64,000 nt of DNA from Acidiphilium rubrum (GTDB lineage: Bacteria; Pseudomonadota; Alphaproteobacteria; Acetobacterales; Acetobacteraceae): NCBI RefSeq assembly GCF_900156265.1, contig NZ_FTNE01000015.1, positions 1 through 64,000 on the forward strand, read 5' to 3'. Shown here in pieces: positions 1-64,000 of the stretch. The notes beneath the pieces were generated by a model. That model was not told where the DNA came from. It searched no databases and saw only the letters and a program-made list of their open reading frames with translations. The position numbers were made by a program, and so were the translations under genes. The first letter of the stretch is position 1. Every line of letters begins with the position of its first letter.

Positions 1-91
1 GATCGCAATCAAACGGAATCCATGATCGCGATCCACCGGATTGCGTGATCGCGATCAAACGGAATCAGTGATCGCGATCCACCGGAACGCG
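1..91. repeat. Four tandem 23-bp repeats, IS21-like element end
   Basis: Units beginning GATCGC start at positions 1, 24, 47 and 70, exactly 23 bases apart. They alternate between two versions, one containing ATCAAACGGAAT and one containing ATCCACCGG. Short multiple terminal repeats of this sort are characteristic of the ends of IS21-family (istAB) elements. No transposase lies inside the window, so the body of the element would have to lie to the left of position 1. The boundary with host DNA is near 88-91, where the outer-membrane protein reading frame begins. The IS21 assignment is inference from repeat structure. Confidence 0.5.
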
Positions 92-981
92 CAGGTGAGC
101 GAGACCTGTGCGGCGATGGTGGGGGCGAGGAAGGTGCCGGCATTGACGCCGATGGTGGTGACGTCGTTACGATTGCCGGTGTCGAAATTGCCGATCGGCG
201 AGGAGAGATAGGCCTTGCCGCCGATTGTCTGTTCGAAGCTCAGACCGACGTAGCCGGCGGTCTGCGGATGGAAATAATAGGGCAGGTAGACGATGACCTG
301 ACCCGCCGCTTCGGTGTGGACGGTGGATTTGAACGGGCCGATCGGCGGACCATCGCTGTTGTTGCCGTAGAGATAGCCATCGAGCCAGACTTCGAAGTCG
401 AGGCGTTTGCCCTTCGGTGCGCCGAACAGGCGGTGGCCGAAGCCGACTTCAAAATTGTTGACGACCGAATTGCTGCTGGCGTTCAACGAGACGTTGCGAT
501 TGTACGCACCGACGGCGGGGCTGAAGAAGTAGGTGAAATTCAGATAGGCATCCTGCGTCGGGTTGCTGTAGGGGTAGATGAAGGCCGATAGCTGCGGCTC
601 GGCAAAGCCGCCGTTATTGGAGAGGCTTTGGCCGCCGACTTTGGTGTTACCGATGAAATTGACATCCGGCGCGATGATCTGCACGCCCCATTGGGCACCG
701 AACACCTGCCCGAAGGAGTGGACGAAGCGCAGGATCGGCACGTCGGTGACGACGCTGGTGTTACCGACCTTGGTGCCGCCGGCGGTGTAGAAACTATTGC
801 CGGTGGTGACCTCGTTATACATGATCGCGATATTGACGTTCGGCGGCGGCGTGATCAGGTCGTAGGGCAGCGGGCCGCCGGCTTGGGCCGGCATGACCGC
901 TGCACTCAGCGCGAGCAGCGCGCCGGCGGCGCCGACTGTGCAGATGGCGCGGCTTGCCAGGTTTTTGCGGGTCGATGTCAT
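55..981 (-). CDS. SphA/MetA-pathway-like outer-membrane protein, 3' end cut by insertion
   Basis: The predicted protein has 308 residues. A signal peptide covers about residues 1-34 (basic MTSTRKN start, hydrophobic AGALLALSAAVM core, cleavage after PAQA). The rest is rich in alternating aromatic and small residues, as in a beta-barrel (repeated YxNFTYFF, FEVWLDGYLYG, VIVYLPYYF). It resembles the outer-membrane transporter family first described in phenol meta-pathway and SphA proteins, which passes hydrophobic compounds into the periplasm. The last 13 or so residues (after AAQVSLTC) are read from the 23-bp repeats at 1-91, and the stop at 55-57 also lies in a repeat. The native C-terminal strand, and usually its terminal aromatic residue, is therefore missing. 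Transcription starts in the 167-bp gap before 981. Function is by resemblance only. Confidence 0.6.
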   Translation of the reverse strand: MTSTRKNLASRAICTVGAAGALLALSAAVMPAQAGGPLPYDLITPPPNVNIAIMYNEVTTGNSFYTAGGTKVGNTSVVTDVPILRFVHSFGQVFGAQWGVQIIAPDVNFIGNTKVGGQSLSNNGGFAEPQLSAFIYPYSNPTQDAYLNFTYFFSPAVGAYNRNVSLNASSNSVVNNFEVGFGHRLFGAPKGKRLDFEVWLDGYLYGNNSDGPPIGPFKSTVHTEAAGQVIVYLPYYFHPQTAGYVGLSFEQTIGGKAYLSSPIGNFDTGNRNDVTTIGVNAGTFLAPTIAAQVSLTCAFRWIAITDSV

Positions 982-1148
982 TGGACGAAGTCTCCCTTGG
1001 TCTGGAAATTGTTACAGCTTTATTTTTTGCGATTGTGCGGCCAGAAACCCCATCAGATCAACATGCTGCGTCGTTGAACTGTAATTCTGCGTCTGTTTTA
1101 TGTCGTGAAGTGTCGTTTCTGCCACATAGACCTGACGCTTTGAGTTCA

Positions 1149-2630
1149 TCATAAATAACCGGCACCGGCTTCATCGGCGAAGCGGGTGGGACTGCCTTGC
1201 CAGACCATGCGGGCATGTTCGAGGACATACACGCGGTCGGCGTGCGGCAGGGCGAAGGTGACGTTCTGTTCGCCGAGCAGCACGGTGATGTCGGTGGTTT
1301 CGCGCAACCGTGTCAGTGCCTCCGATAACTGGCCGAGGATGACCGGCGCCAAGCCTAGTGTTGGTTCGTCAAGGATCAGTAAACGCGGCTTGAGCATCAG
1401 GGAGCGGGCGATTGCCAGCATTTGCTGTTCACCGCCCGACAGGGTGCGGGCGTGTTGTTCGCCGCGCGCCTTGAGGATGGGAAACAAATCGAACAGCCAG
1501 GCGAGGCGTTCGCTGCGTTCCTGGTCGGGCAGGCGCTGACCCGCGAGGGCGAGATTGTCGGCGACGCTCATGGCGCCGAACAATTCGCGGGTTTCCGGGC
1601 ATTGCACGATGCCGCCGCGCGCGATGGCGGCGGGGGTTTCGCGGCCGCGCACGGCACCGTTCCAGGCGATCGCACCGCGAAACGGCACGAGGCCGGAAAT
1701 GGCGTTGAACAGCGAGGTCTTGCCGGCACCGTTGAGCCCGACGACCGAGACGAATTCGCCTTCGTGGATGGTGAGCGAAACATCGTCGAGCGCCTGGGCC
1801 TTGCCATAGAACAGGCTGACGCCGCGCACATCGAGCAGCACCTTGCGCGCCGCGATGTCGGCCTCCGGGCGTTCGTGGGTTTCGATGCCGCCGCCGAGGT
1901 ACACGCGGCGGACGGTTTCGTCGCGCATGACCGCGGCCGGGCCGCCTTCGGCGATTTTTTCGCCGAGATAGAGCGCGAGCACGCGATCGGCCAGGGCGGC
2001 GATGCTTTTCACATTATGGTCGACCAGCATGACCGCCCGGCCCTGGTCGCGGAACCGTGTGATCAGCGCCGCGAAATCATCGACCTCGCCGCGGGTGAGA
2101 CCGGCGAAGGGTTCATCGATCAGCACCACCTGCGGGTCGCGCGCGATGGCTTTCGCAAGTTCCATCCGCCGCAGATCGGCGAACGGCAGCGTGGCGGGCA
2201 TCCGATCGAGCACGGCCGCGAGCCCGCATTCGGCGGCGATGGCGCGGGCGCGATCGACCGCGCCGGAGGGCGGGCGGAGCCGGTCGATCCGGTCGGGCAG
2301 CAGGCCGAGCAGGATGTTTTCGAGCACGGTTTGCAGACGCAGCGGGCGGGAGTGCTGGAACACGATGCCGACGCCGGCGCGGGCGATCTCAAAAATGGGC
2401 TTGCCGGCGATATCCGTGCCATCAAGCAGGATCTTGCCGCTGGTGGGTTTCACCACGCCCATGATCATCTGCATGACGGTGGATTTGCCCGAGCCGTTCG
2501 GACCGATCAGGCCGAGAATCTCGCCGGGGTGGAGCGCGAAATCGAGCGATTTGACCGCGATCAACCCGCCGAAGCGCTTGTGGAGTTGGCTGACGACGAG
2601 GCGGGGCTCGGTGTTGCTGAGTTCGGACAT
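1149..2630 (-). CDS. Fused LivG-LivF ABC transporter ATPase (branched-chain amino-acid type)
   Basis: The 493-residue protein carries two complete ABC ATPase domains. Domain 1 (about 1-250, LivG-like) has Walker A GPNGSGKST at 43-51, Walker B VVLIDE at 168-173 and a LivG-type insertion. Domain 2 (about 264-493, LivF-like) has Walker A GLNGAGKTS at 298-306, signature LSGGE at 397-401 and Walker B LLILDE. In most bacteria these are separate livG and livF genes. The signature loop of domain 1 reads LPFAD (148-152); the glycine expected there is alanine, so the two ATP sites may be unequal. The gene is last in the import operon and starts 2 bases after livM ends. The substrate could be branched-chain amino acids, amides or aromatic acids. 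Confidence 0.88.
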   Translation of the reverse strand: MSELSNTEPRLVVSQLHKRFGGLIAVKSLDFALHPGEILGLIGPNGSGKSTVMQMIMGVVKPTSGKILLDGTDIAGKPIFEIARAGVGIVFQHSRPLRLQTVLENILLGLLPDRIDRLRPPSGAVDRARAIAAECGLAAVLDRMPATLPFADLRRMELAKAIARDPQVVLIDEPFAGLTRGEVDDFAALITRFRDQGRAVMLVDHNVKSIAALADRVLALYLGEKIAEGGPAAVMRDETVRRVYLGGGIETHERPEADIAARKVLLDVRGVSLFYGKAQALDDVSLTIHEGEFVSVVGLNGAGKTSLFNAISGLVPFRGAIAWNGAVRGRETPAAIARGGIVQCPETRELFGAMSVADNLALAGQRLPDQERSERLAWLFDLFPILKARGEQHARTLSGGEQQMLAIARSLMLKPRLLILDEPTLGLAPVILGQLSEALTRLRETTDITVLLGEQNVTFALPHADRVYVLEHARMVWQGSPTRFADEAGAGYL

Positions 2631-2632
2631 GG

Positions 2633-3553
2633 TCAGGCCCCCCGGCGCGACGGCAGCAAGCCGAGCAGCCCGTCCGGCAGGATCACGATGACGATCAGGG
2701 CGATCAAAGCGACGACGAAGGTCGACAACTGGCCGATCGGGCGCAGCAACTCGCCGGCGACGATCAGGAAGATGGCGCCGATCGCGCCGCCGATGATGGT
2801 GCGCCGCCCGCCGAGCACGGCGGCGATGATGACGCGCACGCCGATCGAGACATCGACCACGGCACTGACCGAGGCGGTGCCGAGGTAAAACACCAGCAGC
2901 GCGCCGGCGAGGCCGGAGAACAGGGCGGAGATGGCAAAGGCCATGATCTTATGTTTGGTCGCGTTGAAGCCGAGCGCGGCGGCGGCAATTTTGTCCTGGC
3001 CGGCGGCTTGCAGGATCATGCCCAGCGAGGAGCGAGCGACGATGCTGAGCACCAGGCCGCTGATGATCATGAAAGCGAGCGCGTATTCATAATTGGGCCC
3101 GCTGTCGATCGAGAGCACGTCAGGCACCGAGAGGCCGATTTCACCGCCGGTGACGCCCGCGAAAATAACAATGGCCTGTTGCAGCAGCAGCACCGCGACC
3201 AGGGTGATCAGCCCGAGATAAGGGCCGCTGAGGCGGAGTGCCGGAATGGCAAGGGCGACGCCGCCGGCCACCGCGACGATCGCGCCGATCAGAATGGCGA
3301 GCGGCACCGGCGCGTGCAGCAGGGCGTTGGCCATGCCCGCCCCGTAGGCGCCGAGGCCGATCAGAAAGGTCGGCCCGAAATTGACCTCGCCGGCATAGCC
3401 GAACAGCAGATCCCACGACATCGCGAACACCGCGAAGTAAAAGGCCGTGGTCAGCACGCCGAGGATGTAGCCGTTGGCGCCAAGCGGCAGGGCGGCGAGG
3501 GCCAATAGTATGATGATGAGCGGCAGGGCGCGCCGCAGCGAGATTGTTCGCAT
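2633..3553 (-). CDS. livM: Branched-chain amino-acid ABC transporter permease LivM
   Basis: A 306-residue inner-membrane protein with about nine hydrophobic segments. It carries the LivM-type stretch around GYAGEVNFGPTFLIGLGAYG in the first third, followed by the EAA-like loop region AAALGFNATKHKIMAFAISA that contacts the ATPase. It pairs with LivH to form the translocation pore. Its ATG (3553) directly abuts the TAG stop of livH, and the ATPase gene follows after 2 bases, so translation is probably coupled. Length is normal for the family. Confidence 0.9.
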   Translation of the reverse strand: MRTISLRRALPLIIILLALAALPLGANGYILGVLTTAFYFAVFAMSWDLLFGYAGEVNFGPTFLIGLGAYGAGMANALLHAPVPLAILIGAIVAVAGGVALAIPALRLSGPYLGLITLVAVLLLQQAIVIFAGVTGGEIGLSVPDVLSIDSGPNYEYALAFMIISGLVLSIVARSSLGMILQAAGQDKIAAAALGFNATKHKIMAFAISALFSGLAGALLVFYLGTASVSAVVDVSIGVRVIIAAVLGGRRTIIGGAIGAIFLIVAGELLRPIGQLSTFVVALIALIVIVILPDGLLGLLPSRRGA

Positions 3554-4429
3554 CTAGCGCCGTCCCAGCAGCCCTTGCGGCCGCACGTAGAGAACGATGA
3601 TCAGCAGGATCAGGGCCGGTACATCGCGCAATGACGGCGAGATGAGGTAGGCGGTGAGGGTTTCGATGTAGCCAACCACGTAGGCCGCCATCAGCGTGCC
3701 AGAGACCGAACCAAGGCCGCCGAGCACGACGATGGTGAAGGCGCTGCCGGTCAGATCGGGGATATAGTCCGACCCGGTGCCGAGGAAGCTGCCGAGCAAC
3801 ACGCCGGCGATGCCCGCGAGCACACCGTAGATCAGCCAAACGACAAGATAGATGGTACCGAGCTCGAAGCCGAGCAGGGTGAGCGCGCGCGGGTTGATGG
3901 AGGCGGCGAGTAGGCGTTTGCCGATTTTAGTGCGGTTGACCAGCAGCCAGAGGCACCCCATCACCGCCCAGGCGATGATCGCGATCAGGAGTTCGTTGAT
4001 CGGGGTGCGCACGCCGAGGATATTGATGGTGCCGGCGATCAGCGGCTTGACGGTGACCGGGCTGTTGGTGAAGGCGTAGGCCAGCGCTTCCTGGATCATG
4101 ACGCCCCAGAGCAGCGTGGCGGTGAGGACGAACAATTCACGCTCACGCGGCGGGATGGCGCGCGAACGCTCGATCGGGCGGACGACACCGCCATAGGTGA
4201 GCAGGGACGCGACGATGGCGGCGCCGAGCCCGGCGAGCGCGCCCCAATAGGCACCGTGGCCGAGCGAAGTGCCGACGTACCAGGCGATCATGGCGGCAAC
4301 CACCAGCAGGCCGCCATGGGCGAGGTTGAGCACGCCGGAGACGCCGAAAATAAGGGTGAAGCCCAGCGCGCCCAGAGCATAGAGCGTGCTGATCGCGAAG
4401 CCATCGATCAGAATTTGCAGTGCAAGCAC
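3554..4429 (-). CDS. livH: Branched-chain amino-acid ABC transporter permease LivH
   Basis: A 291-residue membrane protein with the LivH N-terminal pattern (GFAISTLYALGALGFTLIFG, then GVLNLAHGGLLV) and the conserved region NPRALTLLGFELGTIYLVVW that interacts with the ATPase. The start is GTG at 4429-4427; there is no better ATG nearby and the N-terminus fits the family. It is the first permease gene after the binding-protein gene and is separated from it by 79 bases containing a strong hairpin, a common arrangement that makes the binding protein more abundant than the membrane parts. Confidence 0.9.
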   Translation of the reverse strand: MLALQILIDGFAISTLYALGALGFTLIFGVSGVLNLAHGGLLVVAAMIAWYVGTSLGHGAYWGALAGLGAAIVASLLTYGGVVRPIERSRAIPPRERELFVLTATLLWGVMIQEALAYAFTNSPVTVKPLIAGTINILGVRTPINELLIAIIAWAVMGCLWLLVNRTKIGKRLLAASINPRALTLLGFELGTIYLVVWLIYGVLAGIAGVLLGSFLGTGSDYIPDLTGSAFTIVVLGGLGSVSGTLMAAYVVGYIETLTAYLISPSLRDVPALILLIIVLYVRPQGLLGRR

Positions 4430-4472
4430 GTGGTCCGCCCCCGGTCAGTCATCATGGCGATCATGCAGTGCC

Positions 4473-4494
4473 GCCGGCCCTCTGACGGGCCGGC
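4473..4494 (-). terminator. Perfect 8-bp hairpin between binding-protein gene and livH
   Basis: GCCGGCCC (4473-4480) and GGGCCGGC (4487-4494) form a perfect stem with a 6-base loop. There is no U-run after it on the minus strand, so it is more likely a partial terminator or mRNA-stabilising structure than a full stop, lowering permease expression relative to the binding protein. Confidence 0.5.
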
Positions 4495-4508
4495 GAATGA
4501 CGGGAGGA

Positions 4509-5744
4509 TCAGGATTTGGCGGGTAGCTTCACAAAGGACGGAAACGCGGGCTTGGCATTGGCAAGGTTGAGCGGCCAGATGCATTTCTGCTCACCCTTCT
4601 GCCACTGAACCGCGACGCCGGTGACGTATTTCGGGCCGTATTTCAGCGCGTGGGTGAATTTGTCGGACGGGCCTTCGAACGCGATCTGGCCCTGGGTGCC
4701 GACCATGTCGGTCTTGGCCAGTTGGTCGACGATGGGCAGCGGCTTGGTCGATTTCGCCCGCTCGATCGCGTCTTTCAATGCATAGATCGCATCGAAGGTG
4801 GAATAGGCGGAATAGGCGGGCGAGATGCCGAATTTTTTCTGATAGGCATCGGTGAACGGCAGGGTTTTGGGCGTGATGGCCACCCCGGGCGCCGAGGTGT
4901 TGCCGGTAATGACGCCTTCGGTCGCGCCATTGGTGGCTTTCCAGAATACCGAGGAACCCGATTGCGCGTTGATGCCGGCCATCGCGATCGGCACTTTCTG
5001 CTCTGCCCATTGCACGGTGGGTTGCACGCCGACATGGGCCCAGCCATCGATGATGACGTTGGGGTGCAGGGCCTCGATTTTCTGATAGATCGGCGTGAAA
5101 TCGGTCGTATTCGGGGCGAAGCGGATGTTGTCGAGCACTTTCAGGCCGGCGGTGGGCAGGCATTTGTCGTAGCCGGCGTCGAGCGGCTTGGTCCAGGCGG
5201 CGTCTTCGCTCATGACGACCGCGGTGGTCATGTGGAACTGATCGACCAGGGTCTGTTTCGAGGCGTCGCACACGGCGCGGGCAAGGTCGGCGGCGGGGAG
5301 ATAGGCGTGGAAGATGTATTGCCGCGCTTTGTAGTCCGCGTGGACGTATTCGGACAATTCGTTGGCGGCGGCGCCGGTGATCATGTAGGGCTCGTGCAAG
5401 CGGGCGGCCCAGGGTTCGAGCGCGAGCGCCACTTCACTGACGAAGGTGCCGACGACCGCAACCGCGTGATCCTGCTTGACCATGCGCTGGAACGAGCGAA
5501 TCGCATCGGTGGTGGAGAGATGATCGTCTTCGATGATCAGCTTGATCTGCCTGCCATCGACACCGCCGCTGGCGTTGATCTGATCGGCCGCGAGGGTGGC
5601 GCCATTGGCGATGGCCTTGCCCGGAATGGTGCCGAGTTCGGTGGTAATGCCGATGACGAGCGGTGTGGCCGCCTGCGCAACAGCGGTGGCGACCACCAAT
5701 GATGCCGCGCTTGCCAGCAAGGCTGTGCATAGTTTTTTGGACAT
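4509..5744 (-). CDS. Branched-chain amino-acid type ABC substrate-binding protein (LivJ-like)
   Basis: A 411-residue periplasmic binding protein of the Leu/Ile/Val (type I) fold. The start chosen is ATG at 5744, which follows a clear GGGAGA ribosome site and gives a signal peptide (MSKKLCTALLASAASLVVA, cleavage near AQA). An upstream in-frame extension to 5816 lacks support. Family features include VIGITTELGTIPGKAIANGA near the mature N-terminus, the INASGGVDGRQIKLIIEDD stretch, and FDAIYALKDAIERA toward the C-terminus. It is the first gene of the import operon. The ligand cannot be read from sequence; amino acids, amides and aromatic acids are all carried by members of this family. Confidence 0.88.
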   Translation of the reverse strand: MSKKLCTALLASAASLVVATAVAQAATPLVIGITTELGTIPGKAIANGATLAADQINASGGVDGRQIKLIIEDDHLSTTDAIRSFQRMVKQDHAVAVVGTFVSEVALALEPWAARLHEPYMITGAAANELSEYVHADYKARQYIFHAYLPAADLARAVCDASKQTLVDQFHMTTAVVMSEDAAWTKPLDAGYDKCLPTAGLKVLDNIRFAPNTTDFTPIYQKIEALHPNVIIDGWAHVGVQPTVQWAEQKVPIAMAGINAQSGSSVFWKATNGATEGVITGNTSAPGVAITPKTLPFTDAYQKKFGISPAYSAYSTFDAIYALKDAIERAKSTKPLPIVDQLAKTDMVGTQGQIAFEGPSDKFTHALKYGPKYVTGVAVQWQKGEQKCIWPLNLANAKPAFPSFVKLPAKS

Positions 5745-6047
5745 ATTATGTCTCCCGTGTTCTTTTGGCGAGGATGGACGAAGCCCTCGTGCCCATTCAT
5801 GCCATAGGTAGCGCAAACGGCAAGGGGGTATCGCGTGCTGTAACCCCGATCGCGTTCACGATGCTGCGGAATTTATCGGCGATCTCAATCAAATCTTAAG
5901 AACCGTCGGTTAAGGATGGTGATGCGGTGGATTGAGCAGGATCATTCCACGCCATGTTTAAGGGCAAAATGCTGTGGCAGTGATCGGGCAAAAATGGTCG
6001 GAGTCGCGCACGCGGGGCGAAATGGTCTTGGAGCCGGCGGCCGTGCG
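5745..6047. promoter_or_regulatory. Divergent control region between the liv-type operon and the cpaC cluster
   Basis: About 300 bases without a credible gene. It must hold promoters for both flanking operons. The sequence AACCGTCGGTTAA at 5901-5913 is nearly palindromic (AACC-GTC-GGTT) and closely resembles AACGATCGGTTAA upstream of the other Tad cluster at 34122-34134. Read on the minus strand both begin TTAACCGA, which recalls the TTAA half-site of the cell-cycle regulator CtrA. No other structure is obvious. Confidence 0.4.
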
Positions 6048-7454
6048 ATGCTGAGGCGGTTGTTGCTGGCATCGGGCGCGGTTGCCGCGATGCTGGGCGG
6101 GGCGGCTCATGCCGAGCCGCAACATGAGCCCCCAATGGTTCGGACGGTGCGGACACCGGCGGCCGGGCAATTGGTGGTGACGCAGGGCAGCGGCCGGTTG
6201 GTCGGTCTGACCGGGGCGGCGAGCAACGTGTTCGTGGCCGACCCCAACGTGATCGCGGTGCGACCGGCGAGTGCGCGAAAGCTGTTCGTGTTCGGCAAGG
6301 CGCCGGGTTTCACCACGTTGACCGCGACGGACACCAGCGGCAAGACGATTGCACTGTATCATGTGGTCGTGACGCCCGATCGCTATCCGGCGGTGCGGGT
6401 GCGGGCGGAGGCGACGCAGGTTGCGCCGGGCGCCGCCGTGCGGGTGACCAGCGAGGCGAACGGGCTGGTGGTGCGGGGGACTGTGCCGACACCGGCGCAG
6501 GACTGGATGCTGATGAAGCGTGCCCAGCTTGCGGCCGGTACTGGGCAGACCGTGATCAACGAGACCGAGGTGCAGCAACCCCAACAGGTCGCACTCAAGG
6601 TGCGGATCGCGCAGATGTCGCGCACCGTTACCCAGCAGCTTGGCATCAACTGGCAGAGTGCAGCCGGTGGTGTGGCGATCGGTAAATTCCTGTTCGGGTT
6701 TTCGACGCTCGGGAGCCTGCTCGGTCCATCGAGTGCCGCGGCACCGGTCGGCGGGTCGTTCAATCTCCAATTTCCGCAGAACACCGTGCCGATCGATGGC
6801 GTGCTCGACGCGCTGAACACCGACAATCTGGCACACATACTGGCCGAGCCCACTCTTACCGCCCTGTCCGGCCAGACCGCCAGCTTCCTCGATGGCGGGT
6901 CGTTTCCGGTGCCGGTGCCAGGGCAGAACGGCACGGTCACCGTTGCCTATCAGAACTACGGCGTGCAGTTGAAGTTCAAACCGGTGGTGCTGAACAACGG
7001 CAGCATCATTCTCCATGTCGAGCCGACGGTCAGTTCGCCGACCACGCAGAGCTCGTTTCAAATTTCGGTCGCCGGCGAGGCGATCGTGGTGCCGTCGCTT
7101 TCGACCCAATCGGCTTCGACCACTGTGGTGATCGGCAGCGGTCAGACGCTGGCGATCGCCGGTCTGCTCGACAACAGCTCCAACCAGAGCGACAGCAGCC
7201 TGCCGGGCCTCGGCCAGGTCCCCGTGCTGGGGGCGGCATTCCGCAACGATAATTTCAACAAGCAGGAAGAAGAATTGGTCATCCTGGTCACACCCTATCT
7301 CGTCAAGCCGGTCGATGATGCAGCCAAATTCGAGACACCGGATAGTGGGTGGACCAGCCCCGATCAGGTTCAGCGCATCTTCCTGTTTCGCGACAACGGC
7401 ACCGTCGCGCAGGAAACCCCCCTGCCCGGCGCCGCCGGCTTTGTGCTCCGGTGA
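6048..7454 (+). CDS. cpaC: Tad/Cpa pilus outer-membrane secretin CpaC (RcpA)
   Basis: A 468-residue protein from ATG 6048, chosen because it begins a signal peptide (MLRRLLLASGAVAAMLGG, cleavage near AHA); the open frame upstream to 5916 has no signal character. Residues about 35-110 form the pilus N-terminal domain (GQLVVTQGSGRLVGLTGAA, then SARKLFVFGKAPG), followed by a BON-like region. The C-terminal half is the secretin domain with YGVQLKFKPVVLNNGSI and the terminal GLGQVPVLGAAFRNDNFNKQ-EELVILVTPYLV pattern. It forms the ring through which the Tad pilus exits. The next two genes are in the same operon; the assembly ATPase and platform genes are not in this window. Confidence 0.9.
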   Translation: MLRRLLLASGAVAAMLGGAAHAEPQHEPPMVRTVRTPAAGQLVVTQGSGRLVGLTGAASNVFVADPNVIAVRPASARKLFVFGKAPGFTTLTATDTSGKTIALYHVVVTPDRYPAVRVRAEATQVAPGAAVRVTSEANGLVVRGTVPTPAQDWMLMKRAQLAAGTGQTVINETEVQQPQQVALKVRIAQMSRTVTQQLGINWQSAAGGVAIGKFLFGFSTLGSLLGPSSAAAPVGGSFNLQFPQNTVPIDGVLDALNTDNLAHILAEPTLTALSGQTASFLDGGSFPVPVPGQNGTVTVAYQNYGVQLKFKPVVLNNGSIILHVEPTVSSPTTQSSFQISVAGEAIVVPSLSTQSASTTVVIGSGQTLAIAGLLDNSSNQSDSSLPGLGQVPVLGAAFRNDNFNKQEEELVILVTPYLVKPVDDAAKFETPDSGWTSPDQVQRIFLFRDNGTVAQETPLPGAAGFVLR

Positions 7455-7459
7455 GGCAA

Positions 7460-7870
7460 ATGAACCCCATTCCCGCCATCACCGCTCTGATCGTTGCCGC
7501 GCTTGGCATGGGGCTGAGCGGCTGCAGCCAGTTCGAGCCGTTTCAACGCCAAGGCACCTGGCACGCAAATCGGGCGCCGATGCAGAACATCGCGATCGAA
7601 CTCGCCAACCCGCGGGACCTGTATCGCGGCAGCAGCCGCCCGGTGTTGACCGGCAACATGGCTACCACCGCTATCGATTCCGTCACGAGCACAATTTCGA
7701 GCGCGTCATCGGGTGGCAGCACGGGCTCGACGACGTCGGGCAGCGGCAGCGCCGCAGGCGCGTCGAGCGGTGCTGCCGGGAGTTCCGGCGGTTCGGCCGG
7801 CATGGGCTCGGGCGGCATGGGTGGTGGCAGCACGGGCGGCGGCGGTATGTCGGGAGGAGCAATGCAATGA
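7460..7870 (+). CDS. Short CpaD-like lipoprotein with Gly/Ser-rich tail
   Basis: The predicted protein has 136 residues, with a lipoprotein signal (ALGMGLSGC, lipidation at Cys about 20). Residues about 33-60 (HANRAPMQNIAIELANPRDL) match the conserved C-terminal stretch of pilus protein CpaD, where a residue run ending in NxA-xx-ANPxDL precedes the end of the protein. The remainder is a low-complexity tail of Gly, Ser, Ala and Met. Normal CpaD proteins are about 200-230 residues and have a larger N-terminal domain that is absent here. The start (ATG 7460) lies just after the cpaC stop, with GTGAGG as the ribosome site. Its position after the secretin supports a role in secretin assembly. Confidence 0.6.
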   Translation: MNPIPAITALIVAALGMGLSGCSQFEPFQRQGTWHANRAPMQNIAIELANPRDLYRGSSRPVLTGNMATTAIDSVTSTISSASSGGSTGSTTSGSGSAAGASSGAAGSSGGSAGMGSGGMGGGSTGGGGMSGGAMQ

Positions 7871-8676
7871 TCGCGTCCATCAAAGCCCATCGTCGCAGAG
7901 TCGCGCTCAGACCCAGGTTGGCAGGTCGCATCGCCGCGGTTTCGCTGATCCTGGGCCCGCTGGCGGCCTGTTCGAGCGGCGCACCCCTGAGCGCGGCGCT
8001 GACCGGCAACCGAACGCTCAATATCGCCCGCACGGCGCTGGCCGGTGGTAATCCGCAGATGGCGCTGACGGTGACCAATGCCGTCCTGAAGTCCAATCCC
8101 GATGACAGCGAAGCACTGATCGATCGGGGTGACGCGTATTACCTCCTGAACGATTGCGTCAGCGCCACCGCCGATTTTCGCCACGCCCTGCGTATTTCGC
8201 CGCGGACCGCCACGGCCGAACTCGGCCTGGGGCGTTGCGCGCTGCCAACCGATCCGCGCACCGCCGCGACCGATTTTGGCAACGCCTCGCGCGATGCGCC
8301 GGGCGATGCGGTCGCGTTCAACGACCTGGGCATCGCGCGGGCCGACCAGAGTGAGTTCGGTGCGGCACAGGCGGCCTTTCGATCAGCGCTCGCGATCGAC
8401 CCTTCGATGCAGGCGGCGTCGGTCAATCTTGGTATGAGCCTCGCGCTGGGCGGCAATCCCGCGCAGGCCGAGATCGTGCTCGGTCCGATCGCGCGCGGCG
8501 CCGGTGCCACGCCGCTGATCCGCGCGGACTATGCAACATCCCTCGCCCTTGCCGGCCATCCGAAGGCAGCGAACGGCATTCTCATGGCTGACATGCCGGC
8601 GGCCGAGGCCGAAGCGATGGTTGCGCAGATACTCAAGCTCCACGCGCTGCCGGCCGCGAAAGAGGCTGCAGGCTGA
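7867..8676 (+). CDS. TPR-repeat lipoprotein, TadD-like pilus assembly protein
   Basis: A 269-residue protein starting at ATG 7867, overlapping the previous stop by ATGA. It has a lipoprotein signal (SLILGPLAAC, lipidation near residue 36) and at least four tetratricopeptide units, for example ARTALAGGNPQMALTVTNAVLKSNPDD and NDLGIARADQSEFGAAQAAFRSALAIDPSM. TadD proteins of Tad loci are TPR lipoproteins that help secretin assembly at the outer membrane. Assignment as TadD rests on operon position plus architecture rather than on sequence identity. Confidence 0.75.
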   Translation: MIASIKAHRRRVALRPRLAGRIAAVSLILGPLAACSSGAPLSAALTGNRTLNIARTALAGGNPQMALTVTNAVLKSNPDDSEALIDRGDAYYLLNDCVSATADFRHALRISPRTATAELGLGRCALPTDPRTAATDFGNASRDAPGDAVAFNDLGIARADQSEFGAAQAAFRSALAIDPSMQAASVNLGMSLALGGNPAQAEIVLGPIARGAGATPLIRADYATSLALAGHPKAANGILMADMPAAEAEAMVAQILKLHALPAAKEAAG

Positions 8677-8735
8677 GCGGGCCGATGGGTTGGGCGAGGG
8701 TAGGTTCGCGCGAACCGCGCGATCGACACGCCGGA

Positions 8736-9695
8736 TCAAACGACGCGATGCGCCGGCTCGTCGCCCACCAGTACGGCAGCGATACCATCGAGCGCCAACA
8801 TCCCCATGGCCGCCCTTGTTTCATGCGTGGCGCTACCGAGGTGGGGCAGCAGGACCGCGTTTTCGAGGGTGAGATAGCCGGCGGGGACGGTGGGTTCGGC
8901 GGCGAAGACGTCGAGCCCGGCGGCGGCGACGTGCCGGGAGGTCAGGGCGGCGATCAAGGCATCGTCATCGATGGTCGAGCCGCGGCCGGTGTTGACCACG
9001 ATGGCGCCGTGCTTGAGCTGGGCGATGCGGGCGGCGTTCAGCCAGTGCAGGGTTGCAGGGCCGCCGGGCAGGTGGATCGACAGCACATCGCACGCGCCCA
9101 GGAAGTCGACTTCGTCCGGATAATAGGTGGCACCTTGTTCCTGCGCGGCGGGCAGGTTGCGGCGGTTGTGGTAGATCACCCGCATCGAGAGGCCCTGCGC
9201 CATGCGCGCGAGGGCCTGACCGATGCGCCCCATGCCGAGAATGCCGATTGTACGGCCTTCCATGCTGGAGCCGAGCATGAAATCGGGGGTCCAGCCGCCC
9301 CAGGCGCGGGCGCGGATCAGACGTTCGCCTTCGCCGGCGCGGCGGGCGGCCATGAGCATCAGGGTCAGCGCGATCTCCGCAGTGGCGAAGGACAGCACGT
9401 CCGGCGTGTTCACCACGGCGAGGCCGCTGGCGCGTGCGGCTTGCAGGTCGATATGATCGGTGCCGACCGAGAAGGTGCCGATCACTCTCACGCCGACCGG
9501 GATCTGCGCGATCACGCTGGCGTCGATCCGGTCCGCCGGGGTGACGAGGACGGCATCGGCGTCGGGCAGGGCTGCCAGGAACGCCTCGGCATCGAACGGT
9601 CCGATCATGTCGAGATACTGGGCGTGGTATTCGGCGGTTGCCCGGCCGGCGACGGCCGGTGGCATTGTGCGGGTGATCACCAATCGTCGTTTCAT
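8736..9695 (-). CDS. NAD(P)-dependent D-2-hydroxyacid dehydrogenase (glyoxylate reductase type)
   Basis: A 319-residue cytoplasmic enzyme. The nucleotide-binding motif is GILGMGRIGQALA in the middle, with the catalytic Arg in VVNTGRGSTID, Glu in AGLDVFAAEP and His in LPHLGSATHETR, the standard Arg-Glu-His triad. It interconverts 2-oxo acids such as glyoxylate or hydroxypyruvate and their D-hydroxy acids. Its ATG overlaps the stop of the molybdopterin fusion gene (ATGA at 9692-9695), so it is translated as the last gene of the molybdenum-hydroxylase maturation operon, an unusual place for this family. Confidence 0.88.
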   Translation of the reverse strand: MKRRLVITRTMPPAVAGRATAEYHAQYLDMIGPFDAEAFLAALPDADAVLVTPADRIDASVIAQIPVGVRVIGTFSVGTDHIDLQAARASGLAVVNTPDVLSFATAEIALTLMLMAARRAGEGERLIRARAWGGWTPDFMLGSSMEGRTIGILGMGRIGQALARMAQGLSMRVIYHNRRNLPAAQEQGATYYPDEVDFLGACDVLSIHLPGGPATLHWLNAARIAQLKHGAIVVNTGRGSTIDDDALIAALTSRHVAAAGLDVFAAEPTVPAGYLTLENAVLLPHLGSATHETRAAMGMLALDGIAAVLVGDEPAHRVV

Positions 9696-11311
9696 GAGCC
9701 ATCCTTCAGCGCTGCCAGCGCATCCTTGGTGTCGAAATCGCGCAATACCGCATCGTCGTCCATCGCTACTTCGGCGACGAGTTCGAGATTCTGCGCCAGG
9801 ATCTGGCGGGCGCCGGCATCACCGTCGAGTGCGGCGATCGCTGCGAAGAAGCGCCGGTCCCAGAGCACCGGGTTGCCGCGCCGGCCGCGATGGGTCGGCA
9901 CCACGATGGCGCGGCCTTCATCCGGATCGTATGCCGCGATCAGACGGTCGAGCGCCGTGGCATCGACCAGCGGCATGTCGCCCAGGCAGATCAGCGCCGC
10001 CGATACATCCTCGGTCAGGGCGGCGACGCCGGCTTTGAGGCTTTCCGCCATGCCCTCGGCGAAACGCGCGGCTTGGACGAAGCGGAGGGTGCGTCCCGCG
10101 AGGGCAGCTTGCACGAGATCGGCCTGGTGGCCGGTGATCACGATCACCTCATCGGCGCGGGAGGCCAAAGCGTGATCGACCGTCATGGCGAGCAGCGCGC
10201 GCCCGTCCGGCAGGGGGGCGAGCAATTTGTTGGCGGGGGCGGCGCGCGAGGAACGGCCGGCAGCGAGCACCACGACGGCGATGCGCGGCGCGGCAGATGG
10301 CGCGGGGCGTGCGGCGCGCGGCACCGGGCGTGGGGCGAATTCCTTGAGCAGGCCGCCGATGCCCATGCCGGCGATCGTCGCATGATCGATCGGGACGCCG
10401 GCGAACACGCGATCGAGCACAAAATCGATGCCGTTGAGTTTCGGGCTGCGGGCGCAGCCGGGCAGCACGATGGCGGGCATGGCGCCGATGCGACCGAAAC
10501 AGAGCAGATTGCCCGGATCGACCGGCATGCCGAACCGCTCGATCACGCCGCCTGCGGCGACGATCGCGGCCGGGGCGACATCGGCGCGGTCGGTCACCGC
10601 CGAGGCGCCGGCGATCAGGATCAGATCGGCACCGGCGGCGCGCAACGCGGTGATGGCTTCGGTGATCGGCGCTGGTTCATGCGGCGTTTCGATCGGGTCG
10701 AGCAGGCGGCCGCTGCGGGCGAGCACGCGGCGGCGGGTCGCATCGATCGTGTTGCGGATGGCGGCATCCTTGAGTTGCGGCAGGCGGGACAGGATCAGGC
10801 CTGCGATCAGCGGCCGGAACGGCAGGATCGTGATGGCGGGCGTGTGTTCGAGCAGGACGGTGGCGCGGGCGAGCGTGGCGGCGGCGACGGCGAACGGGAT
10901 GATCTTGAGGGTTGCCAGCATGTCGCCGGCGGCAACCGGCACGGCATCAGCCAGCGTGCCGAGGGTGATCGCTTCGTCGATGCCGTTCAGCGCATCGATC
11001 GTCGCGCGGTCGAGGCGCAGCAGCCCGGCGACGGCGGCGAAGGCATTCACCCGCCCGTGCACCGGCCCGGCGATCCGCAGCCCCGGGGCCTCGAGGCACG
11101 CGCCGAGCCGGGCGGCGGCAGCGGCTTCCGGCACATCGCCGGGATCGAGGCGCGCGACGATGATTTCATCATGCCCGGCCGCGCGCAGGGCGGCGATCAA
11201 GGCAGCGTCGAGAACCGCACCTTTGGCGATCAGGCGATCGCCGGTTTTGAGACTGTGCGCCAAAATGGCGCCGGTCAGCGCATCGCCCAGCGGTGCCGGT
11301 CCAAAAATCAC
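9692..11311 (-). CDS. Fusion of molybdopterin-binding domain and MocA-like nucleotidyltransferase
   Basis: A 539-residue protein starting with GTG at 11311, which overlaps the preceding stop as GTGA. The N-terminal ~330 residues resemble MoeA/MogA-type molybdopterin-binding proteins (LKTGDRLIAKGAVLDAALIAALRAAG, later LILIAGASAVTDRADVAPAAI). After a proline-rich linker the C-terminal ~200 residues are a MobA/MocA nucleotidyltransferase, with the binding loop VVLAAGRSSRAAPANKLLAPL and the acidic motif ALICLGDMPLVDA. The MocA half would transfer CMP to molybdopterin, making the cytosine dinucleotide cofactor used by CO-dehydrogenase-type enzymes. This fused arrangement exists in other alphaproteobacteria. 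Its place between xdhC and the dehydrogenase gene fits cofactor maturation. Confidence 0.85.
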   Translation of the reverse strand: MIFGPAPLGDALTGAILAHSLKTGDRLIAKGAVLDAALIAALRAAGHDEIIVARLDPGDVPEAAAAARLGACLEAPGLRIAGPVHGRVNAFAAVAGLLRLDRATIDALNGIDEAITLGTLADAVPVAAGDMLATLKIIPFAVAAATLARATVLLEHTPAITILPFRPLIAGLILSRLPQLKDAAIRNTIDATRRRVLARSGRLLDPIETPHEPAPITEAITALRAAGADLILIAGASAVTDRADVAPAAIVAAGGVIERFGMPVDPGNLLCFGRIGAMPAIVLPGCARSPKLNGIDFVLDRVFAGVPIDHATIAGMGIGGLLKEFAPRPVPRAARPAPSAAPRIAVVVLAAGRSSRAAPANKLLAPLPDGRALLAMTVDHALASRADEVIVITGHQADLVQAALAGRTLRFVQAARFAEGMAESLKAGVAALTEDVSAALICLGDMPLVDATALDRLIAAYDPDEGRAIVVPTHRGRRGNPVLWDRRFFAAIAALDGDAGARQILAQNLELVAEVAMDDDAVLRDFDTKDALAALKDGS

Positions 11312-11994
11312 GCTCTGGTCGGCTTGCCGCGCCGCGCCGCGACCATCTGGGCGATGACCGAGATGGCGATTTCGGGCGCGGTCACCGCGCCGATATCGAG
11401 CCCGACCGGGGCGCAGATGCGCGCTAGCGACGCCTCGGTTAGACCGGCTTCGCGTAGCCGGTCGAGCCGTGCGGCGTGGGTTTTCCGCGAGCCCAGCGAG
11501 CCGATGTAGAACGCATCGGTCGCGAGTGCGGCGATCAGGGCCGGATCGTCGAGTTTGGGGTCGTGCGTCAGGGTGATGATGGCGGTGCGCGCGTCCGGGC
11601 GCAGGGCTTGCAGGGCTTCGTCCGGCCAGTCCGTTCGGGTGACGACGCCGGGGAAGCGGTCGGCCGAGGCGAAAGCGCGGCGCGGATCGACCACGACGAC
11701 ATCGAACCCCATCGTGGCGGCGAGCGGCGCCAGGCTTTGCGCGATATGCACGGCGCCGACGATGATCGCGCGCGGGGCGGGGTTGCGGGATTCGATGAAC
11801 CAATCCTCCGCGCCGATCGTGACCATGCCGGTCTTGTCGGCGGCGAGCATCGTGGCGGCTTCGAGTGCCAGCGCCTGCGGTGCGGCAGGGTCGGGCAGGA
11901 TGAAGGCCGTACCATCGGGCAGGCGGGTTGCGAAAGCGACCGGGATGCGCTGGGTGGCGGCGGCCTGCAGGGCGTGGAGGTGCTCGGCTTTCAC
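11308..11994 (-). CDS. XdhC family protein, C-terminal Rossmann half
   Basis: A 228-residue protein starting at GTG 11994 (GTGA overlap with the previous gene). It carries the Rossmann-type XdhC C-terminal domain: RAIIVGAVHIAQSLAPLAATMG, then VVVVDPRRAFA, and FYIGSLGSRKTHAARLDRL near the end. XdhC/CoxI proteins hold the sulphurated molybdenum cofactor and deliver it to molybdenum hydroxylases. Here the family's N- and C-terminal domains are two separate overlapping genes rather than one ~330-residue protein, an arrangement known in other alphaproteobacterial cox clusters. Confidence 0.87.
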   Translation of the reverse strand: MKAEHLHALQAAATQRIPVAFATRLPDGTAFILPDPAAPQALALEAATMLAADKTGMVTIGAEDWFIESRNPAPRAIIVGAVHIAQSLAPLAATMGFDVVVVDPRRAFASADRFPGVVTRTDWPDEALQALRPDARTAIITLTHDPKLDDPALIAALATDAFYIGSLGSRKTHAARLDRLREAGLTEASLARICAPVGLDIGAVTAPEIAISVIAQMVAARRGKPTRA

Positions 11995-12314
11995 GCCAGT
12001 TTTTCCACGAACACCGAGACCTTGCCGCCACAGGCGAGGCCGACCTCCCAGGCGCGTTCGTCGGTGACGCCGAAATCGAGCACTTGGGGCGTGCCGGTCT
12101 CGATGCTGCGCTGCGCGGCCTCGGCCACCGCACCCTCGATGCAGCCACCGGAGACCGATCCGGCGATCCGGCCCGATTGCGTGACCGCCATCCGGCTGCC
12201 GGCGCGGCGGGGCGAACTCCCCCAGGTACTGGTGACGGTGGCGACCGCCACGGCCTCGCCCGCCGCCAGCCAGTCGGCGGCGATCGTCAGAATATCCTCG
12301 GAATCCATGGTCAT
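11991..12314 (-). CDS. XdhC/CoxI family protein, N-terminal domain only
   Basis: A 107-residue protein corresponding to the XdhC_CoxI N-terminal domain: AVATVTSTWGSSPRRAGSRM, then GSVSGGCIEGAVAEAA with the conserved Cys, and GLACGGKVSVFVEKLA with a second Cys. The start chosen is ATG 12314, because it overlaps the coxE stop as ATGA, like every other junction in this operon. It works with the following gene product in inserting the molybdenum cofactor. Confidence 0.87.
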   Translation of the reverse strand: MTMDSEDILTIAADWLAAGEAVAVATVTSTWGSSPRRAGSRMAVTQSGRIAGSVSGGCIEGAVAEAAQRSIETGTPQVLDFGVTDERAWEVGLACGGKVSVFVEKLA

Positions 12315-13525
12315 GTCCGTCCTTCCCACAAAGCGGCCGCTTGCAGCCGGGGCGGTGCGGCGCTCGACAGCGCCGTGACCAGCCCCCGCAGGCTCGCGAG
12401 GTTATGCACCGGCCGAAACTCATCGACATAGGGCAGCATCGCCCGTGCGCCCTGCGATTTTGGCGCGAATCCATCGTAGCGCAACAGTGGGTTGAGCCAG
12501 ATGACGCGGCGGGCCGAGCGATGCAGGCGCGCCATGTTCTCGGCCAAACCTACCGCGCCGTCACGGTCCAGCCCATCGGTGACCAGCAGCACGACAGCGC
12601 CTTGCGCCAGCACGCGGCGGGACCACAGGCAGTTGAATTCGCTCAGCGCCTCGCCGATCCGCGTGCCGCCCGACCAGTCCGGCACCAGGCTGGCGACCTG
12701 GGCGAAGGCGATTTCGGGGTCGCGGCGCGCGAGTTGACGGGTGATGTTGGTCAGGCGGGTGCCGAACAGGAACACCGTGACGCGGTCGCGATCGTTGGCG
12801 ACGGCGTGCAGGAAATGCAGCAGGATCTGGGCGTAGCGCGCCATCGAGCCGGAAATGTCGCACAGCACGACCAGCGGCGGCGGTTTGGTGACCGGCACAC
12901 GGCGGGTGATGTCAAAAATCTCGCCGGAGTGGCGCAACGCTTCGCGCATCGTGCGTTTCAGATCGACCCGGCTGCCGCGCGCGGCAACCCGGAAACGGCG
13001 GGTGCGCCGTTCATCGAGCGGCAGACTGAGCCGGCCGATCGCGGCCTTGGCTTCGGCAATTTCAGCCGCGCTCATCGCCTCGAAATCGAGGGTTTCCAAC
13101 CGTTCCTGGCCGGAGGCGGTCAGGATGGCGTCGATCTGCCGGGGCTGGTCGGGTTCGGGCGGGCGGTCGCGCGGCTTGGCGGTGGCCATGGCTTCGGCGA
13201 GGCGGCGAGCACCGGGGGGTGCGCGTTCCTGCGAGGCGGCGCGCCCGTCCATTTGCGAGAGCAGCGCCTCGAACGTCGCGGCTTCGGGGTTGCGCCAGAA
13301 CACCGAGAAGGCCTGGTCGAACAGGGCGGCGTGTTCGTGGCGGCGCAGCATGACGGCGCGCAGGGCCGCGTGCATCACGCGGCGGTCGGTGATGTCGACA
13401 TGGGCGAGTGCCGTGGCGGCGGCGACCATTTCGCCGGGGCCGACCGGCAGGCCGGCGCGGCGCAGCAGGCGGGCGAAATGCATCACATTGGACGCCAGCA
13501 CGCCGTTGGCGGCGGGGGCGTTCAT
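12311..13525 (-). CDS. coxE: CoxE-like VWA-domain maturation protein
   Basis: A 404-residue cytoplasmic protein with a von Willebrand factor A-type domain in its C-terminal half. The metal-ion site is visible as LVVLCDISGSMARYAQ (DxSxS), followed by VLLVTDGLDRDG. In Oligotropha, CoxE works with the AAA ATPase CoxD to assemble the copper-sulphur-molybdenum centre of CO dehydrogenase. It follows a MoxR/CoxD gene with an ATGA overlap, the pairing typical of MoxR-VWA chaperone systems. Confidence 0.88.
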   Translation of the reverse strand: MNAPAANGVLASNVMHFARLLRRAGLPVGPGEMVAAATALAHVDITDRRVMHAALRAVMLRRHEHAALFDQAFSVFWRNPEAATFEALLSQMDGRAASQERAPPGARRLAEAMATAKPRDRPPEPDQPRQIDAILTASGQERLETLDFEAMSAAEIAEAKAAIGRLSLPLDERRTRRFRVAARGSRVDLKRTMREALRHSGEIFDITRRVPVTKPPPLVVLCDISGSMARYAQILLHFLHAVANDRDRVTVFLFGTRLTNITRQLARRDPEIAFAQVASLVPDWSGGTRIGEALSEFNCLWSRRVLAQGAVVLLVTDGLDRDGAVGLAENMARLHRSARRVIWLNPLLRYDGFAPKSQGARAMLPYVDEFRPVHNLASLRGLVTALSSAAPPRLQAAALWEGRT

Positions 13526-14424
13526 GCGGCGCGGACTGCCTCCCCGGTCAGCCGGGCGGCGACCTCGCCGCGCACCTTGGCGATATCGTCCTGGTATTTC
13601 AGCAGGGCACCCAGCGTATCATCGACCGCGCCGGGGGCGAGTTCGGTTTCATCGAGGGCGGCGAGTGCCGAGGCCCAATCGATCGTTTCGGCCACACCGG
13701 GCAGTTTGAAGATGTCGGTGGTGCGGATGCTCTGCACGAAGGCGACCACCTGGGCCGAGAGCAGGGCGGGCACGCCGGGCGCGCGGGCGGCGAGGATGGC
13801 GCGTTCGCGCGCGGCATCGGGGTAGTCGACCCATTGGTAGAGGCAGCGGCGGCGGATCGCGTCGTGGACTTCGCGGGTGCGGTTGGAGGTGATGATCACG
13901 ATGGGTTTGGTGGTCGCCGCGATGGTGCCGAGTTCGGGGATGGTGATCTGGAAATCGCCGAGGATTTCGAGCAGGAACGCCTCGAACGGTTCATCGGCGC
14001 GGTCGAGCTCGTCGATCAGCAGGACCGCCGGCGGCAAAGCGGGGTCGATCGCCGAGAGCAGCGGACGGCGGAGCAGGAAGTCCGGCGCATAGAGGTTCTG
14101 GCGCAGTGCCGTGCGGGACTCGCCCGACGTTTCGGCGAGGCGGATTTCCATCAGCTGGCGCGCGTGGTCCCATTCATAGGCGGCGGCGGCGAGATCGAGC
14201 CCCTCGTAGCATTGCAGGCGGACCAGGCGGCGACCGAGCTGGGCCGCGAGCACCTTGGCGATTTCGGTCTTGCCGGTGCCGGGTTCGCCTTCGAGGAACA
14301 GCGGTCGTTCCATTGCCAGCGCCAGATGCACGCTGGTCGCCAGCGCCCGGTCGGCGATGTAGTCGCCACGGGCGAGGAGAGCGGCGGTTTCGGCAACCGA
14401 GGTCGGCAAGGGGATTGCGGTCAT
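13522..14424 (-). CDS. coxD: MoxR-family AAA+ ATPase, CoxD-like
   Basis: The 300-residue protein contains Walker A GEPGTGKTE, Walker B VLLIDELDRAD, and sensor regions (VIITSNRTREVHDAIRRRC) typical of MoxR ATPases. CoxD is needed for sulphuration and copper insertion at the CO dehydrogenase active site, acting with the VWA protein CoxE. It overlaps coxG upstream and coxE downstream by 4 bases each. The exact client enzyme is inferred. Confidence 0.9.
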   Translation of the reverse strand: MTAIPLPTSVAETAALLARGDYIADRALATSVHLALAMERPLFLEGEPGTGKTEIAKVLAAQLGRRLVRLQCYEGLDLAAAAYEWDHARQLMEIRLAETSGESRTALRQNLYAPDFLLRRPLLSAIDPALPPAVLLIDELDRADEPFEAFLLEILGDFQITIPELGTIAATTKPIVIITSNRTREVHDAIRRRCLYQWVDYPDAARERAILAARAPGVPALLSAQVVAFVQSIRTTDIFKLPGVAETIDWASALAALDETELAPGAVDDTLGALLKYQDDIAKVRGEVAARLTGEAVRAA

Positions 14425-15065
14425 CCGATGAATTTGGCGATGACGATGGCAACCACAACGATCGAAATGATCAGGGGTATCCAGATTCCGATCGGCAGGC
14501 CGGCGATGACCGGGTTGCTGCGGTCGTAGCCATCGGCGGCGGGGGCGTGGGCGTGGTCGTGATCGGCCATGGTATCCTCATGCGCAGGGTGGTGGGGCGC
14601 TGCCGCCGGCAGCGGGGCGGCGACGGCGGGGGCGACCAGTTCGGAGAACCGGGTGAAGAAGGTCTCGGCGTAGGATTTCGCGACCGAATCGATCAGGCGC
14701 GCGCCGAGTTGCGCCATTTTGCCGCCGATCTGGGCGTTGACCTGGTAGTGCAGCGCGGTGCCGCCGGGGGCATCGGAGAGTTGCACCTTTGCGCCGCCCT
14801 TGGCGAAACCGGCCACACCACCCTGCCCTTCGCCGGAAATCGTGTATGAGTTCGGCGGATCGAGGTCGGCCAGCGTGACCTTGCCGTTGAACCGCGAAGA
14901 GATCGGGCCGATCTTGGCACTGACCGTCGCGGTCATTTCAGTATCGGAGAGTTTATCGATGGTTTCGCAGCCCGGGATGCAGGCTTTCAGCACTGCCGGA
15001 TCGTTCAACGCCTGCCACACCGTCTCGCGCGGTGCCGCGATCAGCCGTTCACCAGACATATCCAT
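14421..15065 (-). CDS. coxG: CoxG-like SRPBCC protein with C-terminal membrane anchor
   Basis: A 214-residue protein with an N-terminal CoxG/SRPBCC domain (about 1-150; MDMSGERLIAAPRETVWQAL, then LKACIPGCETI), an Ala/Pro linker and a C-terminal transmembrane helix (IPLIISIVVVAIVIAKFIG). CoxG recruits CO dehydrogenase to the cytoplasmic membrane in Oligotropha. It is the first gene of the seven-gene maturation operon, with a ribosome site AGGAGCG just ahead of the start. Confidence 0.88.
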   Translation of the reverse strand: MDMSGERLIAAPRETVWQALNDPAVLKACIPGCETIDKLSDTEMTATVSAKIGPISSRFNGKVTLADLDPPNSYTISGEGQGGVAGFAKGGAKVQLSDAPGGTALHYQVNAQIGGKMAQLGARLIDSVAKSYAETFFTRFSELVAPAVAAPLPAAAPHHPAHEDTMADHDHAHAPAADGYDRSNPVIAGLPIGIWIPLIISIVVVAIVIAKFIG

Positions 15066-15175
15066 CAGAGGGACGCTCCTTCATCGAATTCGACTATCAT
15101 CGCCGTGTGTAGTTTGACCGTCGCGGCGGCGCAAATCATCGGTGATATGCCCTGTGATTGCGTGAGCCGGCGGCC

Positions 15176-16447
15176 ATGACCAGCCTGGCGGGTGCGATAC
15201 CGTCGATGCTGCCGTTCATTGGCACGTTGCTCAGCTTTGCGCTGTTGCCGGGGCTGGCACCGCGGCTGTGGCACCGGCGGATGGTGTCGATCACCTTGTC
15301 GTGGGTGGTGCTCGGCCTGGTGCTGACAGCGGTGCGCGCGGGGCCGGTGGCGGCGCTGGGCGGGCTGTGGGTTGCGACGGTGGGTGATTTCCTGCCGTTC
15401 ATTGCGATCCTGATGGCGCTGTACACGCTGGGCGGCGGCGTGCTGATCGCGGGCGGGCCATGGGGGCGGCCGGGCGGCAATGTGCTGCTACTGGCGATCG
15501 GCACCGTGCTCGCCGGGGTGATGGGGACGATCGGCGCGGCGCTGCTGCTGATCCACCCGCTGCTGGCCGCAAACGGCGCGCGGCGCGAGCGGCGGCATCT
15601 GGTACTCGCCTTCATTATTCTGGTGGCGAACGCGGGCGGGGCGCTCAGCCCGCTGGGCGACCCGCCGCTGTTGATCGGGTTTCTGCGCGGCGTGCCGTTT
15701 TTCTGGCCGACGCTGCATCTGGCGTGGCCGATGCTGGTGATCGCCGTACCGGTGCTAGCGCTGACCTATGGCATCGACCGGCGGCTGGCGGCGCGCGAAC
15801 CGGTGGCCAAATCAGAGCGGTTGCACCTACGCGGCGGGTTGAACATTGCCCTGCTAATCCTGTTCGTGGGCGCGATCACGCTATCGGGGCTGGTGCCGGG
15901 GCCGATGCTGGCGGTCGGGCCGGCACGGTTGCCGGCGGCACAGGTGGCGCTGACGCTGCTCGCCGCGATCGTGACGCTGATTTCAGAACGCAGCACGGCG
16001 GCGAGCATTCGCGCGCGCAACCGCTTCGCCTGGGCGCCGATGGTAGAAATCGCGGTGCTGTTCTTTGCGATTTTCGCGACGATCCCGCCGGTGCTGCATC
16101 TGCTGCAAACGGCACCGCTCGGGCGAAATCCGGCGCTGTGGTTCTGGCTGGCGGGGCTGTGTTCGGCGTTTCTGGACAGCGCGCCGACGTATTTGATGTT
16201 TTTCCAGGCGGCGGGTGGCGATGCGGCGCGGCTGATTATCCCCCCTGCCCGGCTGCTGACGGCGATTTCGGCGGGATCGGTGTTTTTCGGTGCGGTGACT
16301 TATCTGGGCAATGCGCCGAATTTGATGATCCGGGCGATCGCGGCGCGGCGCGGGGTGCGGATGCCGGGGTTTTTCGGCTATTGCGCGGCGGCGGGGTTGG
16401 TGCTGGCGCCGCTGCTGATCGTGCAGACCATCCTGTTCTTTATCTGA
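15176..16447 (+). CDS. NhaD/citrate-transporter-like ion antiporter
   Basis: A 423-residue integral membrane protein with 11-12 hydrophobic segments, belonging to the ion-transporter superfamily that includes NhaD-type Na+/H+ antiporters. The diagnostic stretch is ILVANAGGALSPLGDPPLLIGFLRG, with a matching second-half motif (GSVFFGAVTYLGNAPNLMIRAIA). ATG 15176 is preferred over a TTG six codons upstream. It runs divergently from the cox operon and ends by overlapping DUF983 by 8 bases. Ion specificity is not visible. Confidence 0.8.
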   Translation: MTSLAGAIPSMLPFIGTLLSFALLPGLAPRLWHRRMVSITLSWVVLGLVLTAVRAGPVAALGGLWVATVGDFLPFIAILMALYTLGGGVLIAGGPWGRPGGNVLLLAIGTVLAGVMGTIGAALLLIHPLLAANGARRERRHLVLAFIILVANAGGALSPLGDPPLLIGFLRGVPFFWPTLHLAWPMLVIAVPVLALTYGIDRRLAAREPVAKSERLHLRGGLNIALLILFVGAITLSGLVPGPMLAVGPARLPAAQVALTLLAAIVTLISERSTAASIRARNRFAWAPMVEIAVLFFAIFATIPPVLHLLQTAPLGRNPALWFWLAGLCSAFLDSAPTYLMFFQAAGGDAARLIIPPARLLTAISAGSVFFGAVTYLGNAPNLMIRAIAARRGVRMPGFFGYCAAAGLVLAPLLIVQTILFFI

Positions 16448-16904
16448 CCGCGGGGTTCGGGTCGTCCGGCCCGATTCCCGAGCGGATCAGGTCGAGCTTC
16501 ATCATCATGGCGAGCACGATGCCCTTGATCGGGCGTTGCAAGGAGAGTTGCAGCACGATCGCCAGCGGGATGAACACGATCAGCGAGGTGGTGTAGCGCA
16601 GGCCGCCGTCGCGGTCCGCGATCAGCAGGCCGGCGCCGATGATCGCAAGGCCGATCACGATGGTGAGGTAGGGCGGCAGCGTGTCGCACGGCACCAGGCC
16701 GAGCGGGGCATCGCAATGCGGGCAGCGGGCGCGGATGACGAACCAGTTGGCGAAGGCCGAGGCCTGGCCGCAGGCGGGGCAGCGCATGGCGGCACCGCGC
16801 GCGAGCGCCCTGCCCCACCCGGGCATGGTGAAGGTCGGCACGCGGGACGGCGGACGGCGCGACCAGCGTTGCGCCGGCAGGGTGAGTTTCGGGGGGGCGG
16901 TCAT
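16440..16904 (-). CDS. DUF983 family membrane protein
   Basis: A 154-residue protein with the DUF983 zinc-ribbon-like pattern (MRCPACGQASAFANWFV, then RCPHCDAPLGLV) followed by two transmembrane helices (PYLTIVIGLAIIGAGLLI and TSLIVFIPLAIVLQLSL). DUF983 genes often sit near cytochrome oxidase genes in alphaproteobacteria, but not here. Function is unknown. It converges with the antiporter gene, overlapping by 8 bases. Confidence 0.8.
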   Translation of the reverse strand: MTAPPKLTLPAQRWSRRPPSRVPTFTMPGWGRALARGAAMRCPACGQASAFANWFVIRARCPHCDAPLGLVPCDTLPPYLTIVIGLAIIGAGLLIADRDGGLRYTTSLIVFIPLAIVLQLSLQRPIKGIVLAMMMKLDLIRSGIGPDDPNPAVR

Positions 16905-16923
16905 GCGGTCTCTCCGATCGGGG

Positions 16924-18270
16924 TCAGGCCGTCAGGGCGGCTTCGCCATCCAGCGCCGCCTCGATATCCTCGAGGCTGCGGCCCTTGGTTTCGGGCACCA
17001 GGAACCAGGTGAAGATCAGGGTCGCCAGCGTCATGGCCGCGTAGATCAGGAAGGTCGGGCCACGGCCGAAACCGTGCACGAGGTCGAGAAAGGTGATCGA
17101 AACCAGCATGTTGAAGCTCCAGTTGGCGATCGTGGCGAGCGACATGCCGCGGCCGCGCACCGCCAATGGGAAAATTTCGGCGATCAGCAGCCAGAATACC
17201 GGACCGAGGCCGATTGCAAAAAAGGCGACATAGGCGGCGACCGAGGCGACCGTGACCCAGGCGAGGCCGCCGTGCAGCCCGGCCATGAAGCCGCCCGCGA
17301 GCACGATCAGCGTAACCAGCATGCCGGTCAGCCCGGTGAGCAGGAGGCGGCGGCGGCCGACCACATCGAGCAGGCGCATGGCGATCAGCGTCATGATGAC
17401 ATTGACCAGCCCGACGCCGGCGGTGGCCAGGATGGCGGCGGAGGCAGAGGGCAGGCCGGCTTTCTGGAAGATGGTGGGGGCGAAATAGATGACGGTGTTG
17501 ATGCCGGTCACCTGCTGGAAAATGGCAAGGCCGATTCCGATGATCAGCGGGCGGCGGGCCTTGCTGGCGAACAAAGTGGCCCAGGGGGTGGTGTGCTGGC
17601 GGTGCGTGGCGGCATCGCGCTTGAGTTCGGCGACAGCGGCGGTGACATCGGTGCCGGCGCGGAGATAGCGCAGCGCCTTGGTTGCGTCATCATCGCGCCC
17701 CTTGCCGGCGAGCCAGGGCGGGCTTTCCGGCAGGGTCAGCATGCCGATGAACAGGACGATGCCGGGCAGCGCGCCGAGGCCCAGCATCCAGCGCCAGCCT
17801 TCGGTGCCATGCGAGAGCAGATAGCCGACGCCATACGAAAGCACGATGCCGAGGGTGATGTAGAACTGGTTGATGGTGACGACCGCGCCGCGTTTGTCGG
17901 GCGGAGCGATTTCGGACAGATACAGCGGCGTGACCATCGACGCGACACCGATGGCGCCACCGACCAGGACGCGGCCGGTCAACAGGATCGGCACGCTCCA
18001 GGCGACTGCCGAAACCAGCGCGCCGGCGACGAAAATGAGGGCGGTGACCAGCAGGACGATGCGCCGGCCGAACCGATCCGACAGCACGCCGGCAAAGGCC
18101 GCACCGACCGCGGCGGCGGCGAGGGCGATGGCGACGACGACGCCCTGCATGGTCGCATCGAGATGAAACACGTGGCGGATGAACAGCAGCGCACCGGAAA
18201 TCACACCGGTGTCGTAGCCGAACAACAGGCCGCCGAGGCCGGCCACGACGGCAATCAGGGTAAACCGCAT
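16924..18270 (-). CDS. Sugar porter (MFS) proton symporter
   Basis: A 448-residue transporter with 12 predicted helices and sugar-porter signatures: GGLLFGYDTGVISGALLFI in helix 1, DRFGRR in loop 2-3, FQQVTGINTVIYFAPTIFQ in helix 7, and PETKGRSLEDIE at the C-terminus. It resembles GalP/XylE-type sugar:H+ symporters. It lies 58 bases after eda in the same direction, so it probably supplies glucose or a related sugar to the Entner-Doudoroff enzymes encoded upstream. Confidence 0.9.
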   Translation of the reverse strand: MRFTLIAVVAGLGGLLFGYDTGVISGALLFIRHVFHLDATMQGVVVAIALAAAAVGAAFAGVLSDRFGRRIVLLVTALIFVAGALVSAVAWSVPILLTGRVLVGGAIGVASMVTPLYLSEIAPPDKRGAVVTINQFYITLGIVLSYGVGYLLSHGTEGWRWMLGLGALPGIVLFIGMLTLPESPPWLAGKGRDDDATKALRYLRAGTDVTAAVAELKRDAATHRQHTTPWATLFASKARRPLIIGIGLAIFQQVTGINTVIYFAPTIFQKAGLPSASAAILATAGVGLVNVIMTLIAMRLLDVVGRRRLLLTGLTGMLVTLIVLAGGFMAGLHGGLAWVTVASVAAYVAFFAIGLGPVFWLLIAEIFPLAVRGRGMSLATIANWSFNMLVSITFLDLVHGFGRGPTFLIYAAMTLATLIFTWFLVPETKGRSLEDIEAALDGEAALTA

Positions 18271-18328
18271 CGCTTCTCTCCCTTTGACCGTCCTTGCGCG
18301 ACGATCAGGGGGAAATGGCCAGTAGCAC

Positions 18329-18964
18329 TTACCGTTTCAATGCCGCCGCTTCGGCCGCGAGAGCTGTGATGCGCCGCCAGTCGCCATCGCGCATCGCATC
18401 CGCCGGGGTGAGCCAGGAGCCGCCGACGCAGACGACGTTGGCGAGCGCCAGGTAATCGCGCGCGTTACCGAGGGTGATGCCGCCGGTCGGGCAGAAGCGG
18501 ACATCGGTGATCGGCGCGCCGATGGCTTTGAGCATGGGGATGCCACCGGCCGGTTCGGCGGGGAAGAATTTTTGCAGGAGGTAGCCGCCTTCGAGCAGAT
18601 GGAGAACCTCGGTCGGGGTGGCGGCACCGGGCAAGAACGGCACTTTGCTGCGGGCGGCGGCTTCGAGCACCAGCGGGCTGGACCCCGGCGAGACGACGAA
18701 CTGGGCGCCGATTTCATCGACCGCGCGGTATTGCGCGGCGGTGAGCACCGTGCCGGCACCGACCACCATGCCCGGCACTTCGGCCACCATCGCCGCCATG
18801 GCCGGCAGGCCCGCGCGGGTGCGCAGGGTGACTTCGACCACGCCGATGCCGCCTTCGAGCAGCGCGCGGGCGAGCGGGACGGCGTGGGCGACATCCTCGA
18901 TGGTCAGGACCGGGATGACCGGCGAGATGGCGAGCAGTTCGGCGAGGCGTCCCTGATCGATCAT
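18329..18964 (-). CDS. eda: 2-dehydro-3-deoxy-6-phosphogluconate (KDPG) aldolase
   Basis: A 211-residue enzyme cleaving KDPG to pyruvate and glyceraldehyde 3-phosphate, the last step of the Entner-Doudoroff pathway. The active-site Glu lies in GVVEVTLRT and the Schiff-base Lys in [12 protein letters not shown]; the phosphate-binding region is [14 protein letters not shown]. The start overlaps the edd stop by ATGA (18961-18964). Confidence 0.95.
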
Positions 18965-20775
18965 GCGAACACACTCGCGCCGACATCGGCACCGCCCACG
19001 GCGGCGCGGAAGGCGCCGAACAATTCGCGGCCGATGCCGTGATGGTTAACCGCCAGATCGACCTCCGGCAGGGGGCGCGCGGCGAATTCGGCCTCATCGA
19101 CCAGCACGCGCAGGACACCGGCGGTGCAATCGAGCCGGATCATGTCGCCGTCGCGGAGTTTGGCAAGCGGGCCGCCGCGCGCGCATTCCGGCGTCACATG
19201 GATGGCGGCGGGGATCTTGCCGGAGGCGCCGGACATCCGGCCGTCGGTGACCAGCCCGACCTTGAAGCCGAGATCCTGCAACACGCCGAGCGGCGGGGTG
19301 AGTTTGTGCAGCTCCGGCATGCCGTTCGCCATCGGGCCCTGGTGGGTGACGACGGCGATGAAATCGCGGTGCAGGTCACCGGCCTTGAAGGCGGCTTGCA
19401 GCTCCTCCTGGCTGCGGAACACCAGGGCGGGCGCTTCGACAATGCGATGCTCGGGCTTGACCGCCGAGATTTTGGCGACTGCCTCGCCGAGATTGCCGTG
19501 CATGATCTTCAGCCCGCCGTCGGCGCTGAACGGCGCTGTGGCATCGCGCAGGATGGCGGTGTCGGCACTGGCGGCGGGGGCGGGTTTCCAGCGCAGGACA
19601 CCATCCTCGAGGCTGGGCTGGTCGCGATAGGCCGCCATGCCGTCACGGCTCCAGACCGTGCCGGCATCGCCGTGGAGCAGGCCGTGGTCGAGCAGTGAGC
19701 CGATCAGGACGGGCATGCCGCCGGCGGCCTGGAACTGGTTCACATCGGCCGGGCCGTTGGGGTAGATGCGCGTGAGCGAGGGCACCACGTCCGACAGATC
19801 GGAGAAATCATGCCAGTTGATGTGGATGCCCGCGGCGCGCGCCATGGCGACCAGGTGGATGGTGTGGTTGGTGGAGCCGCCGGTCGCGAGCAGGCCGACC
19901 ATGCCATTGACCACGGCGCGTTCATCGATCATTTCGCCGGCCGGGGTGAATTCGTTGCCGCGCGCCGTGATTTCGAGAATACGCCGCGACGCCGCTTCGG
20001 TCAGCGCGTCGCGCAGCCTGGTGTTGGGGTTGACGAAGGAGGCGCCGGGCAGGTGCAGGCCCATGATTTCCATCAGCATCTGATTGGAATTGGCGGTGCC
20101 GTAGAAAGTGCAGGTGCCGGGGCTGTGGTAGGAGGCGGCTTCGGCTTCGAGCAGTTCGGCGCGGCCGATTTTGCCTTCGGCGGCCAACTGGCGGATGCGG
20201 GATTTTTCGGTGTTGGAAATGCCCGAGGGCATCGGGCCGGCGGGGACAAAAATCGACGGCAGATGGCCGAAGGTGAGCGCTGCGATGACCAGGCCGGGGA
20301 CGATCTTGTCGCACACGCCGAGCAGCAGGGCGCCATCGAACACATCATGCGAGAGGGCGATAGCGGTCGCCATGGCGATGACATCGCGCGAGAACAGTGA
20401 GAGTTCCATGCCCTCGCGCCCCTGGGTGACGCCGTCGCACATCGCGGGCACGCCGCCGGCGACCTGGGCGATGCCGCCGGCCGCGCGCACGGCGGTTTTA
20501 ATGATGTCGGGGAAGCGCTCGAACGGTTGATGGGCCGAGAGCATGTCGTTGAAGGAGGTGACGATGCCGATATTGGGTTTGTCGTCGCGCTTCAGATCGG
20601 CCTGATCGGCGGGCGAGCAACCGGCGACGGCGTGGGCGAGGTTGGCGCAGCCGACAGCGCTGCGGTGGACGCCGCGCTTGGCCGCAGCTTCGATACGCGC
20701 GAGATAGGCGGATCGGCCGGGGTGGCTACGCTCGCGGATGCGGTCGGTCACGCGGGCAATTTTATCATTCAGCAT
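18961..20775 (-). CDS. edd: 6-phosphogluconate dehydratase
   Basis: A 604-residue member of the IlvD/Edd family converting 6-phosphogluconate to KDPG. Fe-S cluster cysteines are visible in [22 protein letters not shown] and [17 protein letters not shown], and the C-terminal [19 protein letters not shown] motif is intact. It lies 27 bases after zwf and overlaps eda, in one operon. Confidence 0.95.
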
Positions 20776-20802
20776 GGCTGAGGCTCGCTTTCTAACATCA
20801 TG

Positions 20803-22302
20803 TCAGTCGCCGGGAAAATCGCCGGCCTGTTCGTCGAACCATGTGCGATTGTCGCGCACGATCATGGCGATCGCCTCGGAAGGACCCCAGGTGCCGGCGG
20901 TGTAAAGTTTTGGCCGTTCGCCGGAGTTTTTCCAGGCATCGAGAATGCTTTCGGTCCATTCCCAGGCAGCTTCGACCTCGTCGCGGCGCATGAACAGGGT
21001 GGCGTTGCCGCGCACCACATCCATCAGCAGACGCTCATAGGCATCGGGCAGATGGCCTTTGAAGGTTTCGGCGAAGCTGAGGTTGAGCGGGGCGTTGCGC
21101 AGGCGCAGGCCGCCAGGGCCGGGTTCCTTGGTCCAGAGATGCAGGCGGATGTGTTCGTTCGGCTGCACGCGGATGACGAGGCGGTTGGGCTGGGCGTGAT
21201 CGGAGCCGGTCGGGAAAATCCAGTACGGCACGGGTTTGAACTGGATGACGATTTCCGAGACTTTTTCCGGCAGGCGCTTGCCGCTGCGCAGATAGAACGG
21301 CACGCCGGCCCAGCGCCAGTTTTTCACCTCGACCTTGAGGGCGGCGAAGGTTTCGGTGGTCGAGCCGGGGACGATGTCTTTTTCATCGGCATAGGCTTTG
21401 ACCGGTCCGCCGTTGATGGCGCCGGCGCGATACTGGCCGCGCACGGTCTTGGTCGAGATTTCATTTTGTGTGATGGGGGCGAGGGATTTCAGGACCTTGA
21501 TCTTTTCATCGCGCACCGCCTCGCGATCGAGCGTGGAGGGCGGCTCGATCGCGACAAGGCAGAGCAGCTGCATCAGATGATTCTGGATCATGTCGCGCAT
21601 GGCACCGGTGTGGTCGTAGTAACCGCCGCGCTCTTCGACGCCGACGGTTTCGGACACCGTGATCTGCACGTGGTCGATACCGTTGTGGTTCCAGACCGGC
21701 TCGAACAGCGAATTGGCAAAGCGCAGGACCAGCAGGTTCTGCACGGTCTCCTTGCCGAGATAATGATCGATCCGGAAAATATTGCGCTCTTCGAACACCG
21801 CACCGACCCGGTCGTTGATTTCGCGGGCGGAGGCGAGATCGTGCCCGATCGGCTTTTCGAGCACGATGCGGGTTTCCGGCGTTTGCAGCTTGTGGGCGTG
21901 GATGTTGTCGGCGATGGTGCCGTAGAGTTCCGGCGATGTCGCGAGGTAGAAAACACGGATGGCGCGCGGTTCGTGGTTGAGCAATTTGGCGAGATCGGGC
22001 CAGCCGCGGGCGGCCGTGGCATCGCACGAGATGAAATAGAGCCGGTCGAGAAAGCGCTTCAGGACTGTCTTGTCGAGCGCATCCGGCCCGACGAATTCCT
22101 CGAGGCTTTTTTGGACCAGTGTCTGGAACGCCTTGCGCGTCATTTCCGCGCGGGCGGAGCCGATGATGCGAGAGGTTTCCGGCAACTGCCCGTCAAGATC
22201 GCGGTGGTAGAGGGCGGGGAGCAACTTCCGTTTTGCGAGATCGCCGGTGCCGCCGAAGACGATGTAGTCGAACGGCTCGATGATCGGCTGGGAGAAATTC
22301 AT
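20803..22302 (-). CDS. zwf: Glucose-6-phosphate 1-dehydrogenase
   Basis: A 499-residue NAD(P)-dependent enzyme, normal length. The coenzyme-binding motif is FGGTGDLAKRKLLPAL near residue 16 and the catalytic/substrate motif is RIDHYLGKETVQNLLVLRF in the middle. It is the first gene of zwf-edd-eda-sugar porter. The usual middle gene pgl (6-phosphogluconolactonase) is not in this cluster. Confidence 0.95.
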   Translation of the reverse strand: MNFSQPIIEPFDYIVFGGTGDLAKRKLLPALYHRDLDGQLPETSRIIGSARAEMTRKAFQTLVQKSLEEFVGPDALDKTVLKRFLDRLYFISCDATAARGWPDLAKLLNHEPRAIRVFYLATSPELYGTIADNIHAHKLQTPETRIVLEKPIGHDLASAREINDRVGAVFEERNIFRIDHYLGKETVQNLLVLRFANSLFEPVWNHNGIDHVQITVSETVGVEERGGYYDHTGAMRDMIQNHLMQLLCLVAIEPPSTLDREAVRDEKIKVLKSLAPITQNEISTKTVRGQYRAGAINGGPVKAYADEKDIVPGSTTETFAALKVEVKNWRWAGVPFYLRSGKRLPEKVSEIVIQFKPVPYWIFPTGSDHAQPNRLVIRVQPNEHIRLHLWTKEPGPGGLRLRNAPLNLSFAETFKGHLPDAYERLLMDVVRGNATLFMRRDEVEAAWEWTESILDAWKNSGERPKLYTAGTWGPSEAIAMIVRDNRTWFDEQAGDFPGD

Positions 22303-22386
22303 GGATCAAACCTATCCGAAACTGTGACCATGATTATAGGGCGGCGGAAGGGGTAACTCAACTCGGGCGGGCAAAGGAGGCAGGAA

Positions 22387-22511
22387 GGTCTTCTTTTTTT
22401 TGAACAAAAAAGAAGCAAAAAAAACTTTGCTAATCTGGGCCGGTGCCCGTGAAACCGCCCGTGCCCCAGGGTCGGAAAGTTTTTTGCTTCTTTTTCTCAA
22501 AAAAGAAGTCC
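22387..22511. repeat. Palindromic AT-rich/GC-core repeat, copy 1
   Basis: The left arm (22390-22428) contains CTTCTTTTTTTTGAAC then AAAAAAGAAGCAAAAAAAAC, and the right arm (22476-22509) is its inverted counterpart. Between them lies a GC-rich core that itself contains an inverted repeat of the GGGCACGGGCG type. Each arm is also a small hairpin. The element fills the gap between zwf (upstream in the other direction) and the end of the SDR gene, where it could act as a two-way terminator. Two further copies occur at 49617-49735 (opposite orientation) and 62568-62612 (half copy). Confidence 0.8.
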
Positions 22512-22525
22512 TTCCTCGCTATCCT

Positions 22526-23302
22526 TCACCAGACGCAATAACCGCCATCAGCCAGCACGATCGACCCCGTCATCAGGCTCGACGCCTCCGAGGCGAGGAA
22601 CAGCACGACCGAGGCGATTTCATGGGTCTGACCGACCCGGTGCATCGGCGTCATATCGAGCCAGATGCGGTTGAGGTCTTCGTCTTCCATGCCGAAGCGG
22701 GTCAGCGGCGTGTCGATATAGGTGGGCGCGACGGCATTGACGCGCACGCCGCGGTCGGCCCACTCGCCGGCCAGCGAGCGGGTGAGGTGATGCACGGCGG
22801 CTTTTGAGGCGTTGTAGAAACTCTGCTTCTGCGGCTTGTTGGAAATGAAGCCCGACATCGAGCCGATGTTGACGACAACCCCGCTTTTGCGCGCGAGCAT
22901 GGCTTTGCCAAACGCGCGTGCGCAGTAGAACGTGCCGTTCAGATTGACGTTGATCACGTCGAGCCAATGCTCGTCGGTGGTGTCTTCGGCGGCGGTGCCG
23001 GAGCGGGCGATGCCGGCGTTGTTGACCAGGATATCGATCGATCCAAGCTTTTCGTTGAGCGATGCCGCAGCCTCGTTCACGGCGGCGCTGTCGGTGACAT
23101 CGAGCACGATGCTTTCGGCGGAGTAACCGAGTTTCGCGAGCGAGGCCTTGCCTTCTTCACAGACCGTCCCATCCCGATCCGCGATCACGACATGGGCGCC
23201 GGCCTCGGCAAGGGCGGTGGAGCACGCGAGACCGATCGCACGGCCGCCGCCGGTGACGACCGCATTACGGCCCTTGAGATTGAATTTTTCGAGATACATC
23301 AT
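22526..23302 (-). CDS. Short-chain dehydrogenase of the polyol locus
   Basis: A 258-residue SDR enzyme: cofactor loop VTGGGRAIGLA, the NNAGIAR motif and the Ser-Tyr-Lys triad (NIGSMSG, then SFYNASKAA). The start at 23302 (MMYLEKF) follows AGAGGAGCG; a second ATG three bases on is equally possible. It is the last gene of the operon encoding the ABC importer, so it probably oxidises the imported sugar alcohol (ribitol, arabitol, xylitol or sorbitol type) to a ketose. Substrate is inferred from context. Confidence 0.82.
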   Translation of the reverse strand: MMYLEKFNLKGRNAVVTGGGRAIGLACSTALAEAGAHVVIADRDGTVCEEGKASLAKLGYSAESIVLDVTDSAAVNEAAASLNEKLGSIDILVNNAGIARSGTAAEDTTDEHWLDVINVNLNGTFYCARAFGKAMLARKSGVVVNIGSMSGFISNKPQKQSFYNASKAAVHHLTRSLAGEWADRGVRVNAVAPTYIDTPLTRFGMEDEDLNRIWLDMTPMHRVGQTHEIASVVLFLASEASSLMTGSIVLADGGYCVW

Positions 23303-23332
23303 CGCTCCTCTGGTTATCAAACTCGTCTGCGT

Positions 23333-24430
23333 TCAGTGCAGATGAAACTCACGTCGCAGCAACGCCTTGCCGTCCGGCCCGAACAGCACGGAGCGATCGC
23401 CTTTCGGCGCCATGGTCACGGCATCGCCCATGCGGACGCCTGCCAGATCATCGGCCTTCACGATCATCTGCTGTCCGTCCGGGCGTTTGACGTAGACCAG
23501 CGTTTCGTTGCCGAGATGCTCGACGAAATCGGCAACGCCGCCGATCGGGCCATCCGACACCAGCGCCGTATGTTCGGGGCGCATGCCGACGGTGACCCGC
23601 GTGCCAGGGGCAACCGCGATACGATCCCCCATGACAATGACGTTGCCCGCATCGTCGAGTTTGACCTCGACGTGCTGGTCATCGCGTGCGGTAACGACGC
23701 CTTCGAGCAGGTTCATCTTGGGTGACCCGATGAAGCCCGCGACGAACAAATTCGCCGGGTTGTTGTAAAGCTCAAGCGGGCTGCCGACCTGCTCGACGAT
23801 ACCGGCGTGCAGCACCACGATGCGATCGGCCATCGTCATCGCCTCGATCTGATCATGCGTCACATAGATCATGGTGGTCTGGAGTTGCTTGTTCAGCTTG
23901 ACCAGTTCGGTGCGCATCTGCACGCGCAGCGCGGCATCGAGATTCGAAAGCGGCTCGTCGAACAGAAATCCTTTTGGATTACGAACAATGGCACGGCCGA
24001 TCGCAACGCGCTGGCGCTGCCCGCCGGACAGGGCTTTCGGGCGGCGATCGAGCACCTTATCGAGTTGCAGCATTGCGGCGGCGTGGGCGACCTTGGCCTT
24101 GATCTCATCACGCGGCACTTTCGCCATTTTCAGGGCGAAGCCCATGTTTTCGGCGACCGTCATGTGCGGATAAAGGGCATAGGTCTGAAACACCATGGCG
24201 AGGCCGCGTTTGTCGGGCGGGATGTCGTTGGCGCGGACACCATCGATGCTGAAATCGCCGCCGGTGATGTCTTCGAGGCCCGCGATCATGCGCAGCAGCG
24301 TTGTCTTGCCGCAGCCCGAGGGGCCGACAAAGACGACAAATTCACGGTCGTCGATCGAGAGGTCAATGCCTTTGATCGCGTGGAAGGTTTCGTAGCGTTT
24401 TTCGACGTTCTGCAGGATGAGCTTTGCCAT
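23333..24430 (-). CDS. Sugar/polyol ABC transporter ATPase (MalK/SmoK type)
   Basis: A 365-residue ATPase: Walker [11 protein letters not shown], signature [15 protein letters not shown], Walker [13 protein letters not shown], and the C-terminal OB-fold regulatory domain typical of carbohydrate importers (residues about 240-365). Start is ATG 24430, 8 bases after the permease stop; the frame stays open upstream but only as a shadow of the permease gene. In polyol importers such as SmoK/MtlK this subunit powers uptake. Confidence 0.92.
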
Positions 24431-24438
24431 GATTGCCT

Positions 24439-25260
24439 CTATTTCACGGCGCCGAACGTCAGGCCGCGCACCAGGCGCCGCTGCGTCAGACTGCCGAATA
24501 CGAGTATGGGAGCAACCGCCAGGACCGATGCGGCCGAGAGTTTTGCCCAAAACAGGCCTTCGGGTGCGGAAAACCGCGCGATGTAGGCGGCGAGCGTGCC
24601 GGCGTGGGAGGCGGTGACGTTGATGCTCCAGAACGCCTCGTTCCAGGACAGGATCACCGAGAGCAGCGCCGTGGAGGCGATGCCGGGACCAGAGAGCGGC
24701 AGCAGCAGATGCCACATCTGCTGGCGTGGCCCGATGCCATCGACGCGGGCGGCTTCGAGAATTTCCCCTGGGATTTCCTTGAAGAACGAATACAGCATCC
24801 AGACCACGATCGGCAGGTTCATCAACGTGTCGAGCCCGACCAGACCAATCCTGGTATCCTGCAACCCGATCGTTTTCATGCCGAGGTAGATGGGCATCAG
24901 GACGCCGACGGCGGGGAGCATCTTGGTCGAAAGCATCCACATGAGCGTGAATTCGGTGCGTTGGGTTGGAAAGAACGCGAGCGCATAGGCCGCCGGAAAG
25001 GCGATCGCGATGGCGAGCACGGTGGAGCCGACGCTGACGATGACGCTGTTCATGGCGAACAGCAGATAGCCCGCATTGGCCGTGGCATCGAGAAAGCTCT
25101 GGATGGTCGGCGTAAACAGTATCAGCGGCGGAATGGCGATGGCCTGGCCTTCGGTTTTGAAGGCTGTCACGATCATCCACAGGATTGGGAAGAACATGAC
25201 CAGCGCTGCGATCCATGCCAGGATGCCAAAGATGATCTGGCTCAATGCCGATTGTTTCAT
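24439..25260 (-). CDS. Polyol ABC transporter inner-membrane permease (MalG/SmoG type)
   Basis: A 273-residue protein with six helices and the binding-protein-dependent transport signature [21 protein letters not shown] in its second half. The start at 25260 gives MKQSALSQ and follows TTGAGGGC; an upstream in-frame Met at 25323 would overlap the other permease. It pairs with the permease encoded just upstream. Confidence 0.9.
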
Positions 25261-25270
25261 GGCTGCGCCC

Positions 25271-26188
25271 TCAAGCCTGGAGATTGCGCGAAACGGCGCG
25301 GATGAGGAACATTGCCAGCACATTGGCCAGCACGATGGCGAACACGCCGGCGGCAGAGGCGCTGCCGATCGAGAAATCGTTCAGGGCCTTGATAAAGATC
25401 AGATAGGTCAATGTGGTGGTTGCATCACCAGGTCCGCCGTTGGTGGTGGTGTAGATCACCGCGAAGGCCGAGAGCAGGAAGATCGATTCCAGCATGATGA
25501 CGATAGAGATCGGCCGCAGCAGGTGGGGCAGTACGATGTAGCGCAGGCGAGCGAGGCCTTTGGCGCCGTCCATCCGCGCGGCTTCGAGTTGATCGGTATC
25601 GAGCGATTGCAGCGCGGTGAGCAGGATGAGCGTGGCGAACGGAATCCAGCGCCAGGAATAGATGATCACGACCGAGAGCATCGGCGCCGTGCTGAACCAG
25701 GCGATCGGGTGCAGGCCCAGCAGCGTCATGAACCAGCCGAACAGACCGCTGACCGGATCGAGCAGCAGGTTTTTCCAGATCAGTGCCGCGACCGGCGACA
25801 TCACGAAAAATGGTGCGATCGCGAGCAAGCGCGCGATGTTGCGGCCTGGAAAATCGTTATTCAACAGCAACGCTATCAGCGTGCCGAACACGATCGAGGC
25901 GGCCAGCACGCCGAGCACCAGGACGACGCTGTTTTTGATGGCGACCCAGGTCGAGATGTCGGTGAACAGGTAGCGATAATTCAGGCCACCGTTAAAGACG
26001 GCAGGCGGCGTCATCAGATTATAGTTTTCGAACGAGTAGAAGATGGTGCGCAGCAAGGGCAGGATGGACCATAGGAGCAACAGGATGACGGCCGGCAGCA
26101 GGAGCGGCAGCGTGTTGACCTGTCGCGCGCCGCGTCCGGACCGCACTTCGGTACTGATATTGGTGACCGCAACGCCCTGGTCCATCAT
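25271..26188 (-). CDS. Polyol ABC transporter inner-membrane permease (MalF/SmoF type)
   Basis: A 305-residue permease with an early hydrophobic segment (LPLLLPAVILLLLWSILPLL), five more helices and the conserved loop LEAARMDGAKGLARLRYIVLPHL. The start lies at one of two adjacent ATGs (26188 or 26185), both in range of AAGGGTGGG. The gene ends 10 bases before the second permease gene. Its MalF/SmoF-type role is inferred from order and sequence pattern. Confidence 0.9.
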   Translation of the reverse strand: MMDQGVAVTNISTEVRSGRGARQVNTLPLLLPAVILLLLWSILPLLRTIFYSFENYNLMTPPAVFNGGLNYRYLFTDISTWVAIKNSVVLVLGVLAASIVFGTLIALLLNNDFPGRNIARLLAIAPFFVMSPVAALIWKNLLLDPVSGLFGWFMTLLGLHPIAWFSTAPMLSVVIIYSWRWIPFATLILLTALQSLDTDQLEAARMDGAKGLARLRYIVLPHLLRPISIVIMLESIFLLSAFAVIYTTTNGGPGDATTTLTYLIFIKALNDFSIGSASAAGVFAIVLANVLAMFLIRAVSRNLQA

Positions 26189-26248
26189 CCCACCCTTTTC
26201 AAAGCATTGGCAGCGCCGCACCGGGGCGGCGCTGCTGCGGTTGCCTGA

Positions 26249-27562
26249 TTACTTGTAGCCAGCTTCCTTCATGGTCCGGCCGGTAGCCGCCTGGGCTTGG
26301 GTCAGAGCGGCATCGACCGATTTCTGGCCTGAGAGGGCTGCGGCAAGTTGCTGTCCCACTTCGGTGCCAATTCCCTCGAACTGCGGGATCGCGACGAACT
26401 GAACGCCGGTGTACGGCACTTTCTTGAGTGTCGGATCGGTGGGATCGGCGCTCAGGATCGCCTTCTTGACCATGCCTGCAAAAGGCGCGGCCTTGATGTA
26501 GTTGGGGTTCGAGTAGGTCGAGATCCGGGTTCCCGGCGGGGTCTGCACCCAGCCGAAGGTTTTGCCGGCGAGCGCGATATAATTTTTTGATGTCGCCCAC
26601 TGCAGAAACTTCATCGCATCGGCCTTATGGCGGGTGGTCTTGGGAATGGCGAGCGACCACGCCCAGAGCCAGTGAGCGCCCTTCGGGGTTACAGCGATCG
26701 GAGCATCGACCATGCCGACATCGGCGGCCACTTTCGAGGTTTTCGGGTCCCACAGCGAACCGGCCGCGACCGTGCTGTCGATCCACATGCCGCACTTGCC
26801 TTGGCTGAACAGAGCCAGGGTTTCAGTGAAGCCGTTCGACGTCACGTTGGGGGGGCCGTATTTCTTTTCGATGTTCACATAGTAATTGGCGGCATTTTTC
26901 CAGGCCGCGCTATCCAGCCGCGGCTGCCACTTCATGTTGAACCAGCGGCCACCGAAGGTGTTCACCAGCGTGTCGAAATACGCCATGTTTTCGCCCCAGC
27001 CCGGCAGGCCACGCAGACACATGCCGTAGATGCCCTTGGCAGGGTCGTTCACTTTCGCAGCGTACTGCTCGATTTCCTTGTACGTCGGATGCGCCGGCAT
27101 CGTGATGCCGGCGGCCTTGAACAGATCCTTGCGGTAATACGTGACCGAGCTTTCGGCGTAGAATGGCAGAGCGTAGAGCGAGCCTTTGTATGACAGGCCT
27201 TTGCGGACTGAGGGGAAGATGTCAGCGACATCGTAGCTGGCAGGCAGGCCCTTGATCGGCGTCAGCCAGCCGCTTTTGCCCCAGATCGGCACTTCATAGG
27301 AACCGACGGTGACGATGTCGAAATTGCCGGAATTCGTTGCGATATCGGTGGTGACGCGCTGACGTAGCGTGTTTTCGGGCAGGACGACGAAATCGAGCTT
27401 GATGCCGGTTTCCTTGGTGAACTGCGGCGATAATTTCTGCATCTGCAGCATATCGGGATTGTTCACGGTCGCGATTGTCAGCGTCTCGGCGGAGGCACTG
27501 GCCATCAGGCCGAATAACCCGGCCGCGATTCCGCCGAACGCGTAAGCAATATGTTTTTTCAT
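26249..27562 (-). CDS. Polyol-type ABC substrate-binding protein (SmoE/MtlE-like)
   Basis: A 437-residue periplasmic protein of the carbohydrate solute-binding family 1. Start ATG 27562 follows GAGGGAGA and yields a signal peptide (MKKHIAYAFGGIAAGLFGLM, cleavage near SASA). Sequence such as LTIATVNNPDMLQMQKLSPQF and GKSGWLTPIKGLPASYDVAD resembles the sorbitol/mannitol binding proteins of Rhodobacter and pseudomonads. It is the first gene of the five-gene operon SBP-permease-permease-ATPase-SDR. Confidence 0.88.
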   Translation of the reverse strand: MKKHIAYAFGGIAAGLFGLMASASAETLTIATVNNPDMLQMQKLSPQFTKETGIKLDFVVLPENTLRQRVTTDIATNSGNFDIVTVGSYEVPIWGKSGWLTPIKGLPASYDVADIFPSVRKGLSYKGSLYALPFYAESSVTYYRKDLFKAAGITMPAHPTYKEIEQYAAKVNDPAKGIYGMCLRGLPGWGENMAYFDTLVNTFGGRWFNMKWQPRLDSAAWKNAANYYVNIEKKYGPPNVTSNGFTETLALFSQGKCGMWIDSTVAAGSLWDPKTSKVAADVGMVDAPIAVTPKGAHWLWAWSLAIPKTTRHKADAMKFLQWATSKNYIALAGKTFGWVQTPPGTRISTYSNPNYIKAAPFAGMVKKAILSADPTDPTLKKVPYTGVQFVAIPQFEGIGTEVGQQLAAALSGQKSVDAALTQAQAATGRTMKEAGYK

Positions 27563-27992
27563 CAAGCGTATCTCCCTCATTGAACGAGCCTGGTTCATTT
27601 CATTTGTCTCGGCTTCACGCCGATGCGGATCACGCACGCCGACGGCGCAGATCGAACCTGCGCAAGGGGGACCCAGAGGGTCAGTTCGAACGGGAATGGA
27701 AGCAAACGAGCAGCGTCCCCATCGGGTCGGTGCGGTTCAGTCGTTTCCTCGCGTTCGTCGTGCGCAGCTTGACCACGTCTTGTGAAACGCAGGTAGCGGA
27801 CTTTCATTTGGAAAGTCAATGGAATTTTTATATGCGATTTTGACGATAAATCGCCTGTTATTCAGGCAACCTACCGCAATCCGGATCGCGGCAGCGACTC
27901 TGCCTGATCCATCGGGCTTTCATTTCGAAACCTATAGACTTCAGGCTAAATCGCTGGCATCGATGCGGCATGGTTCGTCCGGAACGACAACG
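27563..27992. promoter_or_regulatory. Divergent control region of the polyol locus with two TTTCATTTNGAAA motifs
   Basis: About 430 bases between the importer operon (minus) and the regulator-kinase operon (plus). TTTCATTTGGAAA lies at 27803-27815, inside the inverted repeat CTTTC-N5-GAAAG, and TTTCATTTCGAAA lies at 27918-27930, 115 bases further on. One half-like TTCATTTCATTTG occurs at 27595-27607. AT-rich TTTC/GAAA operators are usual for DeoR-family repressors, and a DeoR-like gene begins at the right edge of this region, so these are candidate operators for it. The start of the regulator gene further upstream (27819 or 27963) cannot be excluded. Confidence 0.55.
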
Positions 27993-28847
27993 ATGACAAT
28001 CGGTGCGAAGAGCGCCGTGCTGCAGCGCCGGCTACAGATTGCAGACTGGATCCGTCAGCACGGCCAGATGCGGGTCGATGAACTCAGTACGGCGCTGATG
28101 GTGTCTGAAGTGACCATCAGGAGCGACCTGACGTATCTCGAAGAACAAGGCTTGATCGTGCGGAGCTTCGGCAAGGCGATCGCCGCGAAATCGAATGCGC
28201 CGCGTGACCGGCCGGCCGGAATGACGCTGACCAAATCGCTGATCATCCCGATGCTGCGGCGTGCCCAAGGGTTGATCGGCGCGGACCAGACCGTGCTGAT
28301 CGGCCCCGGCCCCTTGGCCGTGCAGATCATTCCCTGGCTTGCCGATATACCGGGCATTGCTGTTCTGCTGACAAATATTGAAGCAATTGCGCTGGCGCGT
28401 ACATGCCTTGATGCGCGGATATACTGTCTGGGCGGCGAGATTGGTGCGGAGAGCGGCAGTTTCGAGGGCAGCAATGCTGTGCGCAGCCTCGATCACTACC
28501 CGCTCGGCTGGGCCGTACTCGATGCTGATGCGCTCTCCGCCGATGCAGCGCTGCTTCTGACCTCGAAGGCGGCGGAGCGCCTGAGCGATGCGGCGACCCG
28601 GCGCGCCGAACGCAGCATTGTACTGGTCGGCAATCCCGCGCTCTCGCTGGAACGGCGGGCCGCGCAACTGCCGCTGAGCATTGCGACAGACATCATTCTG
28701 CCCGGACCGCCCAGCAATCGCGCGCGCGACATTCTGCTCGATGCCGGGTTTCACCCGATCGAATCCGATGCCGGTGGGGAAGCGTATTTTTCCAATTTTG
28801 TCCGCACGGGAGCGCGGCGTATGCAGAGTACCGGAGCGATGCCGTGA
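27993..28847 (+). CDS. DeoR-family transcriptional regulator
   Basis: A 284-residue regulator. Residues about 5-60 form the DeoR winged helix (RRLQIADWIRQHGQMRVDEL, then VSEVTIRSDLTYLEEQGLI); the RxDLxxLE core is intact. The rest is a DeoR sugar-phosphate sensor domain (GLIGADQTVLIGPGPLAVQI, later YCLGGEIGAES). The usual Gly-rich turn after the wing (RxHGGA) reads RSFGKAIA. The ATG at 27993 is preferred because GGAACGA precedes it and the DNA-binding domain starts here. It probably represses the divergent importer and the following kinases when no phosphorylated sugar is present. Confidence 0.82.
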   Translation: MTIGAKSAVLQRRLQIADWIRQHGQMRVDELSTALMVSEVTIRSDLTYLEEQGLIVRSFGKAIAAKSNAPRDRPAGMTLTKSLIIPMLRRAQGLIGADQTVLIGPGPLAVQIIPWLADIPGIAVLLTNIEAIALARTCLDARIYCLGGEIGAESGSFEGSNAVRSLDHYPLGWAVLDADALSADAALLLTSKAAERLSDAATRRAERSIVLVGNPALSLERRAAQLPLSIATDIILPGPPSNRARDILLDAGFHPIESDAGGEAYFSNFVRTGARRMQSTGAMP

Positions 28848-28857
28848 TTGCGTTGCC

Positions 28858-29805
28858 ATGACCGGCATGATCGTAACGATGGGCGAAATCCTGGTCGATA
28901 TTCTTGCCGAGGATCGGGGTCAGGGGTTTCGCGAACCAGGGCGCCTGCTTGGCCCGTTTCCGGGCGGCGCGCCGGCGACCTTCACGGCCCAAGCCGCCCG
29001 GCTGGGTGCTGATGCGGGGATTATTTCCTGCGTCGGCGATGATGATTTCGGCTGGTTGTGCGTCGACCGGTTGAAGCACGATGGAGTCGATGTCAGCGCG
29101 GTCCGCATCGATCCCGACCAGGTCACCGCAAGCGCCTTCGTGCGCTATCGCGAGGATGGCGATCGTGATTTTCTATTCAACCTCAAGCGCAGTGCCGCCG
29201 GGCGCATCTGCATCGATGCCGCGGCGCGCGGCATGCTGGCGCAATGCGCGCATTTTCACATCATGGGCACGTCGCTGTTTTCGTTTCATATTATTGATGA
29301 AATGAAAAAGGCGATCGAGCTTGCCAAGGCAAATGGCGCGGTCATCTCGTTCGATCCAAATATCCGCAAGGAAATGCTGACGATTCCGGAAATGCGTGCG
29401 GGGCTGGAATTCATGCTCGGCTATACCGATATCTTTATGCCGTCCGGGCCGGAAATCCTGCTGCCGACCGAAGCCCGCTCGGAACGCGCGGCGATCGAGG
29501 AGCTGCTCGGCATGGGCATCCGGATGGTGGTGCACAAGCGCAACCGCAAGGGTGTCAGTTTCCGCAGCCGGACCGAAAGTTTCGATCTGCCAGCCTTCGC
29601 GATCGAGGAGGCCGACCCGACCGGTGCGGGTGATTGTTTCGATGCCGCGTTCGTCACCTGCCTGCTGACCGGCATGACCACCGAGCGCGCGCTGACCTAC
29701 GCCAATGCCGCCGGCGCGCTGGCGGCCTCGAAAAAAGGCGGCATGGAAGGGATCGAGGATTTCGCCACGCTCGATCGGTTTATCGCGACGGCGGCAACCA
29801 TCTGA
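28858..29805 (+). CDS. PfkB-family carbohydrate kinase (fructokinase-like)
   Basis: A 315-residue kinase with the substrate-side motif [19 protein letters not shown] near residue 38 and the PfkB ATP/catalytic signature [13 protein letters not shown] near residue 255. It resembles fructokinases and KDG kinases. The locus has an upstream dehydrogenase, so the likely substrate is a ketose made from a polyol, such as fructose. It starts 10 bases after the regulator and precedes the FGGY kinase by 22 bases. Confidence 0.85.
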
Positions 29806-29827
29806 TCACGGCCGGAGACAGGCAGCG

Positions 29828-31468
29828 ATGAATTCTCTCGACAAGGACTGCGTCATCGGCATCGACGTCGGGACCGGCAGTGCGCGGGCCGGCGTGTTCA
29901 GCCTGGGCGGCGCGATGCGCGGCAGCGCGGTCCGCCCGATCCGCACGTGGCGGCCGCGCGCGGATTTTATCCAGCAGTCGAGCGCCGATATCTGGGCGGC
30001 CGTGTGCGATGCGGTGCGCGCCGCGGTGGCGGCGGCGGGGCATGATATCACGGTGCGCGGCATTGGGTTCGATGCGACCTGTTCGCTGGTGGTGCTCGAT
30101 GCGAAGGCAGCACCACTCAGCGTCGATCCCGATGGCACACCCGAGCAGGATATCATTTTATGGGCGGATCATCGGGCGCTGGCGCAGGCCGATGCGATCA
30201 ATGCCGGCGAGCACGACGTGCTGCGCTATGTCGGAGGCCGTATCTCGCTGGAAATGCAGATGCCGAAACTGCTCTGGCTGCGCGAGCACGCGCCGGAAAC
30301 CTGGCGGCGCGCGGCGCATTTTTTCGACCTGCCGGATTACCTGACGTTTCGTGCCACCGGCGATGCATCCCGCTCGCTGTGTTCGACCGTGTGCAAATGG
30401 ACCTATCGCGGCCATGAAAACCAGTGGGACGAGGCATTCATCCGCGCGATCGGGCTTGGCGACCTCGCCGATGAAGGGTTTGCCAGAATCGGCACCACAA
30501 TCCTGCCGATCGGCACGCCGCTCGGGCGCGGGTTGAGCAGGGATGCGGCCGCGGCGTTCGGGCTGCCAGCAGGAATCGCGGTCGGCACATCGGCGATCGA
30601 TGCCCATGCCGGTGGAATCGGGGTGATCGGCGCGGCGTTCGACGGGGTCTCGCCCGACGATGCGGCGCTGCGCACGCGCCTTGCGCTGATCGGCGGCACG
30701 TCGTCCTGTCACATGGCGGTGACGCGGGACGCCGCCTTCGTGCCGGGTGTGTGGGGGCCATATTTTTCCGCGATGATCCCCGGGTTCTGGCTGAACGAGG
30801 GCGGGCAATCGGCGACCGGCGCGCTGATCGATCATGTGATCGGCACGCACGCGGCCTATCCGGCGCTCGCAGAACAGGCAGGCGCTCGGGGGCAGACGGT
30901 TTATCGAGTGCTGAACGATATCCTGGAGGGTCTGGCCGGGGGGGCGGCGTTGGCACCGCTCACGGCGGATCTGCACGTGCTGGCGGATTTCAACGGCAAT
31001 CGCTCACCGCGCGCCGATGCGACTCTGCGCGGCATGATCAGCGGCCTGGCGCTGTCCGCCACGCCGGAGGATTGCGCGCGTCTCTATCTCGCGACGATCC
31101 AGGCGGTTGCCTACGGCACCCGCCACATCATCGAGACGATGAACGATAGCGGATATGCGATCGATACGATTTTCGCGACCGGTGGTGGCACCAAGAATCC
31201 GGTGTTTCTGCGCGAGCATGCCGATGCCACGGGCTGCCGCATCGTTCTGCCGGCGGAACAAGAGGCGGTTCTGCTCGGGGCGGCGATTCTGGGTGCGGTT
31301 GCGGGTGGCGCGTATCCGGATGTGCGGAGCGCGATGGGCGCGATGAGCCGCAGTGGCGAGGCGATCGCGCCGGATGCGGCGCTGCGGTCGTATCATGACC
31401 GGAAGTATCGGGTGTTTCGGAAGCTTCATGACGATCAGATGTCGTATCGGGCGCTGATGGACCGTTAG
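29828..31468 (+). CDS. FGGY-family pentulose kinase (D-ribulokinase type)
   Basis: A 546-residue two-domain kinase. The N-terminal phosphate-binding loop is [14 protein letters not shown]; the second ATP-binding motif is [19 protein letters not shown] near residue 445. Sequence features such as [12 protein letters not shown] and ILWADHRA place it with the FGGY pentulose kinases that phosphorylate D-ribulose or related ketopentoses, rather than with xylulokinase or glycerol kinase. With the SDR and importer this suggests ribitol or arabitol breakdown into the pentose-phosphate pool. Substrate is inferred. Confidence 0.82.
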
Positions 31469-31582
31469 CTCTTCGATGCACTTGATCGTTGCGTCCGGCG
31501 CGTTCGTCCGATAGCGTCGGCGGCAGCATCCAGATACCGTACCGAAGCGGATTATTTTGAGTTTTTAGCGGAGACAAGGGCC

Positions 31583-32872
31583 GTGGGTCAGGGTGTTGCG
31601 GATGAGGTTGTTTTCGCTGTGGTGGAGAGCGTGACACAGGATAATGGCGCTGGATTGAAACAGTCAGACGAGCGGTACGACGAAGACTATTATCTGATGG
31701 TCAATCCCGACGTGGTCAACGGTATCGCGGCGGGATATTTCGAGAACGGATATCACCACTACCGGCTGCACGGCCGCGACGAAGGGCGCATCGGCGCGCC
31801 GGTGTTTGACGCCGCCTGGTATTGCCGGATCTACCCGATGGCTACGACCGACATCGAAAGCGGCCGCGCGCGGGATGCCTGGGATCATTGGCAGCGGATC
31901 GGCCGTTATCGCGGCTACCTGCCGAACCCCGGCGCACCGCGGCCGGAAAACCCGTCCCGCTTGGCGGCGCGGTTCGGCGGACTATGGACCGATGCGCCGG
32001 ACGCCGACGACACGATCGCCGGCCGGCATGCGATCGGGGTGCTGAGCGATGCCGATGCTGAGTTGCTGCGCAACTGGATCTCCAATGGCTACGTGATTTT
32101 GCCTGGTGCGATTCCGGCCCATCTACTTGATGCCGCCTGCACCGATCTCGATCGCGCCTATCAGGGCGGCATGCCGTCGCTGCTGTTTCAATGCCTGAGC
32201 CTGAGCCCGAACGATATGCCGTGGCGCCCCGAGATCAACGCGCGGCCGGCGAAGGCGCTGGATCTGCACTGGCACTCGCAAGCGACGCGCGACCTGATGT
32301 TTGCCCCCGCCATTCTGCGCTTCCTGCACCTGATCTTCGAGCGGCCGCCACTCGCCTCGCAAAGCCTCGGCTTCCTGCGCGGTTCCGGTCGGCCGGCGCA
32401 TCAGGACACCGCCTATGTCGTGTATTCGCAGGCACGCCGGTTCGCCGCATCGTGGATCGCACTGGAAGACGTGACGGAAGGTGCCGGAGAGCTTGCGTAT
32501 TTCCCCGGCAGCCAGCGGGCGCCTGATTTTGTCTATGCCGACCGCTACAAGAGCCTGCACGAGGCGATGCGGATGAACATAGCCGGCGGTAATTCGCTGC
32601 GCGAGGCCGAGGAAGAGCACGGCCGCACTATCATCCGTCATGCCGAGGAACACGGCCTGCGCGAGGAACGCCTGCTTGCCAAAGCCGGCGATGTCCTGAT
32701 CTGGCATGCCGACCTCGCGCATGGCGGCAGGCCGATCTCCAACAATGCGACGCGACGCAGCGTGGTCACGCATTATTGCCCGGCCGATGTCGCACCGCTC
32801 TCGTTCGAGGCTGGCCGTTGCGACCTGCGCCGGCATGGGACATCTGGCTATTACAGCACGGTCGTCTATTAA
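31583..32872 (+). CDS. Phytanoyl-CoA dioxygenase-family protein with N-terminal repeat domain
   Basis: A 429-residue protein in two parts. Residues about 31-115 contain one clear and one weaker copy of a motif (YDEDYYLMVNPDVVNGIAAG, NGYHHYRLHGRDEGR; then FDAAWYCRIYP, DAWDHWQRIGRYRG) seen at the ends of alphaproteobacterial polysaccharide-linked proteins. Residues about 150-429 are a PhyH-type Fe(II)/2-oxoglutarate dioxygenase with His273-x-Asp275 (PAHQDTAYV), distal His380 (DLAHGG) and Arg near 391. Start is GTG 31583 after GGAGACAAGGG. The target of hydroxylation is unknown. It is the first of three genes running in the same direction. Confidence 0.8.
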   Translation: MGQGVADEVVFAVVESVTQDNGAGLKQSDERYDEDYYLMVNPDVVNGIAAGYFENGYHHYRLHGRDEGRIGAPVFDAAWYCRIYPMATTDIESGRARDAWDHWQRIGRYRGYLPNPGAPRPENPSRLAARFGGLWTDAPDADDTIAGRHAIGVLSDADAELLRNWISNGYVILPGAIPAHLLDAACTDLDRAYQGGMPSLLFQCLSLSPNDMPWRPEINARPAKALDLHWHSQATRDLMFAPAILRFLHLIFERPPLASQSLGFLRGSGRPAHQDTAYVVYSQARRFAASWIALEDVTEGAGELAYFPGSQRAPDFVYADRYKSLHEAMRMNIAGGNSLREAEEEHGRTIIRHAEEHGLREERLLAKAGDVLIWHADLAHGGRPISNNATRRSVVTHYCPADVAPLSFEAGRCDLRRHGTSGYYSTVVY

Positions 32873-32879
32873 CGGAGGC

Positions 32880-33536
32880 ATGTCCCAGCCGATTCTGCCG
32901 CTCCGCATCATCCGTGGTCGTCCCCGTTTGTTCTCCGGTCTGGTCTGCGGGCTGATCGCGTTTCCGTTTCTGCCGCAGGCTTTGCCGCTGACCACGCGCG
33001 GCGTGCTCGCCTGGGATATTTTCGTCGCCGCCTTCCTGGTTCTGGCGGCGATTCATTTTACCAGCGCGGATCATAAAAGGATTGCGGCCGACGCCGCCCG
33101 GCAGGAAGAGGGTGAATGGACCCTGTTTGCACTGACGCTGATCGGTACGATCATGAGTTTCACGGCGATCGTGATTTTTTCGGGACTCGCGAAGCTCAAG
33201 GGCCATCACGGCGAATATGTCGCGCTGGTCGGCCTGACGTTGATTGCGTCCTGGCTGATGACCCAAGTGACCTTTGCCTACCGCTATGCGCATGAATATT
33301 ACGCCGATACCGATGCGGGACCCGAGGGCGGGCTGAACTTTCCCGGCGAGGATGCGCCGGATTATCTTGATTTCATTTATTTTTCCTTCGTGCTCGGCAT
33401 GACCTTCCAGGTGTCGGATGTGAACATCACCGGGCGCAAGATGCGCCGGCTCGCGACGTTGCAGGGGTTGATCGGGTATATGTTCAACACCGTGGTCCTG
33501 GCGCTGACCATCAACATCGCGGCTGGTATTTTCTGA
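32880..33536 (+). CDS. DUF1345 family membrane protein
   Basis: A 218-residue inner-membrane protein with five hydrophobic segments and the DUF1345 signature in its second half (DYLDFIYFSFVLGMTFQVSDV, with TGRKMRRLATLQGLIGYMFNT following). The family is widespread and of unknown function. It begins 8 bases after the dioxygenase stop behind a strong AACGGAGG ribosome site, so the two are co-transcribed. Confidence 0.85.
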   Translation: MSQPILPLRIIRGRPRLFSGLVCGLIAFPFLPQALPLTTRGVLAWDIFVAAFLVLAAIHFTSADHKRIAADAARQEEGEWTLFALTLIGTIMSFTAIVIFSGLAKLKGHHGEYVALVGLTLIASWLMTQVTFAYRYAHEYYADTDAGPEGGLNFPGEDAPDYLDFIYFSFVLGMTFQVSDVNITGRKMRRLATLQGLIGYMFNTVVLALTINIAAGIF

Positions 33537-33541
33537 CGACG

Positions 33542-34099
33542 ATGGACGCGGCGGCATTTGCTGACATCATCCGGCAAAACCGGGCCAATCGCGCGTTGCT
33601 GGAGCGGCTGCCCGCCATCGGCCTTGGTGATGTGTGGCTCGCGGCGGGTTGCCTGTTTCAGACGGTCTGGAATCATCAGATGGGGCGGCCGCCGGATGAG
33701 CAGATCAGTGACTACGATTTATTCTATCACGATCCCACCGATGTTTCATGGGATGCGGAAGACCGCGTGATCCGCCGCGTGGCCCATGCCTGTGCCGACC
33801 TTGGCGTGACCATCGAGGTGAAAAATCAGGCGCGGGTGCATTTATGGTATCGTGACCGCTTCGGCACCGATTATCCGGCGCTGCGGTCGAGCGAGGATGG
33901 CATCGGGCGGTTTCTGGTGCGCGGCACCTGCGTCGGGGTCAGGGCGGGATGCGGGCGCGTGTTCGCACCGTTCGGGCTCGACGATATCGCATTGGGCGTG
34001 TTGCGGCCGAACCCGGATGTCGCGCTGACGGCGCGGTTTGCCGAGAAATGCCGGAGCTATCAGCGCCGATGGCCGCACCTGCGGATCGAAGCGGGCTGA
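33542..34099 (+). CDS. Nucleotidyltransferase family protein (NTP_transf_6 type)
   Basis: A 185-residue protein. The candidate catalytic stretch is SDYDLFYHDPTDVSWDAEDRVI (about residues 58-80), matching the acidic DYDLFYxD motif of this family, and LAAGCLFQTVWNHQMGRP precedes it. NTP_transf_6 proteins have a minimal nucleotidyltransferase fold; their natural substrates are unknown. It starts 5 bases after DUF1345, completing the three-gene group. Confidence 0.82.
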   Translation: MDAAAFADIIRQNRANRALLERLPAIGLGDVWLAAGCLFQTVWNHQMGRPPDEQISDYDLFYHDPTDVSWDAEDRVIRRVAHACADLGVTIEVKNQARVHLWYRDRFGTDYPALRSSEDGIGRFLVRGTCVGVRAGCGRVFAPFGLDDIALGVLRPNPDVALTARFAEKCRSYQRRWPHLRIEAG

Positions 34100-34121
34100 G
34101 GGACGCAAACGCCAACGCAGT

Positions 34122-34134
34122 AACGATCGGTTAA
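34122..34134. promoter_or_regulatory. Motif shared with the cpaC upstream region
   Basis: AACGATCGGTTAA lies 25 bases before the tadE-like ATG and differs at two positions from AACCGTCGGTTAA at 5901-5913. On the minus strand it reads TTAACCGATCGTTAC, that is TTAA-N7-TTAC, one base from the CtrA consensus TTAA-N7-TTAA. A role in coordinating the two Tad clusters is inference. Confidence 0.4.
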
Positions 34135-34158
34135 GTATTTTTTGGTAGCGATGCGGTC

Positions 34159-34809
34159 ATGGATGAACGCAGCCCGACCGATCGCGTCCGTTTAGCGCGT
34201 TGCCGCACGCCGTTGAGCGCAGACCGGCGGGGCGCCTTTGCGCTCGAATTCGCCATGGTCGGGCCGATTTTTCTGCTGGCGCTGCTGTTCGTCTTCAATG
34301 TCGCCTACGATCTGTTCACCAATGAGGTGCTGAACAACGCGGTACAGACCACCGCGCGGCAGATGCAGACCGGCACGGCCCCGGTTGCGACCAGCCAGAG
34401 CCAGTTCGTCAGCACCGTGGTCTGCCCCAACACCTATGGGCTGATCGACTGCAACAATATTTTTGTCCGCGTCGAACAGATCGATACCAACACATGCAGC
34501 GATTTCTACGATGCCACGACGGGTACCCTGCCGGTCGTTGGAGGCAGTCTGCAACTCGGCGATTACGGTGGTGCGGGGTCGGACACCGGGCCGAGTCAGT
34601 GTGCGACGGGTAATGCGGCAACCGGATTTTGCAACGCGGGCCCGAACGAGGCGATTCTGATCAGCATAATCTATACCGCACCGAGCTTCATCGGGCAGTT
34701 GCTGGGCACCGTGGTGACCTATAACGGTGCCTCGGTAACACCGCTGTTGGCCACCGCCGGTTTCGAGACCGAGGGGTTTGCGCCGCTTGGAGCGTCGAAC
34801 CCATGCTGA
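34159..34809 (+). CDS. TadE-like pseudopilin
   Basis: A 216-residue protein with the TadE pattern: a basic cytoplasmic start, then DRRGAFALEFAMVGPIFLLALLFVFNVAYDLF, in which a Glu sits early in the single hydrophobic helix as in type IV pilin-like proteins. The C-terminal part is exported and contains several cysteines. TadE/TadF minor pseudopilins are needed for Tad pilus assembly. It is the first of three overlapping genes. Confidence 0.85.
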   Translation: MDERSPTDRVRLARCRTPLSADRRGAFALEFAMVGPIFLLALLFVFNVAYDLFTNEVLNNAVQTTARQMQTGTAPVATSQSQFVSTVVCPNTYGLIDCNNIFVRVEQIDTNTCSDFYDATTGTLPVVGGSLQLGDYGGAGSDTGPSQCATGNAATGFCNAGPNEAILISIIYTAPSFIGQLLGTVVTYNGASVTPLLATAGFETEGFAPLGASNPC

Positions 34810-35606
34810 GGCGGCCGATGATCCCGCATGACCGGCGGGGCGTCGCGGCGCTCGAGTTCGCTCTGGTCTTACCGCTGATGCTCGCCCTGCTGTTCGGTGT
34901 GTACGAACTCTCTGAACCGATGATGATCAATCAGCAAGTGTATGCCGCAGCCCATAGTATCGCCGCTTCGGCGAGCAGCCTCGCGGTACAGGCGGATGGA
35001 TCGACCTCGCTCACCTACGCACAGGTGCAGTTCGAAGCCTCGACCATTTTCGCCGAAATTCCGGCGCTGCGCGCGCATCAGCAGGGCTACGGCGCCGGCA
35101 ATACCGGTGTCACGATTTCCGCCGTGGTGTTTGAGCCGACCACTGCGGGATGCGTTCCAAGCCCCGGAATAACCTGTAATTACACCGCAAATGTCGCCTG
35201 GAGCGTAGCCTATACCGGCGGCGACAGCGGGCTGGTTCCGTATGAAGCGCTGCTGGGTCAAAGCGATTGTCAGACGCTCGTACAGACGCCTCCCGGTGGC
35301 GGCCCGCTCGGCACGGTGCCGACTCAGGATGTCACGACCAACGCGACATCCTGGCCGGACCCGATCCTGGTGGTCGATGCGTTCGTGAAATACCAGCCTC
35401 TTCTGCTCACTTATACAAAGACGCCGTTCTACCTTCTGGCGATCGGTTTCTGGCCGGTGCGCAGCGTGAAAGCCGCATCGGTTGATGCCACCGGCAACGC
35501 GACCCCGTTATTGCCGGACCAGCAGTACACGACACTTACGGGGCTCCAGAACGCGCCGAGTGGATCGTATTGCGTCAACCCGAATTATGCGGAGCCAGGC
35601 GCATGA
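34803..35606 (+). CDS. Second TadE/TadF-like pseudopilin
   Basis: A 267-residue protein with the same plan as its neighbour: DRRGVAALEFALVLPLMLALLFGVYEL near the N-terminus, then an exported domain with cysteine pairs (CVPSPGITC, SDCQTL). ATG 34803 overlaps the preceding stop by 7 bases; a Met six residues later is an alternative start. It is co-translated with the TadG gene that follows with an ATGA overlap. Confidence 0.85.
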   Translation: MLRRPMIPHDRRGVAALEFALVLPLMLALLFGVYELSEPMMINQQVYAAAHSIAASASSLAVQADGSTSLTYAQVQFEASTIFAEIPALRAHQQGYGAGNTGVTISAVVFEPTTAGCVPSPGITCNYTANVAWSVAYTGGDSGLVPYEALLGQSDCQTLVQTPPGGGPLGTVPTQDVTTNATSWPDPILVVDAFVKYQPLLLTYTKTPFYLLAIGFWPVRSVKAASVDATGNATPLLPDQQYTTLTGLQNAPSGSYCVNPNYAEPGA

Positions 35607-37333
35607 TCGCGGCGATCCGCCAGTTCGTGCGAGACAGGCGCGGCGCGATCGCGATCATCTTCGGCGTCTCGCTCGTGCCGATGGCGATGCTGGTCGCGTT
35701 GTCGATAGATTTCTCCTTCTATGTGCAAGCGCGCGCACAGATCAGCCTCGCGGCTGACGCCGCAGCCACACATGCCATCCGGGCTGCGACCGAAACCTAT
35801 ACCGCCGAAATCAACCAAAACCCCCCGCTCTCGGCCGCTACCGCCATTGCCGATGCCGATGCCGCCGGCGAAACCGCTGGTGCCGCGTGGTTCTGGGCCC
35901 AGCTCGGCACGCTGCCGACCGCCAGCGTCACCGGATCGAACAATCCGAACGTCACAGTGCAATCCAACACCAATCTCTCGCCGACAAACCCGGCCGGTTT
36001 TACCGCAACGGTCGCATATACCGGTACCTACCCCCCATTTTTCGACCCACTTTTCGCCAGCACCGCCCATTGGAAGATTACCGGAACTGCGGGTGCGCTA
36101 TCGACCTACTCCTATGTCGAGATTCTGATGCTGTTGGATAATTCATCCTCGATGCTGATCGGGGCCACGCCGCAGGCCATTACGACGCTTGAACAAAATA
36201 CAGTCTGCATCCCGAGTGGTTGGTCACATACGGGTGCAAACGGTACAGGCGCTTATGACAATAATAGTCCGCTCGACGTTAACATGATAACAGTACAAAA
36301 CTACAATGCGGGTAACTCGGCATCCAACCTCAACGGTTCTTGTGCCAACGGTTACAGCGGCCCCTACGCACCTTGTGGATTCGCGTGCCATTCAGACCCA
36401 AACGACCAAGATTACTACGGAATAGCTCGGTCCCTCGGCGTCGAACTTCGACTTGATGTTGTGCTCAGTGCCGCCGAAAACGTCATTGCCTCGATGAAAG
36501 CCAACGAACAGGCGCCTGACCAATTTTCGGTCGGCGTCTATCAATTCAACAACGATATCGAACCGCTTTTTCCTAACTCGCAGGCAAGCGGCACAAATAC
36601 TATGCAGGAAGCGTCAACCGACTTGTCGGGCGCGCTCGGTGCGGTCGACGCGATCGACTGGAACAAAAACAAAAGTGAGTCTGTTGAACCTCCGCTCCAA
36701 GCAAATGCGGGTATTGGCAACACGGACTTGGTACAGTCAGTTCACGATCTTCTGAGAGGTACCTACGCGAACGGTGGCTCATTTGGCCCGGCAATCTCAA
36801 AAGCCGGCACCGGCAACACCGCCGGCAGCCCCCAAAAAGATATCTTTATCGTCAGCGACGGCATGGAAGACAATTCGGATTCACACCCTCGGGTTCTGGG
36901 TGAAATGACCGGTGTCGCCGCCGAAAACGATACCATCACGCCTAGCCCGGGTGTATGCAAACAATTCAAGAAACTCGGCTTTACAGTCTATGTTCTCTAT
37001 GTTGAATATAACCCAATTCCCAATACTTGGTACGAAGGCAGAGAGCCCTATGAAGTTGTACCGAAGCCGACGCCGTACTTTACCGAAGACTTTTCCAATG
37101 TTGCCCAAACCAACACATCGCCGGCGCCGATCGACTTCGCTCAAGCGACCGCTGTCACTAATAACCGCAACACGCCCGCCGCCAACGCCATGTCACCCGA
37201 CGAAGCGGCACTCCAAGCCTGTGCCTCATCACCCACCGATTTCTACATCGCCAATGATGCCGCCGCGATCAGCACGGCGATGAACGCCATGCTGAAATCC
37301 GCGCTCAGCAGCACCATCCGCCTGACGCAATAA
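35603..37333 (+). CDS. tadG: TadG-like pilus assembly protein with VWA-like domain
   Basis: A 576-residue protein. The N-terminus (RDRRGAIAIIFGVSLVPMAMLVALSID) is the TadE-like membrane anchor. A VWA-type domain begins around residue 170 (YVEILMLLDNSSSMLIGATP, a DxSxS metal site) and continues through PQKDIFIVSDGMEDN. The stretch 36180-37160 is visibly richer in A and T and in Asn/Tyr codons than the flanks, although the frame is intact. The stop codon abuts that of pyrE, which faces it. Confidence 0.82.
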   Translation: MIAAIRQFVRDRRGAIAIIFGVSLVPMAMLVALSIDFSFYVQARAQISLAADAAATHAIRAATETYTAEINQNPPLSAATAIADADAAGETAGAAWFWAQLGTLPTASVTGSNNPNVTVQSNTNLSPTNPAGFTATVAYTGTYPPFFDPLFASTAHWKITGTAGALSTYSYVEILMLLDNSSSMLIGATPQAITTLEQNTVCIPSGWSHTGANGTGAYDNNSPLDVNMITVQNYNAGNSASNLNGSCANGYSGPYAPCGFACHSDPNDQDYYGIARSLGVELRLDVVLSAAENVIASMKANEQAPDQFSVGVYQFNNDIEPLFPNSQASGTNTMQEASTDLSGALGAVDAIDWNKNKSESVEPPLQANAGIGNTDLVQSVHDLLRGTYANGGSFGPAISKAGTGNTAGSPQKDIFIVSDGMEDNSDSHPRVLGEMTGVAAENDTITPSPGVCKQFKKLGFTVYVLYVEYNPIPNTWYEGREPYEVVPKPTPYFTEDFSNVAQTNTSPAPIDFAQATAVTNNRNTPAANAMSPDEAALQACASSPTDFYIANDAAAISTAMNAMLKSALSSTIRLTQ

Positions 37334-38062
37334 TCACTTCGCCGCCTTATGGGCGGCCGCTTCTTCGGCGCTACTGACACCGCCATGCGCGGCCGACCAG
37401 GCGACCGGGTTTTCCAGAAATTTGCGCACGCCGGTCAATGTCGCCTCGGGGAAGTAATCGCCGCCGCGGCAGGCCTCCAGCACATCCCACCAAGTGCAGA
37501 GGTGATGCAGCGAAATACCCATTTCTGCCAGCTTGTTCAGACTGCCGGGAAACACGCCGTAGAAAAATACGACGAACACATGATCACAGATCGCCCCTGC
37601 GTCGCGCAGCGCGTTGGCGAACTGGATTTTCGACCCGCCGTCCGTGGTCAAGTCTTCCACAAGCAGCGTATTCTTCCCCTCCGGCACATCACCCTCGATC
37701 AGCGCATTCCGGCCGAACCCCTTTGGCTTCTTGCGGACATAGGCCATCGGTAATGCCATCCGGTCGGCAATCCAGGCCGCGTAGGGAATCCCCGCCGTCT
37801 CGCCGCCGGCAACTGCCTCGATCGTTTCGAATCCGATCTGCCGCGTCAGTTTTTCAACCGCCAGTTCGCAGATTTTTGCCCGCGCGCGTGGAAAATAGAT
37901 GATCTTGCGGCAATCGATATAGACCGGCGCCTTCCAGCCGGAGGTGAACGTGTAAGCCTCCTCTGGCCGAAAATTCACCGCCTTGATCTCCAGCAATATC
38001 CGTGCGGCAGTCAATGCCGCATCCCGATCCCAGTCGCTCGCGTGACCCATGCTCGCAGCCAT
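37334..38062 (-). CDS. pyrE: Orotate phosphoribosyltransferase
   Basis: A 242-residue enzyme of pyrimidine synthesis converting orotate and PRPP to orotidine monophosphate. The PRPP-binding motif is LLVEDLTTDGGSK (about residues 131-143) and the Lys-rich loop is VRKKPKGFGRNA. Start ATG 38062 follows GGAGGG; the frame is open further upstream but lacks a ribosome site. The protein is somewhat longer than the E. coli enzyme at its C-terminus. It is transcribed divergently from icd. Confidence 0.9.
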   Translation of the reverse strand: MAASMGHASDWDRDAALTAARILLEIKAVNFRPEEAYTFTSGWKAPVYIDCRKIIYFPRARAKICELAVEKLTRQIGFETIEAVAGGETAGIPYAAWIADRMALPMAYVRKKPKGFGRNALIEGDVPEGKNTLLVEDLTTDGGSKIQFANALRDAGAICDHVFVVFFYGVFPGSLNKLAEMGISLHHLCTWWDVLEACRGGDYFPEATLTGVRKFLENPVAWSAAHGGVSSAEEAAAHKAAK

Positions 38063-38200
38063 ATCCAACCCTCCAAATCTGCGTCGTTGGTAAAACACCC
38101 CTGATCTGCCGTCCACTGGCTTGCCCGCCCCTCAATCGGTGATAGAGAACGCCCATCGAATGATCCCATCGGCAGCCCAGGGCCGGGCAAGGAGCGAGAC

Positions 38201-39430
38201 ATGGCAAAGATCAAGGTAAAGAACCCGATCGTCGAGATGGACGGTGATGAAATGACCCGGATCATCTGGGGGTTCATCAAGGAAAAACTGATCCTCCCGT
38301 ATCTCGATATCGATCTGAAATATTACGATCTCGGCATCGAGCATCGCGACGCGACGGATGACAAGGTGACGGTCGAGTCCGCCCATGCGACCAAGGAATT
38401 CGGCGTCGCGGTCAAATGCGCCACCATCACGCCTGATGAAGCGCGCGTGGCGGAATTCGGCCTGAAGCAGATGTGGCGCAGCCCGAACGGCACGATCCGC
38501 AACATTCTCGACGGCACGATTTTCCGCGAGCCGATCATCTGCCGCAACGTCCCCCGCCTGGTGCCGCACTGGTCCGAGCCGATCGTGATCGGCCGTCACG
38601 CCTACGGCGACATCTACCGCGCGGTCGAAACCAAGATCCCCGGGCCCGGCAAGGTACAGTTGTCGTATATCCCCGCCGATGGCGGCAAGCCGATGATCCT
38701 CGACGTGCATGATTTCAAGGGCCCCGGCGTCGCCATGGGCATGCACAATACCAAGGCCTCGATCGAAGGGTTCGCCCGCGCCAGCTTCAATTATGGCCTG
38801 CTGCGCAACTACCCGGTCTACCTCTCGACCAAAAACACGATTCTGAAAGCCTATGACGGCATGTTCAAGGACGTGTTCCAGGAGATCTTCGATGCCGAAT
38901 TCAAGGCTGAGTTCGACAAGCATGGCCTGACCTATGAACACCGCCTGATCGACGACATGGTCGCCTCCGCGCTGAAATGGAACGGTGGCTATCTATGGGC
39001 CTGCAAGAACTATGATGGCGACGTGCAGAGCGACATCGTCGCACAGGGGTTCGGCAGCCTTGGCCTGATGACATCGGTGCTGATGAGCCCGGATGGCAAG
39101 ACGATCGAAAGCGAGGCCGCCCATGGCACCGTAACCCGGCACTATCGCGAGCACCAGAAAGGCCGGCCGACCAGCACCAATCCGATCGCCAGCATTTTCG
39201 CCTGGACGCGCGGACTCGCCTATCGCGGCAAGTTCGACGAGACACCGGATGTGACGGAATTTGCTGAAACGCTGGAGCGGGTTTGCGTTGAAACCGTGGA
39301 AGCCGGCTTCATGACGAAGGATCTGGCGAGCCTGATCAGCAAGGATCAGCCTTGGATGACCACTCAGGATTTCCTCGCAAAACTCGATGAAAACCTGCAA
39401 ACGGCCATGGTTCATCGCAAAGCGGCATGA
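38201..39430 (+). CDS. icd: NADP-dependent isocitrate dehydrogenase
   Basis: A 409-residue monomer-type TCA-cycle enzyme of the eukaryote-like/alphaproteobacterial group ([20 protein letters not shown] start). Substrate residues lie in [14 protein letters not shown]-like sequence (here [20 protein letters not shown]) and the metal/cofactor region in [20 protein letters not shown]. It converts isocitrate to 2-oxoglutarate and makes NADPH. Confidence 0.95.
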
Positions 39431-39485
39431 GGCTTATACATTTTTATGCCTGACAGCGGGACGGACTCCGGCCTATGTGTAAGAT

Positions 39486-40496
39486 ATGAGTCCGATCCCG
39501 TTTTCCGTCCTCGACCTCGCCCCGGTCCCTGAAGGGTCAACCGCGGGCGATGCCCTGCGCAACAGCGCAGACCTCGCCGGTCACGCCGAGCGGCTGGGTT
39601 TTAACCGCTATTGGCTGGCCGAGCACCACAACATGCCGGGTATCGCCAGTGCGGCCACCGCGGTGGTCATCGCGCATGTTGCCGCGGCCACCAGCACCAT
39701 CCGCGTCGGCTCGGGCGGCGTCATGTTGCCGAACCATGCACCGCTGGTGATTGCCGAGCAGTTCGGCACGCTGGCCGCCCTGCATCCCGGCCGAATCGAT
39801 TTAGGCCTCGGGCGCGCGCCCGGAACCGACCAGCGCACGGCGCGCGCCCTGCGGCGCGACCTCGCTGGCAGCGAAACCAGGTTCGCCGATGACGTAATCG
39901 AGCTGCAAAGCTATTTCCGCCCTGCCCCGCCCGACCAAGCCGTGCGCGCGGTGCCGGGCGCCGGGCTCGATGTGCCGATTTGGCTGCTCGGATCATCGAC
40001 CTACAGTGCTGAACTCGCGGCGGCACTCGGCTTGCCGTTTGCGTTCGCCTCGCATTTCGCGCCCGATTTGCTGCGCCAGGCGCTGCAGATTTATCGCACG
40101 CGCTTTCAGCCCTCTGCCCAGTTGGCGCGGCCTTACGCGATGCTGGGCCTGAATGTGATCGCCGCTGAAACCGATGCACGGGCAGCCCATCTCTTCACAT
40201 CGTTGCAACAGGCTTTCATCAACCTGCGTCGCGGCCGTCCTGGAAAGTTGCCCGCCCCCGCCATGATGCAGGACATCTGGTCCCCGATGGAGAAAGCCCA
40301 ACTCGACCACGCGCTGGTTCACTCCATCGTCGGTGCGCCGGACACGATCAGCACGGGTCTCGACCGGTTTATCGCCGAATTCCGTCCCGATGAATTGATG
40401 ATCACTGCGCAGATCCACGATCATGGCGCACGACGTCGCAGTTATGAAATCGTTAGCGAAGTAGCCATTACACGTAAACAGTGCATTGCTGCCTGA
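39486..40496 (+). CDS. LLM-class flavin-dependent oxidoreductase
   Basis: A 336-residue luciferase-like monooxygenase homologue: [20 protein letters not shown] near residue 40, [20 protein letters not shown] near 77, and [17 protein letters not shown] near 100, all hallmarks of the alkanal-monooxygenase-like group that uses FMNH2. The true substrate is unknown. It stands alone, 55 bases after icd. Confidence 0.88.
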
Positions 40497-40598
40497 AGTT
40501 TACAATTGTCAATTGAATGAAGACGATTTCCTATCGGAGTCTTTTACATATCACTAGTTGAGATGCCACAAATACTTGAAATTCTCGATTGTTTTATA

Positions 40599-40614
40599 TG
40601 GCACGTTTTGTGCA
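40599..40614 (+). promoter_or_regulatory. Sigma-54-like promoter upstream of the PEP-CTERM gene
   Basis: TGGCACG-TTTT-GTGCA matches the -24/-12 consensus TGGCACG-N4-TTGCW except for one base, with the essential GG and GC dinucleotides at the proper spacing. It would start transcription near 40626, about 68 bases before the ATG. In exosortase systems of other bacteria PEP-CTERM genes are controlled by RpoN with the PrsK/PrsR pair, which makes the site plausible; it has not been tested here. Confidence 0.5.
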
Positions 40615-40693
40615 GCGACTTTCATGCGCTCCGGGCTGAGTGCGCGGTGATTTCATAGGCGACGCATCTTTCTCATTGTGTGCGGGAATTGAC

Positions 40694-41050
40694 ATGACTA
40701 GATCTCGAAACCTGCTTTTGGCCGGTGCGGTCGTTGCCGTTGGGATCACGGCAGTCGCCCAGGCAGGCATTTATTCGTTTTCTGTTACCGAGGGCCTGAC
40801 AAATGGTGGTATCGCGGTTTACGAGAATGGCTCCGCTATCGGCACGACGACCACAGGACCAACGAGTGCCGTCATCGAGTCAGTTGTCGTCCCGACGACG
40901 GGCGATATCACGCTTTAATACACCCGGCAAAACGGCTCGCCGTCGATCCTCGACGTGAACGTGCCCGAGTCAGGCTCGCTCGCCCTGCTCGGTACTGGTC
41001 TGCTGGGCCTCGGCCTGATCGCGCGTCGCCGGCACAACAAATCGGTCTGA
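40694..41050 (+). pseudogene. PEP-CTERM-type secreted protein interrupted by an in-frame TAA
   Basis: The frame starts at ATG 40694 after GGGAATTGAC and encodes a signal peptide (RSRNLLLAGAVVAVGITAV, cleavage after AQA) and a short body ending DITL, then TAA at 40916-40918. The same frame continues without a break for 43 codons to TGA at 41048-41050 and encodes a textbook PEP-CTERM tail: VPESGSLALLGTGLLGLGLI followed by ARRRHNKSV. Exosortase/archaeosortase cleaves such tails at the Pro-Glu motif. The stop therefore separates body and sorting signal by a single codon. It may be an inactivating point mutation, a sequencing error or a readthrough site. If translation ends at TAA, the product is a 74-residue secreted protein without sorting signal. 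Confidence 0.72.
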
Positions 41051-41072
41051 TCCAAGCGATCGAACCGATAGG

Positions 41073-41103
41073 GAACGGCCCCGCTCAGGCAGGGCCGTTT
41101 TTT
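41073..41103 (+). terminator. Rho-independent terminator after the PEP-CTERM gene
   Basis: GAACGGCCC-loop-GGGCCGTT followed by a run of Ts (41098-41103) forms a GC-rich stem with U-tail on the plus strand, 23 bases after the TGA. It lies between the convergent PEP-CTERM and efflux-factor genes, and its presence after the tail supports the whole 119-codon frame as the original gene. Confidence 0.85.
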
Positions 41104-41104
41104 G

Positions 41105-42670
41105 TCAGCCCGGCGCCGCCGGATAGGTTGTCTCCCACCCGCCACCCAACGCCTGATACAGCTTGACCAGATCGGTCGAAACCTGAGCCAGGCTCTCGGC
41201 CTCGGATTGGCTCGCCGCCAATTCGCTCTGCTGCGCCGTCAACACCTGCAGGTAATCGGCCAGGCCCTCCCGGTAGCGCTCCTGCGCCAAGCCAAGCGCG
41301 CGCTGGCTCTCCGCCACATCGGTCTTCAACGCCGCGAAGGTGTTCTGTTCCTGATCATACGCAGTCAGCGCATTATCGACCTGATGGAACGCCGTGAGCA
41401 CGGTCTTGGCGTAATCGATCGCGGCAGCCTTCTGCTCGGCGGTGCGCAGATGCAACTGGCCGTTCAGCTTGCCACCCTCGAACAGCGGCAGGGTAATCTG
41501 CGGCCCGATCGCATAGGTCACCGCCGCCAATTGGTTGAGGTTGGAGAATTGCAGCGCCTGCAGCGAAACCGAGCCGGAGAGCGAGACATCCGGAAAGAAA
41601 TCCGCCTTGGCGACGCCGATTTCCGCGGTCGCCTCATGCAGCTTGGCCGAAGCCTCGCGCACGTCCGGCCGGCGCTGCAACAACGCGGAGGGCAGGCCGA
41701 TCGGCACCACCGGCGGCACCGCAGGCACCGGTGCCGCGGTGATCAATTCCGCGCGCAACGCCTCCGGGCCGCGCCCAAGCAGCAGGCTCAACTGGTTGAT
41801 ATCCGCATCGATCGCGGTTTCGAGCGCGGGCAGTTTCGACCGGATCGAGGCCGCCTGCGCCCGGGCATCCGCAACATCGAGCGCATTGGCAAGCCCGGCC
41901 TGCGCGCGCTGACCGGTCAGGCCCGCGATATGGTCAGCACTCTTCAAATTGTCTTTCGTGATTTGCAGCACGGTCTGTTCGGCACGCAGATTGACATAGG
42001 TCTGCGCAACCTCGGCCTCGGTATTCAGCAGCACGGCGCGGCGCGCATCGCGGGAGGCCTGCACGGCGGCGAGCGAGGCTTCAACTGCGCGGCGGTTCTT
42101 GCCCCACAGGTCGAAATCGAAAACCGAGGAAAACCCGTACTGAAACAGGTTGAACGGCTGGATCGCCGAACCCGGAATGCCGCCGCCGCCGATCGAACTT
42201 GCAGATCCGCCAGCGGTCGAGCCGGCATTGGTGCTCGTGCTGGTGTTGGAACCCGAACCGCTGAGGGCGGTAAACACGCCCTTCTTGCTCGGCCCCTCAC
42301 GCGTCAGTGAACCGGCAAAATTCAGGTTGGGATAGAGCGTCGCCCCTTCGATCTGCGCCTGCGCCTGCGCCTCGGCCAGCCGCTGGGTTGCAATCCGCAC
42401 GTCCAGATTCTGTTGGATTGCCTGGGTCTCCAGGCTGGTCAGCGCGGGATCGCCGAAGCTCTGCCACCATGCGAGATCGACCTTCCCTTGGCTGACACCG
42501 TTGGGCGCGGTAATCGCCGGCCGATTGTCGAGAAACGATGCGGCGGTGTGCGGATGGGGATTATGGAAATTCGGCCCCAACTCACAGCCACCGAGCGTCG
42601 ATGCGGCGAGCAGCCCCGCCCCCAGGGCCGTTCCCCATCGCAACCGGTGACGGAAAGATTCAAACCTCAT
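41105..42670 (-). CDS. Efflux outer-membrane factor lipoprotein (NodT/OprM family)
   Basis: A 521-residue RND/MFS-associated outer-membrane channel. ATG 42670 follows AAAGGAGTG and gives a lipoprotein signal (GLLAASTLGGC, lipidation near Cys 28). Two OEP repeats are visible (VDLAWWQSFGDPALTSLETQA early; LLQRRPDVREASAKLHEATAE midway). It overlaps emrB by 11 bases and completes an EmrA-EmrB-channel tripartite pump. Confidence 0.9.
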   Translation of the reverse strand: MRFESFRHRLRWGTALGAGLLAASTLGGCELGPNFHNPHPHTAASFLDNRPAITAPNGVSQGKVDLAWWQSFGDPALTSLETQAIQQNLDVRIATQRLAEAQAQAQIEGATLYPNLNFAGSLTREGPSKKGVFTALSGSGSNTSTSTNAGSTAGGSASSIGGGGIPGSAIQPFNLFQYGFSSVFDFDLWGKNRRAVEASLAAVQASRDARRAVLLNTEAEVAQTYVNLRAEQTVLQITKDNLKSADHIAGLTGQRAQAGLANALDVADARAQAASIRSKLPALETAIDADINQLSLLLGRGPEALRAELITAAPVPAVPPVVPIGLPSALLQRRPDVREASAKLHEATAEIGVAKADFFPDVSLSGSVSLQALQFSNLNQLAAVTYAIGPQITLPLFEGGKLNGQLHLRTAEQKAAAIDYAKTVLTAFHQVDNALTAYDQEQNTFAALKTDVAESQRALGLAQERYREGLADYLQVLTAQQSELAASQSEAESLAQVSTDLVKLYQALGGGWETTYPAAPG

Positions 42671-44225
42671 ACGACACTCCTTTCGCAGGCCCCTTGCCAC
42701 GGCCGGCCTTGGCGGGCGCGCCGAGCAACAGAATGATCGGCCAGATCAGCAACGCGACCAGGCCGAGACTATGGAACAAATCGAGATAGCTCATAAATGC
42801 TGCCTCATGTTGCACGGCAGCAGTGACCTGGGGAAGTGTCTGGCCGTGCAGGCTGACATACGGTGTGATCGCATCGGCGATCCTGGCATGATGAAACTGG
42901 GTGCGGATCGCGAGCATCGTCGTGACGTAGGAAATGCCGATGCTGCCGCCGATGTTGCGGACCTGGTTGATGATCGCCGAGGCATCGCCATTGCGCGCCG
43001 GCGGCACGCCGACATAGGACAGCGCCGAGATCGGAATGAACAGGAACGGCAGCGCGATCACCTGCAGCACGCGGTCGAGCGAAATAGTGTAAAAGGAAAC
43101 ATCGGGTGCCAGATGCGATTGCAGCATGAGCGCGATGCCGGTTTCCACCAATCCGCCGATCAGCAACACCTTGGCCGAAATGAACCGCCCGGTCACGATG
43201 CCGGCCACCGGCATCAACCCGATCGTCGCCAAACCGCCGAGCGCCAGCGCAAAACCTGACGTTTGGGATGAGTAGCCCAGCAATGTCTGCGTCAGTTGTG
43301 GCAGCAATTGCGTGGTGCTGAGCAAGATGAATCCGATCACGAACATGATGATGCAGGAGATCGAGAAATTGCGGTATTTGAACATCCGCACGTTTACCAC
43401 CGGCTCGGGGTGCCCCCATTCCCACACGCCGAGCGTGACCAGCGAGACGGTCCAGACCACGAATAATTCGCAGATGAAGGTGGAACCGAAACCATCATCG
43501 AGCGAGAATTTGTCGAGAAATATCTGCAACGCGCCGAAGCCGGTGGCGACCAGAATGAGCCCGAACCAGTCGAACCGCAGCTTCGCCGCCAGTCGCGCCG
43601 CGCGCTCGCGCACCAGCACGGCGGGTTCGTTGACGAAAATAGCGATCAAGGTGAATGCGATCAGCCCGACCGGCAGGTTGATCAAAAACACCCAGTGCCA
43701 TGACAGATGATCGGTCAGCCAACCACCGAGAATCGGACCCGTCGCGGGGGCGACAATGATAACCACGCCATAGACCGCAAACACCTGCGCGCGTTTTTCG
43801 ATCGGGAAGGTGTCGGCAAACATCGACTGCGTGATCGGTTGTAACCCACCGCCGCCCAGCCCCTGCAACACGCGCGCCACGATCAGCATGGTCAGCGAGG
43901 TTGAAAACGCGCAAAGCACCGAGCTTGCCGTGAACAGCGCAATACAGATCAAAAACAAGCGCTTGCGCCCGAGCACCGCGGCGAGCCAGCCGGTGATCGG
44001 CAGGATCATGCTGTTCGACACCAGATAGGAGGTGAGCACCCAGGTGCTTTCCTCTGGACTGACCGCGAGCGAGCCGGCGATATGGGTCAGGGCGACGTTG
44101 GCGATGGTGGTATCCAGCACCTCCATGAAGGGTGCCAGCGCGATCATCGCAACGATCAGCCACGGGTTGTAAACACCGGCCGCCGAGCGCGGCAGAGCCG
44201 GCCGGCTGGCATAGAGAAAACTCAT
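42660..44225 (-). CDS. emrB: EmrB-type DHA2 multidrug transporter
   Basis: A 521-residue major-facilitator protein with 14 predicted helices. Motifs include DTTIANVALTHIAGSL in helix 1, LGRKRLF in loop 2-3 and RVLQGLGGGGLQPITQSM in helix 4, characteristic of EmrB/QacA drug:H+ antiporters. It couples to EmrA, whose stop overlaps its ATG (ATGA), and to the outer-membrane channel downstream. Confidence 0.92.
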   Translation of the reverse strand: MSFLYASRPALPRSAAGVYNPWLIVAMIALAPFMEVLDTTIANVALTHIAGSLAVSPEESTWVLTSYLVSNSMILPITGWLAAVLGRKRLFLICIALFTASSVLCAFSTSLTMLIVARVLQGLGGGGLQPITQSMFADTFPIEKRAQVFAVYGVVIIVAPATGPILGGWLTDHLSWHWVFLINLPVGLIAFTLIAIFVNEPAVLVRERAARLAAKLRFDWFGLILVATGFGALQIFLDKFSLDDGFGSTFICELFVVWTVSLVTLGVWEWGHPEPVVNVRMFKYRNFSISCIIMFVIGFILLSTTQLLPQLTQTLLGYSSQTSGFALALGGLATIGLMPVAGIVTGRFISAKVLLIGGLVETGIALMLQSHLAPDVSFYTISLDRVLQVIALPFLFIPISALSYVGVPPARNGDASAIINQVRNIGGSIGISYVTTMLAIRTQFHHARIADAITPYVSLHGQTLPQVTAAVQHEAAFMSYLDLFHSLGLVALLIWPIILLLGAPAKAGRGKGPAKGVSYEV

Positions 44226-45268
44226 TTGGGACGAATACGGATATACGGTTCGGCCGACATGCCAGGCGCAATCGCGTAATGCGCCAACCGCTTGTCATCG
44301 AAACTGATCCGTACCGGCACGCGCTGGACGATCTTGACGTAATTGCCCGTCGCGTTCTCCGCCGGCAGCAGCGAGAACACGCTGCCTGTGCCGCGCTGGA
44401 TGCTGGTGACCACAGCATGAAACCCGATGCCCGGCACTGCGTCGAGATAGACCCGGACATGCTGGCCCGGCCTGATCCGGCCCAGTTCGGTCTCCTTGTA
44501 GTTCGCGGTCACCCAGAAGCGGTCACCCACCAGCGCCATCAGACCGTTTCCGGGCGAAACCACATTACCGGTCCGCACCGTGCGTTCGGCAATGAACCCG
44601 GCGGCGGGCGCGCGAATAATGGTGTAGCCTATCTGCAATTTGGCGTTCTCGACCCCGACATCCGCCGCCCGCAGCGCGGCCTGGGCGGCGACCAGCCCCG
44701 CCTTGGCGCCGGTGACCTGTTGTTGCGCCGCGTCGACCTTGGCTTGCGCGGCCTGGAGTGCGGCATTGGCGGCATCCAGATTGGTTCTGGTGATCGCCTG
44801 CGGGTCGACCCGGCGGTAGCGCGCGGCATCCTGGCGCGCCTTGAGCAGATTGGCCTGAGCGACCTCGACATTCGCGGCCGCCTGCGCGACATCCGCCCGC
44901 CTGGTGCCGACATCGGCTTCAGCCTGAGCGCGCTTGGCTAGCGCGCGGTCGACCGCGACGCGTTCGGTCCCGGAATCGAGCACGACAAGGACCTGCCCCT
45001 TTTCAACATGTTCGTTCTGATGGACCGGCACGGACTCGACTTGCCCCGAGATCCGCGCGGCGATTCGATGAATCGGCCCATCGACCTGGGCATCATCGGT
45101 CGTTGCGAAATTGCGCGCGTGCAACCAATAGATCACGCCGGCACCGACCAGCACGAGCAGCACCAGCGCCAGGATCAGGAAGGGCCGGCGACTGCGCCCG
45201 CGTTGCGGTGCATCAGCCGGCGTTGCGGTCTCTCGCGCAGCCGCCGGCTGCTCACTGATGCCATCCAT
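44222..45268 (-). CDS. emrA: EmrA/HlyD-type periplasmic adaptor
   Basis: A 348-residue membrane-fusion protein: a cytoplasmic proline/arginine-rich start, one transmembrane helix (PFLILALVLLVLVGAGVIYWL), the lipoyl half-motif VDGPIHRIAARISGQVESV, a long coiled-coil (RAQAEADVGTRRADVAQAAANVEVAQANLLKARQ region) and a barrel domain. It bridges EmrB and the outer-membrane channel. First gene of the efflux operon. Confidence 0.92.
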   Translation of the reverse strand: MDGISEQPAAARETATPADAPQRGRSRRPFLILALVLLVLVGAGVIYWLHARNFATTDDAQVDGPIHRIAARISGQVESVPVHQNEHVEKGQVLVVLDSGTERVAVDRALAKRAQAEADVGTRRADVAQAAANVEVAQANLLKARQDAARYRRVDPQAITRTNLDAANAALQAAQAKVDAAQQQVTGAKAGLVAAQAALRAADVGVENAKLQIGYTIIRAPAAGFIAERTVRTGNVVSPGNGLMALVGDRFWVTANYKETELGRIRPGQHVRVYLDAVPGIGFHAVVTSIQRGTGSVFSLLPAENATGNYVKIVQRVPVRISFDDKRLAHYAIAPGMSAEPYIRIRPK

Positions 45269-45436
45269 TGGAGTTCGACCTCGTCCCTACCTGCTCCAGG
45301 CAATTAGGTCATGAAGTCGCGCGATAACGCAAGGGAGGCACGTTTCCGTGACGCATCAAGCTTATCTGAACGATTGTTCATAAATTTGAGCGCACGATGC
45401 GGATTCGCCTTGCCAAGTGAAACCGTTTACAGAATA

Positions 45437-45449
45437 CTACCTAAGGTAG
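45437..45449. promoter_or_regulatory. 13-base palindrome in the emrA-upstream region
   Basis: CTACC-TAA-GGTAG has perfect 5-base arms. It lies 39 bases before the unknown gene at 45488 and 169 bases ahead of emrA on the other strand. Possible operator for a local regulator; no regulator gene is adjacent, so this is weak. Confidence 0.25.
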
Positions 45450-45487
45450 CACAACCACCTTGGCTCGATTAGAAATGGATCAAAATA

Positions 45488-46396
45488 ATGGGTTTTCAGA
45501 CACTCGACGGCTTCGTACGCGAACGCATCCGGGCCTGGCCGCAAACCCCCCCTGGCCTCGAGGCCGCCGACGCAAGGGGTCATGGCGTCTGGCTGAAAGC
45601 CCGACCGGGACCGGCTTCGGAAAATGATGCACCTTCCCTGAAAATTCCCGGTGCTGCGCGCATGCGCACCTTTCCGGACGGGCTGTGGCTCTGGTTCGGC
45701 GGCACGGCGGCTGACCCGTTCGTCGATATTTTCGCAATCGAAGTGTGTGGCAGCCTGCAGAATCTGCTCGACAAACGATCCCGCTACACGCCGAGCCTTC
45801 ATTCGCTGCTGATTTCCTGCCCGGCGGTTTGGCTGAAACGCGCGGTTGCGGAGCAGGACGATATCCCGCGCTGGCGCACCATCGGCCTGTTCGAGCGCGA
45901 ACCGGAAACCACGGTCGCTCTGCCGGTGCGCGACATGCGGGTGCTCTACGCGCTGAAACCGCGCCAATTCGACGAGTTCGCCGCGCATAACATTGCCCAT
46001 GCGCATGAATTATTTGCGCCGATCGATGTTCTGATCGATGAAGCCGGCTGGCAAGCGCCCGCGCTACGGCAGTTTCTGTTCCACGCCGCCCGGCGCGCCA
46101 ATTTCTGGGATAAGGCGGCCTACACCTGCAATGAACCCTGGCGCGGCAACCCGGCACCCGGCGTGCTCGACGGCAAGCCGAGCCCGGTCCGGCCAATCGG
46201 AGATTATCCCATCAACACCAAACCCGATCATACGATCAAGCGCCTCGGGCGCATTGACCGTCCACGGCAGAACAAGGAGGCCGAGCGACTGGGCCTCACG
46301 GACATCGGCCTCCTCGAGGGTCGCATGAAACGGCGCCCAGCACGCAGCCCCCGTCGCGGCGACGGCCTGGATTATCTTGCCGTCGAATGCGCCTAG
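45488..46396 (+). CDS. Unknown protein, C-terminal third antisense to a glycerophosphodiesterase gene
   Basis: The open frame encodes 302 residues that I cannot assign to a family. It has no signal peptide or membrane helix. The first ~190 residues look like real protein (GLWLWFGGTAADPFVDIFAI, CGSLQNLLDKRSRYTPS, LPVRDMRVLYALKPRQFDEF). From about residue 193 onward the sequence is basic and proline-rich and is the exact antisense of the conserved C-terminus of the glycerophosphodiesterase gene, over 333 bases. The genuine stop may therefore have been lost through a frameshift or deletion near 46064, or the overlap is real. Confidence 0.55.
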   Translation: MGFQTLDGFVRERIRAWPQTPPGLEAADARGHGVWLKARPGPASENDAPSLKIPGAARMRTFPDGLWLWFGGTAADPFVDIFAIEVCGSLQNLLDKRSRYTPSLHSLLISCPAVWLKRAVAEQDDIPRWRTIGLFEREPETTVALPVRDMRVLYALKPRQFDEFAAHNIAHAHELFAPIDVLIDEAGWQAPALRQFLFHAARRANFWDKAAYTCNEPWRGNPAPGVLDGKPSPVRPIGDYPINTKPDHTIKRLGRIDRPRQNKEAERLGLTDIGLLEGRMKRRPARSPRRGDGLDYLAVECA

Positions 46397-47014
46397 ATCG
46401 GCCCCATCGAGCCATAATCCGCCCTGAGCGACGGTATCGGGTTCGGTGAGGCAGCAGCGCCGAAGCGTCGGCTCGATCGCCGACGCTTCGCGGAGCACCC
46501 GCCAGTCGAACGCGAACAGCACGGCGTGCTCGATCGCATCCGCCGCGCGGAGCACATCGATCACAGCGGTCGCCATGGCGGCAGGTGTCGCGGTATCGGC
46601 TGGACGATCCGGCGCTGTCTTGACCTCGATCAACAGATCAAGCTCCCGCAGCGCGGCGAGGACCGCAGTGAGGCTCGGAATTGCCGCACCATCGCAGGGG
46701 ACCTGATCGGGATAGCGCGCAGCATACTCCGATCCGGCGCGCAAACGGCCGACATCATAGCCCGCGAGTTGGGCAAAGCCGAGGCCGCGCAGCAACGGCG
46801 CATCCGCCCCGACATAATGACCCGCCGCATCCCGCGCGATCGCGGCGTTCAGTCTTGGATCGTGATGCACCACGGCGAAGTTGTCCGCGGTCAGGCCGAC
46901 ATCGAACTCAACTCCGGTCACGCCGCAGGCACGCGCCACGGCAAATCCGCCGATCGTGTTTTCCGGTGCCAGGCCACGCGCGCCACGATGGCCGAAAACC
47001 GCAATGGTCCTCAT
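46064..47014 (-). CDS. Glycerophosphodiester phosphodiesterase family protein
   Basis: A 316-residue TIM-barrel enzyme hydrolysing glycerophosphodiesters. Catalytic elements are GHRGARGLAPENT (His9, His-Arg pair, Glu) at the start, GVEFDVGLTADNFAVVHHDP with the metal ligands Glu-x-Asp and His, and GVDGIISDWPDRA near the end. Residues after the ISDWPD motif (~35) exceed the family norm and lie in the overlap with the opposite gene. ATG overlaps the stop of the ABC transporter gene upstream (ATGA). Confidence 0.88.
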   Translation of the reverse strand: MRTIAVFGHRGARGLAPENTIGGFAVARACGVTGVEFDVGLTADNFAVVHHDPRLNAAIARDAAGHYVGADAPLLRGLGFAQLAGYDVGRLRAGSEYAARYPDQVPCDGAAIPSLTAVLAALRELDLLIEVKTAPDRPADTATPAAMATAVIDVLRAADAIEHAVLFAFDWRVLREASAIEPTLRRCCLTEPDTVAQGGLWLDGADLGAFDGKIIQAVAATGAACWAPFHATLEEADVREAQSLGLLVLPWTVNAPEALDRMIGFGVDGIISDWPDRARLAVEHAGCRVAAPGFIAGVGRLIPEIGAPGGVEQKLP

Positions 47015-48789
47015 TCGCCGACGAGCTTTTCGGCGTCGGTGATCAGTTCCATCGCACCGTCAGCGCCCCGCGTCAGCCGGGCGCGCCGCGCATGCAGGCT
47101 GATCACGCTGTCCTGATGCGCGATCGAAATAATCTGCGTCTCCGGTAGCCGGGCCCGCAGCAGTGCGAACAGATCACCGATCGCCGCCTCATCGATCGCT
47201 GACAATGCCTCGTCCATAAACAGCCAATCAGGTTTCACGATCAAGGCACGCGCCAGCGCGAGGCGCTGCTGTTCACCCCCCGAAAGCCGAAGTGTCCAGT
47301 TATCGACCTGCTCCAGCCGCGCCGCGAGCGATCCCAGGCCAACATCCTCCAACGCCGCCCGCACATCCTGATCCGCCACGTCGTACTCCTGGCACGGATA
47401 GGCGACCGCCCGCTTGAGCGAGCCGAGCGGGAAATACGGGCGTTGCGGCAGAAACATCGAGCGCCCGACCGGTCGCGATACCCGCCCCTTGCCGAACGGC
47501 CAGATGCCCGCGAACATCCGAAACAACGTCGATTTGCCCGACCCCGATGCACCGGTAATCGCCATCGGCTCACCGCGCGCGATCGCGAGATGCGACTGGG
47601 CGAACAGCTTGCGGCCATCCGGCAGGTCGATCGCCAGATCATCGGCGCGCAACATAGTGCCTGGCTCGCCGCCAGGGGCGGCATTCTGCTGCACATGCGC
47701 CGCGACCACCGCCCGCTCGAACCCGTCGAGTCGTTGCACCGTCGCGCGCCATCCGACGATCTGCGGATAGGCGCCGACGAACCACGAGAACGAGCCCTGC
47801 ACATTACCGAAGATGTTATTGATCTGAAGCAACAACCCAAGCGTGAAAAGACCGGTGAAATAGCCCGGCGCGGCAATAAGGATAGGAAAGATGATTGCCA
47901 CCTGGCTGAAGCCGATGGTGAAAAAATTCAGCGCCTTGGTGCGCTTCATGATCATCCACCAGTTCAGATAGATCGCATGAAACCGCTGCTTCAGCCCAAT
48001 GGTTTCCTCGGCTTCGCCGCCGTATAGCGCGATCTGCTCGGTATTTTCGCGCACGCGGATCAGATTGAAGCGGAAATCGGCGTCGACCTGCTGCTGCTGA
48101 AAGCTCAGCGGGATGAGTTTCCAGCCGATCACATGCGTCAGATAGGTGCCGATCAGCGAATAGACGATCGCCGTCCAGACGAGATAGCCGGGGATCACGG
48201 CGCCAAAAATATGCAGCGGCGGCACCAGGAACCACAGGACGAAGATGAAACTGAGCAGATTGACGATATTGGCGATGAAACTGATGCCGAGCGACAGGTT
48301 GTTCGACACGAAACTGCGTAGATCATCGGCGATTCGCTGGTCGGGGTTGTCGAGCGGGCTGCCCGCCTCGGCCATCAGGCTGATCTGGTAATGCGCGCGC
48401 CCCGTCAGCCAGTCCTTCACGAAATTGTCGGTGATCCAGCGCCGCCAGCGGATCTCGAGCATCTGCTGCAAATAGAACGCGTAAACCCCGACCAGGATGT
48501 TGAACACCGCAATCTCGGCAAACCCCGGGACGAACCAAGGATAGCCCTTGATAAACCGGTAAGTGAAGATCGAGCCCCAGAACGCCGGTTCGTCCTTCGC
48601 CTGCAATGCGTTGTAAAAAATTTTGTACCAGTAGGAATACAGGACGTTCAGATAGACCGAGACCAGATTGAGCGCGATGATGGCGGCCAGCAGCCCCCAG
48701 GCGACAAATTTTTCTTCGGATTTGAAATAGGGCTTGGTGAGACGCCAGGCATCCGCCATCGCACGGCCGATGTTGCGGAGAAATTTCAT
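47011..48789 (-). CDS. ABC transporter of the SbmA/BacA-related YddA type (permease-ATPase)
   Basis: A 592-residue half-transporter. The membrane domain (residues about 20-340) has the SbmA_BacA pattern: YLNVLYSYWYKIFYNALQA near residue 50, IRWRRWITDNFVKDWL near 115 and NPDQRIADDLRSFV near 152. The ATPase has Walker A GASGSGKST, signature LSGGEQQRLALARAL and Walker B DWLFMDEALSAID. Relatives import peptides or handle very-long-chain fatty acids and affect resistance to antimicrobial peptides. It lies in a four-gene overlapping operon. Confidence 0.88.
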   Translation of the reverse strand: MKFLRNIGRAMADAWRLTKPYFKSEEKFVAWGLLAAIIALNLVSVYLNVLYSYWYKIFYNALQAKDEPAFWGSIFTYRFIKGYPWFVPGFAEIAVFNILVGVYAFYLQQMLEIRWRRWITDNFVKDWLTGRAHYQISLMAEAGSPLDNPDQRIADDLRSFVSNNLSLGISFIANIVNLLSFIFVLWFLVPPLHIFGAVIPGYLVWTAIVYSLIGTYLTHVIGWKLIPLSFQQQQVDADFRFNLIRVRENTEQIALYGGEAEETIGLKQRFHAIYLNWWMIMKRTKALNFFTIGFSQVAIIFPILIAAPGYFTGLFTLGLLLQINNIFGNVQGSFSWFVGAYPQIVGWRATVQRLDGFERAVVAAHVQQNAAPGGEPGTMLRADDLAIDLPDGRKLFAQSHLAIARGEPMAITGASGSGKSTLFRMFAGIWPFGKGRVSRPVGRSMFLPQRPYFPLGSLKRAVAYPCQEYDVADQDVRAALEDVGLGSLAARLEQVDNWTLRLSGGEQQRLALARALIVKPDWLFMDEALSAIDEAAIGDLFALLRARLPETQIISIAHQDSVISLHARRARLTRGADGAMELITDAEKLVGE

Positions 48790-49277
48790 GGTTGGGCGCC
48801 GGCCACCTTCGCCGCGATGGCGCCGAGCCAGGATTTCACCCGCGCTTCGTTCACGCCGAAATCGGACTGGCCATAAATCGAGTGGGAATACAGGATCAAA
48901 GCACTTCCGCCTGCGGGATCGGGCTGCACCGCCACCTCGATCACATCCGGAAAATTTGCGCGGGCCGAGCGGGCGACCCAGGCCGCCTGCAGATGTGCGG
49001 GATGGCTGTCGAGCGCGAACACCCGTGGCTCCGCCGCTGCAACCTGCCCGACCATGGCGAACAACGCAGTCGGCGACACTTTATAATGCGGCGTCACGAT
49101 GTTCGGACCCGGGGTGAACCCGACCGGCGCCGCCAGCGCTTTGTTTGGCGTCTTCGGCAGGGTCAGATGAGCGAAATCGACCACGCCCGGTGGCGCGACA
49201 CCCTGCGCCCCCATTTTGCCGCAGGCGGGAAACACCAAGCTCAACAGCAGCGGCAACAGCCCAACACCCATCGTCAT
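48786..49277 (-). CDS. DUF1499 family lipoprotein-like protein
   Basis: A 163-residue protein with an N-terminal hydrophobic segment ending in a possible lipobox (LSLVFPAC) and the DUF1499 pattern (VGQVAAAEPRVFALDSHPAHLQA, then FPDVIEVAVQP and SHSIYGQSDFGVNEARVKSWL). Function is unknown. It overlaps the ABC gene downstream and the DUF3253 gene upstream by 4 bases each. Confidence 0.75.
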   Translation of the reverse strand: MTMGVGLLPLLLSLVFPACGKMGAQGVAPPGVVDFAHLTLPKTPNKALAAPVGFTPGPNIVTPHYKVSPTALFAMVGQVAAAEPRVFALDSHPAHLQAAWVARSARANFPDVIEVAVQPDPAGGSALILYSHSIYGQSDFGVNEARVKSWLGAIAAKVAGAQP

Positions 49278-49567
49278 TCCTCCTGATTGGTCGTGAGCCG
49301 GAACCGCACGACGCCATGCATCGCCTCCGGCGCGATTCTCTTACCCTTGCGCAAAATGTCGATCTGGCCGGATTGCGCAAGATGCACTGCAGCCGCGCGC
49401 ACCTGCGGCAGAAACCGCCGCCACGCCTCGGGGTCAGTCGATCGATCCGGGACCGAGTCGGCCAGAGCGCGGGCGGCATCGGTCGGGCAGATCGATTTAA
49501 GGGGACCGCGCGCGGTCACGAGGTCGAGGATCGCGGCGATCGCTGCGGCGTCGGGTGGGATCATCAT
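49274..49567 (-). CDS. DUF3253 small winged-helix-like protein
   Basis: A 97-residue protein: DAAAIAAILDLVTARGPLKSICPTDAARAL, then WRRFLPQVRAAAVHLAQSGQIDILRKGKRI, characteristic of DUF3253, which resembles a winged helix. ATG 49567 is chosen because the open frame further upstream runs into the repeat element. First gene of the operon DUF3253-DUF1499-ABC-phosphodiesterase. Confidence 0.8.
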   Translation of the reverse strand: MMIPPDAAAIAAILDLVTARGPLKSICPTDAARALADSVPDRSTDPEAWRRFLPQVRAAAVHLAQSGQIDILRKGKRIAPEAMHGVVRFRLTTNQEE

Positions 49568-49616
49568 CGATGGTCGTCTGGCGCGGATCGGCTGATGGGG
49601 CAAGGAAGGGGAGCAC

Positions 49617-49735
49617 TTCTTTTTTGTAAAAAAGAAGCAAAAAACTTTCTCACCCTGGGGCACGGGCGTTTGAAGCGGCACGGGCCCAAATCAACAAAGT
49701 TTTTTTTGCTTCTTTTTTGTTCACAAAAAAAGAAG
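49617..49735. repeat. Palindromic AT-rich/GC-core repeat, copy 2
   Basis: CTTCTTTTTTGTAAAAAAGAAG (perfect hairpin, 49617-49638), the linker CAAAAAACTTT, a core with GGGGCACGGGCG and its near-inverse GGCACGGGCCC, then the mirrored right arm ending AAAAAAAGAAG at 49735. Reverse-complementing the core matches the core of copy 1 almost base for base, so the two are inverted relative to each other. It sits between the divergent end of the EAL gene and the start of DUF3253. Confidence 0.85.
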
Positions 49736-49767
49736 ACCTACCCTGCCTTACCGACCTGCCGCCAGGC

Positions 49768-50736
49768 TCATAAACCTGAAACGCGCGCCCGTGCCCGAAT
49801 GGCTTCCGCCGGCATCGCGGGACCAATCCACGGTCCCTGCACCAGATCGACCCCGAGCCCACGGATCCGCTCGGTTTCCGCCGCGGTCTCAACGCCGTCA
49901 ATCGTGACGAGCACGCCCTGACGATGCGCAATTTCGACCGCGGCGCGGATCAGGATGGTTTCATCGACCGCATCGCCCGGCATGGTCGCATGGGCCAATC
50001 GCCGATCGAGCTTGAGCCCGGTCAGCGGCAGGCGCGGCAACAAGGCAAGGCTGCCGAAAATCGCCCCAAAGCCTTCGAGGCTGACGCCGATCCCATGCTC
50101 GCGCAGCGCGCCGATCGCATGATGCAGCGCCATGCCCCCCTCGACCAGTTCTGATTCATCAATCTGCAAATCGATCCGCTCGGCGCCGACCCCGGCCTGC
50201 GCCAGCGCAGCCAGCACAATATCGCACACACCACCATCCACCAGAATCCGGCTGGGCACCGGTACCGCAATGCGCCAATGGGTCGGCCAGATTGCGACCT
50301 CCGCCGCCGCGGCATCCAGCGTGAAGCGCAGCATGTCCTCGCGCAACACCGGCCGGTCCAGATCGCGCAGCAGCGGCGTGACCGAAACCAGCCCGCGCCT
50401 GCGGTTGGGCAGGCCGAGCCATAATTCGGCCCCCTCGATCCGGTCGAACTCAGCAGGCCCGGCATCGGCGGTCGCGGCCCCCGCCCGTGCGAGGCGTTGA
50501 CGCGGCAGGAACCGCAGGCAGAACGCATCGTCACGCAGCGCTTCAGTCAGCCGCATCGCGCGTTTGCGTTGCTCCCCCGCAACCAGACGCCGCAACGAGG
50601 CGCGAGTTCGCCGATCCGTCGTCGTACTGGACGTCTCCGCCACAACTGCGTCGGACTCCTGATAACCACCTGAATCGATTACGCTCACGCACATTGCTCC
50701 ATCTGGGTCTGGCCGTACCTGGACCATCGTGAGCAT
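49768..50736 (-). CDS. Degenerate EAL-domain protein
   Basis: A 322-residue soluble protein whose C-terminal ~260 residues align with EAL cyclic-di-GMP phosphodiesterases, but key positions are altered. The EAL motif reads ELW (Glu104), the metal-binding Asn is Pro159, the ETE Glu is Gln191, and the DDFG motif is EGFG (Asp-Asp changed to Glu-Gly, 221-222). The Lys (LKLDRRL), GVET and VQG motifs survive. It is therefore probably catalytically dead and may bind cyclic-di-GMP or a protein partner. The N-terminal ~60 residues are unassigned. Confidence 0.8.
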   Translation of the reverse strand: MLTMVQVRPDPDGAMCVSVIDSGGYQESDAVVAETSSTTTDRRTRASLRRLVAGEQRKRAMRLTEALRDDAFCLRFLPRQRLARAGAATADAGPAEFDRIEGAELWLGLPNRRRGLVSVTPLLRDLDRPVLREDMLRFTLDAAAAEVAIWPTHWRIAVPVPSRILVDGGVCDIVLAALAQAGVGAERIDLQIDESELVEGGMALHHAIGALREHGIGVSLEGFGAIFGSLALLPRLPLTGLKLDRRLAHATMPGDAVDETILIRAAVEIAHRQGVLVTIDGVETAAETERIRGLGVDLVQGPWIGPAMPAEAIRARARVSGL

Positions 50737-50822
50737 GATGATGCCGCAAGGAAGTAAAAATCGCGTTAGCGCCGGCTCAAAAATCTCAACAAAATCACGA
50801 CTACCGCGACAAACGCTGATTT

Positions 50823-51659
50823 TCAGACCGCGATATTGTCGAGCAGTCGGGTCGCACCCAACCGCGCCGCGGCGATCAGCCGCGCTGCACCCGCGGGTTC
50901 GTGCAGCGGTGCAAGGGTCACCGCATCGACCAGGGCAAGGTAATCCACCGTGAAACCAGCGGCGACCAGCGACGCCTCAGCCGCCGCGATGCTCTGCCCG
51001 ACCGGCGCCCCAGCGCATATCGCATCGCGCACACCGGTCAGCACCGCAAACAAAGTCGGTGCCGCCGCGCGCTCGCGCGCCCCCAGATACCGGTTGCGCG
51101 ACGACATCGCGAGACCGCTCGGCTCGCGCCAAGTCGGTGCCGCAATGATATCGACGGGTAGCCCCAGATCTTCGACCATCCGACGGATCACCTGCACCTG
51201 CTGCCAGTCCTTTTCGCCGAAACACGCGGCGTCCGGCCGAACCTGGCCGAACAATTTGGCCACCACGGTCGCGACCCCCCGAAAATGCCCCGGTCGCGCT
51301 GCACCTTCCCACAGCAGCGCCGGGCCGGCGACCTCGATCATCGTGGCATCGCCCGGCGGATACATCGTGGCGACATCCGGCAACCAGACGAGATCGCACC
51401 CCGCCGCCGCCAGCATCGCGCAGTCGGCGGCCTCATCGCGCGGGTAGCGGGCAAAATCCTCGTGGGGCGCGAATTGAGTGGGATTGACGAAAATCGAGGC
51501 GGCGACCGCGTCACCATGCGCGCGCGCAGCGCGGATCAGCGACAAATGGCCCTCGTGCAACGCCCCCATGGTCGGCACCAGCGCAAGGCCCGGCCGACCG
51601 TCGGCGGCAAGCGCTGCGCGCGCGGCGCGCAACTGCACCAAGGTGCGGGCGATCTGCAT
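50823..51659 (-). CDS. panC: Pantothenate synthetase
   Basis: A 278-residue enzyme joining pantoate and beta-alanine with ATP. Motifs: VPTMGALHEGHLSLI (HEGH), SIFVNPTQFAPHEDFARYPRD, GEKDWQQVQVIRRMVEDL, and LAMSSRNRYL (KMSKS-like). Length is normal. It is divergent from cydD across a 256-base gap; panB is not in the window. Confidence 0.95.
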   Translation of the reverse strand: MQIARTLVQLRAARAALAADGRPGLALVPTMGALHEGHLSLIRAARAHGDAVAASIFVNPTQFAPHEDFARYPRDEAADCAMLAAAGCDLVWLPDVATMYPPGDATMIEVAGPALLWEGAARPGHFRGVATVVAKLFGQVRPDAACFGEKDWQQVQVIRRMVEDLGLPVDIIAAPTWREPSGLAMSSRNRYLGARERAAAPTLFAVLTGVRDAICAGAPVGQSIAAAEASLVAAGFTVDYLALVDAVTLAPLHEPAGAARLIAAARLGATRLLDNIAV

Positions 51660-51745
51660 GGGTCCTCCGTTGAGGCTGTGTGACTGGTTCGTGACGTTCG
51701 ATCGAGCGCGTTCTGAGCCAATCCGCCGCCGCCGTCCATCACAGT

Positions 51746-51779
51746 CATGTGTTTTTCTGGTTTGTTCCCGGAAAACATG
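51746..51779. other. Imperfect inverted repeat in the panC-cydD gap
   Basis: CATGTGTTTTTCTGG (51746-51760) pairs imperfectly with CCGGAAAACATG (51768-51779). It lies 87 bases before panC and 137 bases before cydD. It could be an operator or a leader hairpin; no family match. Confidence 0.3.
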
Positions 51780-51915
51780 AACTTTTTGACTATCTTCTCT
51801 TCATGTTCCTGTTAGATTCATGACCTGATCACGGATTATTGTAAGGCCGTCACGATATCCGGCATCGCTGGCTGCCCCTGTTGGAGTTTCACGATAATCT
51901 TTATATGTGTTGCCT

Positions 51916-53601
51916 ATGGTAGGCAGCGCTTCACCCGCGAAACTCTGGATCCAGCGCGAAATCAAAGACGGCCGACGACGAGCCATGCCGATCATCGCGC
52001 TCGGGGTGCTGGGCGTTCTACTCGCCATTTTGCAGACCCTGTGCGCCGCCAGCCTGCTCGACGCCGCCATCACCCACGCCACCGCCGGTGCCATTGTTCT
52101 GCCGGCCGCCGGCTTCGCGCTCGCCGCACTCATCCGAACCCTGCTGATCGTCGTGCAGGAACATCAGGCCAGCCGGCTCGGCATCACGGCGCGCCGCCGC
52201 CTGCGCAGCGCCACGCTCGACACGCTCATGACACTCGGCCCCGCCGCCCTGCGCAACCGCCATTCCGGCGAGCTTGCCGGCATCGTGATCGACCGGATCG
52301 AGGCACTTGACGGGCTCTATAGGAGCTGGATTCCCGCCACCAGCCTCGCCAGCCTTGGCCCGGGCCTGATCATCCTCGCTGCCCTGATCGCCGACTGGCG
52401 CAGCGGCTTGATCCTGCTGGTCACCGCGTTGCTCGTGCCGGTCGCCATGGCGGTCACCGGCCGCAGCACCGGCATCGCGGCGCGCAAACAATTCAGCGCG
52501 ATGACCCGGTTGCAGACCCGGTTTCTGGATCGTATCCGCGGCATCGCCACCATTGTGCTCGCCGGCCGTGCCGAAGCGGAAGCCGAAGCACTCGGTGTCG
52601 CCGCCGATGATCTGCGCCACCGCACCATGCGCATCCTGCGGGTCGCCTTCCTCAACTCCACCATGATCGACCTGCTCGCCGCCGCGGCGCTCGTGCTCAT
52701 CGCCGTCCGCTTCGCCGCGCCGCTGCTCGCCGGCGACATCGCGCTGGCCCCCACCGCGCTGTTCTGCATTCTGCTGGTGCCCGAGTTCTTCGCGCCGATC
52801 CGCGCTTTCTCGGCGGTCTACCAGGACCGCATGACCGCACAGACCGCCGCCGAAGACATCGTGGCCCTGCCGCAGCCACAACCCAGCCTGCCGGCACCCG
52901 CCGCCATCCGCACGGTACCGGCACAGGGCGTCAGCATCGCCTTCGAAGACGTCTCCTTCACCTGGGACGAGGCGCGCGGCCCGGTGCTGCACGGGCTGAG
53001 CTTCCGCCTGCCGGCCAATGAGACCATGATGCTGGTCGGCCCCTCCGGCTCGGGCAAATCAACCATTCTGGAATTGCTGCTCGGCTTCGCGCGCCCCCAA
53101 TCCGGCCGCATCACCATCAACGGCGCGCCGATCGAAAGCCTGGTGCCCGCCGCCCTCGCGCGCATGACCGCGATCATCGGCCAGAAACCCTTCCTGTTCG
53201 CCGGATCGATCGAGGACAACATCAGGCTCGGCCGCCCCGAAGCGAGCGATGCCGACCTGCGCGAAGCCATCCGCCTCGCCCGCGTCGCCGAATTTTCGGA
53301 CATGCTGCCGATGGGGCTCGCCACCCGCATCGGCGATGGTGGCTACGGTCTTTCCGGCGGCCAAGCCCAGCGCATCGCGATCGCGCGGGCCTTTCTGAAG
53401 GACGCCAAACTCCTGCTGCTGGACGAACCAACTGCCCAACTCGACCCCGCCACCGAACGCGACGTGCTCGACAGTCTGAAGCGCCTCGCGATCGGCCGCA
53501 CCGTCATCCTCGCCAGCCACGCCGCCTTCGCCCATGAATTTGCCGGCCGCAAACTCGACCTCGGCGCCACCCGCAGCAACCGGCTCGAGGGCGTCGCCTG
53601 A
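51916..53601 (+). CDS. cydD: CydD-type ABC exporter subunit (thiol/cytochrome bd assembly)
   Basis: A 561-residue half-transporter with six helices (residues about 30-310) and an ATPase: Walker A VGPSGSGKST, signature LSGGQAQRIAIARAF, Walker B LLLLDEPTAQLD. CydDC exports cysteine and glutathione to the periplasm and is needed for cytochrome bd maturation. The start is ATG 51916 or the GTG three codons earlier; no strong ribosome site is visible. No cydAB lies nearby. Confidence 0.85.
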   Translation: MVGSASPAKLWIQREIKDGRRRAMPIIALGVLGVLLAILQTLCAASLLDAAITHATAGAIVLPAAGFALAALIRTLLIVVQEHQASRLGITARRRLRSATLDTLMTLGPAALRNRHSGELAGIVIDRIEALDGLYRSWIPATSLASLGPGLIILAALIADWRSGLILLVTALLVPVAMAVTGRSTGIAARKQFSAMTRLQTRFLDRIRGIATIVLAGRAEAEAEALGVAADDLRHRTMRILRVAFLNSTMIDLLAAAALVLIAVRFAAPLLAGDIALAPTALFCILLVPEFFAPIRAFSAVYQDRMTAQTAAEDIVALPQPQPSLPAPAAIRTVPAQGVSIAFEDVSFTWDEARGPVLHGLSFRLPANETMMLVGPSGSGKSTILELLLGFARPQSGRITINGAPIESLVPAALARMTAIIGQKPFLFAGSIEDNIRLGRPEASDADLREAIRLARVAEFSDMLPMGLATRIGDGGYGLSGGQAQRIAIARAFLKDAKLLLLDEPTAQLDPATERDVLDSLKRLAIGRTVILASHAAFAHEFAGRKLDLGATRSNRLEGVA

Positions 53602-55238
53602 TGACCGATATCGCGCCGATCCTGCGCATCATTACCCTCTGGCGCGCCCAGCGGCCGGTGCTCATTATCGGCACGATCGCTGCCCTCGCCTCGCTCGCTG
53701 CCGGAATCGCGCTGATGGCCGGCGCCGGCGACCTGATCGGGGCGGACGCGATCGGGCTCGCGCTGGCGGTTCCCGCATCGCTCGCGGTCATCGGCGTCGC
53801 GCGCGTCGTGCTGCGCTACCTGGAACGGCTGATCACGCATGACGCTACGTTCCGCGCGCTCGCGGCACTCCGCATCTGGTTCTTCGGCAACCTCGCCCGC
53901 AGCGCGGGCGGCGGGCTCGGCTTTCGCAACGCCGGCGATGTCCTGGCGCGGCTGGTCAACGACGTCGAAGCACTCGACGGTATTTTCCTGCGTATCCTGA
54001 TCCCCGCGCTGAGCGCCCTGCTGATCGTGCCGATCCTGCTGGTCGCGATCGGGCGCGAAGATATCGCCGCCGCCATCATCGTGCTCGCCCTGTTCCTGAT
54101 CGCCGCCGTCGCCCTGCCGATCCGCGCGATGGGGCAGGCACGGGCATCCGCCGCAGCCGAAGCCGAAGCCGGCGGCGCCCTGCGCACCGCGACGCTCGAT
54201 GCGCTGGCCGGGCTCCGCGAAATCAAGGTGTTCGGCGCCGAAGGGCGGATGCTGGCGCATGTCCAGTCCCAGGAATCGCGCCTGTTCACCGCCGAACGCA
54301 GCCTCGCCGCCCAAACCGGCGCCATGCAGGCCGCCGCGTTTTTCGCCACCCAGGCCGCCCTGCTCACCGTGCTGCTGATCCACGGCGCCCACCCGGTCGC
54401 CATCGTGATCGCCGCCTTCGTCGTGATCGCGGCGTTCGAAACCGTGGGCTTCATGCCGCGCGCCGGCGTCATCGCCGGCCGCGCCGCCGCCGCCGCCACG
54501 CGCGTGATCGCCGCCGCCGAAACCCCACCCCGCGTCGCCGACCCCGCAACCGCGGCAGCGCTGCCCACCGCCACCAGCCTCACCTTCGATCACATCCGGT
54601 TTCGCTGGACCACCGACGGCCACACCGTGTTCGACGATCTTTCGCTGCAAATCCCGGCCGGCGCGCGCATCGCGGTGCTCGGCCCATCGGGCGCCGGTAA
54701 ATCGACCCTTGCCGCGCTGGCGCTGAAACTCGCCGCCCCCGAGGCCGGTGAAATCCGCCTCGGCGGCACCGATATCGCGCGCCTGCGCGCCCAGGATGTC
54801 CACACCCGCATCACCTGGCTCTCGCAGGCGACCCATTTGTTCGCCGATACCATCCGCAACAATCTGCTGCTGGCCCGCCCCGACGCCGACGAGCCGATGC
54901 TCTGGTCGGCACTCGATGCCGCGTGGATCGGCGACACGGTGCGCGCCCAACCCGACCAACTCGATGCCTGGGTCGGCGAATCCGGCGGTCGGTTCTCAGG
55001 CGGCCAGGGCAGGCGGCTCGCGCTGGCCCGCGCCATATTGAGCCCCGCCCCGATCCTGATCCTCGATGAACCTTGCGCCGGTCTCGACCTCGAGACCGAA
55101 CAGGCGTTCATGAGCACGATCAACGAAACCCTCGCCGGCCGTACCCTGCTGCTGATCACCCACCGCCTGACCGGCGTGGAAAAACTCGACCGCGTTTTCC
55201 GCCTTCAGAACGGCAAACTCACCGCGGCGACGCGCTGA
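53601..55238 (+). CDS. cydC: CydC-type ABC exporter subunit
   Basis: A 545-residue partner of CydD, starting on the last base of the cydD stop (TGATG). ATPase motifs: LGPSGAGKST, FSGGQGRRLALARAIL and ILILDEPCAGLD. The signature loop begins with Phe instead of Leu, a common CydC feature. The two subunits form a heterodimeric exporter in the inner membrane. Confidence 0.87.
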   Translation: MTDIAPILRIITLWRAQRPVLIIGTIAALASLAAGIALMAGAGDLIGADAIGLALAVPASLAVIGVARVVLRYLERLITHDATFRALAALRIWFFGNLARSAGGGLGFRNAGDVLARLVNDVEALDGIFLRILIPALSALLIVPILLVAIGREDIAAAIIVLALFLIAAVALPIRAMGQARASAAAEAEAGGALRTATLDALAGLREIKVFGAEGRMLAHVQSQESRLFTAERSLAAQTGAMQAAAFFATQAALLTVLLIHGAHPVAIVIAAFVVIAAFETVGFMPRAGVIAGRAAAAATRVIAAAETPPRVADPATAAALPTATSLTFDHIRFRWTTDGHTVFDDLSLQIPAGARIAVLGPSGAGKSTLAALALKLAAPEAGEIRLGGTDIARLRAQDVHTRITWLSQATHLFADTIRNNLLLARPDADEPMLWSALDAAWIGDTVRAQPDQLDAWVGESGGRFSGGQGRRLALARAILSPAPILILDEPCAGLDLETEQAFMSTINETLAGRTLLLITHRLTGVEKLDRVFRLQNGKLTAATR

Positions 55239-55247
55239 GGCGAACCG

Positions 55248-55284
55248 GGCTGGGGTGGCGCGCGCACCGCGCACCACCCCAGCC
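55248..55284. terminator. Perfect 11-bp inverted repeat between convergent cydC and S53 peptidase genes
   Basis: GGCTGGGGTGG (55248-55258) and CCACCCCAGCC (55274-55284) flank a 15-base GC-rich loop that itself can pair. It sits 9 bases after cydC and 4 bases beyond the peptidase stop, so it may terminate transcripts from both sides although it lacks a T-run. Confidence 0.65.
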
Positions 55285-55288
55285 GGTC

Positions 55289-56830
55289 TCAGACGACGGG
55301 CGACGTTGCGGCTGATTTGAGTGCCGTGAACAAGGCGGCGCCGCGCATGACGCCGAGGCCGGTGCAGGCGTTCCAGCCGGGTCCCGCGTCATATCCCAGC
55401 GACGTGCCGCTGGGGATGTTGTTGCCGTTGGTGATTTCGCGGAAATCCGCCGCATGGGCGTAGAGGGCCGGGTTGACGAAGCCCAGGCGGCTGCCGCGGG
55501 CCTGGTTGATCAGCGCGAAATAGCCGGCCCAGAGCGGTGCCACGGCGCTGGTGCCGCCGACCGCGAAGGTCTGACCATCGACCGTCACCTGATAGCCGGT
55601 GGCGGGATCGGCGTCACCCGCGACGTCCGGCACACCGCGCCCGGTGCCACCGGTGCTCACATTGGCCGGCAGGGTGACGCCGGATTGGAACGAGGGGATC
55701 GGAAACACGGTGGAAATACCGCCACCACCGCCGCTGGTGCCGCTGTTCCAGACCGATTCGGCGACAATGGCACCACCCGACACGGTGATGCTGGTACCGC
55801 CGCAGCCGACGACATAGGGGCTCGATGCCGGAAAATCGACATGCACGGCGCCGTCGGTCTGGCCATCGGTCGCGAGATTGTCACCCGAGGCGACGGTGAC
55901 GGTGACGCCCGCGCTCGCGGCATCGCGCAGGGCCGAATTCAGCGTATTCAAGCCCTGGGTCGAATAGCCCGATTCCGGCCCGCCCCAGCTGATCGACATG
56001 ACCGATGGTGTATTGGTGGTATCGGTGGCGGCCGCCGTCACCGCATCGGCAAAGCCGGCGTCGGTGTTGGGCGTGAAATACACGGCGAGTTTCGCGCCGG
56101 GCGCGATGGCGCCGGCGACCTGGATGTCGAGCCCGACCTCGCCATCCGCCGAGTTCGCGGTGGTGGGTGCATTGCTTGCGCCATCGACGCTCACGGCCAC
56201 CACGGTCGGCGGGGTCAGCCCCATGGCGCCGAACGACGCTGTGATGTCGCTCTCATGGTAGCCGCCGCCGAGTTCGATGATGGCGATGCACTGACCCGCA
56301 CCGGTTTCATGGGTGGGAATGCCATAAAGCGCACCGATTTGATTGGGCAGATAGGCGGTGGCCGCCGCCTGCGCGGATTTGATCAGGCGCGGCTGCGCCA
56401 CCGGCCTGGTATCGAGCCCGAGCACGGATTCCACGATGCCGGCGATATCCGAACGCAACTGCAGGGCGCCGGTATAGCCGCGAAACCGCGCGCCCTCCGC
56501 GCCGTACCAGTTCAGTTCGACCTTGAAGGCCTCGCCCATCGCTTTCGCGGTGCCGGCCAGCCGCACCAGGCGGCGCCGGGCATCGGCCTCGATCACCGTG
56601 AGCCCATGATCGGCCGCGAATTGCCGGATGATCGCGATGTCCGGATCGTGGCGCTTTGCCCGATCGGCCAGGACGGCTTCATGCGAGGTGAACACGGTCG
56701 CGACCGGATGTGGCTTGACGTAGACGCTCGCTTCCACCCGCTCGTCATCGGCCAGTTTTTCATGGCGATGGGCGTGTTTCGGCGCGTTATGATGACTTTC
56801 GGGGAAGGCGTGGTAGTGCAGGTCGGCCAT
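55289..56830 (-). CDS. S53 family serine-carboxyl peptidase (sedolisin/kumamolisin type)
   Basis: A 513-residue proenzyme. The propeptide (residues about 10-150) is a pro-kumamolisin activation domain. The catalytic triad and oxyanion Asp are visible: Glu231 and Asp235 in GEVGLD, Asp317 in VASGDN, Ser428 in VGGTSAVAP. Sedolisins work at low pH. There is no N-terminal signal peptide; the start MADLHYHAF is His-rich and hydrophilic, as in some kumamolisins, so its export route is unclear. The C-terminal calcium-site region (YDAGPGWNACTGLG) is present. Confidence 0.9.
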   Translation of the reverse strand: MADLHYHAFPESHHNAPKHAHRHEKLADDERVEASVYVKPHPVATVFTSHEAVLADRAKRHDPDIAIIRQFAADHGLTVIEADARRRLVRLAGTAKAMGEAFKVELNWYGAEGARFRGYTGALQLRSDIAGIVESVLGLDTRPVAQPRLIKSAQAAATAYLPNQIGALYGIPTHETGAGQCIAIIELGGGYHESDITASFGAMGLTPPTVVAVSVDGASNAPTTANSADGEVGLDIQVAGAIAPGAKLAVYFTPNTDAGFADAVTAAATDTTNTPSVMSISWGGPESGYSTQGLNTLNSALRDAASAGVTVTVASGDNLATDGQTDGAVHVDFPASSPYVVGCGGTSITVSGGAIVAESVWNSGTSGGGGGISTVFPIPSFQSGVTLPANVSTGGTGRGVPDVAGDADPATGYQVTVDGQTFAVGGTSAVAPLWAGYFALINQARGSRLGFVNPALYAHAADFREITNGNNIPSGTSLGYDAGPGWNACTGLGVMRGAALFTALKSAATSPVV

Positions 56831-56918
56831 GGGTCACTCCTGATTGATGCCCCGACCATGCCGCAGACCACGGTGGGTGGGCAAGCGCAAACCGTTAGTT
56901 GAATCAGAGTTAATGTTT

Positions 56919-57044
56919 CTATAAATAACGACGCATTAGCCGACGCTGGGTGTCCACGAATCCCATCGCAGCGTAAAGTCGATAGGCGCGGTCGTTATGT
57001 TTCTCGACTTCCAGCATCATCACCCGCACGCCGCGCGCGCGGCC
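56919..57044 (-). pseudogene. C-terminal remnant of a GNAT acetyltransferase
   Basis: Reading from about 57044 down to TAG at 56921-56919 gives RARGVRVMMLEVEKHNDRAY, then RLYAAMGFVDTQRRLMRRYL. This is the closing part of a GCN5-type N-acetyltransferase (LEVExxNxxAxxLYxxxGF). The acetyl-CoA-binding part upstream is missing; the next gene (S49 peptidase) ends only 38 bases further on. No start codon in frame precedes it sensibly, so it is a gene fragment. Confidence 0.65.
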
Positions 57045-57082
57045 TCCAGTCTGGTGGCAGCCCCGCTCATCGGCTACGGCGC

Positions 57083-57913
57083 TTATTGCAGGCGGGCACC
57101 CAGGGTCTCCGCCTCGATCGCGTTGAGCAGCGCAGCGCCGGCGTCGCGCCCGAGCAGGCGCATCAGGCTGAACTTCTTTTTCGGGCCGATGAACTCCGGC
57201 TTCGCGCTCTCGCCGGCGCGCTCGTTGATCACGCTGCGCACATCGCCGAACCCATCGATCAGGCCGCGCGATCTCGCCACCTCGCCGAGCATGTAGGAGC
57301 CATCGAAAATATCCGCCTCATGCCCCTCGATCGCGCTGCCGCGCCGGCTGCGGACCCAGGATTTGAACGCGTTGTGGATATCATCGACCAGACCGCGATT
57401 GAACACCGCATCTTCCTCGCGCTCCGGCGAAAACGGGTCGTTGCGCAGCTTGTTCGCCCCCGCGGTGATCACCCGCCGCTCGATGCCGTAGCGCCGGATC
57501 AATTGATGCACGCCGAAGCCACCGCCGATCACCCCGATCGAGCCGACGATGCTCATTTTATTGGCGAGAATCTCATCGGCCGCGCAGGCGATCCAGTAGC
57601 CGCCGGAAGCGCCGACATCCCCGATGATCGCCACCACCCGCACGCCGGTTTCGGCGGCCTTGCGGCGAATGAACTGGCCGATCAGGTCCGATTGCACCGG
57701 CGAGCCGCCGGGGCTCTCAATCGCCAGGATCAGCAGTTTCTCGCCCGATTTCGCCCGGTCGAACCCGCGCGTCAGCGGGGCGGCAAACCGGTCGAGGTTG
57801 ATCGCGCCCTCGCGCGCGGCAATGATGCCGGACATGCGGATAACCGGCACAAGGCGCGGCGACCACGGCAGCCGCGCGGGCAGTTTTTTACGCAGATCGG
57901 CCAACGCCATCAT
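57083..57913 (-). CDS. S49 family signal-peptide-peptidase-like protease
   Basis: A 276-residue SppA/SohB-type protease. The region ILAIESPGGSPVQSDLIGQF and the catalytic-Ser motif VGASGGYWIACAADEI (about residue 107) are intact, with IVGSIGVIGGGFGVHQL following. No N-terminal transmembrane helix is present, so it would be cytoplasmic or peripheral. The start is one of two adjacent ATGs at 57913 or 57910, 10 bases after the DUF1489 stop. Confidence 0.85.
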   Translation of the reverse strand: MMALADLRKKLPARLPWSPRLVPVIRMSGIIAAREGAINLDRFAAPLTRGFDRAKSGEKLLILAIESPGGSPVQSDLIGQFIRRKAAETGVRVVAIIGDVGASGGYWIACAADEILANKMSIVGSIGVIGGGFGVHQLIRRYGIERRVITAGANKLRNDPFSPEREEDAVFNRGLVDDIHNAFKSWVRSRRGSAIEGHEADIFDGSYMLGEVARSRGLIDGFGDVRSVINERAGESAKPEFIGPKKKFSLMRLLGRDAGAALLNAIEAETLGARLQ

Positions 57914-57923
57914 ATGAGTTCCA

Positions 57924-58346
57924 TCATGGCAGCAGCGCCAGAGCGCGCAGGCTGCGCTGCAATTCCGGCGGCAGCTCGTCGCTGATCCGGGCCTGATCGT
58001 CTGAAATATCCATCGGTGCATCCTCCGGGGTCAGATACCGCCACCCCTGAAACGGCCGCATCGGCCGTGCCGCGACCCGCACCAGAGATGGGTCGAGCAC
58101 CAGACCGGCGCAACGCAACCCGTCGTCCCACACATCCTCGACCACGTCGAGCACGCGCTGGCGCACCAGGATGGCACCGGTGATCACCCAATAGATCGAG
58201 CCGCCTTCGCGCAGTTCATCGGCGCGCTTGGGAAAACTGCGCGTCTGGTGGCGCAGCGGCGGGTCGGCCAGCGCGCGGCGGCGCTGGATATCGGCCAGAT
58301 GGCCGATATCCTTCACGCCGACCGCGAGCTTGAGCAGATGGATCAC
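57924..58346 (-). CDS. DUF1489 family protein
   Basis: A 140-residue alphaproteobacterial protein. It starts with GTG at 58346 (MIHLLKLAVGVKDIGHLADI), overlapping the stop of the large-subunit gene as GTGA. The family pattern continues with GSIYWVITGAILVRQRVLDV and RPFQGWRYLTPEDAP. Function is unknown. It is translated between the CoxL-like gene and the S49 protease gene. Confidence 0.85.
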   Translation of the reverse strand: MIHLLKLAVGVKDIGHLADIQRRRALADPPLRHQTRSFPKRADELREGGSIYWVITGAILVRQRVLDVVEDVWDDGLRCAGLVLDPSLVRVAARPMRPFQGWRYLTPEDAPMDISDDQARISDELPPELQRSLRALALLP

Positions 58347-60652
58347 GCGGCGCGGCGGCCCTGCGCGATCGCTTCCCACACGCGCTCCGGGGTCGCCGGC
58401 ATGTCGATGCTGCGGACACCGTCATCGGCCAGAGCGTCGATCACCGCATTGATCAGCGCCGGCGGCGAACCGACGGCACCCGCCTCACCCGCGCCTTTCA
58501 CGCCCAGAGGGTTCGAAGCGCACGGAATTTCGACGAATTCGACCTCGATATCCGGCAGATCATCCGCGCGCGGCAGCGCATAGTCCATCATGCTGCCGGA
58601 AATCAGCTGGCCGGTCTCGTCATCATAGGCAGTGTTTTCGAGCAGCGCCTGGCCCATGCCCTGCGCCACGCCGCCATGCACCTGCCCGCGCACGATCATC
58701 GGGTTCACGATCGTGCCGACATCGTCGCACACCAGATAGCGCACCACCGAGACTACACCGGTCTCCGGATCGATCTCGACTTCGGCGATATGGCAGCCGT
58801 TCGGGAAGGTGTGCTTGTCGATCTTGGCGATCTCGGCGGTGTCGAGCGGGTTACCGCCCTCGGCGTGCAGCGTTTCGGCGAGCGAGACGATGTCGATCGA
58901 GCGATCCGTGCCGACGATGGTAAACTTACCCTCTTCGAACACGATATCGGCCATCGCGGCCTCCAGATGATCGGCGGCGGCCTTGCGGCCCTTCTCGATG
59001 ATGCTGGTGGTGGTCAGTGCGATCGCCTGCCCCTCCGAATACAGGCTGCGCGCACCGCCGGTGCCGCCGCCCTGCGGAATGGTGTCGGTATCGCCCTGGC
59101 GCACGCGGATGCGGTCCGGATCGATGCCGAGCCGGTCGCCGACCAGCTGCACATAGGCCGTTTCATGCCCCTGACCGGTCGACTGGGTGCCGACGAAGAC
59201 ATCCACGAAGCCATCGCGGGTGAAGCGAATTTCCGCCCGCTCCTCCGGCGCGCCGCCGGTCGCCTCGAGGTAATAGGCCATGCCGATGCCGCGCCGCTTG
59301 CCGGCCGCGACCGATTTCGCCCGCCGCGTCGCGAAGCCTTCCCAATCCATGATGTCGAGCGCGCGCTCCAGCACCTGATGGAAGTCACCCGAATCATAGG
59401 GCTGGTTCATCGCCGAACGATAGGGCATGGCGCTCGCCGGCACGAAATTCAGCCGGCGCAGCTGTGCGCGGTCCATGCCGAGTTCACGCGCCGCCGCGTC
59501 GATCAGCCGTTCGACCAGGTAATTGCTCTCCGGCCGCCCGGCGCCGCGATAGGCATCGACCGGCACGGTATTGGTGAACACGCCCAGCACCTGCGCATGG
59601 ATCGCCTGGAAACCATAAACCCCGGCCAGCACCTTGGTGCCCGCCATGGTCGGGATGAACGGGCCGAAATTCGACAGATACGCGCCCATATTGGCGATGT
59701 TGCGCACTTTCATCGCGAGGAAACGATGATCGGCGTCGATCGCCAGCTCCGCCTCGGCCACATTGTCGCGGCCATGCGTATCCGACAGGAACGCCTCACC
59801 GCGCTCGGAATTCCATTTCACGGCGCGGCCCAGCTTGCGCGCGGCGTAGCAGACCATGACATGCTCGGGGTAGACGAACAGCTTCATCCCGAAGCCGCCG
59901 CCGACATCCGGCGTGATCACCCGGAACCGGTCCGGCTCGACCTTGAACACTGCCTGCGCGAGGCAGCCCTTCACCATCCAGCCACCCTGGGTGTTGGTGG
60001 TCAGCGTCCAGCGGTCATCCTCGAAACTGGCGCGGGCGGCGCGCGGCTCCATCGAATTGACCACGATGCGGTTGTTCACCACGCGCAGCTTTGTGACATG
60101 CGCGGCCTTGGCGAACAGCGCATCGACCGCCGCAGCGTCGCCCACCGCCCAGTCAAACACCTGGTTATGCGGCGCATCGTCCCACACCTGTGCAACACCG
60201 GCGTCCATCGCGGTCGCCAGATTGGTGACCGATTGCTTCATGTCGTAGGTGATATCAACGGCTTCGGCCGCATCGCGCGCCGCCTGCGCGGTTTCCGCAA
60301 CGACGAAGGCCACCGCCTCACCCACATGGCGCACGGCGTCGCCAGCCAATACCGGCCGGTCGGCCTGCGCGCGCGGCGAGCCGTCCTGATTCTTGATCGG
60401 CACCATGCACGGAATGGCGCCAATGCCGTCGGCCGCCAGATCGGCGCCGGTGAACACACCGACCACGCCGGGCATCGCGCGCGCCGCCGCAACATCGATC
60501 GCCGTGATCGTCGCCGCCGCATGGGGCGAGCGGACCACCTGCACGATCAGCGCGCCATCGGCCGGCACGTCATCGGTATATTGCCCTGCACCCCGCAGCA
60601 GCCGTGAATCCTCGACCCGCTTGACCGGTTGCGCCACGCCAAATTTCACCAT
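58343..60652 (-). CDS. Form II CoxL-like molybdenum hydroxylase large subunit (orphan)
   Basis: A 769-residue member of the xanthine oxidase/CO dehydrogenase large-subunit family. The active-site loop reads AYRGAGR (367-373), the form II type rather than the AYRCSFR of true CO dehydrogenase. The catalytic Glu723 lies in KGAGEAG, and the cofactor motif PDVGGGFGMK is at 248-257. Start ATG 60652 (MVKFGVAQPV) is preferred to GTG 60691. The medium (FAD) and small (2Fe-2S) subunit genes expected beside it are absent. It could oxidise aldehydes, aromatic or purine substrates, and would need the maturation proteins encoded at 9.7-15.1 kb. Confidence 0.87.
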   Translation of the reverse strand: MVKFGVAQPVKRVEDSRLLRGAGQYTDDVPADGALIVQVVRSPHAAATITAIDVAAARAMPGVVGVFTGADLAADGIGAIPCMVPIKNQDGSPRAQADRPVLAGDAVRHVGEAVAFVVAETAQAARDAAEAVDITYDMKQSVTNLATAMDAGVAQVWDDAPHNQVFDWAVGDAAAVDALFAKAAHVTKLRVVNNRIVVNSMEPRAARASFEDDRWTLTTNTQGGWMVKGCLAQAVFKVEPDRFRVITPDVGGGFGMKLFVYPEHVMVCYAARKLGRAVKWNSERGEAFLSDTHGRDNVAEAELAIDADHRFLAMKVRNIANMGAYLSNFGPFIPTMAGTKVLAGVYGFQAIHAQVLGVFTNTVPVDAYRGAGRPESNYLVERLIDAAARELGMDRAQLRRLNFVPASAMPYRSAMNQPYDSGDFHQVLERALDIMDWEGFATRRAKSVAAGKRRGIGMAYYLEATGGAPEERAEIRFTRDGFVDVFVGTQSTGQGHETAYVQLVGDRLGIDPDRIRVRQGDTDTIPQGGGTGGARSLYSEGQAIALTTTSIIEKGRKAAADHLEAAMADIVFEEGKFTIVGTDRSIDIVSLAETLHAEGGNPLDTAEIAKIDKHTFPNGCHIAEVEIDPETGVVSVVRYLVCDDVGTIVNPMIVRGQVHGGVAQGMGQALLENTAYDDETGQLISGSMMDYALPRADDLPDIEVEFVEIPCASNPLGVKGAGEAGAVGSPPALINAVIDALADDGVRSIDMPATPERVWEAIAQGRRAA

Positions 60653-60790
60653 GATCAGGACCCCGTTTCTTGTTGATGCTCGAATTGCCACCGCACGGTA
60701 TGGCGCGGCGCTGCTTCTTGCAGGATATGACGCGGTCGCAAAAATACAATAGACCGGTGCGACCGTGGTTCCGCCTCAGGAGATACCCGC

Positions 60791-61468
60791 ATGCTGATCA
60801 ATGCCGACCTCACGCGTCAAGCCATCGTCGACTCGACGGCGCTGGATTGGGTCGCATCGCCCATCGCCGGCGTCGAACGGCGGATGCTGGAGCGCGACGG
60901 CGTGGAAGTCGCGCGCGCCACCTCGCTGGTGCGCTACGCCCCCGGCTCGGCGTTCAGCCCGCACCGCCATGATGCGGGCGAGGAGTTTTTGGTGCTCGAT
61001 GGGGTGTTTTCCGATGAAACCGGCGATTTTCCGCGCCACTGGTACATCCGCAACCCGCCCGGCTCGCGCCACACGCCGGCCAGCGCCCCCGGCGCGGTGA
61101 TTTTGGTCAAGCTGCGCCAGATGCCTGACGCAGAAACCGAAACCGTCCGGCTCGACACCGCCGATCCCGCGCTCTGGCATCAGGCCGCGGATGGCAGCCG
61201 CGTCGCCTCGCTGTTCGCCGCACCCTGGGAACAGGTCGATCTGCTGCGCTGGCCCGCCGGCCACCACACGCCGGCGCACAGCTACACCGGCGGTCTCGAA
61301 TTATTCATCATCGAAGGCTATATCACGATCGACGGCAGCACCCATAGGGAAGGCACCTGGCTGCGCTTCCCGGCCGGCAGCACGCTGGCGCTGGCCAGCG
61401 CCAACGGTGCCCTGATCTATCGCAAGACCGGCCACCTGCCGCCGCCACCAGCCGCGGCCGCGCCATGA
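60791..61468 (+). CDS. ChrR-like double-cupin protein
   Basis: A 225-residue protein with two cupin-type domains. Domain 1 has SPHRHDAGEEFLVLDGVFSDE and NPPGSRHTP; domain 2 has PAGHHTPAHSYTGGLELFII and GTWLRFPAGS. This matches the cupin part of ChrR anti-sigma factors and related quercetinase-like proteins, but the zinc-binding anti-sigma domain is missing. It is divergent from the CoxL-like gene and just before the flavoprotein gene. Confidence 0.8.
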   Translation: MLINADLTRQAIVDSTALDWVASPIAGVERRMLERDGVEVARATSLVRYAPGSAFSPHRHDAGEEFLVLDGVFSDETGDFPRHWYIRNPPGSRHTPASAPGAVILVKLRQMPDAETETVRLDTADPALWHQAADGSRVASLFAAPWEQVDLLRWPAGHHTPAHSYTGGLELFIIEGYITIDGSTHREGTWLRFPAGSTLALASANGALIYRKTGHLPPPPAAAAP

Positions 61469-61474
61469 CCCACC

Positions 61475-62581
61475 ATGCATGATCTGATCATCGTCGGCGC
61501 CGGTCTCGCCGGACTCACACTCGCGCGCCACATGGCGTCTGCCGGTGCCGACATCCTGGTGCTGGAAGCGCGCGCGCGGATCGGCGGCCGCGTGCTCAGT
61601 CATATCACCCCGCACGGCACCTACGACCTCGGCCCCGCCTGGATCTGGCCCGCGATGCAACCATCGATCGCCGCCGCCATCACCACAGCAGGTCTCGCCA
61701 TCGATGCGCAGGATGATCGCGGCGGCTTCCTGTTCCAGGACCGCACCGGCGCCGTGCAACGCCTGCCCCATGGCTTCGAGCAGGACCCGCCCAGCATGCG
61801 CATCGCCGGCGGCATCGGCGCGCTGGTCCGCCATACCGCCAACGCCCTGCCGCCCGGCACCATCAGGCTCGGCCACACAATCACCGCCCTCACCGCCACG
61901 CCGGGCGGCGTCACGCTCGACTGCATGACCGAAGCCGGACCCGCCCGGTTCAGCGCCGCCCGCATCGCGCTCGCCATGCCGCCCCGCCTGATCGCCGCAC
62001 TCGGTTTCACCCCCGCCCTGCCCGCCGCCACCCGCCAACACCTCGCCGGCATACCGACCTGGATGGCCGGCCACGCCAAGGCGCTCGCCCTTTACGACGA
62101 TGCGTTCTGGCGCCGAACCGGCCTCTCCGGCGCCGCGATCAGCCATGTCGGCCCGCTCGCCGAACTGCACGACGCGAGCCTGCCCGGCGTGACCGACGAA
62201 GCCGCGATCTTCGGGTTTTTCGCTTGGCCCGCCACCATGCGCGCCAACCGCCGGGCCCAATTGCCGGCATTGGTGACAGCGCAACTCGCCACTCTCTTCG
62301 GCCCCGCGGCCGCCACGCCGCGCCACCTCATCATCCAGGACTGGGCCGAGGAGACTTTCACCGCAACCCAGTCCGACCACACCGGCCCGGCCCAACACCC
62401 ACACTACGCCCCCACGCCACTGCCCGCGCCCTGGCACAACATCGCCCTGCCCTGCGGGTCTGAGAGTGCGCCCGATTTCGGCGGCTATCTCGAAGGCGCG
62501 TTGGTCGCCGCTGCGGCGGTGGCGGACCGGTTTGTACCGGGTGCGTCTGGGCAAGTTCAGGCAAGCGCTTCTTTTTTGTAA
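61475..62581 (+). CDS. Flavin amine-oxidase-like protein
   Basis: A 368-residue FAD protein: DLIIVGAGLAGLTLARHMASAGADILVLEAR at the start (dinucleotide-binding fold), GGRVLSHITPHGTYDLGPAWI, and a C-terminal FAD contact (GGYLEGALVAAAAVADRF). It starts 7 bases after the cupin gene, so they are probably co-expressed. The last residues (QASASFL) and the stop are read from the left arm of repeat copy 3. It is shorter than typical amine oxidases (~430-450). Substrate unknown. Confidence 0.82.
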   Translation: MHDLIIVGAGLAGLTLARHMASAGADILVLEARARIGGRVLSHITPHGTYDLGPAWIWPAMQPSIAAAITTAGLAIDAQDDRGGFLFQDRTGAVQRLPHGFEQDPPSMRIAGGIGALVRHTANALPPGTIRLGHTITALTATPGGVTLDCMTEAGPARFSAARIALAMPPRLIAALGFTPALPAATRQHLAGIPTWMAGHAKALALYDDAFWRRTGLSGAAISHVGPLAELHDASLPGVTDEAAIFGFFAWPATMRANRRAQLPALVTAQLATLFGPAAATPRHLIIQDWAEETFTATQSDHTGPAQHPHYAPTPLPAPWHNIALPCGSESAPDFGGYLEGALVAAAAVADRFVPGASGQVQASASFL

Positions 62582-62612
62582 AAAAGAAGCAAAAAACTTT
62601 TTTTATCTGGGC
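62568..62612. repeat. Palindromic repeat, half copy 3
   Basis: CTTCTTTTTTGTAAAAAAGAAG (62568-62589) followed by CAAAAAACTTTTTTTATCTGGGC. It matches one arm and the beginning of the core of copies 1 and 2; the right half is replaced by the 3' end of corA. The TAA stop of the flavoprotein lies in it. Confidence 0.8.
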
Positions 62613-62623
62613 TTCTGGCGGCG

Positions 62624-63628
62624 CTACAGCCAGCCTTTCTTGCGGAACCAGAACAGCGGCGCGACACCGGTGACCACGATCAACGTCAGCCCATACGCAT
62701 AGCCGAATGCCCAGTGCAGCTCCGGCATCCGCACGAAATTCATGCCATAGATGCCCGCGATCAAGGTCGGCGGAATGCCGATCACCGAAACGATGGTCAG
62801 CACCTTCATCAAGTCGCTCTGCGCGATATTGATCAAGCCCAGCGTGGCATCGAGCACGAACTGGATCTTGTCGGTCAAATGCGTGATGAACTCATTCAGC
62901 GAAGCGACATCCTGGGTGATGGTGCCCAGCCGGGCGGCCATCGTGTCCGGCACCCAACCGGCGACCGAGGCCATATAGGGCACGATCCGGCCGATGCCGA
63001 GCTGGGAATCCCGCACCAGCGAGACCGAGTTATAAAGCTGCCCCAGCGTCGAAACCATCTCGCGCAACTCGCCCTCCTGCTGGCGGCGCTTGGCGCCGGC
63101 GTGCCGACCGTCCGGCGAGAGCTTGATGTGGAAAATCTGATGCGACAACCGATCGATCTGGCCGCGCATCTGCTCCAACGCATCCGCCTGACGATCAACC
63201 AGCGCCTCCAGCAACCCGATCAGGATATCCGCGCTCGGCGGCTCGGCCGTAGCACTCAACCGCGACCAGAACGCCTGAAACGCCTGGCTCGGCGCGAACC
63301 GGATCGTCACCAGCCGATCAGGCGCGAGCACAATGCCGAACGGCGCCGGCAACAAGCCGTCACTGCCGGAATACATCATCGGCATCGACATGGTCAGCAC
63401 CGCACCGCCCGGCGCATCGGTCGATGCCGATAGCCGGCTCGAGGATTCGATCTCCATCAGATCAGCCTCGGTCGGTACCGCAAGCCCGGTCGCCGCGGTC
63501 ACCAGCGCCACATCCGCATCGGTCGGGTTGAGCAGATCGATCCAGATGGCCTCGCCCAGACTGGCCCGTGCGGGCGCGTCTTCGAGTTTGGCCATCCCGC
63601 CATCGCGCCGAACCACAGAACGGATCAT
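62624..63628 (-). CDS. corA: CorA-family divalent metal transporter
   Basis: A 334-residue transporter: a large cytoplasmic N-domain, then two C-terminal helices separated by the diagnostic GMN motif (IAGIYGMNFVRMPEL). Usually moves Mg2+, Co2+ or Ni2+. The conserved start is uncertain: ATG 63628 gives MIRSVVRRDGG, and ATG 63655 adds nine residues. Confidence 0.88.
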   Translation of the reverse strand: MIRSVVRRDGGMAKLEDAPARASLGEAIWIDLLNPTDADVALVTAATGLAVPTEADLMEIESSSRLSASTDAPGGAVLTMSMPMMYSGSDGLLPAPFGIVLAPDRLVTIRFAPSQAFQAFWSRLSATAEPPSADILIGLLEALVDRQADALEQMRGQIDRLSHQIFHIKLSPDGRHAGAKRRQQEGELREMVSTLGQLYNSVSLVRDSQLGIGRIVPYMASVAGWVPDTMAARLGTITQDVASLNEFITHLTDKIQFVLDATLGLINIAQSDLMKVLTIVSVIGIPPTLIAGIYGMNFVRMPELHWAFGYAYGLTLIVVTGVAPLFWFRKKGWL

Positions 63629-63728
63629 GCAACGGGACGGGCTGCCGAGGCTCATCCAGAGAGCGTGGGGACGTTTTCAATCACCGTCAAGTCATGCTGC
63701 CGAGCCGCCCGAGGGTCCGAAAGCCGAC

Positions 63729-64000
63729 CTAACCGACCACTAATTCGGATAAATTGGATCGGATGAATGTCTGTACCCCAACCCGGTCGACCGGTGGCAG
63801 GACACCGATCCGGCGTGCCTCGGCAGCTTCGATCGTCGCGATTTTTGCGGTTCGCACCAGCGACTCGGCCGGCAGACCCGCTTCAACACGATCCGACACC
63901 AGGACATCGCCATACCACTGACGATGACTGGCGCTGGTGATCATCAGGACCCACAACAAATGCGGCGATCCTTCAGTGCGATGCTGCCCGATCACCAGAG
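63729..64000 (-). CDS. PemK/MazF-type toxin, partial (runs off the window)
   Basis: The visible ~90 residues match the C-terminal part of PemK/MazF-family endoribonuclease toxins: WVLMITSASHRQWYGDVLVSD and AGLPAESLVRTAKIATIEAAEA. Reading the frame upstream of the first possible start gives LVIGQHRTEG, the normal continuation of the RPALVI motif, so the gene begins beyond position 64000. The expected antitoxin partner is not visible. Confidence 0.7.
   Translation of the reverse strand, partial: LVIGQHRTEGSPHLLWVLMITSASHRQWYGDVLVSDRVEAGLPAESLVRTAKIATIEAAEARRIGVLPPVDRVGVQTFIRSNLSELVVG

Follow-up and report, generated by a model that had tools for sequence, protein, structure and literature searches.

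A shortened PEP-CTERM surface-protein gene of Acidiphilium rubrum with an in-frame stop is very probably a recent pseudogene

Proteins of the PEP-CTERM/exosortase system are recognised by a sorting tail that scores above the curated cut-off of a PEP-CTERM model (PF07589, TIGR02595) and that continues the reading frame of a secreted body, in a genome that encodes an exosortase (PF09721). In genes that are expressed by readthrough, a stop codon is conserved among homologues and the frame stays open behind it, and in ordinary bacterial pseudogenes, disabled by deletion and nonsense mutation, a single copy carries several lesions and a relative has an uninterrupted copy at the corresponding locus. 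The locus described here lies in a window of 64,000 nucleotides of A. rubrum (contig NZ_FTNE01000015.1, positions 1 to 64,000), in which a PEP-CTERM tail is separated from a secreted body by a single TAA. Comparison with its relatives indicates that the locus is very probably a recent pseudogene, the remnant of a PEP-CTERM surface-protein gene affected by an internal deletion and a nonsense mutation, and not a switch that controls anchoring.

The reading frame starts with ATG at 40694 on the forward strand and runs for 74 sense codons to the in-frame TAA at 40916-40918, behind which 43 codons of the same frame lead to TGA at 41048-41050, exactly as the initial annotation had placed them. In the following, the window frame is counted as 118 codons, with stops uncounted as residues except for an X at the TAA. 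Codons 1-38 (40694-40807) comprise the start codon, a segment that resembles a signal peptide by eye, and the first residues of the mature body; this part shares DNA similarity with Acidiphilium sp. PA over the ATG and about 50 bases, and is colinear up to codon 38 with two relatives, L041 and L051. Codons 39-74 (40808-40915) represent the retained C-terminal part of the body directly 3' of the presumed deletion junction, an edge that the alignments place with an uncertainty of a few codons. Behind the stop, which is evident from the frame itself, comparison with eight relatives identified the last 14 codons of the body (YTRQNGSPSILDVN, 40919-40960), of which 8-10 residues are identical to each of these relatives. 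The profile matches then assign the remainder up to the final TGA (40961-41050) to a PEP-CTERM-like tail with VPES, a hydrophobic helix and an Arg-rich end. All these parts lie on the forward strand, as does the upstream neighbour, a luciferase-like monooxygenase gene (PF00296; 39486-40496), and the downstream neighbour, which encodes an outer membrane efflux protein (PF02321; 41105-42700), is convergent on the reverse strand. A strong terminator had also been claimed behind the tail. Folding against shuffled sequences supports a terminator-like hairpin on the forward strand at 41062-41110 (-27.2 kcal/mol, z -5.26; equally stable in 0 of 200 shuffles), but the consensus scan listed no terminator at the locus. 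Further upstream, the window contains a 587-aa open frame (35570-37333, forward strand), the start of which looks similar to a TadG-type pilus assembly protein.

The tail behind the stop is genuine, since its 43 residues alone pass both PF07589 (22.2 bits, cut-off 20.7) and TIGR02595 (26.7, cut-off 16). When the whole frame was scored with X at the stop, TIGR02595 was again passed (23.7) and PF07589 fell below its cut-off (18.7). The search for an exosortase that had been recommended was successful, with one PF09721 match above the cut-off (198.5 bits) in the genome of A. rubrum; among 14 control genomes, this model matched Methanocaldococcus jannaschii only. The same genome has 20 matches to PF07589, of which 19 are above the cut-off. 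In these respects the locus resembles exosortase-sorted proteins, from which it differs in that the tail is severed from the secreted body by the TAA, the sorting motif reads PES instead of PEP, and the middle of the body is missing. The window tail is the weakest of the 19 above-cut-off tails (21.5 bits as opposed to 23.2-34.2 for the other 18), and its open frame has 43 residues as opposed to 164-420 aa for the others.

Relatives of the gene were found at 18 places in eight of 60 genomes (E <= 1e-8) and, within the family, at 22 places in 17 of 397 genomes (E <= 1e-12), the genome of the window being included in both counts; the 397 genomes are a sample of a larger group, and not every first-look candidate was scored. 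A comparison with orthologues had been suggested, and it recovered the tail in the relatives, but not the stop: none of the other 17 places (E <= 1e-8) and none of the other 21 places (E <= 1e-12) listed contains a stop inside the match, and a conserved stop with an open frame behind it is therefore absent from them. Likewise, among 17 places compared within the genome of A. rubrum itself, the window copy is the only one with a stop inside the match. Apart from the window, these searches yielded 31 distinct places, 28 of which were extracted with start codons chosen by hand. Three were left out: L039, which is cut by a contig end but whose remainder is open and keeps VPEP, and L022 and L023, which are proteins without the HDDG segment and apparently built differently. 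The 28 extracted relatives have 219-258 aa, compared with 118 codons and a stop in the window frame, and each carries a PEP tail; HDDG is present in 27 of them and SDDG in one. In alignment A1, identities to the window frame were 52, 55 and 48%.

These relatives also show where the stop falls. According to the initial annotation, it stood exactly between body and sorting signal. However, in the 28 relatives its position is occupied by an amino acid (Y in 13, V in six, W in four, D in three, T and L in one each) within the last conserved body segment, before an invariant NG and 14 codons 5' of V90 of the VPE motif, and the stop is therefore located in the body. The statement that the tail shows no decay holds only in part. 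Behind the stop, at least 27 of the 28 relatives agree in 14 columns, 13 of which the window copy retains, but the sorting motif, which is PEP in 28 of 28 relatives, has become PES, and the score is the lowest of the 19 mentioned above. The residue after HDDG is also changed, being Ala in the window copy and Ser in all 28 relatives. Both before and behind the stop, differences from diverged relatives, with one genome taken per species, fall mainly on third codon positions. Counts of this kind are compatible with both a recent loss and continuing selection, and they suggest that protein-level selection acted on the part behind the stop until recently, or continues to act. As the tail is otherwise well kept, the loss looks recent.

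The body that ends at the TAA had been regarded as complete, whereas it falls short of the relatives by about 100-116 residues. Pairwise alignments with a very cheap gap extension were calculated for 14 of the 28 relatives. With L041 and L051 (234 aa each), a single gap behind codon 38, 116 residues long, suffices to align the window frame, and 118 plus 116 residues give 234. A large gap at the same place, accompanied by small gaps, was obtained with L043, L044 and L050. Thus, 5 of the 14 alignments support a large gap, and in the other nine it is split, an outcome that cheap gap extension favours. The sides of the large gap were misplaced in the global DNA alignment and, towards the N-terminus, in the protein alignment of the 28 relatives, and the pairwise alignments and blastn were used instead. 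We infer from these alignments that the shortfall probably reflects an internal deletion of some 100-116 codons that kept the frame.

The closest comparison is offered by Acidiphilium sp. PA (G003, NZ_JAIMBY010000005.1), in which an uninterrupted PEP-CTERM gene of 220 aa (L010) is located between the same luciferase-like and efflux neighbours, the latter being 94% identical to that of the window. Both copies agree in their neighbours and start and have a similar signal segment and tail, whereas L010 is uninterrupted, is 102 residues longer than the window frame, and retains PEP. Compared with this uninterrupted homologue from the same locus, the window copy is thus disrupted. With blastn, window positions 40452-40743 match G003 in 198 of 292 bases, a stretch that begins at the end of the upstream gene, spans the intergenic region and the ATG, and stops about 50 bases inside the gene; no significant match to G003 was obtained for the C-terminal part. 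This part has 58% identity to L009 from another genus, compared with 44% to the same-locus copy in G003. Since it is closer to L009 and lies beyond the DNA match to G003, exchange between members of the family may have shaped the C-terminal part, as may fast divergence, and the locus could be a chimaeric remnant. The downstream efflux gene is present in all 13 genomes of the genus, including that of the window. In four of them (L027, L028, L031 and L032), the aligned ends of the neighbours are only 37-142 bases apart, which leaves no room for the gene. In the remaining seven, the flank of at most 1.5 kb yielded no upstream gene, so these genomes are uninformative on the locus.

A recent pseudogene is the explanation best suited to these results. 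Observed are the in-frame stop, a frame shorter than that of the relatives, a same-locus copy without interruption, an altered motif, and the lack of a stop in the matches of the listed relatives. The order of events and the loss of function are inferred from them. The product of the ancestral gene would have been a secreted protein of about 220-235 residues, with HDDG in its body and a tail for sorting by an exosortase. The middle of this body would have been lost through an internal deletion of roughly 100-116 codons that left the frame intact, a nonsense mutation would have interrupted the frame within the last segment of the body, and the sorting motif would have been altered from PEP to PES. 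If it is still expressed, the product would be a secreted fragment of 74 residues without a sorting signal. The very recent mutation proposed earlier agrees with this insofar as a recent nonsense mutation fits, but it would be one lesion beside a large internal deletion. Against a pseudogene it can be said that the frame is kept across the presumed deletion, and that the third-position bias and the 13 retained columns, which fit a very recent loss, would also fit continuing selection. The split gap in nine of the 14 alignments and the closeness of the C-terminal part to L009 weigh on the same side. Otherwise, nothing notable distinguishes the window copy from ordinary bacterial pseudogenes, and the frame across the deletion may simply happen to be kept. 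The significance of the locus is small: it represents a single broken member of a family whose gene number differs between Acidiphilium genomes.

Among the alternatives, a sequencing or assembly error at the TAA, so that the locus encodes a shortened PEP-CTERM protein of 118 residues that still reaches the surface, is unlikely. The well-kept tail and the frame that is otherwise open up to it would agree with such an error, but it leaves the missing body residues and PES unexplained, and the assembly figures are good (completeness 100, contamination 0.16), although they are silent on single bases. An erroneous stop as the sole fault was set aside because the middle of the body is missing, and a naturally short PEP-CTERM protein was rejected as well, as no such length occurs among the 28 extracted relatives. 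It is very unlikely that the stop was selected for the release of a functional secreted protein of 74 residues, with the tail as a leftover. The start, the signal-peptide-like segment and the frame up to the stop are intact, which speaks for such a protein; however, no relative ends at the position of the stop, the 74 residues alone gave no Pfam match and a single weak NCBIfam match below the cut-off, and a simple sigma-70 consensus scan of the locus, which is weak evidence, found no promoter-like site.

Programmed or regulated readthrough, which had been suggested to yield a released and a sorted form, would draw on the presence of an exosortase and on the continuation of the same frame into a recognisable tail with third-position-biased differences. 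It is nevertheless extremely improbable: the stop falls within a body segment that is conserved, the sorting motif has itself changed, the copy in G003 is one open frame including the tail, and no relative, motif or position speaks in its favour, none of the listed relatives having a stop inside its match. In addition, TAA is generally the least leaky stop codon. A limited search of a literature library found nothing on PEP-CTERM together with readthrough. If true, readthrough would represent a new means of releasing some copies of a protein and anchoring others, but the analysis gave no indication of it. It is likewise extremely improbable that a shortened surface protein has been remodelled into a leaky-stop gene, with a secreted form of 74 residues and an exosortase-sorted form made by rare readthrough.

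Solitary tails of this kind occur elsewhere in the genus. Of 111 PF07589 matches listed, 100 exceed the cut-off, six of them, including the window tail, in frames of less than 100 aa. Two of the six are cut by contig ends (G012:C66 and G001:C40). The other three are L052 (G001:C23:57921-57992; 38-aa frame), L053 (G003:C12:544931-545002; 84-aa frame) and L054 (G007:C6:2271041-2271103; 86-aa frame), for which no secreted body was recognised just upstream when the frames on their own strand were read by eye; they are perhaps further gene remnants. In the genome of A. rubrum, two PEP-CTERM genes, L006 and L002 (G000:C36:141711-142811), are adjacent on the same strand, the second of which is related to the window gene. 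Another PEP-CTERM tail (26.9 bits) is found on the same contig outside the window (G000:C30:86072-86155), in an open frame of 258 aa.
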